Origin: Myxococcales bacterium
GTDB taxonomy: Bacteria > Myxococcota_A > Polyangia > Polyangiales > Polyangiaceae
Direction: 5' to 3'
NCBI GenBank assembly: GCA_012514535.1
Contig: JAAZAA010000135.1
Span: 1-49,006 of the forward strand
DNA: 49,006 nucleotides
Each line of letters starts with the position of its first letter. The stretch's first letter is position 1. The position numbers were made by a program, and so were the translations under genes. Positions 1 to 49,006 of the stretch are shown here, one piece after another. The notes beneath the pieces are model-generated. The model did not search any database. It was given only the letters and a program-made list of their open reading frames with translations, and was not told where the DNA came from.

Positions 1-2
1 GC

Positions 3-1469
3 AAGCGCCTGGGCATCCTCCACAGGGACGTCACGCCGGACAACTTGCTCGTGGGGCTCGACGGGGTCGCCCGAGTCTCCGACTTCGGGATCGCGAAGAG
101 TCGCTACAGCGCCGTGCAGACCGCCCCCATGAGACTCATGGGGAAGCTGCCCTACATGGCGCCCGAGTACATCGAGGGCGGACCCATGGGCCCGGCCGTC
201 GACGTCTACGCTGCGGGCGTCTCTCTCTACTGGATGTTGGCGGGGCATTCCCCCTGGCCCCGGCTCGAGGAGGTGCAGCTCCTCGCGTGGATCCTGTCCG
301 AGGGGGTCCCCCCTCTGCCCGATCGGGTAGGTCCCCAGCTGCGAGAGATCGTCGCGAAAGCCTGCGCCATGGACCCCGAGGAGCGCTACCGAACCGCGCA
401 GGAGATGGCGCACGCCTTGGAGAGTCTCGGCCCCCAACACCCGATCGCGCAGCGCATGCGGGTCGCCGAGTACCTGCAGGCGACGGTGGGCGCCGCGTCC
501 CACGCCTTGCGCGAGCGGGCAGCTCACGCCCTGGGGGTCCCCTCGATCCCTCCGGCCGTCGGCCTCCAGCAGACGCCGGTTCTGCCTCTCCGCTCGTCAG
601 CCCCGTCTCTCCGCTCGTCAGCCCTGTCTCTCCGCTCGTCAGCCCCGTCTCTCCGCTCGCCGGCCTCCCAGGATCAGTGTCCTACCCGCCAGATCAGGCT
701 CGACGACGTCGCCCGCCAGCTGGACGTCGCATCGAGCGGCGGCTCGTCTCCGCTCGACCCGGAGAGCGACGCGCGGCACGTCACCGCGCAGCGCACTTCA
801 GGGACGTTCGTGGGTGCCACGCTCGCACATGAGCCCGCGCTGGCGCCAACGAGCGCGAGCATCGGCGGGCGCGCCCTGAGCGTGGCCGTGATCGGTACGG
901 TCGCGCTGACCCTCGGGCTCTCGTCGTGGGTGGGCGCTCTCGATCGGGGCCCGTCGGCGTCCCAGGAGCTCACCTGGGGAGCCGCGCCCTCCCCGCCCCC
1001 GGCCGCTGCTCCCCTTCCATCTCCCGAGCTCGCGCGCGCTTCGGCGGAGACGCCGGGAGGCGACGAGTCCGTCGGTGCCCCCCAGGCACGTAGAGCTCCG
1101 ACGACAGCGCCTTCATCGGGTCCCCTTGCGTCATCGTCTCCTGCACAGGCCACGGTGGCTCCTGCGCCCCCCACGTCCGGGAGCGTGACGTCCTCACCCG
1201 TGACGTCGCCGTCCGTCACATCCTCGCCCGCCGTTCCCGCGCCCGCCGCCCCCGCTTCCGGACGCGCCGCGCGCCCCGCTCCCGCGCTCGCCGCTCCAGC
1301 GCGCTCGGCTCCCGCTGTCGCCGTTTCCGGGCGCGCCGCTCCCGCGCCCGCCGCCGTCCCTTCCGGGTCTCCGCGCCGTGGAGAGACCGCGGGCACCGCA
1401 GGGGTCTCCGCACCGACGATCCCACCCAGCGGGATCATCAAGAGGAACCCCTACGACGCCCCGAGGTGA
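3..1469 (+). CDS. Serine/threonine protein kinase, 5'-truncated by the window edge
   Basis: The reading frame is open from the window edge and begins inside the catalytic loop (HRDVTPDN, bases 21-44). The DFGIAKS magnesium-binding motif follows, then an APEY activation-segment end and the helical C-lobe. This is a Hanks-type (PknB-like) kinase that phosphorylates proteins on Ser/Thr. The N-lobe and the P-loop lysine lie outside the window. After the kinase domain come about 330 residues of low-complexity Pro/Ala/Ser-rich sequence, with one hydrophobic segment (bases about 875-945) that could span the membrane. The kinase would then be cytoplasmic and the tail extracytoplasmic. Four 7-residue repeats (LRSSAPS type) sit just after the kinase domain. 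The substrate is unknown. The family call is firm; the role is not. Confidence 0.9.
   Translation, partial: KRLGILHRDVTPDNLLVGLDGVARVSDFGIAKSRYSAVQTAPMRLMGKLPYMAPEYIEGGPMGPAVDVYAAGVSLYWMLAGHSPWPRLEEVQLLAWILSEGVPPLPDRVGPQLREIVAKACAMDPEERYRTAQEMAHALESLGPQHPIAQRMRVAEYLQATVGAASHALRERAAHALGVPSIPPAVGLQQTPVLPLRSSAPSLRSSALSLRSSAPSLRSPASQDQCPTRQIRLDDVARQLDVASSGGSSPLDPESDARHVTAQRTSGTFVGATLAHEPALAPTSASIGGRALSVAVIGTVALTLGLSSWVGALDRGPSASQELTWGAAPSPPPAAAPLPSPELARASAETPGGDESVGAPQARRAPTTAPSSGPLASSSPAQATVAPAPPTSGSVTSSPVTSPSVTSSPAVPAPAAPASGRAARPAPALAAPARSAPAVAVSGRAAPAPAAVPSGSPRRGETAGTAGVSAPTIPPSGIIKRNPYDAPR
586..660 (+). repeat. 21-bp in-frame tandem repeat inside the kinase gene
   Basis: The unit CTCTCCGCTCGTCAGCCCCG(T) occurs three times in full and once partially, with single-base differences. 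It encodes LRSSAPS / LRSSALS / LRSSAPS / LRSPAS. The 21-bp period keeps the frame, so copy-number change would lengthen or shorten the linker by 7 residues. Confidence 0.85.
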
Positions 1470-1579
1470 CCCGGGCCGAAGGCCCCCGCTCGCTCTGCCC
1501 CCAGCCCCCCACTGAGCCGACCCCAACTGCCCCGACCCCCGACTGACGACTTCGTCCGACCACTGAACAAATACCTAAC

Positions 1580-1599
1580 TTGACGGGGTTATTGGTCAA
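1580..1599. promoter_or_regulatory. Inverted repeat TTGAC-N10-GTCAA upstream of the histidine kinase
   Basis: TTGAC (1580-1584) and GTCAA (1595-1599) form a perfect 5-bp inverted repeat about 85 bp before the kinase start. It lies in a locally AT-richer stretch. The left arm is also a perfect -35 hexamer (TTGACG), but no convincing -10 follows at 16-18 bp. The arms match the half-sites of the array at 12.6-12.85 kb, though the spacing differs (10 versus 4 bp between TTGA-c and g-TCAA). A regulatory role is inference. Confidence 0.3.
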
Positions 1600-1682
1600 A
1601 TGAGACCTTGGTAGAGAATTTGTCGAGCAAGGTTTTGGGTGTCGCCCATCGACGGACTACCGTGCATCAGAAGGGGGAGGAC

Positions 1683-2858
1683 ATGTCTGATACGCGAGAT
1701 CCGCGGGAAGGAAGGGGCAACGAGACGGACCTTCAGGTCTGGGCGAGCTGCATCGCGCACGATTTCGGCAACCTGATCACCCTCATGAGCTGCCACGCGG
1801 AGCTCTTGGTCCGCTCCCTGAAGCAGGGTTCCCAGGAGCAGCGGGACGCGATCGCCGTACGCAGCGCTGCGCGGCGCGCCAAGCACCTCCTCGCCCGCTG
1901 GGTCGACTTCTACAAGAAGACGCCGCTGCGCAGCGAGCCCGTCGACCTGGTTCGCTTCTTCGACGAGATCGTGGCGCTGGCGCGCCCGGCCCTCGGCGCC
2001 GGGATCCAGATCACCGCGAAGGTCGAGACGAAGGCGCTGGCGGTCCTCGCGGATCGAGAGCATCTCGAGCGCTGTCTCCTCAACCTGCTCCTCAACGCGA
2101 AGGACGCGATGCAGGGCGTGGGGACGATCTGTGTGCGCGCTCGGGCCGCCCACTCCGCGGACGGCGCTGCTGGAGAGCTGGTCTCGATCGAGGTCACGGA
2201 CAGCGGCCCAGGGGTCCCGCTCGAGCTGCGAGAGCGCATCTTCGAGCCTTCTTTCACGACCAAGGCGCACGGCTCCGGCCTCGGGCTCGCGATGGTGAAG
2301 GCCTACGTGACGGAGAACCGTGGACACGTCGCCGTGAGCAACGCCGATGATTCCGGTGGAGCGTGCTTCGTCCTCCATCTCCCCCGCGCGCGTCTCGGCG
2401 AGGGGCGAATGGAGAGCCAGGCCCCCCGCTCCGCCGAGCGCACCACGCTGCTGCTCGTCGAGCCCGATCTCCGGCTGGGTCCAGCCCTCCAGCGGCTCCT
2501 GGAAGGTTCGGGGTACGACGTGCGCCTGGTCTCGAGCGCCGGGGAAGCCCTGCTCATGGCGGAACGCTCCGGGGAACGGGTCGAATGCGTCGTGATGGAT
2601 GGCCCCCTGCCCTGGATGTCTTGTGAAGAGCTGGGGGTCCGCCTCAAGCAACTGTGGCCCGATCTCCAGACGATCGCGCTCGCCTGGTCGGAGTTCGAGT
2701 CGAGGGGCGGCGTCGACCGGATCGTGATCAAGCCCTGTCACGGCTCCGTGTTGCTCCGGGAGCTGGCCGAGCTGCGCGCGGCGCGTCCCAAGCAAGCGTC
2801 CTACACGCGGATCAAGGTGGCGCGCCCCATCGCCGTGGCGGGGAACGACGGAAGCTGA
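1683..2858 (+). CDS. Soluble hybrid histidine kinase with C-terminal receiver domain
   Basis: Autophosphorylating sensor kinase, 391 aa. The start is ATG 1683, preceded by a strong GGGGGAGG; an upstream in-frame start at 1608 lacks this. H-box: AHDFGN with H26. N-box: LLNLLLNAKDAM near 132-143. G1 DSGPGV near 173. G2 GSGLGLAM near 197. A receiver domain occupies about 255-370, with probable phosphoacceptor D306 (VVMDGPLP) and K350; its acidic pocket is altered to EPD. There are no TM segments and no PAS/GAF domain, so the input must come through a partner protein or the REC itself. The gene converges on the sigma54 regulator gene with 13 bp between stops, which suggests a cognate pair. The partnership is inferred from proximity only. 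Confidence 0.9.
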   Translation: MSDTRDPREGRGNETDLQVWASCIAHDFGNLITLMSCHAELLVRSLKQGSQEQRDAIAVRSAARRAKHLLARWVDFYKKTPLRSEPVDLVRFFDEIVALARPALGAGIQITAKVETKALAVLADREHLERCLLNLLLNAKDAMQGVGTICVRARAAHSADGAAGELVSIEVTDSGPGVPLELRERIFEPSFTTKAHGSGLGLAMVKAYVTENRGHVAVSNADDSGGACFVLHLPRARLGEGRMESQAPRSAERTTLLLVEPDLRLGPALQRLLEGSGYDVRLVSSAGEALLMAERSGERVECVVMDGPLPWMSCEELGVRLKQLWPDLQTIALAWSEFESRGGVDRIVIKPCHGSVLLRELAELRAARPKQASYTRIKVARPIAVAGNDGS

Positions 2859-2871
2859 CGTTCCGTGCGCC

Positions 2872-4245
2872 TCATTCGAGGCCGTGACGCTTCAGAATGC
2901 GCCTCAGGTTCGAGGGATCGAGACCGGCCACCCGCGCGGCCTCCGAACGGCGACCACCGACTCTGTTCAAGAGCTCCTTCATGTACTCTCGTTCGAAGGC
3001 AGTCTTGGCGGCGCGGAAGGGCTGCAGCTCGTCGGGTTCCCGGGTCGGCGTCTCGGGAGGCACGTCGACCTCGTGCAGGGTGATCCGATCTCGAGCCAGG
3101 ATGAAGGCCCGCTCCAGCGTGTTCTCGAGCTGGCGTAGGTTCCCGCGCCACGGCTGCTTCGCGAACAGGTCCATCACGTCTGGGTCGACGGACGGCGCGG
3201 GACGGTTCAGGCGCCGCGACAACTTCTCCAGAAAGTAGTGGACCAGCGAAGGGAGGTCCGCGATCCGCTCGCGGAGCGCCGGGACCCGCAAGCGAAAGAC
3301 GTTGATCCGGAAATAGAGGTCTTCGCGGAACGTGCCCTCGGCGACCGCGCGCTCCAGGTCTCGGTGCGTCGCCGCCACGATGCGGACGTCGACCACGCGG
3401 CTGGTGTCGGAGCCCACCGGACGAACTTCGCCTTCCTGGAGGACGCGCAGGAGGCGCGTTTGCATCGGCAGCGACAGCTCCCCCACCTCGTCGAGGAAGA
3501 GCGTGCCGCCCGACGCCGTCTCGAACAGCCCGCGTCGTGCCGTTGCCGCGCCCGTGAAGGCCCCCTTCACGTGACCGAACAGCTCGCTCTCCAGGAGATG
3601 TTCGCTGAGCGCGCCGCAGTTGATGGGGACGAACCGCCCGCCGCGGCGCGCGCTCTGGTCGTGGATGGCGCGTGACACCAGCTCCTTACCGGTGCCCGTC
3701 TCGCCGACGACCAGGGCCGTGGCGTCCGTCGGAGCCACGGCCGCGATCATCTGACGGAGGTCCTTCATGGCCCGGGTGCTCCCCGCCAGGATCCCTTCGC
3801 AGGAGGCGTCGAGCTCGCGCCGGAGCTCCCGGTTCTGACGCGCCAAGCGCACGTGCGTCACCGCGCGGAGGCAGGTCGCCGTGACGATGTCCGTCGGCTC
3901 GAAGGGCTTCGTCAAGAAGTCGAAGGCGCCGTGTTTCATGGCGCGGACCGCCACCTCGATGTTGCCCCGCGCCGTCATGATCACGACGGGGAGATCGGGC
4001 GCCAGGCTCTTCGTTCGCTCCAAAAGCTCGAGGCCGTCCAGGCCGGACAGGTGCAGATCGACCAGCAGCACGTCCGGCGGTCCGACGTTGGCCAGGTGCG
4101 CGAGCGCTTTCTCGGCCGAGTTCACGTACTGGGTCTCGAACCCCGCGGCGTCGAGGAGTCGGCACAAGGTCTCCGCGATCCCGGGCTCGTCGTCGACGAC
4201 GAGCAAGCTCCCGACGGTCGACTGGTTCTCTTCGCGTTCGGTCAA
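2872..4245 (-). CDS. Sigma54-dependent response regulator (NtrC/AtoC family)
   Basis: Activator of sigma54 RNA polymerase, 457 aa with the standard three domains. REC is about 12-125 with acidic pair D18/D19, phosphoacceptor D63, T91 and K113. AAA+ is about 152-385 with Walker A GETGTGKE (181-188), the sigma54-contacting GAFTGA loop (228-233) and Walker B TLFLDE. A Fis-type helix-turn-helix lies at about 430-455. The start is a TTG at 4245 with GGAGG sequences just upstream; no ATG fits closer to the REC domain. It lies 25 bp downstream of the PKS stop on the same strand, so it is probably the last gene of the PKS operon. It runs tail-to-tail with the hybrid kinase. Whether it controls the PKS is inference; I saw no clear -24/-12 element upstream of the PKS. 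Confidence 0.93.
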   Translation of the reverse strand: MTEREENQSTVGSLLVVDDEPGIAETLCRLLDAAGFETQYVNSAEKALAHLANVGPPDVLLVDLHLSGLDGLELLERTKSLAPDLPVVIMTARGNIEVAVRAMKHGAFDFLTKPFEPTDIVTATCLRAVTHVRLARQNRELRRELDASCEGILAGSTRAMKDLRQMIAAVAPTDATALVVGETGTGKELVSRAIHDQSARRGGRFVPINCGALSEHLLESELFGHVKGAFTGAATARRGLFETASGGTLFLDEVGELSLPMQTRLLRVLQEGEVRPVGSDTSRVVDVRIVAATHRDLERAVAEGTFREDLYFRINVFRLRVPALRERIADLPSLVHYFLEKLSRRLNRPAPSVDPDVMDLFAKQPWRGNLRQLENTLERAFILARDRITLHEVDVPPETPTREPDELQPFRAAKTAFEREYMKELLNRVGGRRSEAARVAGLDPSNLRRILKRHGLE

Positions 4246-4270
4246 CCTCCGCGTCCTCCGTGCGCGCCGG

Positions 4271-7200
4271 CTACTTTCCCGGTGGGGCCTGAAGGGTGGC
4301 TCCCTGCGCCGCGGCGGTCTTGCCGGGGACGAGCGGGGGCGACCCGACGAGCTTCCTCACGACGAGCTCCGCTGTCCAGGCTGGATCCTTGTCGACGTGG
4401 AAGTGGTCGCCCGAGGCGCTGGTGACGATCTCGAACGGGCCCTCGGTGTAGTCGGCCCAAGCTTCCATGCCGTAGAAGAACGTCCAGAGGTCGTTCTTCG
4501 CACGGAGCACGGTGATGGGGGTGCGGAGCGCGATCTGCCGAGAGGCGGAGTAGTCCGCCATTCGTTCGAAGTCCCGGCGGACGCGAGGCAAGAGCTCGCG
4601 GCGGAGCGCCGCGCTGCGGCGCAGATCACCGACGTGCGGGTGACCGATGACGTCCAGGACGTCCACCAGCTTGTCGTCGCCGAGCAGGTTGGCGTTCGGT
4701 GCCAGGTAGAGGTGGGGCGCTGCCGCACCCGTGACGAAGAGATGTACCGGTGAACGCCCGCCGCGCGCCGCCAGCTCGCGCGCGACCTCATAGGCGAGGA
4801 GGGCGCCGAGCCCGTGCCCGAAGAAGGCGAAGGGCTCGGGCCGAGCGCTCGCCTCGAGGGCCCGCGCGATCGCTCGAGCCTGCTGGGGCAGCGCCAGGTG
4901 TGCCTCCTGGGGAGGGGCGATCCGGGTGATCGCCGCGTGGCGGGCCACCTCCGAGTCGAGCAGACGGCGTCCCGGATCGCTGCCGAGCGCCGCTGGGAAG
5001 CAGTACAAACGCACGGACGCGTCACCGCGAGCGGGCTCGTCGACGAACCACGGGGTGGCGTCGACATGCTCGTAGACGGGCTCCCGTCGCGCCTCGACGT
5101 CCATGGGGCGCGCCAAGTGCGCGAACTCCGCGGCGCCCGCGCGGAGGCGCCCCACGTCGGATCGTCCGAGGTCGTGAGCCACCGCCGCGGCCACGGTGCG
5201 GGCGAGGTAGGTCCGGTGCGTCTCCACGAAGTAGTGATGAACGTCCAGCAGATGGAGCGCGAAGGGTCCCGTCGAGTACTCGCGCCAGGCGGTCATCGAG
5301 CTCGGCGCGGCGAAGAGGTCCCGCTTGGCGGCGAAGCCCGTGATCGGGCAGGAGAGCGGCGCCCTCCGCGAGAAGTCCCGGCCGTAGGTCGCGACGGCTT
5401 CGAAGTCGGCTCGGAGGGTCGGGACGAGCAGACGGCGCATCTCGTCGTCTTCCAGCAGCGCGCGCGTCCCCGTGAAGTCGAGGAGCTGGAGGACGTCCAA
5501 AAACTTCGGCTCGGGCTGCTCATGGAGCAGCGCCGACTGATAGAGGTGAGGCGCCATGGCCCCGCCCACGAAGAGGTGCGCTGGTTCGTGGCCGCGATCA
5601 CGGAGACGGACCGCGACCTCGTACATCAGGATCGCGCCCATGCAGTGGCCGTAGAAGGCGAAGGGCACGTCCGTGAGGGGCAGGAGCTCCCGGCAGATCT
5701 CGTCGGCCATGGTGGAGACGTCTCGGTACGCCGCTTCGCCGATCCGACGACCTCGTCCGGGGAGGTTGATGGCGCTCACCTCGAAGTCCTCGGGGACCTC
5801 CTGAGCCCAGTCGTGGAACGCCGTGGGCGCGCCGCCCGCGTAGGGGAAGCAGATCAGACGGACCTGGGGCTGCTCCTTGATTTCGGGCGTGACGATCCAG
5901 CGCGACGTGCCCGTGGGGGCGGCGGGACGTGCGGTCGCCCCCGCCGGGGGCTCGGTGCCGACGGACGTCGACGGCTCGCTCTCCGTGATCTCGGCGCCCT
6001 CGGGGGATGGAGGCGGCGCGCTGCTCGGGCGCGCGCTGGCGACCAGCGCCTCCGTGAGGCTGTTCAAGGTCGTGCGCTCGAGCAGGGTCGCCACGGGGAG
6101 AGAGAGCCCGAGCTCCTCCAGCTTGCTCCGGAGCTCGAGGGCCATCAACGAGTCGAGGCCGAGGGCGGACAGCAGGGTCTCCGGATCGAGCTTGCTCGGG
6201 GAGGTGCCGAAGATGCGCGCGACGCGGGCTCCGATGGCCTCCTTGGCCAGGCGGGGGCGATCCGCCGGGCTCGCGCTCGCCCAGGCCTCCGCAAAGGCGG
6301 CGTCACCCTGACCCGCGCGAGGGGTCTCCTCGCGTGTCCCTGCGACGAGGGAGAAGCGCGGGCTGTCCTCCTTGTGATGATACTTGAGCCAGCGCTCCCA
6401 GCGCAGCGGGGAGAGGGTGACCTGGGTCGTGCCGAGGGCGAGCTCGCGGCCGAGGGCGTCGAGTCCGAGGCGGGTGTGGAGAGCCGTCAAGCCGCCGGCT
6501 TCGAGGTGCCGTCGGATGGTCGGCTCGGCCTGGGCCATGCCCACGTTGGCGATGAGGCCCCAGTTGACGGTGAGGGCAGGGAGGCCCAAGGCGCGTCGGT
6601 AGTGGGCGAGCGCGTCGATGAAGGCGTTGGCGGCGACGTAGTTGCCGCTGCCGTGGTTGCCCAGGACGGAGGTCACCGAGGAGAACAGCACGAAGTGGTC
6701 GAGCGGCGCGCTTCGCGTCGCGCGATGGAGCGCCCAGGCGGCTTCCAGCTTCGAGACCGCGACGCGCTCGTAGCGCTCGAGGGTCTGCTTCTTCAGGAGA
6801 TCGTCGTCCAGGATGGCCGCCGCGTGGAACACGCCCCGGAGAGGCGGGAGGTCGGCCCCGAAGCGCGCCACGAGGGGCGCGAGCGCCGCCTCGCTCGAGA
6901 TGTCGAGGCGTTCGTCGTGGACCTGGACGCCGCGGCGCCCCAGCTCCTGGACGAGCTCGTGGGCCTCGGGCGTGCTCGCGCCGCTGCGACTCAGCACGAC
7001 CAGGTGCCGGGCGCCGCAGGCGGCGAGCCACTGGAGGAGCTCACGACCGAACCCCCCGAAGCCGCCCGTGATCAGGTAGCTGGCGTCGCTCGCGAACCGG
7101 GGGACCACGGACCGCTCGAGGGCGGCGGGGGGCTGGCTCAGGGAGATCACGACCTTGCCCACGTGTTTGGCGCTCGCCATGTGCTGGAACGCGGCGCTCA

Positions 7201-10200
7201 CCTCCTCCGCAGGGAAGCCGCGGAGGGGGAGGGGAGTGAGCTCTTCGTCTTCGAACAGCGCCATCACCTCGCGGAGCAGGCGGCCGGCGTGATCGGGTCG
7301 CTGCGCGAGCAGCCGATCCAGGTCGACGCCGTGGATCGACGCGTTTCGATCGAGCACGCGCATGCCGAGCCGGTGGTTCCGATCGATGTCGACTTTGCCG
7401 AGCTCGAGGAAGCGCCCGTAGTCCGCGAGGACGTCCAGGCTGCGGTCGATCATGTCGCCCGCCAGTGAGTTGAGGACGAGATCGACTCCTTTGCCTCCCG
7501 TGGCGTCCAGGACCTGCCCGACGAAGTCGAGGGAGCGGGAGTCGAACGCGTCGGCGATGCCGGCCCGACGAAGCAGAGAGCGCTTCTCCTCCGAGCCGGC
7601 GGTGGCGAGGATGCGAGCGCCCACCCGCTGGGCCAGCCGCACCGCCGCCTGGCCCACGCCGCCGGTCGCAGCGTGGATGAGCACGCTCTCACCGGGCTGC
7701 ATGCGACCGAGCTCGGAGAGGGCGTAGTGCGCCGTGACGAACGCCAAGGGCAGCGCCGCGGCCTGGTCGAAGCTCAGCCCCCGCGGCTTCACGACGACGA
7801 GTCGAGCGTCCGTGACGAGCCGCCGGCGGAACGCGTGTCGAGCGAAGGCCACCACCTCCTGCCCTGGCGTCAGATCGCGGACGTCCCGGCCGACGCGGAG
7901 GACGCGACCGGAGCACTCCATGCCGAGCGCGCCGCCCCAGAAGTTGTTCTCCATGGCGCTCTGGGGGAGGAGGCCGGTCGCCTTCATGACGTCCTTGAAG
8001 TTCAGCCCCACGGACTCCACCTCGATCTCCACGCCCCCGGGGGGGAGATCCGGCGAGGCGGCCTCTCGAAACACGAGGCCGTCGAAGCTCCCCTTCCGGA
8101 CGCACTCGAGGGCGTAGTTCGGCGGGGGCGCCGCCGGCTCGAGGAGTGTCGCGTCGTCGTCGCGGAGCGCGAAGCGGTGCACGTAACGCCGTGTGCCACG
8201 CAAGGCGATCTCGTCCTCGGCGCTCGGGGACGCGAGCTCGCGGGCGAGCTGCTCCACCTCGCTCGGGACGGGTTCGGCGCTCAGGTCGACGATCGTCGGC
8301 TGGAAGAGCGGGAGCTCGTTGCCGATCACGCGGGACAGGCCCCAGAGGGGAGCCTGGGCGGGAGAGAGCGACGTGTCGTCCTCGACGACGGGGAACGCGC
8401 CCGCCGTGACGAACCACAACCTCGCCGGGGTGGGGTGGTCGCCCAGGGTTTGCACCAGATGGAGCGCGCTCCCGTAGGTCCGAGCATGGCTCGCGCGGAG
8501 CTCGAGGGTCGTCGTCTCTTCTCCGGCGACGACGTCGAGGCCCCAGAGATGGACGACCCCTGCCAGGGCTCGGTGGGCGCCCAGGCGGTCGACGAGCTCT
8601 CGGAAGTGCTCGGGGTTGCCGGGATCGAGCCGGAAGGACCCGTCGGGCGCTTCCTCGAAGTGCTGGCCGGGTCGTACGAACACCGCGCTGTCTCCGGCGC
8701 GCGTGAGGAGCTCGCCCAGGCGCGCGGCGATCCCGCGCTCGTCCGCGAGCAGGACCCACGTGGCCGCTCCGGTTCGTTCCGCATCGGACGCCGTGCGCTC
8801 GAAGCGAGCCTCTTCCCAACGGTACGCGTAGGTCCAGCCGCGAACCTTCTCGGGGATGGGGGCGTCGGAGGCGGTGAGGTTCTGGCAGGTGAGCCCCTCC
8901 GCGAGGGCGACGAGCTCCCCGTCGTCGTCGTAGATGAAGACGTCCCCCGTGAAGGAGCGATCGCCGTCACGCTCGCGGAGGAGGCAGTGGGAGCGGAGCG
9001 TGGCCCCTGCGGGGCGACGCAGCACGAAGCGCTCGATCCGGACCGGGAGATAGACGTCGCCGCGCATGTCCGCGTCTTCCCCGTCGATGCCGAGGGTGCA
9101 GAACAGGGTGTGCAGGCACGCGTCGAGGAGGGCGGGATGAAACAGGTAGTCGCTCTGCTGATCGGCCACCTCCGCGGGCAGGACGACGTCCGCCAGCGCC
9201 TCACCGCGGCGCCGCGAGACGCTCGTGATGCCCTGGAACGCCGGGCCGTAGACGAGGCCGATGTCCTGGAACAGGGGATAGACGTGCTCCGCGGGGATCT
9301 GCTCCGGGAGCCGAGCCCGGACGGCGTCGACGTCGAGGCGCGGGAACGCTCGTCCGTCGAGGGGGGTCAACGTGGCGGACATGTGCCGCGTCCACGAGGT
9401 GTCGGACTGCGCCCTCGAATGGATCTCCAGCTCGCCGTGCCGGACGACGGTCTGGAGGCGCACCGTCTCGTCCTTCGGCCAGAACAGGGCGTTTTCGAAG
9501 CGCACCGATCGCAGGCAGACGTCCCCGCGTTGGCGAAGCCGCTGCGCTGCGGCGAACGACATCTCCAGGTAGCCGGCGCCGGGGAACACCGGAGCTTCGC
9601 GCACCAGGTGATCGTCGACGTAGTCGAGCTCGGTCGCCTGGCTCTCGAAGACCTGGTCGACCATGGATAGGCGCGAGCCCAAGAGCGGGTGAGCCTCACC
9701 TTCCGCGGCGAGCTGGAGGCTCGCGCCGGAGCCGAGTCGCCGCGCGGCGGACTCCTGAGGCTCGTCCCAGTAACGCTGGCGTTGCCAGGGATAGGAGGGG
9801 AGCTCGCAGGGCGGCTCGACGCGGGCGCCGTGGGGTCCCGACGGGTCGTGTCCCTTGCAATAGAGTTCCCCGAGCGTCCCGAGCAGGGTGCGGCGGTCGT
9901 CCTGGTTGCGCCGCAAGGAAGGCAGGCTCGAGCCCCGCCGGGTCCCGAGACACTCGAGCACCGAGCGGGCGAGGGCCGGGTGCGCGCCGAGCTCCACGTA
10001 GTCGACGACGCCGGCGTCGATCATGCGCTCCATGGCCTGGTGGAAGACGACGGTGTCGCGCACGTTGTGCCAGAAGTACTCCGCGTCGAGCTCGGGGCCT
10101 TCGACGAGCGTCCCCCGGATCGTCGAGTAGTAAGGGATGCGCGCGGGGCGCGGAGTGATGCTGGCGAGGGAGGACAGGAGCTCCTCTCGGAGCGGGTCCA

Positions 10201-12439
10201 TGCCGGGGCTGTGATAGGGGACCTGCACCTGCAGGAAGCGAGCGAAGATCCCCTCGCTCGTCAGCTCCCGTTCGATGTCCTCGAGCACCTCCCGCTTGCC
10301 TGCGAGGCTGACGCTGGAGGGGCTGTTGATGGCGCCGACCGCGACGAACTCTTCCCGACCCCGCACGAGCTCGCGCGCACGCGCCTCCGTGACCCCGACC
10401 GCCAGCATGGTCCCCGTGCCCTCGGTGCGATGCTGCAGCCTGCTCCGATGCACGATGACCGTGGCCGCGTCCTCGATGCTCAGGATGCCCGCCGCGTAGG
10501 CCGCCGCGGCTTCACCGACGCTGTGTCCGGCGATGACTCCAGGGACGATGCCCCAGGAGCTCCACAGGCGGAACAACCCGACCTGGAGCGCGAAAATGCA
10601 TGGCTGCGCGATGCGCGTCTCCTGGATGCGCGACGCCGCTTCCTCGCGAAGGAGCTCCTCCAGGACGGACCACCCGGCGCGCTCGCGCACCAGGGCGTCG
10701 ACCTCTTCGACGGCAGCCCGAAAGATCGGCTCCGAGCCGAGGAGGTCGCGCCCCATCCGCCACCACTGGGGCCCCATCCCCGTGAACAGGAAGCCGAGCG
10801 GGGCCGCGCCGTCCCCGGGGGCGGCCCCGCGGGCCACCCCCGCCGGATCGTCCTCCTGGGCCGCCATGCGCAGCTTCTCGAGGAGCTCCTCGCGATCCGC
10901 GGCGACGATGCCGAGGCGCTCCTTGTGGTGACTGCGACGTCGCGCGAGGGTGTAGGAGACGCGAGAGAGCGGCAGCTCGGCGCCGGCGCCCGTCTCGAGG
11001 TAGTCGGCGAGTCGCTGCGCGTTGGCGGCGAGGGCGGCTTTGGAGTGGGCGGAGAGCGGGAACAGGAGCGCGGTCGGGGCTGCGTCTCCTTCGAGGACCT
11101 CGGGAGCCTGCGGCGCCGGCCGCGGCCCCTCCTGCAAGATGGCGTGGGCGTTCGTGCCGCCGAAGCCGAAGGAGTTCAGGCAGGCGAGGCGAGGGCCGGG
11201 CACGTCGGGCCAGGGCCTGTGGGACGTGACGACCTCGAGGGCGAGATCCTGGAAGTCGATCTGGGGGTTGGGGGTGTGGAAATGCAGGTTGGCGGGGAGC
11301 TCACCGTGCTTCAGGGCGAGGACGACCTTGAGCAGACCGGCGACGCCCGACGCCGACTCCGTGTGCCCGATGTTCGATTTGACGGAGCCGATCAGACAGG
11401 GCTGCCCCGCAGGACGCCCCTCGCGCAGCACGCGGCCGAGCGCGTTCACTTCGATGGGATCTCCGACGGGTGTGCCCGTGCCGTGGGCCTCGACGTACTG
11501 GATCTCGGAGGGGGCGATGCCGGCGCGCGCCTGCGCCTCCCGCAGGAGGGCCTCCTGGGCCTCCCCGTTGGGGACCGAGATCCCCTTGGTGCGGCCGTCC
11601 TGGTTCGAGGCGGTGCTGCGGATGATCGCGTGGATCTCGTTCCCGTCGCGCAAGGCGTCGTCGAGCCGCTTGAGCAGGATCACCCCTGCGCCCTCCGCCC
11701 GGACGTAGCCATTGGCGCCCGCATCGAAGGAGTGGCAGCGCCCGTCGGGCGACAGCATGGAGGCCTTGCTCATGGCCACCGTCATCTCGGGCCGCAGGAT
11801 GACGTTCACGCCGCCGGCCAACGCGGCGTCGCATTCCCCGTGCAGCAGGCTCTCGCAAGCCAGATGCAGCGCCACGAGCGACGACGAGCACGCCGTGTCC
11901 AGCGCGACGCTGGGGCCGCGCAGGTCGAAGAGGTACGAGATGCGGTTGGCCGCGATGCTCATGCTCGTGCCGGTGCCCGTGTACGCGTCGATGAGCTCGC
12001 GCGAGGAGAGCTGCATGTGTGCGTAGTCGTGGATGAAGAGCCCCACGAAGACGCCGGTCTTGGACCCCCGCAGGGCGGCGAGCGGCTCACCCGCGTGTTC
12101 GAGGGCCTCGTAGGCCACCTCGAGGAGGAGCCGCTGCTGCGGATCGACGTGCACCGCCTCGCGAGGAGAGATCCCGAAGAACTCCGGGTCGAAGAGGTCG
12201 ATGCCGTCGAGGAAGCCGCCCCAGCGGACGTACATCTTCCCCGGCTTGGCTCGATCTTCCGAGAAGAGCGCCTCCTTGTTCCAGCGATCGGGAGGAATCT
12301 CACCGATGGCGTCCACCCCATCGCGCAGGAGGGTCCAGAACTCGCCCGGGTTCGTCACGCCGCCGGGGAAGCGACAGCCGAGCCCGACGATGGCGATGGG
12401 TGACTGGGAAACGTGCGATCGGCCAGAAGACTGTGTCAT
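4271..12439 (-). CDS. Single-module fully reducing type I PKS: KS-AT-DH-psiKR-ER-KR-ACP-TE-TE
   Basis: Large polyketide or fatty-acid-like synthase, 2722 aa from ATG 12439 (an in-frame GTG lies at 12538). KS about 12-440: C184 in DTACSSS, H319, H359. AT about 548-860: S640 in GHSVGE, VPYHS at 741-745. DH about 915-1190: H944, with the usual Gly of HxxxGxxxxP replaced by Glu, and D1106. Structural pseudo-KR about 1200-1430. ER about 1450-1770: GGVGQA. KR about 1785-1965: GGFGGFG, LDD, S1920/Y1934/K1897; LDD predicts B-type stereochemistry. ACP: S2097 in GLDSL. Two related thioesterases follow at about 2193-2425 and 2475-2700. TE1 has C2266 in GHCMG with D2374/H2402. TE2 has G2543 in GHGLG, retains D2650 and H2679, and has lost the FPYAGG and LPGRGRR motifs. 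There is no N-terminal docking domain, so it probably acts alone and iteratively. Extender choice and product are unknown. Confidence 0.95.
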   Translation of the reverse strand: MTQSSGRSHVSQSPIAIVGLGCRFPGGVTNPGEFWTLLRDGVDAIGEIPPDRWNKEALFSEDRAKPGKMYVRWGGFLDGIDLFDPEFFGISPREAVHVDPQQRLLLEVAYEALEHAGEPLAALRGSKTGVFVGLFIHDYAHMQLSSRELIDAYTGTGTSMSIAANRISYLFDLRGPSVALDTACSSSLVALHLACESLLHGECDAALAGGVNVILRPEMTVAMSKASMLSPDGRCHSFDAGANGYVRAEGAGVILLKRLDDALRDGNEIHAIIRSTASNQDGRTKGISVPNGEAQEALLREAQARAGIAPSEIQYVEAHGTGTPVGDPIEVNALGRVLREGRPAGQPCLIGSVKSNIGHTESASGVAGLLKVVLALKHGELPANLHFHTPNPQIDFQDLALEVVTSHRPWPDVPGPRLACLNSFGFGGTNAHAILQEGPRPAPQAPEVLEGDAAPTALLFPLSAHSKAALAANAQRLADYLETGAGAELPLSRVSYTLARRRSHHKERLGIVAADREELLEKLRMAAQEDDPAGVARGAAPGDGAAPLGFLFTGMGPQWWRMGRDLLGSEPIFRAAVEEVDALVRERAGWSVLEELLREEAASRIQETRIAQPCIFALQVGLFRLWSSWGIVPGVIAGHSVGEAAAAYAAGILSIEDAATVIVHRSRLQHRTEGTGTMLAVGVTEARARELVRGREEFVAVGAINSPSSVSLAGKREVLEDIERELTSEGIFARFLQVQVPYHSPGMDPLREELLSSLASITPRPARIPYYSTIRGTLVEGPELDAEYFWHNVRDTVVFHQAMERMIDAGVVDYVELGAHPALARSVLECLGTRRGSSLPSLRRNQDDRRTLLGTLGELYCKGHDPSGPHGARVEPPCELPSYPWQRQRYWDEPQESAARRLGSGASLQLAAEGEAHPLLGSRLSMVDQVFESQATELDYVDDHLVREAPVFPGAGYLEMSFAAAQRLRQRGDVCLRSVRFENALFWPKDETVRLQTVVRHGELEIHSRAQSDTSWTRHMSATLTPLDGRAFPRLDVDAVRARLPEQIPAEHVYPLFQDIGLVYGPAFQGITSVSRRRGEALADVVLPAEVADQQSDYLFHPALLDACLHTLFCTLGIDGEDADMRGDVYLPVRIERFVLRRPAGATLRSHCLLRERDGDRSFTGDVFIYDDDGELVALAEGLTCQNLTASDAPIPEKVRGWTYAYRWEEARFERTASDAERTGAATWVLLADERGIAARLGELLTRAGDSAVFVRPGQHFEEAPDGSFRLDPGNPEHFRELVDRLGAHRALAGVVHLWGLDVVAGEETTTLELRASHARTYGSALHLVQTLGDHPTPARLWFVTAGAFPVVEDDTSLSPAQAPLWGLSRVIGNELPLFQPTIVDLSAEPVPSEVEQLARELASPSAEDEIALRGTRRYVHRFALRDDDATLLEPAAPPPNYALECVRKGSFDGLVFREAASPDLPPGGVEIEVESVGLNFKDVMKATGLLPQSAMENNFWGGALGMECSGRVLRVGRDVRDLTPGQEVVAFARHAFRRRLVTDARLVVVKPRGLSFDQAAALPLAFVTAHYALSELGRMQPGESVLIHAATGGVGQAAVRLAQRVGARILATAGSEEKRSLLRRAGIADAFDSRSLDFVGQVLDATGGKGVDLVLNSLAGDMIDRSLDVLADYGRFLELGKVDIDRNHRLGMRVLDRNASIHGVDLDRLLAQRPDHAGRLLREVMALFEDEELTPLPLRGFPAEEVSAAFQHMASAKHVGKVVISLSQPPAALERSVVPRFASDASYLITGGFGGFGRELLQWLAACGARHLVVLSRSGASTPEAHELVQELGRRGVQVHDERLDISSEAALAPLVARFGADLPPLRGVFHAAAILDDDLLKKQTLERYERVAVSKLEAAWALHRATRSAPLDHFVLFSSVTSVLGNHGSGNYVAANAFIDALAHYRRALGLPALTVNWGLIANVGMAQAEPTIRRHLEAGGLTALHTRLGLDALGRELALGTTQVTLSPLRWERWLKYHHKEDSPRFSLVAGTREETPRAGQGDAAFAEAWASASPADRPRLAKEAIGARVARIFGTSPSKLDPETLLSALGLDSLMALELRSKLEELGLSLPVATLLERTTLNSLTEALVASARPSSAPPPSPEGAEITESEPSTSVGTEPPAGATARPAAPTGTSRWIVTPEIKEQPQVRLICFPYAGGAPTAFHDWAQEVPEDFEVSAINLPGRGRRIGEAAYRDVSTMADEICRELLPLTDVPFAFYGHCMGAILMYEVAVRLRDRGHEPAHLFVGGAMAPHLYQSALLHEQPEPKFLDVLQLLDFTGTRALLEDDEMRRLLVPTLRADFEAVATYGRDFSRRAPLSCPITGFAAKRDLFAAPSSMTAWREYSTGPFALHLLDVHHYFVETHRTYLARTVAAAVAHDLGRSDVGRLRAGAAEFAHLARPMDVEARREPVYEHVDATPWFVDEPARGDASVRLYCFPAALGSDPGRRLLDSEVARHAAITRIAPPQEAHLALPQQARAIARALEASARPEPFAFFGHGLGALLAYEVARELAARGGRSPVHLFVTGAAAPHLYLAPNANLLGDDKLVDVLDVIGHPHVGDLRRSAALRRELLPRVRRDFERMADYSASRQIALRTPITVLRAKNDLWTFFYGMEAWADYTEGPFEIVTSASGDHFHVDKDPAWTAELVVRKLVGSPPLVPGKTAAAQGATLQAPPGK

Positions 12440-12615
12440 GCGCGTCTCGTTCGAAATGGACTCGCTCGGAGAGCTGGATGCTCCACCGGGGCCATTCGGG
12501 TAGATGGGTAGACTCGTCCGGTTTACTAAGTCAGGCACCCTACTGAACTGGCATGTTGTGCGTCAATGGCGTTGTGGGTCTTCGTTCGGGGTTGGCAATT
12601 TGCGGATCGGTTGCG
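12440..12615 (-). promoter_or_regulatory. PKS leader and candidate promoter
   Basis: Read on the minus strand, TTGACG (12566-12561) is followed 18 bp later by TAGGGT, a weak -10. Transcription from it would leave a leader of roughly 90 nt before the ATG at 12439. The TTGACG is also the intact half of a degenerate copy of the neighbouring palindrome, so a repressor or activator bound there would compete with or contact polymerase. No strong Shine-Dalgarno is visible, only GAGACG. The promoter is tentative. Confidence 0.3.
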
Positions 12616-12851
12616 TTGATTTCCGTCAATTGGTCGAAGTGCACGACGGGTGCGCGGCTGAGAAATTCTTTTGCCCGGCGTTTGCGTTGACGTCCGTCAA
12701 GTGGGCTGTCGGTTTCGTTGATATTCGTCAATGGAGCGACGTGGCGCGTGGCTTCGTGAGAAGGTTTCGTTGATGTTCGTCAATCGTGAGGAGGCGCGAG
12801 GGAGCGCGTTCGGCGGCTCTGAAAGGCTCGGGGCGCGTTGACGTTCGTCAA
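12616..12851. repeat. Array of five palindromic 14-mers (TTGAyGTTCGTCAA) upstream of the PKS
   Basis: Cores lie at 12616-12629 (TTGATTTCCGTCAA), 12687-12700 (TTGACGTCCGTCAA), 12718-12731 (TTGATATTCGTCAA), 12770-12783 (TTGATGTTCGTCAA) and 12838-12851 (TTGACGTTCGTCAA). Two are perfect 6+2+6 inverted repeats; in the others one arm is intact. Most are preceded by TTTCG or TTGCG. A degenerate sixth copy keeps CGTCAA at 12561-12566. Start-to-start distances are 71, 31, 52 and 68 bp. These are not a common multiple of three, so the repeats are not a coding repeat. The layout looks like a multi-site operator for a dimeric DNA-binding protein in the PKS/chemoreceptor intergenic region. The cognate regulator is not identified. 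Confidence 0.75.
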
Positions 12852-12857
12852 TTGTTT

Positions 12858-12880
12858 GCCGCGCCGCGTCACGGCGCGGC
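12858..12880. other. Perfect 9-bp hairpin next to the palindrome array
   Basis: GCCGCGCCG (12858-12866) pairs with CGGCGCGGC (12872-12880) around a 5-nt loop. It starts 6 bp after the last palindrome. No T-run follows on either side. It could be a barrier or terminator-like structure; its role is unknown. Confidence 0.4.
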
Positions 12881-12951
12881 GACGCGTGGGCGGGGTCAGG
12901 GCAGATCCGGGGTGGCGCCTCCTCGCGCGTCGTGGAGCGCGTGACGCACCT

Positions 12952-13000
12952 GTTCATGCGCAGTTTTCATGCGCAGGTTCGTGTGCTGGTTCATGTGCTG
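12952..13000. repeat. 12-13-bp tandem repeat, four degenerate copies
   Basis: Successive units are GTTCATGCGCAG, TTTTCATGCGCAG, GTTCGTGTGCTG and GTTCATGTGCTG. Units 1-2 and 3-4 resemble each other most, as expected after a two-step duplication. It is non-coding. Confidence 0.6.
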
Positions 13001-13410
13001 GGAGCGCGGTGCCTACATTCGCGGCGAGCTCCGCGGGACTCGTCGTTGTCCGGCCCATGGGTCGGCGACGTGAACGCGCGTATCCGTTCTCGAACTGCTC
13101 CCTTGGATGTAAGATGCATCTGAGTACATGTTCGAAGTCTTCTCGTCGCTGGTGCTCGAACGATGGGCGCTGCTCGTCGACGACCAGCACGTACGAACCA
13201 CCAGGAGCGCCGTCGGCAAGGCGCCCATTCCACCGAGGCCTGCGGCTTGCCGGGGGCTTTCGCGCACCCTGCCTCAGGCGCCCCAGTCGCCTCTTCGGTG
13301 ACGACGAACGTCTGCCCGAAGAACCCGTTCGTCACTCCAAGTCCGCAGCGTCCACTCCAGCGCAGAAGCCCCCTCCCGATCGGCTCCTCTCTCTCCAGGG
13401 TTCGTCCGCC

Positions 13411-13452
13411 GCCTCATCCCGCCCGCCTCATCCCGCCCGCCTCATCCCGCCG
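13411..13452. repeat. 14-bp tandem repeat GCCTCATCCCGCCC, three copies
   Basis: Three consecutive units, with only the last base of the third differing. Two further degraded units (CTGCGTCCCGCCC, GCCTCGTCCGCCC) follow. It lies about 115 bp upstream of the chemoreceptor start. Confidence 0.7.
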
Positions 13453-13566
13453 CTGCGTCCCGCCCGCCTCGTCCGCCCACGCCCGGTATCCCCCCGCCGC
13501 GCCCGCTCCCGTCCCCTCGTCGCTCTCCCGGCTCTCCGTGGAATCACCCTTCTCCTCGGTCCGACC

Positions 13567-15333
13567 ATGAAACGCCCCTCTCGTCTCCCCACCCTCCTCT
13601 TCATCGGCCTCGACGGTCTCTTCGGGCCGCTGGTGACGTTCGCCTTCGTCCACCTCTTCGTCGGCGCGAATCACGTCCACGCGGCGCTGGTCCTGAGCGG
13701 GCTCTTGCTCGTCAAGGTCGGTTTGTGTGTCTTCGCCGTGCAGAGGAGCTTCCGAGACTACGATCTCTTCCACGAAGCGGAGCGCGACGCCGAGAAGGAT
13801 CGACTGGTCGTCCTCGCCGACCGACGCATGCAGGCGTTCGGGCGGACGATGGGGCTCGTCTATCCGCTCACCTGGCTCGCGATGCTCGCGGGCGGCCACG
13901 CGATCTTCCACCTCGCTCCCGACCACTTCGCCGCCCCCGCCGGCTCGTCGCTGCCCGCGGCCCTCATCATCGGGGCCACGATGTTCGGCGCGCTCGCCCT
14001 GGCGTTTCCGCTGGCCGTCCTGCTCGCCGCGGGTCCCGCCGGGATCTGCTTCGTCCACGCGCGGAAGCGGGGGATCGACCTCTCGCGGGAGCCGGTCGGC
14101 TTGCAGCGCCGCATCGGTCTGATGGCCTTCGCCTTGGCGCTCGGTCCGCTCTTCTGGATGATCGGCGTCGGGTACTGGGAGCAGGTCCGCGTCATCACGG
14201 ACGTGGTCGGAGGGCGCACCGCGGCGCTCGCGCCCGAGCTGGTCGCGGAGGCCGGTCAGGGATTCCTGGTGAACGCGAGCATCTTCGCCGTCCTCGTCTG
14301 CTTCTGGGCGCCCATCTGCGCGGTCCTCTTCTCCCGCGCCGTGTCCCAGCCGCTCGAGCGACTGGCGGCCACGACCAAGGAGGTGGTGGAGGAGGGCAAC
14401 CAGACCCGGATGGACGTGCTGCCGAGCAGCTTCCGTGACGAGGCCGGCGTCCTCTCGGAGCGCTTCAACGACCTGCTGGACATGATGCGTGACCTCAGCC
14501 GGGCGGCAGACGACATCGCGTCGGGGCGCCTCCACGCCCGGGTGTCGAGGGACGGCGAGCTCCCCGATGCCTTTCGGCGCATGACGGAGAGCCTGAACGA
14601 TCTCGTCGGCAAGATCCGACAGACGTCCGTCAACCTCGCCGCCGCGGCGACGGAGATCCTGGCGGCGACGCAGGAACAAGAGAGCGCGGCGGCGTCCCAA
14701 TCCAGCGCGATGACCGAGATCAGCCACACCATGGACTCCTTGTCGTCCTCGGCGGCCCACGTGTCGCACTCCGTGTCGGAGGTCCTGGCGAACGCGGAGC
14801 AGACGCTCTCGACCGCGGACAACATGGTCGCTCAGATCGAGAGCCTCTCCAGCCACACCGGGCGCATCAAGGAGCTCCTGGACACGATCCAGGGCATCGC
14901 CGACAGGAGCGATCTCCTGGCGCTCAACGGGTCCCTCGAGGCGAGCCGCGCCGGGGAGGGAGGCCGGGGTTTCGCGCTGGTCGCCGCGGAGATGCGCCGG
15001 CTCGCCGAGCGCGTGACGGCCTCCGTCGAAGACGTCAAGAAGCTCGTGACGGACATCCACCACTCCAGCAGCTCCACGATCATGGCGACGGAAGAGGGGC
15101 GTCGCTTCGCGCGCGAGACGACGGACGCCGCGCGCAGCATCACCCTCGCGTCGCAGCAGCAGCTGAGCGGCACCGAGCAAGTCTCCCAGAGCGTGCGCGA
15201 CATCGCGGAGGTGGTGACGCAGGCGGCGGCGGCGACGTCGCAGACGCGGACGACCGCACAGAGCCTCAAAGAACAGGCGGATCTGCTCTCGGCCCTCGTG
15301 AAGAGGTTCGAGATCGCCGACGCGAACGCCTGA
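13567..15333 (+). CDS. Methyl-accepting chemotaxis protein with six-TM N-terminus
   Basis: Chemoreceptor-type signalling protein, 588 aa, that would control a CheA kinase. The N-terminal 256 residues contain about six hydrophobic segments (near 10-33, 37-58, 94-115, 130-162, 181-203, 235-256) instead of the usual two flanking a periplasmic ligand domain. A HAMP linker follows (about 257-350, possibly two units), then a long coiled-coil signalling domain. The conserved hairpin tip is at about 440-485 (DLLALNGSLEASRAGEGGRG, corresponding to the NILALNAAVEAARAGE tip of known receptors). ATG 13567 is chosen because membrane segments begin right after it; no good Shine-Dalgarno is visible and the frame is open further upstream. 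No che genes adjoin it, so it is an orphan receptor here. It is transcribed divergently from the PKS and shares the palindrome-containing intergenic region. Confidence 0.9.
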   Translation: MKRPSRLPTLLFIGLDGLFGPLVTFAFVHLFVGANHVHAALVLSGLLLVKVGLCVFAVQRSFRDYDLFHEAERDAEKDRLVVLADRRMQAFGRTMGLVYPLTWLAMLAGGHAIFHLAPDHFAAPAGSSLPAALIIGATMFGALALAFPLAVLLAAGPAGICFVHARKRGIDLSREPVGLQRRIGLMAFALALGPLFWMIGVGYWEQVRVITDVVGGRTAALAPELVAEAGQGFLVNASIFAVLVCFWAPICAVLFSRAVSQPLERLAATTKEVVEEGNQTRMDVLPSSFRDEAGVLSERFNDLLDMMRDLSRAADDIASGRLHARVSRDGELPDAFRRMTESLNDLVGKIRQTSVNLAAAATEILAATQEQESAAASQSSAMTEISHTMDSLSSSAAHVSHSVSEVLANAEQTLSTADNMVAQIESLSSHTGRIKELLDTIQGIADRSDLLALNGSLEASRAGEGGRGFALVAAEMRRLAERVTASVEDVKKLVTDIHHSSSSTIMATEEGRRFARETTDAARSITLASQQQLSGTEQVSQSVRDIAEVVTQAAAATSQTRTTAQSLKEQADLLSALVKRFEIADANA

Positions 15334-15542
15334 GGATCTGAGGATCCGCAGCCAGCGCGGATCTTTGCACCGGCGGTGGCGCCTAAGCGCTCGTTCGAGG
15401 GCCTGCGTGCCCGTGAGCTCGATCAGAACTCGCGTTCACGGGCATTCGGCCCTTGGACGTGAGCAGGACGAATCGCCAGAATGCCCGTTGGTGCGAGGCG
15501 CGAGGGAGCGACGCCCTCCGGGGTCGCTGTCGGAGTCGGTGC

Positions 15543-17021
15543 ATGGTGATCAATCGGATCGATCGAGGTTGGGCAGCTGCGGCGACGATTTCCTGTGCGC
15601 TCGCCGTCGGCGGAGCGGGCGCCTGCGGCGGCGAAGCGACGGGGGGAGCCGCGGCGACCGGCGGGGGCAGCAACCCGAGCGGGACGGGCGGAGCAGCGGC
15701 GGGGGGCGGAGCGGGAGCGCCAGGGAGCACCTCCGGGGGCGCAGGGCCGGGCGGCGGCGGCGGCGGGTCGTCCACCGAGGAAGAGTGGTACCTCAGCGAT
15801 CTGTGTGACACCGGCGACGCGACGAACGCGTGGGGGCCCGTGGAACGGGATCGGAGCAACGGGGAGCAGGCCGCCGACGACGGTGGGCCGATCATCCTGC
15901 AGGGGCGGGTGTACAGCAAAGGGCTCGGGATGCATGCGCCCGCGAGCATCGGCTACGCCCTCGGGGGACAGTGCTCTCGTCTCCAGGCGGTCGTCGGCAT
16001 CGACGCGGAGATGAAGAACGCGGGCTCCATCGTCTTCGAGGTGTGGGGCGACGGCGACCTGCTCCTGGCGACGGAGACCCTCACGGGGGCGGGCCCGGCG
16101 GAGTCCATCGACCTGGACATCAGCGGAGTGCAGGAGCTGCGCCTCGTGCTGAACGAGGACGGCGGCAACGGGAGCGATCACGGGGACTGGGCCGACGCGC
16201 GGGTGACGTGCTCGGCGCGCCCGGCGGAGCTGTGTCCGCGCGTGGACCCGCCGATCCCCACGGTGCCCGGCTACGAGCTGGTCTGGTCCGACGAGTTCGA
16301 CGGGGACGGGCCTCCGGATCCGGCGAACTGGAGCTTCGAGCGGGGCTTCGTGCGCAACGAGGAGCTGCAGTGGTACCAGGAGGACAACGCCTGGCAGCAG
16401 GCGGGTTTCCTCATCATCGAGGGGCGACGAGAGACCCTCGATTTTTCGGACGTGGACCGCAGCGGCTGGCGGGATTGGGCGCGCAATCGCACGGTGGCGG
16501 AGTACACCTCGTCGAGCTTGCACACCCGCGGCAAGCAGAGCTGGCAGTACGGTCGCATCGAGATGCGCGGCCGCATCGTCGCGGCGGAGGGCCTGTGGCC
16601 CGCCTTCTGGACCCTCGGCAACGATGGCGAGTGGCCCAGCAACGGCGAGATCGACATCATGGAGTTCTACAAGGGGCGCATCCACGCGAACTTCGCGGTC
16701 GGGACGGAGACGCGCTGGCAAGCCCGCTGGGACTCCTGGAACCGCGAGGTGTCGAGCTTCGAGGGGACGGACTGGGACGCGAAGTTCCACGTGTGGCGCC
16801 TCGACTGGGACGCCGACAGGGCCTGCATCTTCGTCGATGACGAGCAGGTCAACTGCACGGATGTCGACGACATGCGCAACCCGGACGGATTCGCCCCCTT
16901 CCGTCAGCCCCACTACGTGCTCCTGAACCTCGCCATCGGCGGCAGCGGCGGCGGCGCGGTCTCCGGGGGCACCCGGTTCCCGACCCACTACGTGATCGAC
17001 TACGTCCGGGTGTACCAGTAG
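15543..17021 (+). CDS. Secreted glycoside hydrolase family 16 lipoprotein with NPCBM domain
   Basis: Predicted endo-beta-glucanase (laminarinase/lichenase type), 492 aa. A short hydrophobic signal ends in a lipobox-like GAGAC with C28, then about 50 residues of Gly/Ala/Ser linker. An NPCBM-like carbohydrate-binding module spans about 80-223 (KGLGMHAPASIGYAL, FEVWGDGDLL). The GH16 catalytic domain is about 243-492 (LVWSDEFDG start). The catalytic signature is EIDIME: nucleophile E369, D371, acid/base E374. It ends in the usual DYVRVYQ beta-strand. ATG 15543 is preferred over upstream 15453 because the signal peptide starts there. The family call is strong; the exact glucan (1,3- or 1,3-1,4-beta) cannot be read from sequence. 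It likely acts at the cell surface on external polysaccharide. Confidence 0.92.
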   Translation: MVINRIDRGWAAAATISCALAVGGAGACGGEATGGAAATGGGSNPSGTGGAAAGGGAGAPGSTSGGAGPGGGGGGSSTEEEWYLSDLCDTGDATNAWGPVERDRSNGEQAADDGGPIILQGRVYSKGLGMHAPASIGYALGGQCSRLQAVVGIDAEMKNAGSIVFEVWGDGDLLLATETLTGAGPAESIDLDISGVQELRLVLNEDGGNGSDHGDWADARVTCSARPAELCPRVDPPIPTVPGYELVWSDEFDGDGPPDPANWSFERGFVRNEELQWYQEDNAWQQAGFLIIEGRRETLDFSDVDRSGWRDWARNRTVAEYTSSSLHTRGKQSWQYGRIEMRGRIVAAEGLWPAFWTLGNDGEWPSNGEIDIMEFYKGRIHANFAVGTETRWQARWDSWNREVSSFEGTDWDAKFHVWRLDWDADRACIFVDDEQVNCTDVDDMRNPDGFAPFRQPHYVLLNLAIGGSGGGAVSGGTRFPTHYVIDYVRVYQ

Positions 17022-17090
17022 CCGCGCGTTCGGCGGCGCCGCTGATCGTCGAGGACGCCACGACGCCTCACGCGGAGCCGTTTCTGTAAG

Positions 17091-17795
17091 ATGCCGCCGG
17101 TGACCACCCTCTGGAACCACGCGCGGGCCGCGCTGCTCCCCGCTCTGATGGGCGCGGCTCTGCCTGGCGCTGTCGTGCTGCTCTCCGGCTGTGGCGGGCG
17201 GGCGAGCGCGCCGCCCAGCGCTCCGTCTCCGCCGGCTCAGTCGCCCAGCGCTTCGGCTCAGTCGCCCAGCGCTTCGGCTCAGTCGCCCAGCGCTTCGGCT
17301 CAGTCGCCCAGCGCTTCGTCTCCGCCGGCTCAGCCGTCCAGCGCTTCGGCTCCGAGCGCTGCGCCCCCCGGTGAGCGGGACTCCGCGCCCGTCGCCTCCG
17401 AGGGGCTCGATGGCGTCTACCTGCGGACCCACGAGATCGCCGTGTTCGACGGCGAACGCTGGGAGCCCCTGGAGGTCGACGATTGTCTGCGGATCCGCCG
17501 CGTCGGAGCGAACCAGCTCGAGCTCGAGGTGCAGCTGGTCGCCGCGAACGCACACCTCTGCAGCATCGACGGCGTCGCCTCTCGGTTGCGGGGCGTCGAA
17601 GAAATCTACGAGCTCCGCCCGGAGCCCGCGGACGAACCGTGTCAGCTCCGGCTCGTCGTCGGGGCGGAGCGCCTGGAGCTCGTCGACGTGGAACATCAGT
17701 GCCGACAGTACTACTGCGGCGCCCGCGCGGGCTTCGACGGCGTCAGCTTCGCGCGCACGGAGCGGCGTCCAGCGCGTCACGGTTGCGCGGACTGA
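17091..17795 (+). CDS. Repeat-bearing lipoprotein of unknown function
   Basis: Not recognised; 234 aa. The signal peptide has a lipobox at VLLSGC (C34). The next 55 residues are almost entirely Pro/Ser/Ala/Gln, with four AQSPSAS heptapeptides. The globular part (about 100-234) is acidic and has several Cys (CLRI, HLCSI, PCQL, QCRQYYC, HGC) that probably form disulfides in the periplasm or outside the cell. It follows the GH16 gene after 69 bp on the same strand and may be co-transcribed. The linker would hold the globular domain away from the membrane. No enzymatic motif was seen. Confidence 0.75.
   Translation: MPPVTTLWNHARAALLPALMGAALPGAVVLLSGCGGRASAPPSAPSPPAQSPSASAQSPSASAQSPSASAQSPSASSPPAQPSSASAPSAAPPGERDSAPVASEGLDGVYLRTHEIAVFDGERWEPLEVDDCLRIRRVGANQLELEVQLVAANAHLCSIDGVASRLRGVEEIYELRPEPADEPCQLRLVVGAERLELVDVEHQCRQYYCGARAGFDGVSFARTERRPARHGCAD
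17234..17317 (+). repeat. 21-bp in-frame tandem repeat, four identical copies
   Basis: GGCTCAGTCGCCCAGCGCTT(C) is repeated four times without a mismatch and encodes a 7-residue Ala-Gln-Ser-Pro-Ser-Ala-Ser unit. Perfect identity, including third codon positions, implies recent expansion. Confidence 0.9.
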
Positions 17796-17800
17796 TCGAA

Positions 17801-17815
17801 GGAGCGCTGCGCTCC
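17801..17815. terminator. Hairpin between convergent genes, candidate terminator
   Basis: GGAGCG-CTG-CGCTCC starts 6 bp after the lipoprotein stop. It has a 6-bp GC-rich stem and a 3-nt loop but no clear T-run. Confidence 0.45.
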
Positions 17816-17939
17816 GGTGCTCGAGCCCCGAAGCGCGGCGGCGAAGGCATCCGAAGGCATCGCCCCACCCAACGATGTATTTCTCCGAGGGGGGATCTCG
17901 ACCCTGCCCCCGCCGCGCGGTCGCTCCCGCGAGCCAGCA

Positions 17940-18410
17940 TCAAGCGGCGGCGAGCGTCTCCTCGAGCCGGCGATAGCTGTCTTCCATGCCGTGCTCCATG
18001 CCCGTCTCGAGCATGGCGGCGCGGGCCTTCGCGTCGGGGAGCGTCATGCGCAGGGTGAGCAGGGTGCCCGTGCCGTCGGGCGTGAACGTGCTCTCCACGC
18101 GGTTGTCGGGCGTTGGATCGGGCAAGTGCATGCGCTCGATGTGCACGATGCGCTTGCCCGGATCGAGCTCCACGTATTCGCCGGTCAGGTAGAAGCCGCT
18201 CTCTCCGTTGGTCCACTCGAAGCGCATCTTGCCGCCGGGGCGCGGCTCGCTGATGCAGACGGGCATCGTCCAACCCGGAGGGCCGAGCATCCAGCGTTGC
18301 ATCAGCTCGGGTTCGATGTGGGCGCGGTACACCAGGTCGGGCGGTGCAGCGAACTTCCTGGTGACGATGACGTGGGTGTCGCCTTCGAGGCGTAGCTGGA
18401 GTTGGGTCAT
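17940..18410 (-). CDS. SRPBCC/AHSA1-family (activator of Hsp90 ATPase-like) protein
   Basis: Small START-like fold protein of 156 aa. The opening beta-strand TRKFAAPPDLVYRA, the ELMQRWMLGPPGW segment and a Gly-rich PGGKMRFEW hairpin are typical of the AHSA1/YdfF-like family. These proteins bind small hydrophobic ligands and in bacteria commonly follow an ArsR-type repressor. Here the start codon overlaps the ArsR stop (ATGA at 18410-18407), so the two are translationally coupled. A purine-rich AAGAGACGAAA precedes the ATG. The ligand is unknown. The GMEHGMEDSY region with a C-terminal RRLEETLAA helix closes the fold. Confidence 0.9.
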   Translation of the reverse strand: MTQLQLRLEGDTHVIVTRKFAAPPDLVYRAHIEPELMQRWMLGPPGWTMPVCISEPRPGGKMRFEWTNGESGFYLTGEYVELDPGKRIVHIERMHLPDPTPDNRVESTFTPDGTGTLLTLRMTLPDAKARAAMLETGMEHGMEDSYRRLEETLAAA

Positions 18411-19105
18411 TTTCGTCTCTTCTTTCTCGTTCCTGCGGCTTCTTCGGTCTGAGCGCGCCCCCTCCGTGGGGGCGCGGTGGGCTGGGTGAGGGGCGGGGGG
18501 GGGCGCTCGGTGGCGCGCGTGGGCGGGCGTCGTTCGTCGGGAGCGCGTCGCCGCGTTGCAGCGGGCGTCTTGGGGCGTCGCTGGTCGTGCTTCGTTCCGG
18601 CGCTGGCGTGCTGCGGGTCGCGTCGCCGCGCGGTTCGGCGTGTCGTCGGTCGCGGTTCGTCGGTGCTCGCCGTGTCGCGGTCCGCCGTGTCGACCTCCGT
18701 GGCGCACGACGCGTCGTCGTTCGTCGTGGTTCCTGCGCCGGGATCCGCGGAGGTGCTCTCGGGATCCGCGCCGGCGGTCAGCTCGGCGAGCAGGTCGTCC
18801 AGGCGCTCGTAGTTCGCTTCGAGGGCCGCCCGCAACATGGACAGCCACGCGTCGATCTCCTGCAAGGCATTCGGAGCGAGCCGCGACGGCCGCCGGTTCC
18901 CATCGACGCTCCGGACGATCAGGCCGGCGCCCTCGAGCACCTTGAGGTGCCGGGAGATCGCGGGCTGACTGAGCTCGAAGGGCTCCACCAGCTCCGAGAC
19001 CGTCCGTTCTCCCGTGGCGAGCTGCGCCAGGATCGCCCTCCGGGTGGGGTCGGCGAGCGCGGAGAAGGCCGCGTCGAGGCGCGGTGACGTCAAAGCTTCG
19101 TACAT
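18407..19105 (-). CDS. ArsR-family repressor with long basic disordered tail
   Basis: Transcriptional regulator of 232 aa. Residues 1-110 form a standard ArsR/SmtB winged helix: ALADPTRRAILAQLA, TVSELVEPFELSQPAISRHLKVLEGAGLI with the recognition helix, then a dimerisation helix. No metal-binding ELCVCDL-type Cys motif is present, so it is the YdfF/SdpR-like class paired with AHSA1 proteins rather than a metal sensor. Residues 113-232 are unusual: first Asp/Thr-rich, then strongly Arg/Pro/Thr-rich, ending in RKKRRK. Typical relatives end near residue 110. The tail could bind nucleic acid non-specifically or could be a non-conserved extension left by loss of an earlier stop. The start ATG lies inside a CATAACC/GGTTATG inverted repeat. 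Confidence 0.88.
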   Translation of the reverse strand: MYEALTSPRLDAAFSALADPTRRAILAQLATGERTVSELVEPFELSQPAISRHLKVLEGAGLIVRSVDGNRRPSRLAPNALQEIDAWLSMLRAALEANYERLDDLLAELTAGADPESTSADPGAGTTTNDDASCATEVDTADRDTASTDEPRPTTRRTARRRDPQHASAGTKHDQRRPKTPAATRRRAPDERRPPTRATERPPPPLTQPTAPPRRGRAQTEEAAGTRKKRRK

Positions 19106-19136
19106 AACCGAAAGCGTATATTACACAGAGGTTATG
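19103..19136 (-). promoter_or_regulatory. Candidate ArsR promoter and autoregulatory operator
   Basis: CATAACC (19103-19109) and GGTTATG (19130-19136) form a perfect 7-bp inverted repeat with a 20-bp spacer, overlapping the ArsR start codon. Between the arms, on the minus strand, lies TGTGTAATAT, an extended -10-like sequence. That would place the transcript start only a few bases before the ATG. The stretch is strikingly AT-rich for this genome. Binding of the ArsR dimer is inference. Confidence 0.5.
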
Positions 19137-19410
19137 AACAAGCAGGAAACGGCGCGCGCGCCCGTTTCGTCCGGGCGAGCCGCCGCCCGAGCCCGTCTGG
19201 GTGATTTCTCCTGACGCGCGGCGTTGGCGTCAGAGCCCTCCCGGCGTGCCGTCGGCGACCGTGACGGGACGGCCGACCCCTGCGGCGCCCGCGCTCGAGG
19301 TATCGAGGGTGGGGGGGGGCGCCCGCCCCCTGGCGTGCAACGCGGCGCCGCGCGCTCCCATTGGTGCTCGCGGGCCGCGCTGCGCGGCGATGGGGGCCGC
19401 TGTCGCGGGC
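19137..19410. other. Intergenic region between ArsR and fibro-slime genes
   Basis: No gene was seen. A hairpin GCCGCGC-T-GCGCGGC (19374-19388) sits 23 bp beyond the fibro-slime stop and may terminate that gene. A G9 run adjoins C-rich sequence near 19311-19330. Confidence 0.4.
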
Positions 19411-20433
19411 TCAGCGGATGACGGGCGGCACGTAGCCGCAGTCCACGAGCTCGAGGGTGGTGTCGATGCGGAAGTTCGACTCGCTGGTGCGTCGCTCGGC
19501 CTGGAAGAGATCGAGGTCGTAGCGCTCACCCACGGTGAGCCCGATCTCGTCGGCGATCGCGTCGAGCTCCACCTCCGCGCTGAGGGCGCCGTGGACCCCA
19601 CCCAGGTCGATCACCAGACGATCGTTGATGAAGACGAAGACGTCGTCGTCCCCCGTGAACCGGAACACCTCGCCGCCCTTGTAGCGGAACTTCGTGTGGA
19701 TCTCGGTCGTGAAGTGGAAGTTGTGCTGACGCCCCTCGTTGCCGAAGCCCGCGTCGTCCACCGGGAAGAACGCGTCGCTGTGGAAGGTGTAGACGTCGTC
19801 GTTCGGCTCGAGGTTGATGTAGAGCCAGTAGGGGCGATTGACGTCCTCGACGGTGTTGTACCATTCGGCGAACTCGTCGGGGCCCGACGTCATGTTCGTG
19901 CTCCCTGCGTGGGCGTACACGGGCTTCTTGTCGGCGCCGAGCACCTCCTCGACGAGTCCTTCCCGCTGACCGCAGCAGTAGCTCTGGAAGTCGTCGTGGT
20001 CGTCACTGAAGTCGCGGACGATGCCGATGATCGTCGAGCCGCAACCCGCGCCGTCCGCTCCCGGCGCGTCATCCGGGAGCTCGGGGGTCTGGTCGGGGCT
20101 CGTCTCGATGGCGGGGCCCAAGAAGTAGCCGCCGAGGATGCCGGGGGTGTAGCCCTCGGGCAGGGACCAGGGCCCAGGGGGGCCGTTCGAGCTGCCGGCA
20201 GCGCCGCCGGGCGAGGGATCGACGACGATCAGACCTCCGACGCCATCGCTCCCGCCGCTGCCGTCGCCGGACGTCGAGCCGCCCGCGCCGGGTCCCGCGC
20301 CGCTTCCGCCTCCGTTCGGATCCTTCGACGAGCTGGAGCAAGCGCCATGAAAGAGCAGCGCCCCCGCGGCGAGCAAGGCCGCCCCTCGACTCCGTCGGAT
20401 CCAAAGGTTCGCCTGGCCGCGTCGCGTGAGCAT
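19411..20433 (-). CDS. Fibro-slime domain lipoprotein
   Basis: Secreted lipoprotein of 340 aa. The signal is Arg-rich and hydrophobic and ends in a lipobox at GACSSSS, followed by a Gly/Ser linker. The C-terminal about 200 residues form a PA14-like fibro-slime domain: an IVRDFSDDHDDFQ opening, a conserved RYKGGEVFRFTGDDDVFVFI core, NDRLVIDLGGVHG and an acidic FQAERRTSESNFRIDT end. The family was named from slime-mould and Fibrobacter surface proteins and is linked to adhesion or carbohydrate binding, often calcium-dependent. ATG 20433 is chosen because the signal peptide starts there; the frame extends upstream to 20598 with a non-protein-like translation. An AT-rich TTTTTACCATA lies just upstream. 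It may mediate adhesion to polysaccharide or other cells, by inference. Confidence 0.87.
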   Translation of the reverse strand: MLTRRGQANLWIRRSRGAALLAAGALLFHGACSSSSKDPNGGGSGAGPGAGGSTSGDGSGGSDGVGGLIVVDPSPGGAAGSSNGPPGPWSLPEGYTPGILGGYFLGPAIETSPDQTPELPDDAPGADGAGCGSTIIGIVRDFSDDHDDFQSYCCGQREGLVEEVLGADKKPVYAHAGSTNMTSGPDEFAEWYNTVEDVNRPYWLYINLEPNDDVYTFHSDAFFPVDDAGFGNEGRQHNFHFTTEIHTKFRYKGGEVFRFTGDDDVFVFINDRLVIDLGGVHGALSAEVELDAIADEIGLTVGERYDLDLFQAERRTSESNFRIDTTLELVDCGYVPPVIR

Positions 20434-20732
20434 GATCGACTTTTTACCATAGGCGGGCAGCACAAATGGGATCGACGATGTCTCTCGGGGTCGATCTCGT
20501 TCGGGACGACGTGCGGCGCTTCGTCGATCCAAGGTCCTCCGCTGCTTACGACGCGGTGACTCGCGCGCATCGCTGTAGTCACTGCGACGACGGCGCAAAG
20601 TTCCCGTGTAGCCATCGAGCGATCGACGACGCAGAGTCGTGGCTTCCTCCAGCAGCGGTCGTCAGCGCGCTGTGGTGCAGACGCGTGGTCGCCGACGGTC
20701 GGAGCGTGGAGGCTTCGTGGTAGCCTGGCGCC
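20434..20732. other. Divergent intergenic region (fibro-slime / HExxH lipoprotein)
   Basis: About 300 bp without a gene. On the minus strand TATGGTAAAAAG, 10-20 bp before the fibro-slime ATG, is a possible -10 region, but no matching -35 was found. Confidence 0.4.
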
Positions 20733-21575
20733 ATGCGGACGCGATGCTCGCTGGGCCTCTCGTTGGTTCTCCGACTCGGCGCGCGCGCGAGTCTGCTCGG
20801 CGCCTCTGCTGCGGTCGTCGCATGTGGCCCTGCGCAGGAGAGCGGCGGCGGGGAGCCCAAGGCGACCGGCGGGGACGGCGCCGGCAGCGGCGGTGCGCCG
20901 TCGGGCACTGGAGGCAGTCTCCCCCATGGTGTCGCTGGTTGGGGCGGCGCGACGGGAGACACGGGGGGCTCGAGCAGCGGGGACGCGAGCAGCACGGGGG
21001 GCGCGGGCGGCACGGGCGGCGCCGGTGACGACGGAGGCGAGGACGGCTGTCCGTTCTCCGGCCGCATCACGTACCAGCTGAACGGCCCGGATTCCTGGCC
21101 CGCCGACGCTCGGCAGCGCATCACCGACGCCATGGACAGCGCCCTCGAGTACTACAACTGCTACGCCGATCTCGAGAAGGCGATCACCGTCGACTACAAC
21201 CCCGGCGTGCCGACGGCCCAGGCCAACGTCGATGGTTGGCTCAGCTTCGGCAGCAATCAGGCGTACATGCAGGTGGCCACCGCCATGCACGAGGTCGCCC
21301 ACACCCTCGGCGTCGGTTACTACCCCTGGGCGGAGCTGATGGACGGCGGGCGCTGGATCGGAGCGCACGTCGACGCGCTCATGAAGTCCATCCCCGTCGA
21401 AGAGCGCGACGACGACGACTACTCCCAGCGCGACTACATCACGGGAGACGCCCAGCACTTCTGGCCGTACGGGCTGAACCAGGCCTCCGAGTACAAGAGT
21501 GAGTGGAGCCTCATCAATCATGTGCGCATCGTGGCGGCCATGCAGATGGACAAGGCCGACTACCTCGCGCGCTGA
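20733..21575 (+). CDS. Putative zinc metalloprotease-like lipoprotein (HEVAHTLG motif)
   Basis: 280 aa lipoprotein. The signal ends at AAVVAC (C31), followed by a Gly/Ser/Ala linker of about 70 residues. The domain at about 105-280 contains MHEVAHTLGVGYY (H186, E187, H190), matching the HExxHxxG zinc-binding and catalytic helix of metzincin-type peptidases. At the position where metzincins have a third His or Asp ligand (196) this protein has Tyr. The zinc may therefore be held differently, or the protein may be a non-classical gluzincin-like enzyme. Conserved aromatic residues follow (YYPWAELMDGGRWIGAH). It is transcribed divergently from the fibro-slime gene and ends just before a 13-bp tandem repeat. 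Protease activity is inferred from the motif only. Confidence 0.75.
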   Translation: MRTRCSLGLSLVLRLGARASLLGASAAVVACGPAQESGGGEPKATGGDGAGSGGAPSGTGGSLPHGVAGWGGATGDTGGSSSGDASSTGGAGGTGGAGDDGGEDGCPFSGRITYQLNGPDSWPADARQRITDAMDSALEYYNCYADLEKAITVDYNPGVPTAQANVDGWLSFGSNQAYMQVATAMHEVAHTLGVGYYPWAELMDGGRWIGAHVDALMKSIPVEERDDDDYSQRDYITGDAQHFWPYGLNQASEYKSEWSLINHVRIVAAMQMDKADYLAR

Positions 21576-21579
21576 GGGC

Positions 21580-21653
21580 GCTCGACTGGCCCGCTCGACT
21601 GGCCCGCTCGACTGGCCCGCTCGACTGGCCCGCTCGACTGGCCCGCTCGACAC
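21580..21653. repeat. 13-bp tandem repeat GCTCGACTGGCCC, five copies plus a partial one
   Basis: Five identical units starting at 21580, 21593, 21606, 21619 and 21632 are followed by a degenerate sixth (GCTCGACACTGGC). The array starts 5 bp after the stop codon of the HExxH lipoprotein. Thirteen is not a multiple of three, and the array lies outside genes. Confidence 0.92.
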
Positions 21654-21728
21654 TGGCGCTCGACGCTGCCTCGGTCGTCGCCGCATCTCGAATGAGCAAT
21701 CCCCAGTTGCGTTGACCGTGCCTTCGAC

Positions 21729-21761
21729 CGCTCGGCCCCCAAGCGGGTGAGGGGCCGAGCG
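21729..21761. terminator. Perfect 11-bp stem hairpin, candidate bidirectional terminator
   Basis: CGCTCGGCCCC (21729-21739) pairs with GGGGCCGAGCG (21751-21761) around an 11-nt loop. It lies between convergent genes, as expected for shared termination. No T-run is present. Confidence 0.6.
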
Positions 21762-21914
21762 CCTGCTGTCTGCACCTGCCGCGCCTCGTCGATTCCGCGG
21801 CGAGCCACACGAGCGGTCGCCGCTGTAGCGGTCGCGCGCCGGGGCTCGGGAACGACCCGTTCCTTGGGTCGTGTCCTCTGGCGGTGGCGTGGGGCGGGGC
21901 GTCCTGCCGGGCGC
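21762..21914. other. Intergenic region downstream of the ECF sigma gene
   Basis: No gene was seen. Overlapping small inverted repeats occur at 21849-21871 (GGAACG-ACC-CGTTCC and CGACCC-N7-GGGTCG), which could fold into alternative hairpins beyond the sigma gene stop at 21915. Confidence 0.35.
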
Positions 21915-22592
21915 TCAGACGTCCCGCCGTGGCGCGCTGGTGGCCCGCTGCTCGATCAGCGTGGCCAGGTCCCGCCGGGCGTGGTGGAGGCGCGTCCACA
22001 CGGTGTTGACGGAGATGTTCTCGAGGCTCGCGATCTCCTCGCCGCTGTAGCCTTGGATCGTGTGGAGGACGAAGGCGGTGCGCCGCTTGGGGCTCATGCG
22101 GCCGAGGAGCTCGGCGAGGACGCGCGCGGCTTCCTTGCGCTCGAACGCCTGATCGGGGCGGAGGGGGAAGAGGGCGGCGGGCTCCGGCTCCTCGTCGCTG
22201 GGCGGGAGCAGGGAGCGGCGGGACCACGCCGTCTGGCGATGATCACGAACGGTGCGCTGAGTGATTCGGTAGAGCCAGCCGCCGAGGTTGCCCCCGTCGA
22301 ACTCGTGGAGCTTGCGGCGAACGACGAGGAAGACGTCCTGGGTCAGGTCTTCGACGTCCCGTGATGGGCCGCCGAGAGCACGCGCCCAGCGCGCCACCTC
22401 GTGGTACCAGCGGGCGTAGACCTCCTCGAAGGTGAGCCCGGTGGGCGAGGCGGAGCCGCCCGGCGCGGGCGCGCTGGGGCGCGGCGCCGCCGCGAGGGGA
22501 GTGTCGTTGGCTGGCGGACATGTCCCGACCTGGCGCGCCACGGCGCCGAGATGAACGACGACGGGACCACACGGCTCGGGGCTGCTCGACAT
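21915..22592 (-). CDS. ECF-type RNA polymerase sigma factor
   Basis: Sigma-70 family, extracytoplasmic-function type, 225 aa from ATG 22592. An N-terminal 55-residue Pro/Ala-rich segment precedes region 2 (LTFEEVYARWYHEVARWARAL ... DVEDLTQDVFLVV), where the DVEDLTQDVF motif contacts core RNA polymerase and the -10. Region 4 is at about 155-215 (RMSPKRRTAFVLHTIQGYSGEEIA followed by the recognition helix SVNTVWTRLHHARRDL). Upstream in-frame starts exist, but the sequence before 22592 is not protein-like. No anti-sigma gene adjoins. The gene is transcribed divergently from the DUF1592 gene 372 bp away. Target genes are unknown. Confidence 0.92.
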   Translation of the reverse strand: MSSSPEPCGPVVVHLGAVARQVGTCPPANDTPLAAAPRPSAPAPGGSASPTGLTFEEVYARWYHEVARWARALGGPSRDVEDLTQDVFLVVRRKLHEFDGGNLGGWLYRITQRTVRDHRQTAWSRRSLLPPSDEEPEPAALFPLRPDQAFERKEAARVLAELLGRMSPKRRTAFVLHTIQGYSGEEIASLENISVNTVWTRLHHARRDLATLIEQRATSAPRRDV

Positions 22593-22964
22593 GAGCCCTG
22601 GTTGGTATCGCGGCGCGCTCGGGTTGGGAGCTTTCTTCGCCTTTCCTCGCCTAAGGGGCATTTCACCGCGGGAAGTCGCCGTGAGCTGGGCCCTGCGTGG
22701 GCGTCGATGGCGCTCGGTGGACGAGGGCTCCTCGATCACCGACGGGAGGGGTCGTGGGGGTGAGCGCCGCGCCGCGGCTGGCCACGCGGAGGGGCGTGGA
22801 AGCGGAAAAATGCGCGGCAAACGCATTGTCGACGAGTGAGCGCTTTCATCGCGCCAGGACGGAAGGTCCTGGCGCGGAGCTTCCATGTTCCTGGTGGATG
22901 TCGAGGCGCCCGCGCCCGTGGGGGAGCGAGGCGACGACGTGGTCTCCGCTCGCAGGAAGTGACG
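22593..22964. other. Divergent intergenic region with a perfect hairpin
   Basis: 372 bp between the sigma and DUF1592 starts. No gene was seen. A perfect 10-bp stem GCGCCAGGAC-GGAAG-GTCCTGGCGC lies at 22851-22875, about 90 bp before the DUF1592 ATG. It could form in the 5' leader RNA of that gene or act as an operator. Confidence 0.45.
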
Positions 22965-24683
22965 ATGATGCAACTCTCTCCCGATCGCCGACGTTCATGG
23001 TCGGTCCCGATCTCCGCGCGCTTCGGCGCGTGTCTGGTGGCGGTCGCCGCCCTCGGCGCCTACGGATGTGACGGTGAGCTCCTCGGCGACGCGGGTGACC
23101 CGAAGCAGTCGGAGCCCGGCGCGCCAGCGCAGGAGGAGCCTCAGAGCGGGAGCGGAGAGCCTCCGGGGGTGGATGGCGTGGGTTGGATGACGCGCCTTCC
23201 GCGCCTGAGCCACGCCCAGTGGGAGAACACCGTGCGCGACCTGCTGCGCCTCGACGCGGCGCCAGGCCTCTCCGCGACCTTCTCCCTCGATCCCGACGAC
23301 AAGACCTTCGACACGTTCACGGCCCGGACCGTCTCCGCGAACCTGTGGAACGACTATCAGCGGGCAGCGGAGACCCTCGCCGAGCGCGTCACCGGCGACC
23401 CCGCCGCGCTCCAGCGGATCCTGCCGGCGGCCGCGCCGGAGGACGCGGCGACCTTCGTGGCCGAGCTCGGGCTCCGAGCGTTCCGGCGGCCCCTGTCTCC
23501 CGAGGAGCTCGCCGCCTACGTGGGGCTGTTCGAGGAGGGGGTCGCTCGCGCCGAGGGCGAGGCGAGCTTCGCGCGCGGTGCGGAGCTGGTCATCACGGCG
23601 TTGTTGCAGTCGCCTCACTTCCTCTACCGGATCGAGCGCTCCACCGAGGCGGACGGCGATCGGATCTGGCTCGACGGCTACGAGATCGCGTCGCGCCTCT
23701 CCTACGCCCTCTGGAACACGATGCCTTCGGACGAGCTCCTCGCGGCGGCGGGGGCCGGCGAGCTCGACACGGAACAGGGTGTGTTGGCGTGGGCGCGGCG
23801 GATGCTCGACGACGAGCGTGCCGCGGACACCATCGTCTCCTTCCACGATCAGTTCTTCGGGGTCAGCGGCTACGGGACGATCGCCAAGAACGCCGTTCTC
23901 TTCCCGACCTTCACGGCGGATCTGGGCCCCACCCTGCAGGCAGAGGCGCGCGCCTTCGTGCGCGAGGTGGTGGCGCTCGGCGACGGCGGCATCGCCGAAC
24001 TGTTGACGAGCCCCATCGGGTTCGTGAACGCGCAGACCGCGCCCTTCTACGGCGTCGAGGGGACCTTCGGCGAGGCCCTCGAGAAGGTCCAGCTCGATCC
24101 CCGGCAACGGGCGGGGATCCTGACCCAGCTCGGGTTCCTGTCGCGCTACGCGTCGCAGACGCAGTCCGATCCGATCCTGCGGGGCGTGCACGTGTCCCTC
24201 GACGTGCTCTGCATCGATCTGCCGCCGCCCCCCAACGGCATCCCGCCCCTGCCGGGCATCGGCGAGGGGCAGACGAACCGGCAGCGGGTGGAGGACAGCA
24301 CGGGCGCCGGGGCCTGCCGGAACTGTCACGTGCCGTTCATCAACCCCCTCGGCTTCGCCTTCGAGCACTACGACGCCGTCGGACAGTGGCGCGACACGGA
24401 CAACGGGCAGCCCGTCGACGCGAGCGACACCTACGAGCTCGACGGCGTGCGCGTGAGCTACGACGGGGCCATCGAGCTGTCCGGGCTGCTGGCGGAGAGC
24501 GCGACGGTGCACGCTTGCTACTCGAAGAAGTGGTTCGAGTACGTGTTCGGGCGCGCCCCCGCGGACGTGGAGAGCGGCGTCCTCGACGACCTGTCGAACC
24601 TATCGAAGGGCGGAGCCGGCGTTCGGGAGCTGCTCGCGACCATGACGACGCTCGACACCTTCCGAGCACGACCCAAGGAGTGA
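22965..24683 (+). CDS. DUF1592/DUF1588-family lipoprotein with a CxxCH motif
   Basis: 572 aa exported lipoprotein of the multi-DUF family (DUF1587, 1595, 1592, 1588, 1585) first noted in planctomycetes and common in myxobacteria. ATG 22965 follows AGGAAG; a second ATG is at 22968. Signal and lipobox are GAYGC. DUF1587-like opening: RLSHAQWENTVRDLLRL. DUF1595-like middle: FVAELGLRAFRRPLSPEEL. DUF1592 core: ALLQSPHFLYRIE and YEIASRLSYALW. DUF1588: DPILRGVHVSLDVLC, then GACRNCH, NPLGFAFEHYDAVGQWR. The CRNCH sequence matches a c-type heme attachment site. DUF1585-like end: FEYVFGR. The gene lies 4 bp upstream of a DUF1552 gene, the usual pairing. Family members are proposed to act in extracytoplasmic oxidation of polymers, but the reaction is not established. 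Confidence 0.92.
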   Translation: MMQLSPDRRRSWSVPISARFGACLVAVAALGAYGCDGELLGDAGDPKQSEPGAPAQEEPQSGSGEPPGVDGVGWMTRLPRLSHAQWENTVRDLLRLDAAPGLSATFSLDPDDKTFDTFTARTVSANLWNDYQRAAETLAERVTGDPAALQRILPAAAPEDAATFVAELGLRAFRRPLSPEELAAYVGLFEEGVARAEGEASFARGAELVITALLQSPHFLYRIERSTEADGDRIWLDGYEIASRLSYALWNTMPSDELLAAAGAGELDTEQGVLAWARRMLDDERAADTIVSFHDQFFGVSGYGTIAKNAVLFPTFTADLGPTLQAEARAFVREVVALGDGGIAELLTSPIGFVNAQTAPFYGVEGTFGEALEKVQLDPRQRAGILTQLGFLSRYASQTQSDPILRGVHVSLDVLCIDLPPPPNGIPPLPGIGEGQTNRQRVEDSTGAGACRNCHVPFINPLGFAFEHYDAVGQWRDTDNGQPVDASDTYELDGVRVSYDGAIELSGLLAESATVHACYSKKWFEYVFGRAPADVESGVLDDLSNLSKGGAGVRELLATMTTLDTFRARPKE

Positions 24684-24687
24684 CACG

Positions 24688-26055
24688 ATGACGACGCGCG
24701 CATATTCCAGACGTTTGTTCCTTCGCGGCGCAATGGGCACGACCGTTGCGCTCCCGCTCCTGGAGAGCCTGGCGCCGCGCGAGGCGCGGGCCCAAGACGA
24801 GCCGTTCCGCTTCGCCGTGTTCATGAGGCAGGGGAACGGGGTCGTGCAGCGCAGCTTCTGGCCGACGCGGGAGGGGCAGCTCACCCGCGCGATCCTGCAG
24901 CAGGATCTCGACGCCAGCGACCGCGCGGTGGCGGTGCTCGCGGACCACGCGGAGAAGCTGAACGTGGTGCATGGCCTGCGCTACAACTACTCGACCTCGG
25001 GCTGCGGGCACGCGGACGGCTGCCTCCAGTGCCTGACCTCGGCGCGACCCAACGGCAGCTACTCGAACAACACGCTGGCCATGGGCCCGTCCCTGGACTG
25101 GGTGATCTCGCGAGCCCTCGATCCCGCGGGGGTCGAGCCCGTGAGCCTCTACGCGGGGGCGACGAGCAGCTTCTTGGGGGACGTGATCTTGTACCGTGGG
25201 CCGCTCGAGCGGCGCGCAGGGGAGCGGAACCCCCTCAACGCCTATCAGCGCCTGTTCGGATCGATGACTCCGAGCGACGGGGACGAGCAGGAGGAGGAGC
25301 TGCGGCGCCTGGCGCTGCGGCGGCAGAGCGTCAACGACGTCGTGCGGGAGGAGATGCGCGCCCTGTTGGCGCGACCGGAGCTCTCCGCCAGCGATCGGGC
25401 GCGGCTCGACGACCACTTCAGCGCCATCCGGGATCTGGAGGTGAGCATCGCGACCGGCTGTCGGGTGAGTCCCCTCGGAGAGTTCGACGCGAACGACGTC
25501 GACGCCGTGGTCAAGACGCACATCGATCTCATCGTGCTCGCGATGGCGTGTGGCAAGAGCCACGCGGCCACGTTGTGCATCGGCAACGGCAACGATCAGA
25601 CGCAGTACATGATCGATGGTCGCCGCGCGGAGCGCTACCACCACATCTCCCATCGGGTGCGCAGCGACGGCGCCGAGGGAGAGTCGATCCCCGACGCGGA
25701 GCTGCTGCACCACAAGATCGACAAGAAGTTCGCGGGGTACTTCAAGTACCTCCTCGACAAGCTGGCCTCCGTGCAGACGCCCACGGGCACGTTGCTCGAC
25801 GACGGGGTCGCCGTCTGGTTCAACGATCTGGAGGATGGTCCGCCCCACGGCAGCAGGAACCTGCCCTGGGTGCTGGCAGGCAGCTGTGGAGGCGCGCTCC
25901 GCACCGGGCGCTACATCAGGGGCGACTGGACGATCAACAAGATCCACAACGTCATCGGGGCGGCCGTGGGCGTGAAGAACGCGAACGGCGCCCCCCTCGA
26001 CGACTTCGGCGACGCCAGCTACGGCAAGGGTCATGTGGACGGGCTGCTCGCCTGA
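24688..26055 (+). CDS. DUF1552-family Tat-exported protein
   Basis: 455 aa partner of the DUF1592 protein. The N-terminus YSRRLFLRGAMG followed by a hydrophobic stretch and an ALA-type cleavage region (EARAQ) is a twin-arginine signal, so it is exported folded and probably carries a cofactor or metal. The body is typical DUF1552: FMRQGNGVVQRSFWP, LNVVHGLRY, the GHADGC segment, LGDVILYRG, RQSVNDVVREEM, DLEVSIA and YHHISHR, and near the end WFNDLEDGPPHGSRNLPWVLAG. It starts 4 bp after the DUF1592 stop, so the two form an operon. No enzymatic activity is established for the family. The alkaline-phosphatase-like superfamily has been suggested for relatives (DUF1501), which I cannot test here. Confidence 0.92.
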   Translation: MTTRAYSRRLFLRGAMGTTVALPLLESLAPREARAQDEPFRFAVFMRQGNGVVQRSFWPTREGQLTRAILQQDLDASDRAVAVLADHAEKLNVVHGLRYNYSTSGCGHADGCLQCLTSARPNGSYSNNTLAMGPSLDWVISRALDPAGVEPVSLYAGATSSFLGDVILYRGPLERRAGERNPLNAYQRLFGSMTPSDGDEQEEELRRLALRRQSVNDVVREEMRALLARPELSASDRARLDDHFSAIRDLEVSIATGCRVSPLGEFDANDVDAVVKTHIDLIVLAMACGKSHAATLCIGNGNDQTQYMIDGRRAERYHHISHRVRSDGAEGESIPDAELLHHKIDKKFAGYFKYLLDKLASVQTPTGTLLDDGVAVWFNDLEDGPPHGSRNLPWVLAGSCGGALRTGRYIRGDWTINKIHNVIGAAVGVKNANGAPLDDFGDASYGKGHVDGLLA

Positions 26056-26076
26056 TGACGTCCGGGGCGAAGGAGC

Positions 26077-27489
26077 TCACTCGACGACGAGCGCGAGGTG
26101 GGGGAAGTCCGTGAGGGGCACCTCGTGGAGCGTGAAGTACGCCGTGGCCCCGGGCGCGCGGGGCGCGGCGGCGTCGTCGTAGACGAGCCCGAGGTGGCGG
26201 TACCCCACGCGGTGCACGGCGGTGACCTGGCGTTCGGCTCGGATCTGGCGCGGGGAGACGCTCGCCGCGCAGTCGCGGCGCTCGGCGATGCTGAGCAGCA
26301 GGCTCTCCGGGAGGAGACCGGGCGCAGCGTCAGCCTCGATGAGGCGCACGCTGCGCGCCGCGTCGGCGTAGACGTGGGTGCCCGGGTCGTCGGAGACCTG
26401 TTGCAGGAACGGGAAGCAACGCCAGGCGCCGTGGCGGTCCTGGAGGACCTGGCAGAAGGATTGGAGCTCTTCGTCGAACCACTGCCCGAGCCGGATCGGG
26501 ACACCGCGCTGATGGTCGACGATGCGGCGGAGGCGCCCGGTGCCGGCGAGCGCCCGAGTGAGGGTGACTCGAGGGATCGTCGCTTCGATCCCGAGGGCAT
26601 GGTAGACGCCGGACGCGGGGGAACACTGTAAGGCGCGTGCGTAGAGGGGCTCGGAGACCCGCCCGGTGATGGCGAAATAGCGGTCTCGATCGGGGCCGGA
26701 GAGGAGCGCCCACGGCTCGGCGTAGGGGTCGGCGCAGGGATCCTCGGCCACGCCGACGTCGACGGGATCCGTACAGTCGGCGTCGAGGTAGAGGGTCTCG
26801 ACACGGAATGGTGGATCGGGACGGCACGTGACCTGGCCTCCGCTCACGTGCTCCGAGCCGCAGTCGAGGCCGAGGCCCCACTCGGCGAGGAAGACCTTGC
26901 GGGACTCGCGGACGCCCTCGGCGCTGCGGATGACGAGCTCGCTGATCTCGGGGGTCAAAGGTCGGACGACGCGGGTGCCCGCCTCGAAGTGGCTCGGCGG
27001 GATCGCCGCGCCGAGGCCGAAGGATGGTCCGGACAGGCGCGCCAAGCTCTCGGGGGACGCGGCCTGGCAGGTGCGCGACTCCGACGTGAAAATCGGGGCG
27101 GCCAGGTCATGGAGGGTGACCTGGTGCACGTGAGCGCGACAGCCGTGGCTCGCCAGCGCGACGGGGGGAGAGGCACAGCGCGCGGCCTCGGAGCGCGACC
27201 AATACAGGCGCTGCGAGCACGCTGGGTCCGCGAAGAGCTGGGGGGCGTCTGCGGGAAAAGATTGCAGCGCGCCGTCTCGAGGGAGACAGCGCAGCGCTCC
27301 GTCGCCGGCGGTGGTGAAGCTGCAGGGGGAGTGAAGGACCGTGTCCCACGGCGTCCCCGGCCCCGGTGGGACGCCGGGGGCGCTCAGGTGCCAGGTCACG
27401 AGGCGCCGACCGTCGCCGTCGAGGTACTCATCGCCGACCTCTCCGCAGGCGAGGAGGCCCGCGGCGCCTCCGGCGACTGCCAGCTGCAT
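26077..27489 (-). CDS. Lipoprotein with three repeated Cys modules, function unknown
   Basis: 470 aa; not recognised. ATG 27489 begins a short signal ending in GLLAC (C15). The mature protein contains at least three related units of about 35-40 residues at 56-95, 210-245 and 346-384. Each has a Cys, a Gly-rich turn, an RC.P or TCRP motif, then a (Y/F)ADPACSxRLY-like strand (LYLDADCT and VYADAARS in units 2 and 3). This suggests a repeated disulfide-bonded beta structure, such as a beta-propeller or a row of beta-hairpins, outside the cytoplasm. It converges on the DUF1552 gene with 21 bp between stops and is divergent from the mannanase gene. Confidence 0.78.
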   Translation of the reverse strand: MQLAVAGGAAGLLACGEVGDEYLDGDGRRLVTWHLSAPGVPPGPGTPWDTVLHSPCSFTTAGDGALRCLPRDGALQSFPADAPQLFADPACSQRLYWSRSEAARCASPPVALASHGCRAHVHQVTLHDLAAPIFTSESRTCQAASPESLARLSGPSFGLGAAIPPSHFEAGTRVVRPLTPEISELVIRSAEGVRESRKVFLAEWGLGLDCGSEHVSGGQVTCRPDPPFRVETLYLDADCTDPVDVGVAEDPCADPYAEPWALLSGPDRDRYFAITGRVSEPLYARALQCSPASGVYHALGIEATIPRVTLTRALAGTGRLRRIVDHQRGVPIRLGQWFDEELQSFCQVLQDRHGAWRCFPFLQQVSDDPGTHVYADAARSVRLIEADAAPGLLPESLLLSIAERRDCAASVSPRQIRAERQVTAVHRVGYRHLGLVYDDAAAPRAPGATAYFTLHEVPLTDFPHLALVVE

Positions 27490-27691
27490 CGATGGGGAGA
27501 CGCGGGGAGGGCGCACGGGGGCGAGTAGAGCATGGCTCGCTCGGGGGCATGAGCCTCCGTGCAGTAGCGCTGGCATTTTTCGTGCCGCCATCCCCGTTCG
27601 GATCCTTGCTGTTCGACGGAGAGGGCTGCCGAGGGCGAAGAACCGTCAGCGGCGTTGAAGGAAAGCGTGGCTCCCGCCCATCGTCCTGGCG

Positions 27692-29371
27692 ATGGACTCC
27701 CTGCGACGTGCCACCGGGTGGACTCGAAACCGCCATAGGTCGGGGCTGTCCCGGGCGCTCGCCCTGCTCGGGCTGCTCGTGCTCGCTTGCTCTGCGGACC
27801 TCGACGAGGGCGGTCACGGGGACCTCGTCTGCGGTGAAGGGCGGATCGACTGCGGAGACTGCGTCGATCCCTCCCGGGATTTGCTCCACTGCGGCGCGTG
27901 CGCCCGTTCCTGCGGCGCGGGCCAGGACTGCGTGGCGGGGGAGTGCACCTGCCTGGCGCCTCTCCAGGCGTGCGGGGACGGGTGCGTGGACCTCCAGGAG
28001 GATCCGGCGAACTGCGGTGCCTGCGGGAACGCCTGCGCGCCCGGGCTCTTCTGCTCCAACGGGAGCTGCGTCGACTCCTGCGCTCCGGGCCAGACCGCCT
28101 GCGGAGCCAGCTGTACGGATCTGCTGGCGAGCAGCAGGAACTGTGGAGCCTGCGGGAACGTCTGCGAGCCGGGCCGCGCCTGCGTGGGGGGCGCCTGTGA
28201 GTGCGCCGAGGGGCGGGTCGACTGCGGCAGCGGCTGCGTGGCTCTCGAGGACGACGTGCTCCACTGCGGCGGCTGCAATCAGGCCTGCGAGGTCGGAGAG
28301 GTGTGCCGCGCCGGAGTGTGCGGCTCCGAGGGCGGCGGAGGTTCGGGCGGCGGGACCAGCACCGGAGGCCAGGCGAGCTCGGGCGGGACCAGCAGTGGCG
28401 GGGAGACCGGAGGTTCGGGGGGCAACGTCGGCGACCCGGGCTGCGACGCCACGGGGTTCTACGTGGCGGACAAGAAGCTCTACGACTCCAACTGCAACGA
28501 GTTCGTGATGCGCGGGGTCAACTATCCCTACGCGTGGTACTCGGCTCGGAACACGCAGCAGGACTTCGCCGCGATCGCCGCGGCGGGTGGGAACGCGGTG
28601 CGGATCGTCATGGCGACGGGAGCGCGGTGGACGCGCACGTCGGGCGACGAGCTCACGCAGCTCATCGGCTGGGCCAAGGCGGCGAAGCTCGTGACCATCG
28701 TCGAGGTGCACGACACGACGGGGTGGAGCGAGCAGAGCGGCTCCGTCGATCTCGCGAACGCCACGAGTTACTGGAGCTCGCCGGACGTCGCGGGCGCCTT
28801 GAAGGGACAGGAAGCCTACGTGATCCTGAACATCGGCAACGAGCCGATGGGCAACACGACGACCGATCAGTGGGCGCCGCGCCACGTGACGGCGGTGCAG
28901 GCTTTGCGCAACGCCGGCTTCGAGCACACGCTGATGATCGACGCGCCCAACTGGGGGCAAGACTGGGAGAGCACGATGATGAACGGCGTCGGATCGGCGA
29001 TCTGGGACGCAGACGTCCGCAAGAACCTCGTGCTCTCGGTGCACATGTACCACGTCTTCGGGACGCCCCAGAGCGTCGGCTCCTACATGAACACCTACCT
29101 GAGCAACAACGCCGCGCCCCTGGTGGTGGGCGAGTTCGCCGCGGACCACGGCGCCGATGGGGACGTCGCCGAGGAGGCGATCCTGTCCTTCGCGGAGTCC
29201 CTCGGCATCGGCTACCTCGGCTGGTCCTGGTCGGGGAACGGCGCCGGGCTCGGCTCCCTGGACATCACGATCGGCTTCGATCCAGCGAACCTCACCGCCT
29301 GGGGCGATCGACTGATCAACGGCGACGACGGGCTGAAGGCGTCCTCTCGAATCTGCAGCTGCTTCGACTGA
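27692..29371 (+). CDS. GH5 endo-beta-1,4-mannanase-like lipoprotein with Cys-rich repeats
   Basis: 559 aa surface enzyme. The signal ends in LVLAC (C33). Residues 45-210 hold four Cys-rich units (pattern CGxxCVDLxxDPxNCGACGNAC, like the MXAN_6577-type repeats of myxobacteria), a probable spacer or binding region. A Gly/Ser linker is at 211-248. The GH5 (beta/alpha)8 domain is about 250-559: MRGVNYPYAWY start, acid/base E384 in NIGNEPMGN, HMYHVFG, nucleophile E481 in VVGEFAADH, then DGDVAEEAIL and YLGWSWSGNG. These motifs match bacterial subfamily-8 mannanases best. The mannan-degrading reaction is predicted from them and not proven. A hairpin overlaps the stop codon. Confidence 0.88.
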   Translation: MDSLRRATGWTRNRHRSGLSRALALLGLLVLACSADLDEGGHGDLVCGEGRIDCGDCVDPSRDLLHCGACARSCGAGQDCVAGECTCLAPLQACGDGCVDLQEDPANCGACGNACAPGLFCSNGSCVDSCAPGQTACGASCTDLLASSRNCGACGNVCEPGRACVGGACECAEGRVDCGSGCVALEDDVLHCGGCNQACEVGEVCRAGVCGSEGGGGSGGGTSTGGQASSGGTSSGGETGGSGGNVGDPGCDATGFYVADKKLYDSNCNEFVMRGVNYPYAWYSARNTQQDFAAIAAAGGNAVRIVMATGARWTRTSGDELTQLIGWAKAAKLVTIVEVHDTTGWSEQSGSVDLANATSYWSSPDVAGALKGQEAYVILNIGNEPMGNTTTDQWAPRHVTAVQALRNAGFEHTLMIDAPNWGQDWESTMMNGVGSAIWDADVRKNLVLSVHMYHVFGTPQSVGSYMNTYLSNNAAPLVVGEFAADHGADGDVAEEAILSFAESLGIGYLGWSWSGNGAGLGSLDITIGFDPANLTAWGDRLINGDDGLKASSRICSCFD

Positions 29372-29387
29372 GAGGAGCGCGCCTCTC
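29370..29387. terminator. Hairpin overlapping the mannanase stop codon
   Basis: GAGAGG (29370-29375) pairs with CCTCTC (29382-29387) around a 6-nt loop. The stem begins within the TGA. It is a candidate terminator between convergent genes. Confidence 0.45.
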
Positions 29388-29488
29388 GAGCGGCGCGCGG
29401 AGCGTCCGAGCACGGTCGGGCGCTCGGGTGCGGACTCGCTCGGCGTTCTCTCGGAGGGCTCGAGGCGCCGTGTCGTGGCTGGCGCGCG

Positions 29489-30682
29489 TCAGTCGGCGGC
29501 TCGCGCGAGGCTCCAGGCGCGGGCTCGTTCGGCGTTGATCCGGATCTCTTCGGGGGACTGGCGCGGGCCGCTCATCGCCAAAACCAGCTCTCCGCGGCTG
29601 AGGGTGGCGAGGGCGTGCAGGGCGGCTTCGGCGACGAGCTGGCGGCCGGGGACCGCGTGCAGGAGGCGCCCCGGTTCACCCCCGAGGTTCGTCCACCCCG
29701 TGAGATCGTAGCGGGCCACCGCGAGATCCTCGGTCAGGGCGAGCAGCCGTGGGATCACCTCCGTGGCCCCGATGCGCCCGGCGGTGTCCGCGGCCGCGGC
29801 CCGGACGTAGGGTTCTTCCGCCTCCAGCGCCGCGCGGAGGAGCTCCACGCGCTCCGCCGGCGCCACGAGCCCATCGAACTTCGCCAGCAGCCCGAGGGCG
29901 CGCCCCCGCACCCCCGGATCGGAGTGGTTCGTGAGATCCGCGATCCGCGCACCGATCCGCTGCCGCGCCGCGCTCGACAGGAGGGACGGCTCACTCTGCT
30001 CGAGGGCGAGCAGGGCGGCCGAGGCGAGGTGTGCCTCGGCCGCTTCGGTGGTCGTCACGAGGGCGTCGATCACCTGGGGCGGCCGCGCCCGCGGGGGGAG
30101 CAGGTGCAGCGCCTCGATCGCCGCGTGGCGTCGAGCCGGGGGGTGGTCGGGGGCGGCCATGCGGACGAAGGCGTCCGTGAGCGCCGGGCTCGGCGACTCC
30201 ATCATCAGAGGGATGCGAGCGGCGTCCAGCGCCTGGAGCACCAGCGCCGGGTCGTCGGAGGCGAGGTGCTTCAGGAGCACGCGATCGAGGTCCGCGTCGG
30301 GGGTCTCTTTCAGGGAGGAGCGCGACGAGTAGGCGGCGGAGATCGCCCGCAAGGAGGCCGCGACCACGCGACGTTCTTCACTCGTCGCGGCGAGGTACGT
30401 GAAGAGCTTCGCGTTGGGCTTGTGGCGGGCCTCGTCCTCGGAGAAATGGGGCCTCTCCGGGCTCAATCCGGCGACGAGCGCCGCCATCTTGCGGTGGTCG
30501 GCGTCGCTGGGTCGGAAGTCCAGATCCGCGCCGGGAGAGACCTCATCGGTGGCGTCGCTGGAGCCCCCTGAGGCGCCTCCGCCCGCCAAGATCACGGCGC
30601 CTAGCAGGCCTGCGCAACCCAGCAGACCGCCGATGATTCCAACCATCCGCCACCGCCGCGCGCCGGACATCACTCCCTTCAT
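29489..30682 (-). CDS. Membrane-anchored HEAT-repeat protein
   Basis: 397 aa from ATG 30682 (a second ATG lies at 30670). One N-terminal transmembrane segment (VGIIGGLLGCAGLLGAVILAG) is followed by a Gly/Ser linker and an all-helical region with repeated HEAT/PBS-lyase-type units: DPALVLQALDAARIP, PPARRHAAIEALHLLP, SDPGVRGRALGLLAKF, EEPYVRAAAADTAGRIGA. Such repeats form a curved scaffold for protein-protein contacts. The partner is unknown. The domain is probably periplasmic, as the anchor is a short signal-anchor preceded by basic residues. It is divergent from a small membrane protein gene and convergent with the mannanase. There is no catalytic motif. Confidence 0.82.
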   Translation of the reverse strand: MKGVMSGARRWRMVGIIGGLLGCAGLLGAVILAGGGASGGSSDATDEVSPGADLDFRPSDADHRKMAALVAGLSPERPHFSEDEARHKPNAKLFTYLAATSEERRVVAASLRAISAAYSSRSSLKETPDADLDRVLLKHLASDDPALVLQALDAARIPLMMESPSPALTDAFVRMAAPDHPPARRHAAIEALHLLPPRARPPQVIDALVTTTEAAEAHLASAALLALEQSEPSLLSSAARQRIGARIADLTNHSDPGVRGRALGLLAKFDGLVAPAERVELLRAALEAEEPYVRAAAADTAGRIGATEVIPRLLALTEDLAVARYDLTGWTNLGGEPGRLLHAVPGRQLVAEAALHALATLSRGELVLAMSGPRQSPEEIRINAERARAWSLARAAD

Positions 30683-30853
30683 GTACCGCGATTCGAGCCA
30701 TTTTCCGAAACGCGAGAGGGCAGCCTGTGCCACAGGTGTGCCAGGGGCGACCGGAGCGGGATCGGTCAGCCTCGCCGGGGGCCTCACGTTGACGCCGCGG
30801 GGGCCGTTTCCTAAGCGGGTAGTATCGCCTCGCCGCCGGCAAGGCTCCGCTCC

Positions 30854-31168
30854 ATGCCCTGTCTCCTCGGCTGCCTCGCCCTCGGGTTCCCGCGCCTCGC
30901 GGTGGTGCTGGTGTGGCTCTTTGGGGGATCGTACTTCGAGCGGGCCTACGGGGAGTGGTACTGGCCCGTACTCGGGTTCCTGTTCTTCCCGCTGACGACG
31001 CTGGGCTTCGCCTTCGCTCACAACTCCGTGGGCCCGGCGGGAGAGGTCACCTCGTTCGGCTGGTTGCTCGTCGCGATCGCGTTCGCCGCGGACATCGGCC
31101 TGATCGGCGGGGGACGCTCGGGGGCGCGGCGTCGCCGGGCTCGAAAGGATCGCCACGACCGAGGGTGA
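30854..31168 (+). CDS. Small three-TM membrane protein
   Basis: 104 aa, mostly hydrophobic. Segments near 3-23 (LGFPRLAVVLVWLF), 36-56 (YWPVLGFLFFPLTTLGFAFA) and 66-84 (FGWLLVAIAFAADIGLIGG) suggest three membrane passes, followed by a highly basic C-terminus (RRRRARKDRHDRG) expected to be cytoplasmic. It resembles small membrane proteins of unknown function found in many bacteria. No motif points to transport or catalysis. Confidence 0.7.
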   Translation: MPCLLGCLALGFPRLAVVLVWLFGGSYFERAYGEWYWPVLGFLFFPLTTLGFAFAHNSVGPAGEVTSFGWLLVAIAFAADIGLIGGGRSGARRRRARKDRHDRG

Positions 31169-31169
31169 G

Positions 31170-31185
31170 CCCGAGGCGCCTCGGG
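31170..31185. terminator. 16-bp perfect palindrome between convergent genes
   Basis: CCCGAGGCGCCTCGGG lies 1 bp after the stop of the small membrane protein and 18 bp beyond the stop of the TPR protein. A hairpin with a minimal loop could form in either transcript. It may act as a terminator. Confidence 0.4.
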
Positions 31186-31203
31186 GCGACAGGGCGGCGC
31201 CGG

Positions 31204-32259
31204 TCAGCGGCTCGCGGAGTCCCCGTCGGGATCGCACTTCTCCTGGATCGCGCGGGCCCGCGCGGGCGCGACCCCTTGCTGGAGAGCCGCACGCACGTCC
31301 TCGAGGGCGCCTTCGCAGTGACCGGTCTCCGCACGGAGCTGGGCGCGCAGGAGCCGGAGCTCGCCCGTCCGCTCGGGGATCTGGTCGCGCCGGAGCGTCT
31401 CGTCGAGGGTGCGGAGTGCCTCCGTGGTGCGGCCCGCGCTCGTGAGGATCTCGATCCGGCTGAGGCGGGCCTCCCGGACGAGGGAGCCGTCGGGGAAGCG
31501 GGCCTCGTACTCGTCGAGGGTGCGGAGTGCCTCCCCCGGCTTGCCCTGGGCGCGGCTGTGGATGCGGGCCTTCTCGAGCAGGGCCCACTCCGCGGACACC
31601 CCGGCGCTGTGGGCCGCTTTACGCTCGAAGCAGCTCGCCGCCGCGTCGTAATCGCCGCGGCTCGTCCAGCTGGAGCAGCGCTCCTCCGTCGGCGAGGTGG
31701 TTCGGCGCTCGGCCGAGCTCTGAGAGGGGGGGGGAGCGTTCGTGAGCTCCCTGGGAGAGGGGGTGCGCGCGGGAGCCCGGTCGTTGGGCGCCGGCGCGTC
31801 GGTAGCGACGGGCGGCGCCGGGGCCCTCGTGTCCTTCGGTGTGCTTGGGGTGCCGTCCCGAGCTTCGGTCTTGGAGGCGGCGCGAGAGCGGGGCTCCGGT
31901 CGAGAAGAGTTCTCGGTGTCCGTCGCGTCTTCGGCGGACCGAGCTGGGGCCTCGGGCGGGTCCACCGTGGCCGGCGCGTCGACGAGCGCTCCGAAGCGCT
32001 CCGGCGCGATGAGGAGCTCCGCGGGCGGGCGCTCCGACCAGAGGAGCAGACCCAGGGGCAGGCACGCGGCGAGCGCCGCGACGCCCACGCGCAGACGGCG
32101 CACCCGGGCGTCCCGGCGGGCCAGGAGCGCGGAGAAGTTCTTCTCGTTGCCCGGGGGGGGGATCTTGCGGGCCCGCCACAGCAGCGCTGCCGTGCGATCC
32201 GTTCCTTCGACCAGACGGCGTGGCGCCACCTGGACGGCTTCGTCTTGTGGCCGCCTCAC
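31204..32259 (-). CDS. Single-pass membrane protein with C-terminal TPR region, possible anti-sigma
   Basis: 351 aa from GTG 32259, which overlaps the sigma factor stop (GTGA, 32259-32256), so translation is coupled. The N-terminal about 55 residues are charged and cytoplasmic (RRLVEGTDRTAALLWRARK and onward). One TM segment lies near 57-74 (VGVAALAACLPLGLLLW). Then about 130 residues of Pro/Ala/Arg-rich linker, then helical TPR-like repeats at about 205-340 (DYDAAASCFERKA, GEALRTLDEYEARFPDGS, TEALRTLDETLRRD). Cytoplasmic head plus TM plus exported domain, downstream of a sigma gene, is the arrangement of membrane anti-sigma factors. No zinc HxxxCxxC motif is present, so that role is inference. 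Confidence 0.8.
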   Translation of the reverse strand: MRRPQDEAVQVAPRRLVEGTDRTAALLWRARKIPPPGNEKNFSALLARRDARVRRLRVGVAALAACLPLGLLLWSERPPAELLIAPERFGALVDAPATVDPPEAPARSAEDATDTENSSRPEPRSRAASKTEARDGTPSTPKDTRAPAPPVATDAPAPNDRAPARTPSPRELTNAPPPSQSSAERRTTSPTEERCSSWTSRGDYDAAASCFERKAAHSAGVSAEWALLEKARIHSRAQGKPGEALRTLDEYEARFPDGSLVREARLSRIEILTSAGRTTEALRTLDETLRRDQIPERTGELRLLRAQLRAETGHCEGALEDVRAALQQGVAPARARAIQEKCDPDGDSASR

Positions 32260-32957
32260 GGAGCACTCTCCTGACCTTCGATGTATGCCGAGAACTTTTT
32301 GCGGGCGTAGTGCAGCCGGCGCCACACGGTGGCCTCGGGACAGCCGGCGATGGTCGCGACCTCCCGCCCCGCCACTCCTTCGAGCTCGTAGAGGACGAAG
32401 ACCAGACGCTCCGGCTCCGTCAGCTGGGCGAGGGCCGCCTGCACGAGCTGCGCGGCGCGGTTGCCGTCCAGCTCCCCGTCCGTGAGGCTCCCGCGCTCTT
32501 CTCTCTGCAGGAGCGAACGCAGCAGGGCGCCCACCCGCTGCCTCTGGCGGGTCTTCCGGGCCTGGGTGGCGCAGAGGCGGTACAGCCAGGTCTTGAAGGT
32601 GCAGTCGCCACGGAACCGCGGCAGGAAGCGGAACGCCTCGAGGAAGACCTCCTGGCAGGCGTCGTCGAGGGCGTCGTCCCGGACCCCCATCCGGTGCAGG
32701 AAGCTCCGGGCCGTGTCGTAGTAGCAGTTGTAGAGGTGGTTCCAGGCGACGGTCTCTCCGCCGACGCATCGCTCGAGGAGGCCTTCGGAGAGGACCTGAG
32801 TTCGGGCAAGGGGGCCGAGTGACACGCTACCGTTAGAGCCCGGAGCCCCGCCGACCTTCGCAGGAAAGAGCTTCACCGGACGAAGCGCTTCCGTCGGGGC
32901 GGGCCACCAGCGCTCCGGCCCAGCGCCCGCCCAGACCTCCCTCAGAGGTAACCTCAC
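32256..32957 (-). CDS. ECF-like RNA polymerase sigma factor in a coupled operon
   Basis: 233 aa from GTG 32957, chosen because a perfect AGGAGG lies 6 nt upstream and the start overlaps the preceding stop (GTGA). A GTG at 32825 would omit the first 44 residues and lacks a Shine-Dalgarno. Region 2: LYNCYYDTARSFLHRMG, DDALDDACQEVFLEAFRFLP, FKTWLYRLCATQARK. Region 4: LTEPERLVFVLYELEGVAGREVATIAG with recognition segment PEATVWRRLHYARKKF. It is the middle gene of a three-gene operon between an exported protein and a TPR membrane protein. Both junctions overlap by 4 bp, pointing to fixed stoichiometry. Targets are unknown. Confidence 0.92.
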   Translation of the reverse strand: MRLPLREVWAGAGPERWWPAPTEALRPVKLFPAKVGGAPGSNGSVSLGPLARTQVLSEGLLERCVGGETVAWNHLYNCYYDTARSFLHRMGVRDDALDDACQEVFLEAFRFLPRFRGDCTFKTWLYRLCATQARKTRQRQRVGALLRSLLQREERGSLTDGELDGNRAAQLVQAALAQLTEPERLVFVLYELEGVAGREVATIAGCPEATVWRRLHYARKKFSAYIEGQESAP

Positions 32958-34063
32958 GGATTTCCTCCTAAATGCACGATGAGGCCCAGGGACCCGGCCC
33001 AGGCCAGGGGGGCGGGCCGGAGCACCTCGAACTCCTCGTCGCTCGCCCCCTGGACGACGAACCGGCGGGTGTTCCCCGTGAACCGGGGGAGAGCCCGGAG
33101 CCCGAGCTCGAGCTGGAGCGACTGGGACAAGACCAGGCGCGCCACCGCGTGAGCCCCCACGCCAGCGAGGAGGCGGGCCTTGCGGCCGGCGGAGAGCTCC
33201 GGAGCGCCCTCGATCTCCGCTTGCTCGAGCTCGAGCCCCACCAGGGGGCCCGCTCCGAAGGACCAGCGGTTCCGCTCGAGGAGGAACAGTCCGGAGGCGA
33301 AGAGCCACGAGCTCTGGGTGGCGAGGCGGAGGCCCTGCTCGTCGACGGAGCGGGCCGCGAGGGGCCAGGTGGCGTCGAGGACGAGCTGGATCCAGCTGCC
33401 CCCAGGAATTCCAACCCCCAAGCCCGCCCCCGGCGCGAGGGGGGCGTGGACGGTGGTGGTCCCCCGGAGGGTCCAGGAGGAGGACGCGGGCGCTCGGTGG
33501 TCCGCACCGCCAGGGGCTCGGGACGGGTGCAGGGGGAGCGCGTCCGGTGCCGGCGGCGGATCCGGTTCGTGGAGGGGTTCGGGTCGTTCGGCGGGGGGCT
33601 CGTGTCCTGCCGGGTGGCGTCCCGCGGGCTCGTGTCCCGAGGAGCCGGGCCCCACGGACTCCCGTCCCGTGGGCTCCTCCGGCGCGTCGGAGGAGGGGGG
33701 CGCCTCCTCCGGGAGCAAGGTCGGCTCGTCGACGCCGCTCATCTGCTGGAAGAAGCGCTCGAGCACCAGGGCGATGACCTCGGCGGCGTCCGTGCAGCCC
33801 AGGGACGCCAACGGGAGCTCACGGCGGAGGAGCTCCGTGCCGTTCGCGTCCCGCAGGGTGAGGAGCAACACGTCCGCATCCCGATCGCCTCCCCGCACCA
33901 CGGCGAAGCGCGCCTCGTAGGGGCCACCCCCCACGACGCCGAGACGTGAGCGTACGGCTTGCCGCACGGGTTCGAGCGGTGGACAGAGCGCGTCCGGCGT
34001 GTCCGTCTCGACGTGCAGGCCGGTTGCTCCCAGGGCGAAGAGAAACCAGAGGCCCCCGACCAT
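32954..34063 (-). CDS. Exported protein with Pro-rich linker and beta-barrel-like C-terminus
   Basis: 369 aa; not assigned to a family. ATG 34063 starts a signal peptide (MVGGLWFLFALGATGLHVET). An N-terminal domain of about 110 residues (SRLGVVGGGPYEARFAVV, ELLRRELPLASLGCTDAAEV) precedes about 85 residues of Pro/Glu/His-rich linker (HEPAGRHPAGHEPPAERPEP type). The last about 150 residues alternate polar and hydrophobic strands (WLFASGLFLLERNRWSFGAG, SLGLIVHL), resembling an outer-membrane beta-barrel or autotransporter-like fold. First gene of the sigma operon: its last codons contain the sigma Shine-Dalgarno. It might be a surface sensor whose state is relayed through the TPR protein to the sigma factor; that is inference. 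Confidence 0.78.
   Translation of the reverse strand: MVGGLWFLFALGATGLHVETDTPDALCPPLEPVRQAVRSRLGVVGGGPYEARFAVVRGGDRDADVLLLTLRDANGTELLRRELPLASLGCTDAAEVIALVLERFFQQMSGVDEPTLLPEEAPPSSDAPEEPTGRESVGPGSSGHEPAGRHPAGHEPPAERPEPLHEPDPPPAPDALPLHPSRAPGGADHRAPASSSWTLRGTTTVHAPLAPGAGLGVGIPGGSWIQLVLDATWPLAARSVDEQGLRLATQSSWLFASGLFLLERNRWSFGAGPLVGLELEQAEIEGAPELSAGRKARLLAGVGAHAVARLVLSQSLQLELGLRALPRFTGNTRRFVVQGASDEEFEVLRPAPLAWAGSLGLIVHLGGNP
32964..32969 (-). promoter_or_regulatory. AGGAGG ribosome-binding site that fixes the sigma factor start
   Basis: A perfect AGGAGG, 6 nt before GTG 32957, sits inside the end of the upstream gene. It decides the longer sigma start and shows re-initiation-type coupling. Confidence 0.85.
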
Positions 34064-34252
34064 CGGTGCGTTCCTACAAGACTCCAGCCGGTCCCGCCAC
34101 GGGCGAGAGGCGGCGCTCGCGTCGTCGTGTGTGGAAACCTCGGACGGTGGGCGCGACCCGGGGCAAGCCCGGTGCCTCCTCCGTGACACGTCGGCGGACG
34201 CGTCGGTTCACGTCCACCTGGCGACGCGAACTGGGCTACGTTGCTGCGCGCC

Positions 34253-35911
34253 ATGCCTTCCCCGATCTCCGATCCCAGCGCCAGGAATTTGGTCGCGGGG
34301 CCGGCCCGCCGGGCCTCGTCCAGGGAGACTGGATTTGCTGCCGCCCTGGCGAGGGCGGCGGCCTTGACCCTGCTGGCCCCGGTGCTCTGCCAGTGCGGCG
34401 GCACCGAGGTGCTGGGGGACAAGCCGACCTCCTCCTGCGACCTCGCGGACTACGACGTGGAGGACGGCGGCCAGCAAAAGATCGAGATCGCGACGTTCTG
34501 GTCGAGCGACGCGGAGAGCGCGGCGTTCCGCGTGTTGCAGAAGGCCGCGGTCGCGCGGGACTACGTGATCTCGACGACGGACCGGCGGGATCGCGATCAC
34601 CAGCAGACCAGCCTGAAGGCATGGCTCGTGAACGACAGCGATCCGCTGCCCGACGCCTTCCAGGTGAACGGAGGCTCGGACGTGCTGCAGTGGGTGGACG
34701 AGGAGGAGACGCAGCTCTGCCCGCTGACCCGCCTGGACGAGAGGTACGGGTTCTCGAGCTCCTTCTTCGCGGCCACGTTGGCGCCCGTGTCCTGTCGCGG
34801 GACCCTGTACGGCCTCCCCGTGGGCGTGCACCGGTTGAACGTGATCTTTTACAACGAGGCTCTGATCGCAGGCCTGCGCGCGGAGGCGGAGGCCCAGGGC
34901 GTGACGCTCCAGCGCCCCGAGGAGCTCGAGACCATCGACGCGTTCATCGAGCACCTCGGAGCGATCGCGTCCCTGGAGGTGCAGTCCGAGGAGGGGGCGC
35001 CCATCGTCCCCCTGGCCCTCGACGCGATGAACACCTGGCCCCTCGCGGTGCTCGCCTTCGAGAACGTCATGGCGGCCCACGGCGGAGGGCTCTACGAGAC
35101 CGTGTGGAAGGGGCAGGAGGCCATGCGCGCGCAGAAGGGAGCCAGCGCCCTCGGTGATGGCGAGGCGTCCCTGCGGGCGGGGCTCTCCCGGGTGGTCGAG
35201 GACATCCAGGCCCTGGGCGCTTACAGCAACTTCTCGGAGGCGTACCGGGAGGCGGCGGAGCCGTTCCACGTGGACGGCGGCTTCCGTTGGCAGAGCGCCC
35301 TCGACATGGTCGCTCGCGGACTGGCGGCGTACACGGTCATGGGCGACTGGGGGTGGGCCCAGATCGGCGCCCAGGGGGACACGGTGCGCTCGATGCCGTT
35401 CCCGGGCACCGCCCACGCGTTCATCTACACGCCCGACTCCTTCGCGGTGCCGCGCCGCGGGGGCTCCGACGGCTCGGGGGCGCACATGTGGCTCAAGGAG
35501 GTGGTGGCAGACGTGGAGACGCAGATCGCCTTCGCTCAGGTCAAGCAGTCGATCCCCGCGGTGCAGGGCCTCTCCGACGAGCAGCTCACGACTCTCGGCA
35601 ACCAGCGACTCGCCGAGTCGTATCGGGAGTTCGAGCGCTGTCAGGATCCGAAGAGCGACTGTCAGCTACTCCTGGCCGTCTCCGGGCTCGGGCCGTCGCC
35701 CGCGGCGGATCCGTGCTTCGACGAGGTGGGGCGGCTCGTGGCGCGGGTCGCGGGTCTCGTCTCGGAGGAGGATCGCGAGGCGCAGGAGGAGGGAGCGCTC
35801 CGTGAGTGCCCCTTGCCCTTTCCGGTGGAGCCCGACGCTGCGGGGCGCGAGCTCGTCGAGCGGCTCGTGCGCGAGTCTCGGGAGCCGTTCGCGGCGGATT
35901 GTCGAGACTGA
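34253..35911 (+). CDS. Orphan extracellular solute-binding lipoprotein (sugar ABC-type)
   Basis: 552 aa from ATG 34253 (an in-frame TTG lies at 34241). The signal has a lipobox-like VLCQC. The mature part has the order of family 1 periplasmic binding proteins: IEIATFWSSDAESAAFRVLQ, DAFQVNGGSDVLQWV, LYGLPVGVHRLNVIFYNEAL, LDAMNTWPLAVLAFENVMAA, AYTVMGDWGWAQIG, and FPGTAHAFIYTPDSFAVP near the ligand cleft. Sugars or oligosaccharides are the usual ligands. A C-terminal extension of about 90 residues with several Cys (RCQDPKSDCQ, DPCFDE, ECPLPF, DCRD) is longer than usual. No ABC permease or ATPase gene adjoins, so uptake would need a distant transporter, or the protein acts as a sensor. Confidence 0.85.
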   Translation: MPSPISDPSARNLVAGPARRASSRETGFAAALARAAALTLLAPVLCQCGGTEVLGDKPTSSCDLADYDVEDGGQQKIEIATFWSSDAESAAFRVLQKAAVARDYVISTTDRRDRDHQQTSLKAWLVNDSDPLPDAFQVNGGSDVLQWVDEEETQLCPLTRLDERYGFSSSFFAATLAPVSCRGTLYGLPVGVHRLNVIFYNEALIAGLRAEAEAQGVTLQRPEELETIDAFIEHLGAIASLEVQSEEGAPIVPLALDAMNTWPLAVLAFENVMAAHGGGLYETVWKGQEAMRAQKGASALGDGEASLRAGLSRVVEDIQALGAYSNFSEAYREAAEPFHVDGGFRWQSALDMVARGLAAYTVMGDWGWAQIGAQGDTVRSMPFPGTAHAFIYTPDSFAVPRRGGSDGSGAHMWLKEVVADVETQIAFAQVKQSIPAVQGLSDEQLTTLGNQRLAESYREFERCQDPKSDCQLLLAVSGLGPSPAADPCFDEVGRLVARVAGLVSEEDREAQEEGALRECPLPFPVEPDAAGRELVERLVRESREPFAADCRD

Positions 35912-36014
35912 GACGCGCGGCGTGGGGGGATCGGGGGCGCCTGCGGGGAGGAGGGTGGATCGAGGGACGCGCGGGAGGTAGCCGTGACCCCTGGAGAGAA
36001 TAGAGTGCTCGAGG

Positions 36015-36050
36015 GCGGCTCGGTGCGCGGCTCCGTGCGCGGCTCGGTGC
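36015..36050. repeat. 12-bp tandem repeat GCGGCTCGGTGC, three copies
   Basis: Three units; the middle one carries a single G-to-C change. It lies in the 227-bp spacer between the convergent solute-binding and acyl-CoA dehydrogenase genes, which holds no other recognised feature. Confidence 0.7.
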
Positions 36051-36138
36051 GCGGGGTCGTCGCGTCGCGGCCTTGGGGAGCTGCTTCGAGGCGAAGGGGC
36101 GCGTCTGAGGCTTCGAGTGGGCGCTGAGAACGGGGGCG

Positions 36139-37314
36139 TCAGCGGGGGAGCTGGCGGGCGATCTGCTTGGCGATCGTGGCGAGCTGCATGTTGCTGGTGC
36201 CCTCGTAGATCTTTCCGATCTTCGCGTCGCGGTAGAACTTCTCCACCGGGTACTCGCGGATGAACCCGACGCCGCCGAAGAGGTCGACGGCCGTCGACGC
36301 GGTGCGCTCCGCCACCTCCGACGCCATGAGCTTGGCCATGGCCGCCTCCGTGAGGAAGTCCGCGCCGACGTCCTTGAGCCGCGCGGCGTTGTAGACGAAC
36401 AGGCGCGCGGCCTCGACGTCCATCGCCATGCGGGCGATCTGGAACTGCACCCCCTGGAAATCCGCGATGCGCTTGCCGAACTGCTCCCGCTCGTGGACGT
36501 AACGGACCGCGTGCTCGAAGGCCCCCGCGGCGATGCCGAGCATCTGGGCGCCGATGCCGATGCGCCCTTCGTTCAAGGTCTCGATGGCGATCTTGTAGCC
36601 CTTGCCGACCTCGCCCAGCACGTTCGCTTCGGGCACTTCGGCGTCGTCGAGCATCAGCTCACAGGTGCTCGAGGCGCGGATGCCCAGCTTGTCTTCCTTC
36701 TTGCCCACGGAGAACCCCGGGAAGTCTCGCTCCACGAGGAACGCGGTGATGCCGCGGTAGCCTTGGGCCGGGTCCACGTTCGCGAAGACGATGAACAGGG
36801 AGCTCTCGGCGGCGTTGGTGATCCAGAGCTTGCGGCCGTTGAGCACCCACCGATCGCCCTTCTTCTCGGCGCGGGCCTTGAGGGCGAAGGCGTCGCTCCC
36901 GCTCGAGGCTTCGCTCAGGGCGTAGGAGCCGACCCACTCGCTGGCGAGGCGGGGGAGGTACCGCTGCTTCTGGTCGTCGTTGCCCCAGCGCAGCAGCGCG
37001 TTGGCGACGAGGGTGTTCTGCACGTCCACCAGCACGGACACGCTGGCGTCCACGGTGGCCAGGGCCTCGACCGCGAGGATCGCGTTGAAGAAGCTGGAGC
37101 CCGCGCCGCCGTACTCCTCCGGGATCTCGATGCCCATCACGCCCAGGCGGAACAGCTCCGGCAGCAGGGAGCGGTCCAGGGTCGCCGTCGCGTCCATGTC
37201 GTGGACGAGGGGGGCGATGCGCTCCCGCGCGAAGCCGAGCACCGCGTCGCGGAACAGGAGCTGCTCTTCGTCCAACTGGGTGAGAGGGCGCGGCGCATCG
37301 GACATGGAGAACAT
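36139..37314 (-). CDS. Short/branched-chain acyl-CoA dehydrogenase
   Basis: FAD enzyme, 391 aa from ATG 37314 (or 388 from ATG 37305; neither has a clear Shine-Dalgarno). It oxidises acyl-CoA to the 2-enoyl-CoA, passing electrons to ETF. Motifs closely follow mitochondrial ACADSB: IPEEYGGAGSSFF, YALSEASSGSDAFALKARA (FAD-binding region), WITNAAESSLFIVFANVD, LGIRASSTCELML, LNEGRIGIGAQMLGIA, EREQFGKRIADFQGVQFQIA, and IYEGTSNMQL with the catalytic Glu. The 2-methylbutyryl/isobutyryl-CoA step of isoleucine/valine breakdown is the likely role. It is divergent from aroC and unlinked to other beta-oxidation genes. Confidence 0.93.
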   Translation of the reverse strand: MFSMSDAPRPLTQLDEEQLLFRDAVLGFARERIAPLVHDMDATATLDRSLLPELFRLGVMGIEIPEEYGGAGSSFFNAILAVEALATVDASVSVLVDVQNTLVANALLRWGNDDQKQRYLPRLASEWVGSYALSEASSGSDAFALKARAEKKGDRWVLNGRKLWITNAAESSLFIVFANVDPAQGYRGITAFLVERDFPGFSVGKKEDKLGIRASSTCELMLDDAEVPEANVLGEVGKGYKIAIETLNEGRIGIGAQMLGIAAGAFEHAVRYVHEREQFGKRIADFQGVQFQIARMAMDVEAARLFVYNAARLKDVGADFLTEAAMAKLMASEVAERTASTAVDLFGGVGFIREYPVEKFYRDAKIGKIYEGTSNMQLATIAKQIARQLPR

Positions 37315-37466
37315 GGTCGACCGGCGCGGGGCGCGGTTCAAGGTCTTCGTCGAGCGCCTCGGTGCGGCCTCGGGGGTGTCCTGGGCGGCCCTGGCGTGGT
37401 CCAAGGGGGGCGCCGGTGGTAAGCAGCGCTCCGCGGCTCGCGCAGCGCGGCCCCCTCAGGAGACCC

Positions 37467-38594
37467 ATGGCAGGCAACAGCTTTGGACAAGCATTCCGCG
37501 TCACCACCGCCGGTGAATCCCACGGGCCGGGCAACGTGGTCATCATCGATGGGTGCCCGCCGGGCATCGAGCTGGCGGTGGAGGACCTCCAGGTGGATCT
37601 GGCGCGGCGTCGCCCGGGTCAGAGCAAGGTGGTGACCCAGCGACAGGAAGCCGACGAGCCGGAGATCCTCTCGGGGGTGTTCGAGGGCCGCACCACCGGC
37701 ACGAGCATCGCGATCCTCGTGCGCAACACGGATCAGCGCAGCCGCGACTACACGGAGATCGCGCAGACGTACCGCCCGGGGCACGCGGACTACACCTTCG
37801 ATGCCAAGTACGGCTTCCGGGACTACCGCGGCGGGGGGCGCTCGAGCGCGCGCGAGACCGTGGCGCGGGTCGCCGCGGGCGCCGTCGCGAAGAAGCTCAT
37901 CCGTGAGGCCTTCGGGGGCGAGGTGCTCGCTTACGTCAAGCAGGTGGGGCCCCTGGTGGCGGAGGTGGATCCGGACGCGGTCACCTTCGACCAGATCGAG
38001 CGCCTGCCCGACGGGGAGCCGAACATCGTGCGCTGCCCGGATCCGGCGGTCGCCGGGCAGATGGTCGATCTCATCCAGGCCCTGCGCAAAGATCAGGACT
38101 CCATCGGCGGGACGGCGGAGATCGTCGCGCGCAACGTGCCCGCGGGGTTGGGGGAGCCCGTCTTCGACAAGCTCAAGGCGGATCTGGCCAAGGCGCTGTT
38201 CAGCTTGCCCGCCGTCTTGGGCGTGGAGTACGGCGTGGGCTTCGGCTGCGCCACCCTGCGCGGCAGCGAGAACAACGATCCGTTCGTCACCAAGACCACC
38301 GCGGATGGGCGCGTCGTCACGACCACCGAGAGCAACCGGCACGGGGGCATGCTCGGGGGGATCTCCTCGGGGCTGCCCATCGTGCTGCGGGCGGCGGTGA
38401 AGCCCACGAGCAGCTTGCCGCGGGAGCAGCGCACGGTGACGCGCAGTGGCGAAGAGACCACCATCCGCACCAAGGGGCGCCACGATCCCTGCCTCTTGCC
38501 GCGCTTCATCCCCATGGCCGAGGCGATGGTCGCCCTCGTGCTGGCGGATCACTGGCTCCGCTGGCGCGGTCAGATGGAAGGGCTCGCCCGCTGA
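37467..38594 (+). CDS. aroC: Chorismate synthase
   Basis: Last step of the shikimate pathway: 5-enolpyruvylshikimate-3-phosphate to chorismate, needing reduced FMN. 375 aa, of usual length. ATG 37467 follows AGGAG at 4 nt. Signature motifs: GESHGPGNVVIIDGCPPG near the N-terminus, RRRPGQSKVVTQRQEAD, GRTTGTSIAILVRNTDQRS, RPGHADYTFDAKYGFRDYRG, GGRSSARETVARVAAGAVAKK, ESNRHGGMLGGISSGLPIV, KGRHDPCLLPRFIPMAEAM. All expected FMN and phosphate-binding Arg/His segments are present. No other aro gene adjoins. A PL14-like gene starts 17 bp after the stop on the same strand. Confidence 0.98.
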   Translation: MAGNSFGQAFRVTTAGESHGPGNVVIIDGCPPGIELAVEDLQVDLARRRPGQSKVVTQRQEADEPEILSGVFEGRTTGTSIAILVRNTDQRSRDYTEIAQTYRPGHADYTFDAKYGFRDYRGGGRSSARETVARVAAGAVAKKLIREAFGGEVLAYVKQVGPLVAEVDPDAVTFDQIERLPDGEPNIVRCPDPAVAGQMVDLIQALRKDQDSIGGTAEIVARNVPAGLGEPVFDKLKADLAKALFSLPAVLGVEYGVGFGCATLRGSENNDPFVTKTTADGRVVTTTESNRHGGMLGGISSGLPIVLRAAVKPTSSLPREQRTVTRSGEETTIRTKGRHDPCLLPRFIPMAEAMVALVLADHWLRWRGQMEGLAR

Positions 38595-38611
38595 GCGGCA
38601 CCCTGCTCGAG

Positions 38612-39484
38612 GTGACGTTCGGGCATCGCGGCGTGGGGCCTTACGGGCGCCGCGCCGTCGAGGAGGACTTCGGGGACGTCACCGTCCTGCACGGAGTCAT
38701 CCGGGACGGTGTCGCCCGGGACGGAGTCACGGCGCGTGGTGTTTCGCCGCAAGGTATCGCGGCGCAGGGTGTTTCGCCGCGAGGTGTCGCTCTGCAAGGT
38801 GTCGCTCTGCAGAGTGGAGACGCACGGGGTGGCGCCGCCGGGCGGCTCGCGGTGGTGGAGGACGCCGAGCGGGGGCGGGTGCTGCGAGTCCATTACCCTG
38901 CGGGACGTGTCGGTCCCGAGGGGGGCGGCGCGGAGTTTCGGGTGCGCTTGCCGGGCGACGACGATCTCCGTTGCGCGTACTGGGTGCGCTTCGGGGAGGG
39001 GTTCGATTTCGTGCGAGGGGGCAAGCTGCCGGGGCTCGCCGGGGGCACGGCGCCGACCGGCGGAGCGCGGGCGACGGGCACGAACGGCTTCAGCGCGCGG
39101 ATGATGTGGCGCGCGGGCGGCGCCGTCGTGCAGTACCTCTACTCTCCGGAGCAGACGGGCGTCTGGGGCGACGATCTGCCCTACGACGTGCCGGGCGCGG
39201 GCGGGGCGCGGCGCCGCTTCCGCGCCGGCCGGTGGCATCACGTGGAGCACCGGGTGCGCTTGAACACGCCGGGAGAGAGGGACGGGGTGGTGCAGGGCTG
39301 GTTCGATGGGGAGCTGGCCCTCGATCGCCGAGGGCTGCGCTTTCGCGACGCAGACACGTTCACCATCGATTGGCTGTTCTTCAGCACGTTCTTTGGGGGC
39401 AACGAGCCCGATTGGGCGCCGACCAGGGACGAGCACGTCGACTTCGACGGCTTCGTCGTCCGGGCGACGCGCGCCAGCGGCTGA
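38612..39484 (+). CDS. PL14-like polysaccharide lyase-family protein with a GVxxx repeat
   Basis: 290 aa from GTG 38612. The body resembles the polysaccharide lyase family 14 jelly-roll: GAEFRVRLP, CAYWVRFGEGFDFVRGGKLPGLAGG, FSARMMWRAGGAVVQYLY, RAGRWHHVEHRVRLNTPGERDGVVQGWFDGELAL, WLFFSTFFGGN, DEHVDFDGFVV. PL14 enzymes cleave uronate polymers such as alginate or glucuronan. The N-terminal strand (FGHRGVGPYGRRAVEEDFG) is separated from the rest by eight 5-residue repeats (residues 28-67), absent from typical relatives as I recall them. No signal peptide is visible from this start, which is odd for a lyase. It lies 17 bp downstream of aroC and may be co-transcribed. Activity is uncertain. Confidence 0.78.
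   Translation: MTFGHRGVGPYGRRAVEEDFGDVTVLHGVIRDGVARDGVTARGVSPQGIAAQGVSPRGVALQGVALQSGDARGGAAGRLAVVEDAERGRVLRVHYPAGRVGPEGGGAEFRVRLPGDDDLRCAYWVRFGEGFDFVRGGKLPGLAGGTAPTGGARATGTNGFSARMMWRAGGAVVQYLYSPEQTGVWGDDLPYDVPGAGGARRRFRAGRWHHVEHRVRLNTPGERDGVVQGWFDGELALDRRGLRFRDADTFTIDWLFFSTFFGGNEPDWAPTRDEHVDFDGFVVRATRASG
38693..38812 (+). repeat. 15-bp in-frame repeat, eight GVxxx units
   Basis: Units read GVIRD, GVARD, GVTAR, GVSPQ, GIAAQ, GVSPR, GVALQ, GVALQ. The last two differ at one synonymous base, and units 4 and 6 by two bases (one synonymous). Recent and older duplications are therefore mixed. Confidence 0.85.
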
Positions 39485-39500
39485 GGCGGTCGCTGCGGGA

Positions 39501-39932
39501 TCACTCGAGCCAGCGGCGCATCTCGGCGCTGCGGACGAGCCCGCTCTGCTCCCGGACCTTCTGCCCGCCCTGGAACACGACGAAGTGCGGGATGGCCCGG
39601 GCGCCGTGCTGGGCGGCGAGCCCGGGGTGCGCCTCCGTGTCCACCTTGAGGACGACGGCGCGCCCCGCCATGTCCTGGGCCACCCGCTGGACCTCCGGGG
39701 CCGCCATGCGACAGGGGCCGCACCACGCCGCCCAGAAATCCACGAGCACGGGGACGGGCGACTCGCGCACGATGGCCTCGAAGCTCGCTGCCGAGTCGAC
39801 GTCGATGGGCGCCGTCGGGGGAGGCAGAGGCGCCTTGCAGGAGCCGCAGCGGCCGGTGCTGGCGAGGTGCCGGGCGGGGACGCGGTTGCTCGCGCCGCAG
39901 GCGCTGCAGGTGCGGATCTGGGAGTAGCTCAT
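39501..39932 (-). CDS. trxC: Thioredoxin 2 with N-terminal zinc ribbon
   Basis: Cytoplasmic disulfide reductase of 143 aa. The N-terminus has two Cys pairs (C9/C12 and C29/C32) forming the zinc-binding domain that distinguishes thioredoxin 2 from thioredoxin 1. The thioredoxin fold follows with DFWAAWCGPCRMAAPE (active-site C71/C74) and the cis-Pro in RAIPHFVVF, where His replaces the usual Thr. It converges on the PL14-like gene with 16 bp between stops. The zinc form is typically linked to redox stress. Confidence 0.93.
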   Translation of the reverse strand: MSYSQIRTCSACGASNRVPARHLASTGRCGSCKAPLPPPTAPIDVDSAASFEAIVRESPVPVLVDFWAAWCGPCRMAAPEVQRVAQDMAGRAVVLKVDTEAHPGLAAQHGARAIPHFVVFQGGQKVREQSGLVRSAEMRRWLE

Positions 39933-40056
39933 GTGGTGTCCGTCCTCGTGTCGGAGGCCCTTCCCCTCAATGTAACCACTCCACCGGGCTGTCGAGGTGC
40001 GCGGCGGCGCGGCGCGCGCTGCGGGCGCCGACAGCGGCGCCGCAAAGCAGCCGGCG

Positions 40057-40641
40057 TCAGGTGGTCGACGGATCGAGCCAACGGGGAGCCGCGGGAGGCC
40101 GGTGGTCGTCGAGGCGCTGCAGAAGCCGCGCTGGCGCGTCGTCGACGAGCACGAGGTCTCTGTGCTCCTGGCGGACGAACCCCGCCGCGACGGTGTGATC
40201 CAGGAACGCGAGCAAATGCCCGAAGTAGCCGTTCACGTTCAGCAGACCGTAGGGTTTGCGGTGCAGCCCCAGCTGGCCCCAGGTCCAGATCTCGAAGAAC
40301 TCCTCCAGGGTCCCCAGCCCGCCCGGCAGCACGACGAAGCCGTCGGCCAGGGAGGCCATGAGCTGCTTGCGCTCGTGCATCGAGCCCACGACGCGCAGCT
40401 CCGTGAGCCCGGCGTGGGCGACCTCGCGGGTGGCGAGGTGCTCGGGGATGACGCCGATGACCTCTCCTCCGGCGCGCAAGGTCGCGTCGGCGACGAGCCC
40501 CATCATGCCGATGCCTCCGCCCCCGTAGATCAGCCGGCGTCCGCCGGACCCGAGCAGCTCGCCGAGGGCCTGGGCCGCCGCCCCGTGAGCGGGGTCGTCG
40601 CCCGTTCGGGCACCGCAGAATACGCAGACGTTCTTCAGCAC
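40057..40641 (-). CDS. LOG-family protein (nucleotide 5'-monophosphate phosphoribohydrolase type)
   Basis: 194 aa from GTG 40641. It opens with KNVCVFCGAR, then GRRLIYGGGGIGMMGLVADA, VIGVIPEHLA, the SMHERKQLMASLADGFVVLPGGLGTLEEFFEIWTWGQLG region with the family signature PGGLGTLEE, and LLNVNGYFGHLLAFLDHTVAAGF. LOG proteins release the base from cytokinin riboside or purine 5'-monophosphates; the conserved Arg and Glu residues of the active site are present. In bacteria without cytokinins the substrate is probably AMP or another nucleotide. Confidence 0.92.
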   Translation of the reverse strand: MLKNVCVFCGARTGDDPAHGAAAQALGELLGSGGRRLIYGGGGIGMMGLVADATLRAGGEVIGVIPEHLATREVAHAGLTELRVVGSMHERKQLMASLADGFVVLPGGLGTLEEFFEIWTWGQLGLHRKPYGLLNVNGYFGHLLAFLDHTVAAGFVRQEHRDLVLVDDAPARLLQRLDDHRPPAAPRWLDPSTT

Positions 40642-40815
40642 GGGGCGAGTATGGGCAGCGCGTCTCCGCGAGTCCACGCGAGGACGCGCGTCGGGGGACG
40701 GAGCGGACCCATGGAGCGTGCGACGGGGCGGGCGCACGTCACTGACGAGGACGCGCGCCGGGTGGCGGACTGGGCGGGTGCACGTCACCGAAGACGGTGT
40801 CGCTCCGAGGTTGGA

Positions 40816-41418
40816 TTACTTGGCGCAGCTCATCCGTGTCTTCAGGCTCCAGCGCGTCGACATGCCGACGGTGCTGGCGGTGATGCGCCCCTTTGGATCG
40901 ATGAAATAGTTCGTGGGGAACACGTTGATCCGGTAAGCATCGATGACCCCGTCGTTGCCGAGCAACACCGGATAGCGGGCGCCGCGCTCCTCGACGAAGC
41001 GACGCACCCCGGCGACGTTGTCTCCGTCGGCGGCGACCGTGAGCAGCACCTGATCGTCGCCGAGGGAGCTCGCCAGGTCGTTCAGGGCGCCCACCTCGTG
41101 GCGGCACACGCCGCACCAGGTGGCCCAGAAGTGCAGGAGCACGGTCTTGCCGGCGAAGTCGCTCAGACGCACCGTGTTGCCCTCGAGATCCGTCAGGGCG
41201 AAGTCCGGCGCCGGGGCGTCGCCAGCGGGGAGCAGACGGCGGGTCTGCCAGTGGCTCACGGCGAGGAAGACGCTCAGGGCGATCAGCACCTGCATGCCGA
41301 AGCGCAGGAGCTGGCGTCCGCGCGAGCGGCTCGGCGCGGCGTCGGCGGAGGGGCGCGGGGGCTCGTCGGGGGCGGGCTCCCGGGACGGATCGGGTTCGTC
41401 AGAAGGTGTCCGGCTCAC
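40816..41418 (-). CDS. Membrane-anchored TlpA-like thioredoxin-fold protein
   Basis: 200 aa from GTG 41418. An N-terminal Pro/Ser-rich cytoplasmic segment precedes one TM helix (GMQVLIALSVFLAVSHW), then a periplasmic redoxin/TlpA domain: APDFALTDLEGNTVRLSDFAGKTVLLHFWATWCGVCRHEV. WCGVC is the redox CxxC. The cis-Pro is in INVFPTNYFIDPKGRI. Such proteins reduce or form disulfides in envelope proteins or help cytochrome c maturation. The start lies 20 bp inside the end of the DTW gene, so the two are probably co-transcribed and coupled. The C-terminus ends in KTRMSCAK. Confidence 0.92.
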   Translation of the reverse strand: MSRTPSDEPDPSREPAPDEPPRPSADAAPSRSRGRQLLRFGMQVLIALSVFLAVSHWQTRRLLPAGDAPAPDFALTDLEGNTVRLSDFAGKTVLLHFWATWCGVCRHEVGALNDLASSLGDDQVLLTVAADGDNVAGVRRFVEERGARYPVLLGNDGVIDAYRINVFPTNYFIDPKGRITASTVGMSTRWSLKTRMSCAK

Positions 41419-42613
41419 GATCGTTCTCGCTGCGCATCCAATGGAGCATGGCCTCGGTTTGTCGGAGGCGCTCGACGGCGCGGCCCTGGGGCATCGGGAC
41501 GTCGGCGTTCGGCAGGGTCGCTCCGTGTCGACGGACGAGCTCCTCGAGACCGCCGCGCACGGTGACGCCGCGGCGGGCCTGCCCGTTGCAGTAGACCTCC
41601 TTCAGGTAGGAGCTCCGGGGCACCGCGAAGCCGGCCGCCTCGAGGACGGTCAGGCTGCCGAGGCTCCAGGTCACCACCAGGTCCTCGGGGCCGACGAGGG
41701 AGCGCCAGGAGTCCCGGGCCGCCTCCAGCGGGGCGGCGCCGGGGAGCTCGTCGGGATCGATGGCGAGGTGCTCGAGCAAGCGCGGGTGCGGCGGGGCCGG
41801 CGTGCGCAAGAGCAGGCGCTGCACAGGGGCGAGGTGGGCGCCGACGGGGGCTCCCTGGCGCCGCGCGACGACGAGGAGCGGGTGGTTCCCTTTGCCTTCG
41901 AGATCCGCGGCGGCCTCGGCGTACACCACGACGACCCGCGCGCGCGGCGTGCCGAGAGCGAGCGGCGGGGTGCGCTCGCGGCGGGGCCGGGGACGTTTGC
42001 TGCGGCCCGCGCTCGGCGCACGCACCCGCGCGGCGATGGCGCGGTCGACGAGGGTGCGGAAGCTCTCCCGGAGGCGCTCGATGCCCGAGGTCTCCGGCTC
42101 GAGGCGTTCGAGCACGTGGGCGATGGACTCGACCGTCGACAGGTAGTCGCTCTGGGGCTCACGTCGGATGCGGTATTCGCTCGGCGCGGGCGGGGTGAAG
42201 CGGATCCTCGGCAGGGCGGCGAGCCGCGGGCAGTCGCGCTTCAAGGTGCGCGCGTGATGCCAGGTGCCGTCGAGCACCACTACGCAGGAGGGGCGCTCGT
42301 CGGCGGTGAGCTCGTCGATGTCCCGGGCGTCCGCGGAGGGGAAGAGCAGCGCTGCGTCGGCGGGCAGGTCCAGGGTGGCGAGCTGCGCGTCGAGCTCGGT
42401 CAGGTGCGCGCGGACGACCTGGACGCGCTGCAGGCACCCCTCGGCGATGCGGGCCGTGTTCAGGGGGTGGAAGCTCTCGCGGGGGTGCTGCACGACGACG
42501 ACGCGGGTGCGGTTGTCTATCGGCCGCAGGGTGTCGCAGTAGCAGAGCGAGAGGGGCCGGAAGCAGTCGTAGCAGGTGGGGCGAGGGGTCGCGACGAGTT
42601 CGGAGGCACCCAT
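41399..42613 (-). CDS. DTW-domain tRNA aminocarboxypropyltransferase with extra C-terminal domain
   Basis: 404 aa from ATG 42613. Residues 1-195 are a TapT/TSR3-superfamily DTW domain: a Cys cluster CYDCFRPLSLCYC (C14, C17, C24, C26), VVVVQHPRESFHPLNTARIAE, LLFPSADARD, the signature LDGTWHHARTL (D115, T117, W118) and SEYRIRREP. Members transfer the 3-amino-3-carboxypropyl group from SAM to tRNA uridine (acp3U47). After a basic linker (about 200-222) comes an extra domain of about 180 residues not found in standard members (VVVVYAEAAADLEGKGNHP, LVVTWSLGSLTVLEAAGF, GGLEELVRRHGA). Its layout faintly recalls DEDD exonucleases but lacks the full acidic set. The fusion suggests a coupled RNA-related role. 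Confidence 0.85.
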   Translation of the reverse strand: MGASELVATPRPTCYDCFRPLSLCYCDTLRPIDNRTRVVVVQHPRESFHPLNTARIAEGCLQRVQVVRAHLTELDAQLATLDLPADAALLFPSADARDIDELTADERPSCVVVLDGTWHHARTLKRDCPRLAALPRIRFTPPAPSEYRIRREPQSDYLSTVESIAHVLERLEPETSGIERLRESFRTLVDRAIAARVRAPSAGRSKRPRPRRERTPPLALGTPRARVVVVYAEAAADLEGKGNHPLLVVARRQGAPVGAHLAPVQRLLLRTPAPPHPRLLEHLAIDPDELPGAAPLEAARDSWRSLVGPEDLVVTWSLGSLTVLEAAGFAVPRSSYLKEVYCNGQARRGVTVRGGLEELVRRHGATLPNADVPMPQGRAVERLRQTEAMLHWMRSENDREPDTF

Positions 42614-42688
42614 GCAGGGCCGGGAACCTCCCACGAGTCCGGCGCCTGGCCAAGCCCGTCGGCGTCAGGGAGCGTCCGTCAGGCGGCG

Positions 42689-43243
42689 TCACGACGTCCC
42701 GAGATGCGCGGCCATCTCCGGCGTCCTCGACAAGCGCGCCGTCTCGCGGACGAACTTCATCTCCCCTTGCACGGCGCCCAGGGCCACCCGCGACTCGACG
42801 ATGAGCAGCAGGGCGGCGGCGAGCAGCAGCAGCACCCCGAGCATGCCGAGGAGGACCACGAACCTCGCCCAGCTCGGGCCGACGATCATCGAGTCGATGC
42901 CGATGCAGATGCTCGTCATCACGAACGTGGTCAGCGCCATGTAGAGGGCCGTCATCGCGAACTGCAGCAGCTTGGCGCGGCGCGTGGCCCGGGCGAGCTG
43001 GTCCATGAGCATCAGGTGGTGCGCGTCGATGGTGGCGCGAGGCGCCGAGGTCGTGGTCAGGCGCTGATATTCCTGGAGGAGCGTGCGGCTGCGATCGAGG
43101 GTGCGCGCCAGGCGGTTCGACGTGGCCAGGATGAGCGAGCTGCAGGCGAGGATCAGCACCGCCGGCGTGATCATCGCCGAGAAGGTGGCGAGCGCGTTGG
43201 TGAGCTCCGGATCCGGCGGCTTCAGTTCAGAGGGTTGCAACAT
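42689..43243 (-). CDS. DUF2721-family membrane protein
   Basis: 184 aa from ATG 43243. Membrane segments lie near 16-40 (ALATFSAMITPAVLILACSSLILA), 96-118 (FAMTALYMALTTFVMTSICIGI) and 128-152 (VVLLGMLGVLLLLAAALLLIV). The central cytoplasmic segment SNRLARTLDRSRTLLQEY and the RATRRAKLLQFAM approach to TM2 fit the DUF2721 family. No function is established for the family. It is the first gene of a minus-strand run (DUF2721, DTW, TlpA-like, LOG, trxC) with gaps of 75, -20, 174 and 124 bp, and is divergent from the PfpI gene. Confidence 0.82.
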   Translation of the reverse strand: MLQPSELKPPDPELTNALATFSAMITPAVLILACSSLILATSNRLARTLDRSRTLLQEYQRLTTTSAPRATIDAHHLMLMDQLARATRRAKLLQFAMTALYMALTTFVMTSICIGIDSMIVGPSWARFVVLLGMLGVLLLLAAALLLIVESRVALGAVQGEMKFVRETARLSRTPEMAAHLGTS

Positions 43244-43424
43244 GGTGGCGCTGACCGCCGCTTGGCACCCCTGCGCCGAGGCGACGGGCTCGCGCAACGG
43301 TCGATCCCCGTTACGGCGGCGATCGCGCGCTCCTTACGGACCCGGGGACTTGCGCGGCCGGACGCTTGCCGGGGCATGGCCGGCTGCTAGGTGTATGGAA
43401 CAGGACGACCAGAGAGGGGGAACG

Positions 43425-44033
43425 ATGGCTCGACTGGACGGCAAGCGTGTGGCGATCCTCGCCACGCACGGATTCGAGCAGGTGGAGCTCACCGAACCTC
43501 GGCGGGCCCTCGAGCGGGAGGGCGCGGACGTCGAGGTGGTGTCACCGGAGAAGGGGAAGATTCAGGGGTTCAATCACTTCGACAAGGGGGACCAGATCCC
43601 GGTCGATCGCTCGTTGGAGGACGCGCTGAACGTCGACTACGACGCGCTGCTCATCCCAGGCGGGCTCTTCAATCCCGATCAGCTGCGGGTCAACGACAAG
43701 GCGCTGCACTTCACGCGGCAGTTCTTCGAGGCGGGCAAGCCCGTCGCCGCCATCTGTCATGGGCCCTGGGTGCTCGTGAACGCCAAGGTGGTGCAGGGGC
43801 GAGAGATGACCGCCGTGAAGACGATCCACGTGGATCTGGCGAACGCGGGGGCGCAGGTGCGCGACAAGGAGGTCGTGGTGGACGAAGGCCTCGTCACCAG
43901 CCGCACCCCGGACGATCTGCCCGCCTTCTGTTCGAAGATCGTCGAGGAGTTCGCGGCGGGGCGGCGCCGCGGGCAGCAGCGCCCGTCCTCGGGTCGGGGC
44001 GCGACACCGCCGGAGCAACAGTTCACGGGCTGA
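43425..44033 (+). CDS. PfpI/DJ-1-family protein (putative deglycase/protease)
   Basis: 202 aa from ATG 43425, preceded by GAGAGGGGG; an in-frame ATG lies at 43395. Class I glutamine amidotransferase-like fold: RVAILATHGFEQVELTEPRRALEREGA opening with the conserved Glu, DYDALLIPGGLFNPDQLR, and the nucleophile elbow AICHGPW with the catalytic Cys followed by His. Then MTAVKTIHVDLANAGA and DDLPAFC. Relatives act on glycated substrates, as general-stress hydrolases, or as chaperones. About 25 residues at the C-terminus (RRRGQQRPSSGRG) are disordered and basic. It ends 12 bp before a perfect terminator hairpin. Confidence 0.93.
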   Translation: MARLDGKRVAILATHGFEQVELTEPRRALEREGADVEVVSPEKGKIQGFNHFDKGDQIPVDRSLEDALNVDYDALLIPGGLFNPDQLRVNDKALHFTRQFFEAGKPVAAICHGPWVLVNAKVVQGREMTAVKTIHVDLANAGAQVRDKEVVVDEGLVTSRTPDDLPAFCSKIVEEFAAGRRRGQQRPSSGRGATPPEQQFTG

Positions 44034-44045
44034 GCGCTCGCCGCC

Positions 44046-44073
44046 GTGAGGGGAGCCTCGAGGCTCCCCTCAC
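44046..44073. terminator. Perfect 12-bp hairpin, shared bidirectional terminator
   Basis: GTGAGGGGAGCC-TCGA-GGCTCCCCTCAC: a perfect 12-bp stem around TCGA between convergent pfpI and mfd. The mfd stop codon (44072-44070, minus) lies inside the stem. There is no long T-run, but on the plus strand GAGCCTTCTTC follows. Confidence 0.8.
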
Positions 44074-47000
44074 GAGCCTTCTTCGGGGGTGCCCTCGAGG
44101 GCGCTGGAGAGCTCCGCCACCATGCGCTCCGCGTGAGCCAGCCCGTCGGGGAGCTCTCGTCCGGCGGGCACGCGGCGCGTGAGGCGCCCGTCCGGGCTGA
44201 GGGAGTAGGAGGCGCCCGCGGGGGGGGCCGCCAGGAGGGCGACGAGCCGCGCCGGGGTGAGGGGTGTGTCGTCCCGGAGGTGCAAGGTCACCGAGCGCGG
44301 CGTGGCGTTGCAGGCGAGGGCCTTCAAGCGGCGGAGCTCCGTCTTGAGGCGCATCAGATCCGCGAGGCGCCGGGCCTCGGGAGGAGGCGGGCCGAAGCGA
44401 TCGGCGATCTCCTCGCCGAGGCGCGCGACCTCGTCTTCGTCCAGGGCGGCGGAGTAGCGCTTGTAGAGGCTCAGGCGGACGCCCACGTCCTCGACGTAGT
44501 CGTCCGGCAGCAGCGCCTCCACGTCCACGCTGAGGTCCGGATCGACGTCGTGCTCCACCGTCTGCCCGCTGAGCTCGGCGGTGGCCTCCTGGAGCATCTG
44601 GGAGAACAGGTCGAAGCCCACGCTGGTGACGAAGCCGCTCTGCTCGGCGCCGAGCATCTCGCCCGCGCCGCGCAGCTCCATGTCGAGCGTGGCGATGTGG
44701 AAGCCCGAGCCGAGATCCGTGTAGCGCTCCAGGGCCTCGATGCGCGAGCGAGCCTCGTCGCTCAGCTTGCTGGGGGGCGGGACGAGCAGATAGCAGTAGG
44801 CGCGCTCGCTGGAGCGGCCCACGCGCCCTCGGAGCTGGTAGAGCTGGGAGAGCCCGAACAGATCCGCCCGATCCACGATCATCGTGTTGGCGCGCGGGAT
44901 GTCGAGGCCGCTCTCGATGATCGCGGTGGTGACGAGGACGTCGAAGTCTCCGGCGATGAAGCCCGCCATGGCCCGCTCGAGCTGCGTCTCGCTCATCTGC
45001 CCGTGGGCGACGGCCACGCGCAGGCCCGGGACGAGGGCCTGGAGCTTGGCGGCGCGCTCGTGGAGCCCTTCGACCCGGTTGTAGACGTAGAAGACCTGGC
45101 CGCCGCGATCGATCTCCCGTTCGATGGCGGCGCGCAGCAGCTCGTCGTCGTAGCTCGACGTCAGCGTGCGGATGGCGCGCCGATCTTGGGGAGGCGTCGA
45201 GATGACGGACATGTCGCGCAGGCCGCTCACGGCCATGCTCAAGGTCCGCGGGATGGGCGTCGCGCTGAGGGTGAGCACGTCCACCTGGGTCCGGAGCTGC
45301 TTGATGCGCTCCTTGTGCGTCACGCCGAAGCGTTGCTCCTCGTCCACCACGAGCAACCCGAGGTTCTTGAAGTGCACGTCTTGGGAGAGCAGGCGGTGGG
45401 TGCCGATGACGACGTCGACGGTGCCCTGCTTGAGCCCGGCGACGGTCTCGGTTTGCTGCTTCTTCGACTGGAAGCGGCTGAGCACACGCACGTTGGCGCC
45501 GGTGCCCGCGAGGCGCGCGTCGAAGGTGAGGTAGTGCTGCTGCGCGAGCACCGTGGTGGGACACAGCAGGGCCACCTGTCTCCCCGCCAGCACGTTCAAG
45601 TACGCGGCGCGTAGGGCGACTTCGGTTTTCCCGAAGCCCACGTCCCCGCACACCAGGCGATCCATGACGGTGTCACGCTGGAGGTCTTCCAGCACCTCCG
45701 CGATGGCCGCGGCTTGATCGGGGGTCTCCTCGTAGGGGAACGCGGCCTCGAAGGCGGCGTACTCGTCGTCCGGCGGCGGCAGTGGTGGGCGACGGACGCG
45801 GGAGCGCTCCGCGTAGAGCCGCAGCAGGCTGTCGGCGAGCTGTCGGACCTGCTTGCGGACCTTGGACTTGGTCTTCGCGAAGGTGACGCCGCCCAGGCGA
45901 TCGAGGCGCGGCGCCGCCTCGGTGCCCGAATACTTCTGGACCTGGTTGAGGCGGTAGACGGGGACGTAGAGCTTGTCGCCGCCCCGGTACTCGACCGCGA
46001 GCAGGTCCACGAAGTGATCGCCGACCTGACGGTGCTCGAGCCCGAGGTACTTGCCGATGCCGTGCTCGACGTGCACGACGTAGTCGCCGGGCTGCAGGTT
46101 GCGCAGGTCGTCGAGGGCCGCCTGCACGGCGCGCGCGGCGCTGCGCTTCGCGCGGTGTCGCCGCCGCCCGAAGATCTCCTCCTCCGTGGCGAAGACGCGC
46201 CCGCTCCCCTCGATGACGGCTCCGCGGCTCAGGGGCGAGGCGATGACGCGCAGCCGGCCAGGGACCACCGGAGCGAGCAGGTCCTCGGGGGCGCGCGCGA
46301 CGTCGAGGGCGCGATGCTCGAGCAGGGCGGTGAGGCGATCGGCCTGGGTGACGACGCGGGCGGTCAAGGTGACGTCGAGCCCGTCCTGTTGCCACGCCGT
46401 GATGCGCCGCACGAGCGGGCCGAGGCCGGCGTTCTTGCCGCCCGCTTTGCGGGCGCCTTCGAGGTGCGCCGCGAGCTCCCGCTGATCGCTCGACGCGAGG
46501 GTGGGGGCGTCGAGGGGGCCGGCTTCGAGGGCCTCCAGGACGTCCGCCGGGGCGCCCCCACCGACCACGCTGCGGTGGCACGCGACCACGCGGCGGCCCT
46601 GCAGGGAGCGCGTGAGCTCCTTGGTGTCGAGGTAGTGCTCCTCGAAGGTGAAGTGGGGTTGCGCTCCGTGCACGGCGCGGGCCGCGATGCCGCGCCCGAG
46701 CTCCTCGCGCAGGGCCGCCACGAACCGCGGCGGATCTTCCACGAGCAGCGTCGCGTTCTCCGGGAGCCGCTCGAAGAAGGGCACCAGCTCCCGGTAGGCG
46801 GGGAGATACGCCTCGGAGCCCATGAACAGCCGCCCCGTGGCCACGTCCTCGATCAGGGCGCGGGCCTGGGTGGAGGGGAGGTTCACCGCGTCGCAGAGAT
46901 CGCGCATGCGCTCGCGCGCTCGCTCGCGAGCTTCGGGGGTGAGGATGGCCTCCCGCGCCGGGGGCACCAGCGCCTCCGTCACGGCGGCGCCGCCCCGCTG

Positions 47001-47639
47001 GTTTTCGGGATCGAAGCGACGCAGGGTGTGGACGTCGTCTCCGAAGAGCTCCGCGCGGAGGGGCTGCTCGTCCCCGGGAGGCCAAAGGTCCAGGAGGGCG
47101 CCGCGCACGGCGAAGGTGCCCGGATCTTCGACGACCGGAGTCCTCAGGTAGCCGCCCGCTTCCAGGCGCCGAGTCGCGGCCTCCAGATCGAGGGGTTCCC
47201 CGAGCCGCAGGCGGAGGGTCGCGTCCCGGAGCGCCTCGGGGGGAGCTGCGCGCCGTACCCACGCGGCGGCGGACACCGCGACGGCCCGACACCTCCCGGT
47301 GTCGAGGGCTCCGAGGGCAGCGGCGCGGAGCATGGCCGTGCGCCGATCCGAGCGGACTCCGTCGAAGGGCGTGGCCTCCGCGGCGGGGAGCACCAGCGCG
47401 GCGGAGGGATCCCCGAAGGCCGCCTCGAGGTCGTCCGCTGCCCGCTGCGCGGCCTCCGCGTCCGCCACCAGCAGCACGACGAGGGAGTTGGTCGCCGTCG
47501 CCACGCGGTGGGCCAGCAAGGACGCGGTGCACCCGGCGATCCCCGTGAGGTGGACGAGGCCCGACGAGTCCGCGACGTATGCCGCGGCCTCGGTCAGCCC
47601 GAGCACGCGGGCCTCTCCGTCACTCTTCCGTTCGTCCAT
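44070..47639 (-). CDS. mfd: Transcription-repair coupling factor Mfd
   Basis: 1189 aa DNA translocase that removes stalled RNA polymerase and recruits UvrA. The N-terminal UvrB-like domains (about 1-350) include the GGYLRTPVVEDPGTFAVRGALLDLWPPG segment. The RNAP-interacting CarD-like domain has GDYVVHVEHGIGKYLGL and LLAVEYRGGDKLYVPV. The helicase core has Walker A GDVGFGKTEVALRAA, Walker B VVDEEQRFGV, LTLSATPIPRTLSMA, QVFYVYNRVEG, GLDIPRANTMIVDRADLFGLSQLYQLRGRVGR and AYCYLL. The C-terminal TRCF domain has LPDDYVEDVGVRLSLYKR. All motifs look intact. It starts 3 bp after the stop of the upstream minus-strand gene, so they form an operon. Its stop lies within the terminator hairpin. Confidence 0.98.
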   Translation of the reverse strand: MDERKSDGEARVLGLTEAAAYVADSSGLVHLTGIAGCTASLLAHRVATATNSLVVLLVADAEAAQRAADDLEAAFGDPSAALVLPAAEATPFDGVRSDRRTAMLRAAALGALDTGRCRAVAVSAAAWVRRAAPPEALRDATLRLRLGEPLDLEAATRRLEAGGYLRTPVVEDPGTFAVRGALLDLWPPGDEQPLRAELFGDDVHTLRRFDPENQRGGAAVTEALVPPAREAILTPEARERARERMRDLCDAVNLPSTQARALIEDVATGRLFMGSEAYLPAYRELVPFFERLPENATLLVEDPPRFVAALREELGRGIAARAVHGAQPHFTFEEHYLDTKELTRSLQGRRVVACHRSVVGGGAPADVLEALEAGPLDAPTLASSDQRELAAHLEGARKAGGKNAGLGPLVRRITAWQQDGLDVTLTARVVTQADRLTALLEHRALDVARAPEDLLAPVVPGRLRVIASPLSRGAVIEGSGRVFATEEEIFGRRRHRAKRSAARAVQAALDDLRNLQPGDYVVHVEHGIGKYLGLEHRQVGDHFVDLLAVEYRGGDKLYVPVYRLNQVQKYSGTEAAPRLDRLGGVTFAKTKSKVRKQVRQLADSLLRLYAERSRVRRPPLPPPDDEYAAFEAAFPYEETPDQAAAIAEVLEDLQRDTVMDRLVCGDVGFGKTEVALRAAYLNVLAGRQVALLCPTTVLAQQHYLTFDARLAGTGANVRVLSRFQSKKQQTETVAGLKQGTVDVVIGTHRLLSQDVHFKNLGLLVVDEEQRFGVTHKERIKQLRTQVDVLTLSATPIPRTLSMAVSGLRDMSVISTPPQDRRAIRTLTSSYDDELLRAAIEREIDRGGQVFYVYNRVEGLHERAAKLQALVPGLRVAVAHGQMSETQLERAMAGFIAGDFDVLVTTAIIESGLDIPRANTMIVDRADLFGLSQLYQLRGRVGRSSERAYCYLLVPPPSKLSDEARSRIEALERYTDLGSGFHIATLDMELRGAGEMLGAEQSGFVTSVGFDLFSQMLQEATAELSGQTVEHDVDPDLSVDVEALLPDDYVEDVGVRLSLYKRYSAALDEDEVARLGEEIADRFGPPPPEARRLADLMRLKTELRRLKALACNATPRSVTLHLRDDTPLTPARLVALLAAPPAGASYSLSPDGRLTRRVPAGRELPDGLAHAERMVAELSSALEGTPEEGS

Positions 47640-47642
47640 CGG

Positions 47643-48569
47643 CTATTCGAGGTGAGAGCGGGTCGCGAGCCAGTGGTTGCGCGCGAGGAGGAGCCAAGGT
47701 CCGTCACCTTGCCGCCGCGCGTGGGCCTGAAAGCTCTGGGCGGCTCCGGGGAAATCGCCCAGCTCGTACAAGAGCACGCCCCGCGCGAACTCCGCCGGGT
47801 AGGTGCGGTCGACGCGCTCCAGGGCGGACACCGCCTCGAGCTGGGTCCAGATTCTATCCTGACGTTCGTCGCCGGGCGGGTGTTCGATGAGCGTCGCGTA
47901 GTAGTGACGTTGCTCGTTCAGGCTCGGACCGAAGGGGTGGACGCGATGGGTCCCGGTGAGGGTGCCCCAGCGCACCCGGAAGAGCAGGCGGAGCTGGGCG
48001 TCCGAGAGCACGAGCCGTCCTTCATGCCCTGCCTCCGAGGAGCGGCGCTCCGTCATCCACCCGGGCTCCGTCATCCACCCGCGAGCACGCTCGACGAAAT
48101 CGCCGCCGAGCTCCCGCAGCTCCTCCGTTGGTCGACCCGTGCGCTCCCACTCCCGCACGGCTCCCACGAACAGCTCTCCCTGGAGAGCGCGGAGGCGCAA
48201 CAGGTCCTCGGTGCGCCCGGCGGCGATGTGCTCGCGCACGTCCCGCGCGAGGGTGCGCAGCAGCTCGTGGGCGCGCGGCGGATCATCGACGGACGCGGCG
48301 CCGGCGCGGCGAAAGAGCTCGCCGACGAGTCGGATGCCGTGGGGCAACGGCTCTGCGCGGGCTTCTCGTGCGCGCGCGCGATCGAGCTCTTCGGCGCGGC
48401 GCGCCTCCTTCGCGTCGTGGCGCGGCAAGGGCACGATCTCCGGCGCCGCCGGACGCGGGAGCGCGAGGGATGTCGCGAGCACCGCGCATCCCACAATCAC
48501 CGCACCTGGTCGCCACCCCTGGAGGTGTCGTCGCCAGTCGGCCTTTTTGCGTCGCTCCGCGTTGCCCAC
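47643..48569 (-). CDS. Membrane-anchored helical protein upstream of mfd, function unknown
   Basis: 308 aa from GTG 48569. A basic N-terminus (ERRKKADWRRHLQGW) precedes one hydrophobic segment (GAVIVGCAVLATSLAL), probably a signal-anchor. The rest is Arg/Glu/Leu-rich and helical (DDPPRAHELLRTLARDVREHIAAGRTEDLLRLRALQ). The end looks like a TPR pair (EFARGVLLYELGDFPGAAQSFQAHARR). No catalytic motif was recognised. It is 3 bp from mfd and presumably co-transcribed, but nothing ties it to repair. A duplicated GWMTEPGWMTE occurs near residue 164. Confidence 0.75.
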   Translation of the reverse strand: MGNAERRKKADWRRHLQGWRPGAVIVGCAVLATSLALPRPAAPEIVPLPRHDAKEARRAEELDRARAREARAEPLPHGIRLVGELFRRAGAASVDDPPRAHELLRTLARDVREHIAAGRTEDLLRLRALQGELFVGAVREWERTGRPTEELRELGGDFVERARGWMTEPGWMTERRSSEAGHEGRLVLSDAQLRLLFRVRWGTLTGTHRVHPFGPSLNEQRHYYATLIEHPPGDERQDRIWTQLEAVSALERVDRTYPAEFARGVLLYELGDFPGAAQSFQAHARRQGDGPWLLLARNHWLATRSHLE

Positions 48570-48659
48570 CCGAGCCGCCTTGACAGGAGCCCCCCGAGGG
48601 AGACCATAGCGCCCTCACCGCGATCCGGAAGGGCCGGCGGTCTCCCCGGAGGATTGGTC

Positions 48660-48971
48660 GTGCGAGAAAAGCGACAGCATCAGCGAGCCCAGGTCACTCT
48701 CGACGTCACCCTCGAGCTCCCGAGCGGGGAGTCTCTCGCGGCCAAGTCGACGGACCTCAGTCTGGGGGGCATGTTCATCGAGTCGTCGGAGGCGCCGCCT
48801 CCCTTCGGCACCTCCGTCGTGGTCGTGTGCACGCTGCCCCGGCTGGGCGCGGCGCGCCTGCCCGCGGTCGTCCGCTGGACGAAGCCCGGCGGGTTCGGCG
48901 TGCAGTTCGGGTTGCTGGGCGCCCGGGAGACCCACGGCATCGGTCAGCTGGTGCGCAGCGCCGCCTCCTGA
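48660..48971 (+). CDS. PilZ-domain protein
   Basis: 103 aa from GTG 48660, fixed by GGAGG 7 nt upstream; no ATG is near. A single PilZ domain: REKRQHQR at the start supplies the Arg-rich RxxxR c-di-GMP motif, and DLSLGGMFIES is the (D/N)xSxxG motif. The rest is the expected beta-barrel (VVVVCTLPRLGAARLPAVVRW, GGFGVQFG). It probably binds cyclic di-GMP and passes the signal to a partner by contact. It is divergent from the mfd operon. The 35 bases after its stop hold nothing recognised. Confidence 0.9.
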   Translation: MREKRQHQRAQVTLDVTLELPSGESLAAKSTDLSLGGMFIESSEAPPPFGTSVVVVCTLPRLGAARLPAVVRWTKPGGFGVQFGLLGARETHGIGQLVRSAAS

Positions 48972-49006
48972 GCGCTGCCCCTTTGAGGGACGGGCCTCTG
49001 AGGGAC

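Follow-up and report, generated by a model that had tools for sequence, protein, structure and literature searches.

A Cys nucleophile paired with an Asp placed after beta7 allows the thioesterases (TEs) of ObiF1 (obafluorin beta-lactone) and SulM (sulfazecin beta-lactam) to carry out transthioesterification and to close a four-membered ring; in ObiF1 the C1146S exchange moves the outcome toward hydrolysis (PMC6668435, PMC11298585). Tandem TEs are found in the NRPSs of lysobactin, teixobactin, arthrofactin and other Pseudomonas lipopeptides, with both domains being catalytic in the case of lysobactin and teixobactin (PMC8949500, PMC11735501). In fungal clade V NR-PKSs, a SAT domain with an inert GxGxG motif is retained and is reported to be essential, probably for the integrity of the PKS (PMC10401856). 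The type II TEs RedJ, RifR and BorB are stand-alone enzymes with a Ser nucleophile and an editing role. The PKS described here resembles the NRPS tandems in ending with two consecutive TEs in one megasynthase (TE1 and TE2, with a putative division of labour), but it differs from them in being a PKS and in having, in place of two active TEs, a TE1 with a Cys nucleophile and a TE2 without any. Like TE2, the fungal SAT has a Gly at the nucleophile position and is nevertheless retained, although it is an N-terminal acyltransferase domain, unrelated in position and fold.

Within the stretch of DNA analysed (49,006 nucleotides, hereafter the window), whose source contig (C38) comes from a 5.77-Mb genome of the family that also contains Sorangium and Byssovorax, a type I PKS gene occupies 4271..12538 of the minus strand as one uninterrupted reading frame (2755 aa when counted from its GTG start; alternative ATG start at 12439). 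Its third-position GC is high (0.90), as expected of a real gene, and the whole genome holds one further large KS-bearing ORF. The encoded protein has the domain order KS-AT-DH-ER-KR-ACP-TE1-TE2, in which (all on the minus strand) the KS (11276..12403; Pfam PF00109/PF02801), AT (9848..10792; PF00698), DH (8870..9691; PF21089/PF14765), ER (7145..8041; PF08240/PF00107/PF13602), KR (6548..7084; PF08659) and ACP (6044..6235; PF00550, motif GLDSL) are followed by TE1 (5189..5860) and TE2 (4394..5011), both of them members of PF00975 (145 and 90.6 bits, respectively, against a cut-off of 26.4).

The initial annotation, made from the sequence alone, had described the two TEs as homologous, with a Cys in the GHCMG motif of TE1 and a Gly in the corresponding GHGLG motif of TE2, and our analysis bears this out: the domains share 35% identity across 233 residues, the nucleophile of TE1 is Cys2299 (codon TGC, 5642..5644), and the equivalent position of TE2 is taken by Gly2576 (codon GGG, 4811..4813). 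The earlier residue numbers are lower by 33 (C2266 corresponds to C2299, D2374/H2402 of TE1 to D2407/H2435, and D2650/H2679 of TE2 to D2683/H2712), which is consistent with a count from the ATG at Met34; the codon positions given there are all correct. TE1 thus has the full triad of a competent TE (Cys2299; Asp2407, 5318..5320, aligned with the RifR Asp; His2435, 5234..5236), while TE2 keeps the acid and His positions (Asp2683, 4490..4492; His2712, 4403..4405) but has neither Ser nor Cys as nucleophile. The reported loss of FPYAGG and LPGRGRR from TE2 holds for the window (FPAALG stands in place of the former, and the LPGRGRR loop is deleted), but does not extend to the Byssovorax TE2s described below, which retain LPGR.

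The proposed likeness of both domains to type II TEs was also recovered, as RedJ (3qmv), RifR (3fla) and BorB (6vap) are closest to TE1 and TE2 in sequence and fold, and the best matches among solved structures are RedJ (3qmw; E 2e-39 for TE1 and 2.4e-20 for TE2) and RifR (E about 3e-34 and 2.5e-17). The AlphaFold2 model of the window TE2 (pLDDT 89.7, pTM 0.88) is a complete alpha/beta hydrolase fold that superimposes on RedJ with Z 27.8 (rmsd 2.3 over 226 residues), and the TE1 half of a tandem TE1-TE2 model matches RedJ with Z 31.8. The pTM of the tandem model (0.88) suggests that the two domains are placed in a defined way relative to each other; the PDB matches listed for it included no chain with two TEs, which we do not count as evidence. 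Unlike the type II editing TEs, which stand alone and act in trans, TE1 and TE2 are fused in cis after the ACP within a single ORF.

Relatives were sought in 184 genomes of the order, in 379 genomes of the phylum (by pattern), in 318 genomes of the class (by profile) and in a collection of 84,980 species (by pattern and tblastn). The DNA-pattern scan for the Cys motif, in which Leu codons were covered only in the form NTG and which also matched unrelated sequences, served as a source of leads only; a contig scan with the window sequence alone as query gave no match, and one with an alignment as query then succeeded. At least seven further tandem-TE PKSs were detected (eight proteins with that of the window), a number that is a lower bound, since the scans are pattern-dependent. 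Draft MAGs are among the genomes. They come from Enhygromyxa salina SWB005 (L057/L063) and SWB007 (L062), a third Enhygromyxa genome (L170, in which TE1 is cut by the contig end), a Byssovorax MAG with two such genes (L035/L137 and L036), the Polyangia genome G408 (L171) and a 3-kb contig binned as Ramlibacter (L061, 1-3083), which holds the closest relative of the window tandem. The rest of the L061 synthase was sought in its Ramlibacter-named MAG and not found, which makes this bin assignment doubtful. As Enhygromyxa belongs to the Nannocystales, the TE1-TE2 pair spans orders. No match came from the two other genomes in the same genus as the window, and in the class-wide profile search a tandem with Ser in TE1 was not noticed among the four candidates scored per genome.

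The Cys, Asp and His of TE1 are invariant in the alignment of the eight tandem TE1s, which fits the view of TE1 as a type II-like enzyme whose nucleophile is a Cys. The nucleophile position of TE2, on the other hand, is occupied by Gly in four proteins (the window and the three Enhygromyxa), by Asp in the two Byssovorax proteins, by Asn in L171 and by Cys in L061 alone, so that seven of the eight TE2s lack a Ser or Cys nucleophile, as the term pseudo-thioesterase in the initial annotation implied. For the Byssovorax TE2s, an enzyme with an Asp nucleophile (epoxide-hydrolase style) was considered and set aside, as the G408 relative has Asn there. The Asp/His pair of TE2 is kept in seven of the eight proteins; in E. 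salina SWB007 the Asp has become Ser and the His Gln, and the domain is still present despite the loss of the entire triad. Recurrence in seven other proteins argues against chance, and, judged from these sequence comparisons, the Cys-TE/pseudo-TE pair is a conserved design across distant relatives, not a mutation or a sequencing error.

Concerning its ancestry, the tree placed the tandem TEs and the PKS-fused single Cys-TEs (those of So ce26 and Pseudomonas capsici among them) on one side of a branch and the Ser type II TEs on the opposite side (93/90; the Ser type II side was supported at 100/97 with added sequences). The TE1 and TE2 domains of the window type formed a cluster (98/97, falling to 69/95 once more sequences were added), and in a topology test the arrangement holding all eight TE2s together was not rejected (p-AU 0.65) and beat the tree from the free search; the TE2s may go back to one duplication or to more than one. 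Since the L061 TE2 keeps GHCLG and a full Cys triad, the ancestor of TE2 was probably a Cys-TE. Stand-alone Cys type II TEs were also encountered in Ktedonobacteria and in a Polyangiaceae genome (L066, 9935-10756; L113, 9971-10798; L060, 3109-4077; motifs GHCMGA and GHCVGS), and the placement of those from Ktedonobacteria on the Ser side of the tree indicates that Cys arose more than once.

Like TE1, the PKS-fused single Cys-TEs have their Cys at the C-terminus of a PKS, but they differ in lacking a TE2. Five were available for comparison (Sorangium So ce26, G456, Pseudomonas capsici, Byssovorax C159 and Burkholderia stagnalis). The So ce26 protein (Sorangium cellulosum, L037, 3428-9916) has the order FAAL-ACP-KS-KR-ACP-TE, with no AT domain detected, and the plasmid-borne PKS of B. 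stagnalis (L178, 364-7854) ends in a Cys-TE with GHCIGG and a lid insertion; a stand-alone type II TE with Ser comes after it. The lid segment, taken as the stretch from the conserved Pro before the lid to the lid helix, measures 36, 36, 37, 42 and 42 residues in the five single Cys-TEs. It spans 21-22 residues in every tandem TE1 (eight of eight), and comparable lengths are seen in three stand-alone Cys-TEs (22) and in most Ser TEs (21-23 in 75 of 79). An insertion of 14-21 residues is therefore present in 5/5 single PKS-fused Cys-TEs and in 0/8 tandem TE1s (p 0.0008, with relatedness ignored and probably two to four independent events), in a comparison that covers few independent lineages and was made after the alignment had been seen. 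From this reciprocal presence of a lid insertion or a TE2, we infer that TE2 may do the job of the enlarged lid.

On the most economical reading, the acyl chain would pass from the ACP to Cys2299 of TE1 by transthioesterification and would then be released by TE1 through its Cys-Asp-His triad, while TE2, which without a nucleophile would not form the usual acyl-enzyme, would be kept as a folded partner that most likely caps or orients TE1 and its thioester intermediate, as the enlarged lid loop would do in the PKS-fused Cys-TEs that have no TE2. The activity of TE1, the acyl-S-Cys step and the capping role of TE2 are inferences from what the sequences show (the duplication, the Cys of TE1, the nucleophile loss in TE2, the recurrence in eight proteins, the retained TE2 sequence and predicted fold, and the reciprocal pattern of lid insertion or TE2). 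We give an even chance to the reading as a whole, with TE1 off-loading via acyl-S-Cys and with TE2 kept as a pseudo-thioesterase whose capping or positioning of TE1 stands in for an enlarged lid. The idea that TE2 gates chain length, also raised in the initial annotation, finds no support in these data.

A point against TE2 being a cap only is that the Asp and His are kept in six of the seven nucleophile-less TE2s, hinting at residual general-base chemistry. TE2 could then still be a catalyst without a covalent step, with its His-Asp pair serving as general base for the cyclisation, dehydration or hydrolysis (by activated water) of chains that are bound to the ACP or have been released by TE1. 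We consider this explanation unlikely, but the retention of these residues in most TE2s keeps it in play: at only 24-44% identity between lineages, just 22 of the 245 TE2 columns agree in seven or more of the eight sequences, and the Asp and His columns belong to these, while the nucleophile column varies freely. The same columns may, however, be structural, the TE2 of E. salina SWB007 was kept after losing both residues, and the occurrence of Gly, Asp or Asn at the nucleophile position does not point to a single chemistry.

It was also suggested in the initial annotation that TE1 may release its product as a strained ring. TE1 does share with ObiF1 and SulM a GXCXG-type Cys (GHCMG), a catalytic Asp at the RifR-like position after beta7 (D2407) and a type II-like ancestry, and the last modules of several relatives (both E. 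salina proteins, both Byssovorax proteins, G408, So ce26 and P. capsici) carry KR as their only reductive domain, leaving a beta-hydroxyl from which a strained lactone could form, with TE2 serving to exclude water from the beta-hydroxyacyl thioester. For the window this is a distinctly poor prospect: ObiF1 and SulM belong to NRPSs with a single TE and no TE2, they are farther from TE1 in sequence and fold than RedJ and RifR (Z 24.8-25.4, against 31.8 for RedJ, the nearest structures being type II hydrolases), and the Gln-Cys-Asn motif of SulM is absent from TE1, which reads His-Cys-Met. Moreover, the last module of one single Cys-TE relative has no KR, the module of L061 contains ER-KR, and that of the window contains both DH and ER, so that a beta-lactone would here require skipped reduction. 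Since the window module and L061 carry an ER, a beta-lactone is not the default expectation, and the product of the window's fully reducing single module is more likely a free acid formed by hydrolysis, or a lactone on a distal hydroxyl. We put forward with considerable doubt the broader idea that the pseudo-thioesterase is an external lid, i.e. that PKS Cys-TEs shield their acyl-thioester either by an enlarged lid loop or by a dead duplicate TE and thereby steer a hydrolase scaffold toward cyclisation, with strained lactones as possible products, and away from hydrolysis.

TE2 could also be a functionless decaying duplicate, one that does no harm at the C-terminus and hence disappears only slowly. 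In its favour, the TE2s differ more from each other than the TE1s do in each pair compared (34% identity against 49% between the window and L061; 59% against 81% between the two Byssovorax proteins), the dN of TE2 is 1.3-2.6 times that of TE1, and one TE2 lacks the entire triad. Even so, none of the eight proteins, which span at least two orders, has a TE2 that is out of frame or substantially shortened, its fold in the window is predicted to be intact, and dN/dS is below 1 in the Byssovorax pair (0.31 for TE2, 0.14 for TE1) as well as between the two E. salina strains (0.57 and 0.48), although dS is high and GC-biased, and near saturation in most pairs compared; we therefore regard simple decay as improbable. 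A sequencing or assembly error, or a mutation confined to one strain (as Ser at both positions in homologues would have indicated), is ruled out, as independent genomes agree on Cys in TE1 and show Gly, Asp or Asn at the TE2 position, none has Ser at both sites, and the codons found at the nucleophile positions (GGG, GGC, GAT, AAC and TGC) differ in a manner consistent with real divergence.

The genes flanking the PKS include a sigma-54-dependent response regulator (2872..4245, minus strand; PF00158/PF00072/PF02954) that starts 25 bp past the PKS stop codon, a histidine kinase-like gene (1608-2855, plus strand), a kinase fragment, a chemotaxis-type receptor and an NPCBM and GH16 domain protein (15453-17018, plus strand; possibly a secreted glucan-active enzyme), and no second PKS gene was seen among them. 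Upstream of the PKS, five perfect copies of the near-palindrome TTGACGNNNNTCAACG form a probable operator array (12614..12851, 238 bp, minus strand), with only ten perfect copies being present genome-wide. These copies possibly resemble FNR/FixK-type or enhancer-type operators and might serve the adjacent sigma-54 response regulator, which is a possible cognate regulator of the PKS.

In the full-text literature searched (mostly outside subscription journals) we found no description of a PKS Cys-TE/pseudo-TE pair, and, allowing for a possible prior mention, the combination looks new; its two elements were known separately, tandem TEs from NRPSs and Cys-TEs from a small number of ring-forming NRPSs. 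The series that leads from an intact Cys triad, through the loss of the nucleophile, to the loss of the whole triad makes the role of a pseudoenzyme within a megasynthase testable, with the single Cys-TEs and their lid insertion as a natural control. Furthermore, the motif GHC[MLI]G followed by a second TE offers a handle for genome mining of unusual chain release in myxobacteria.
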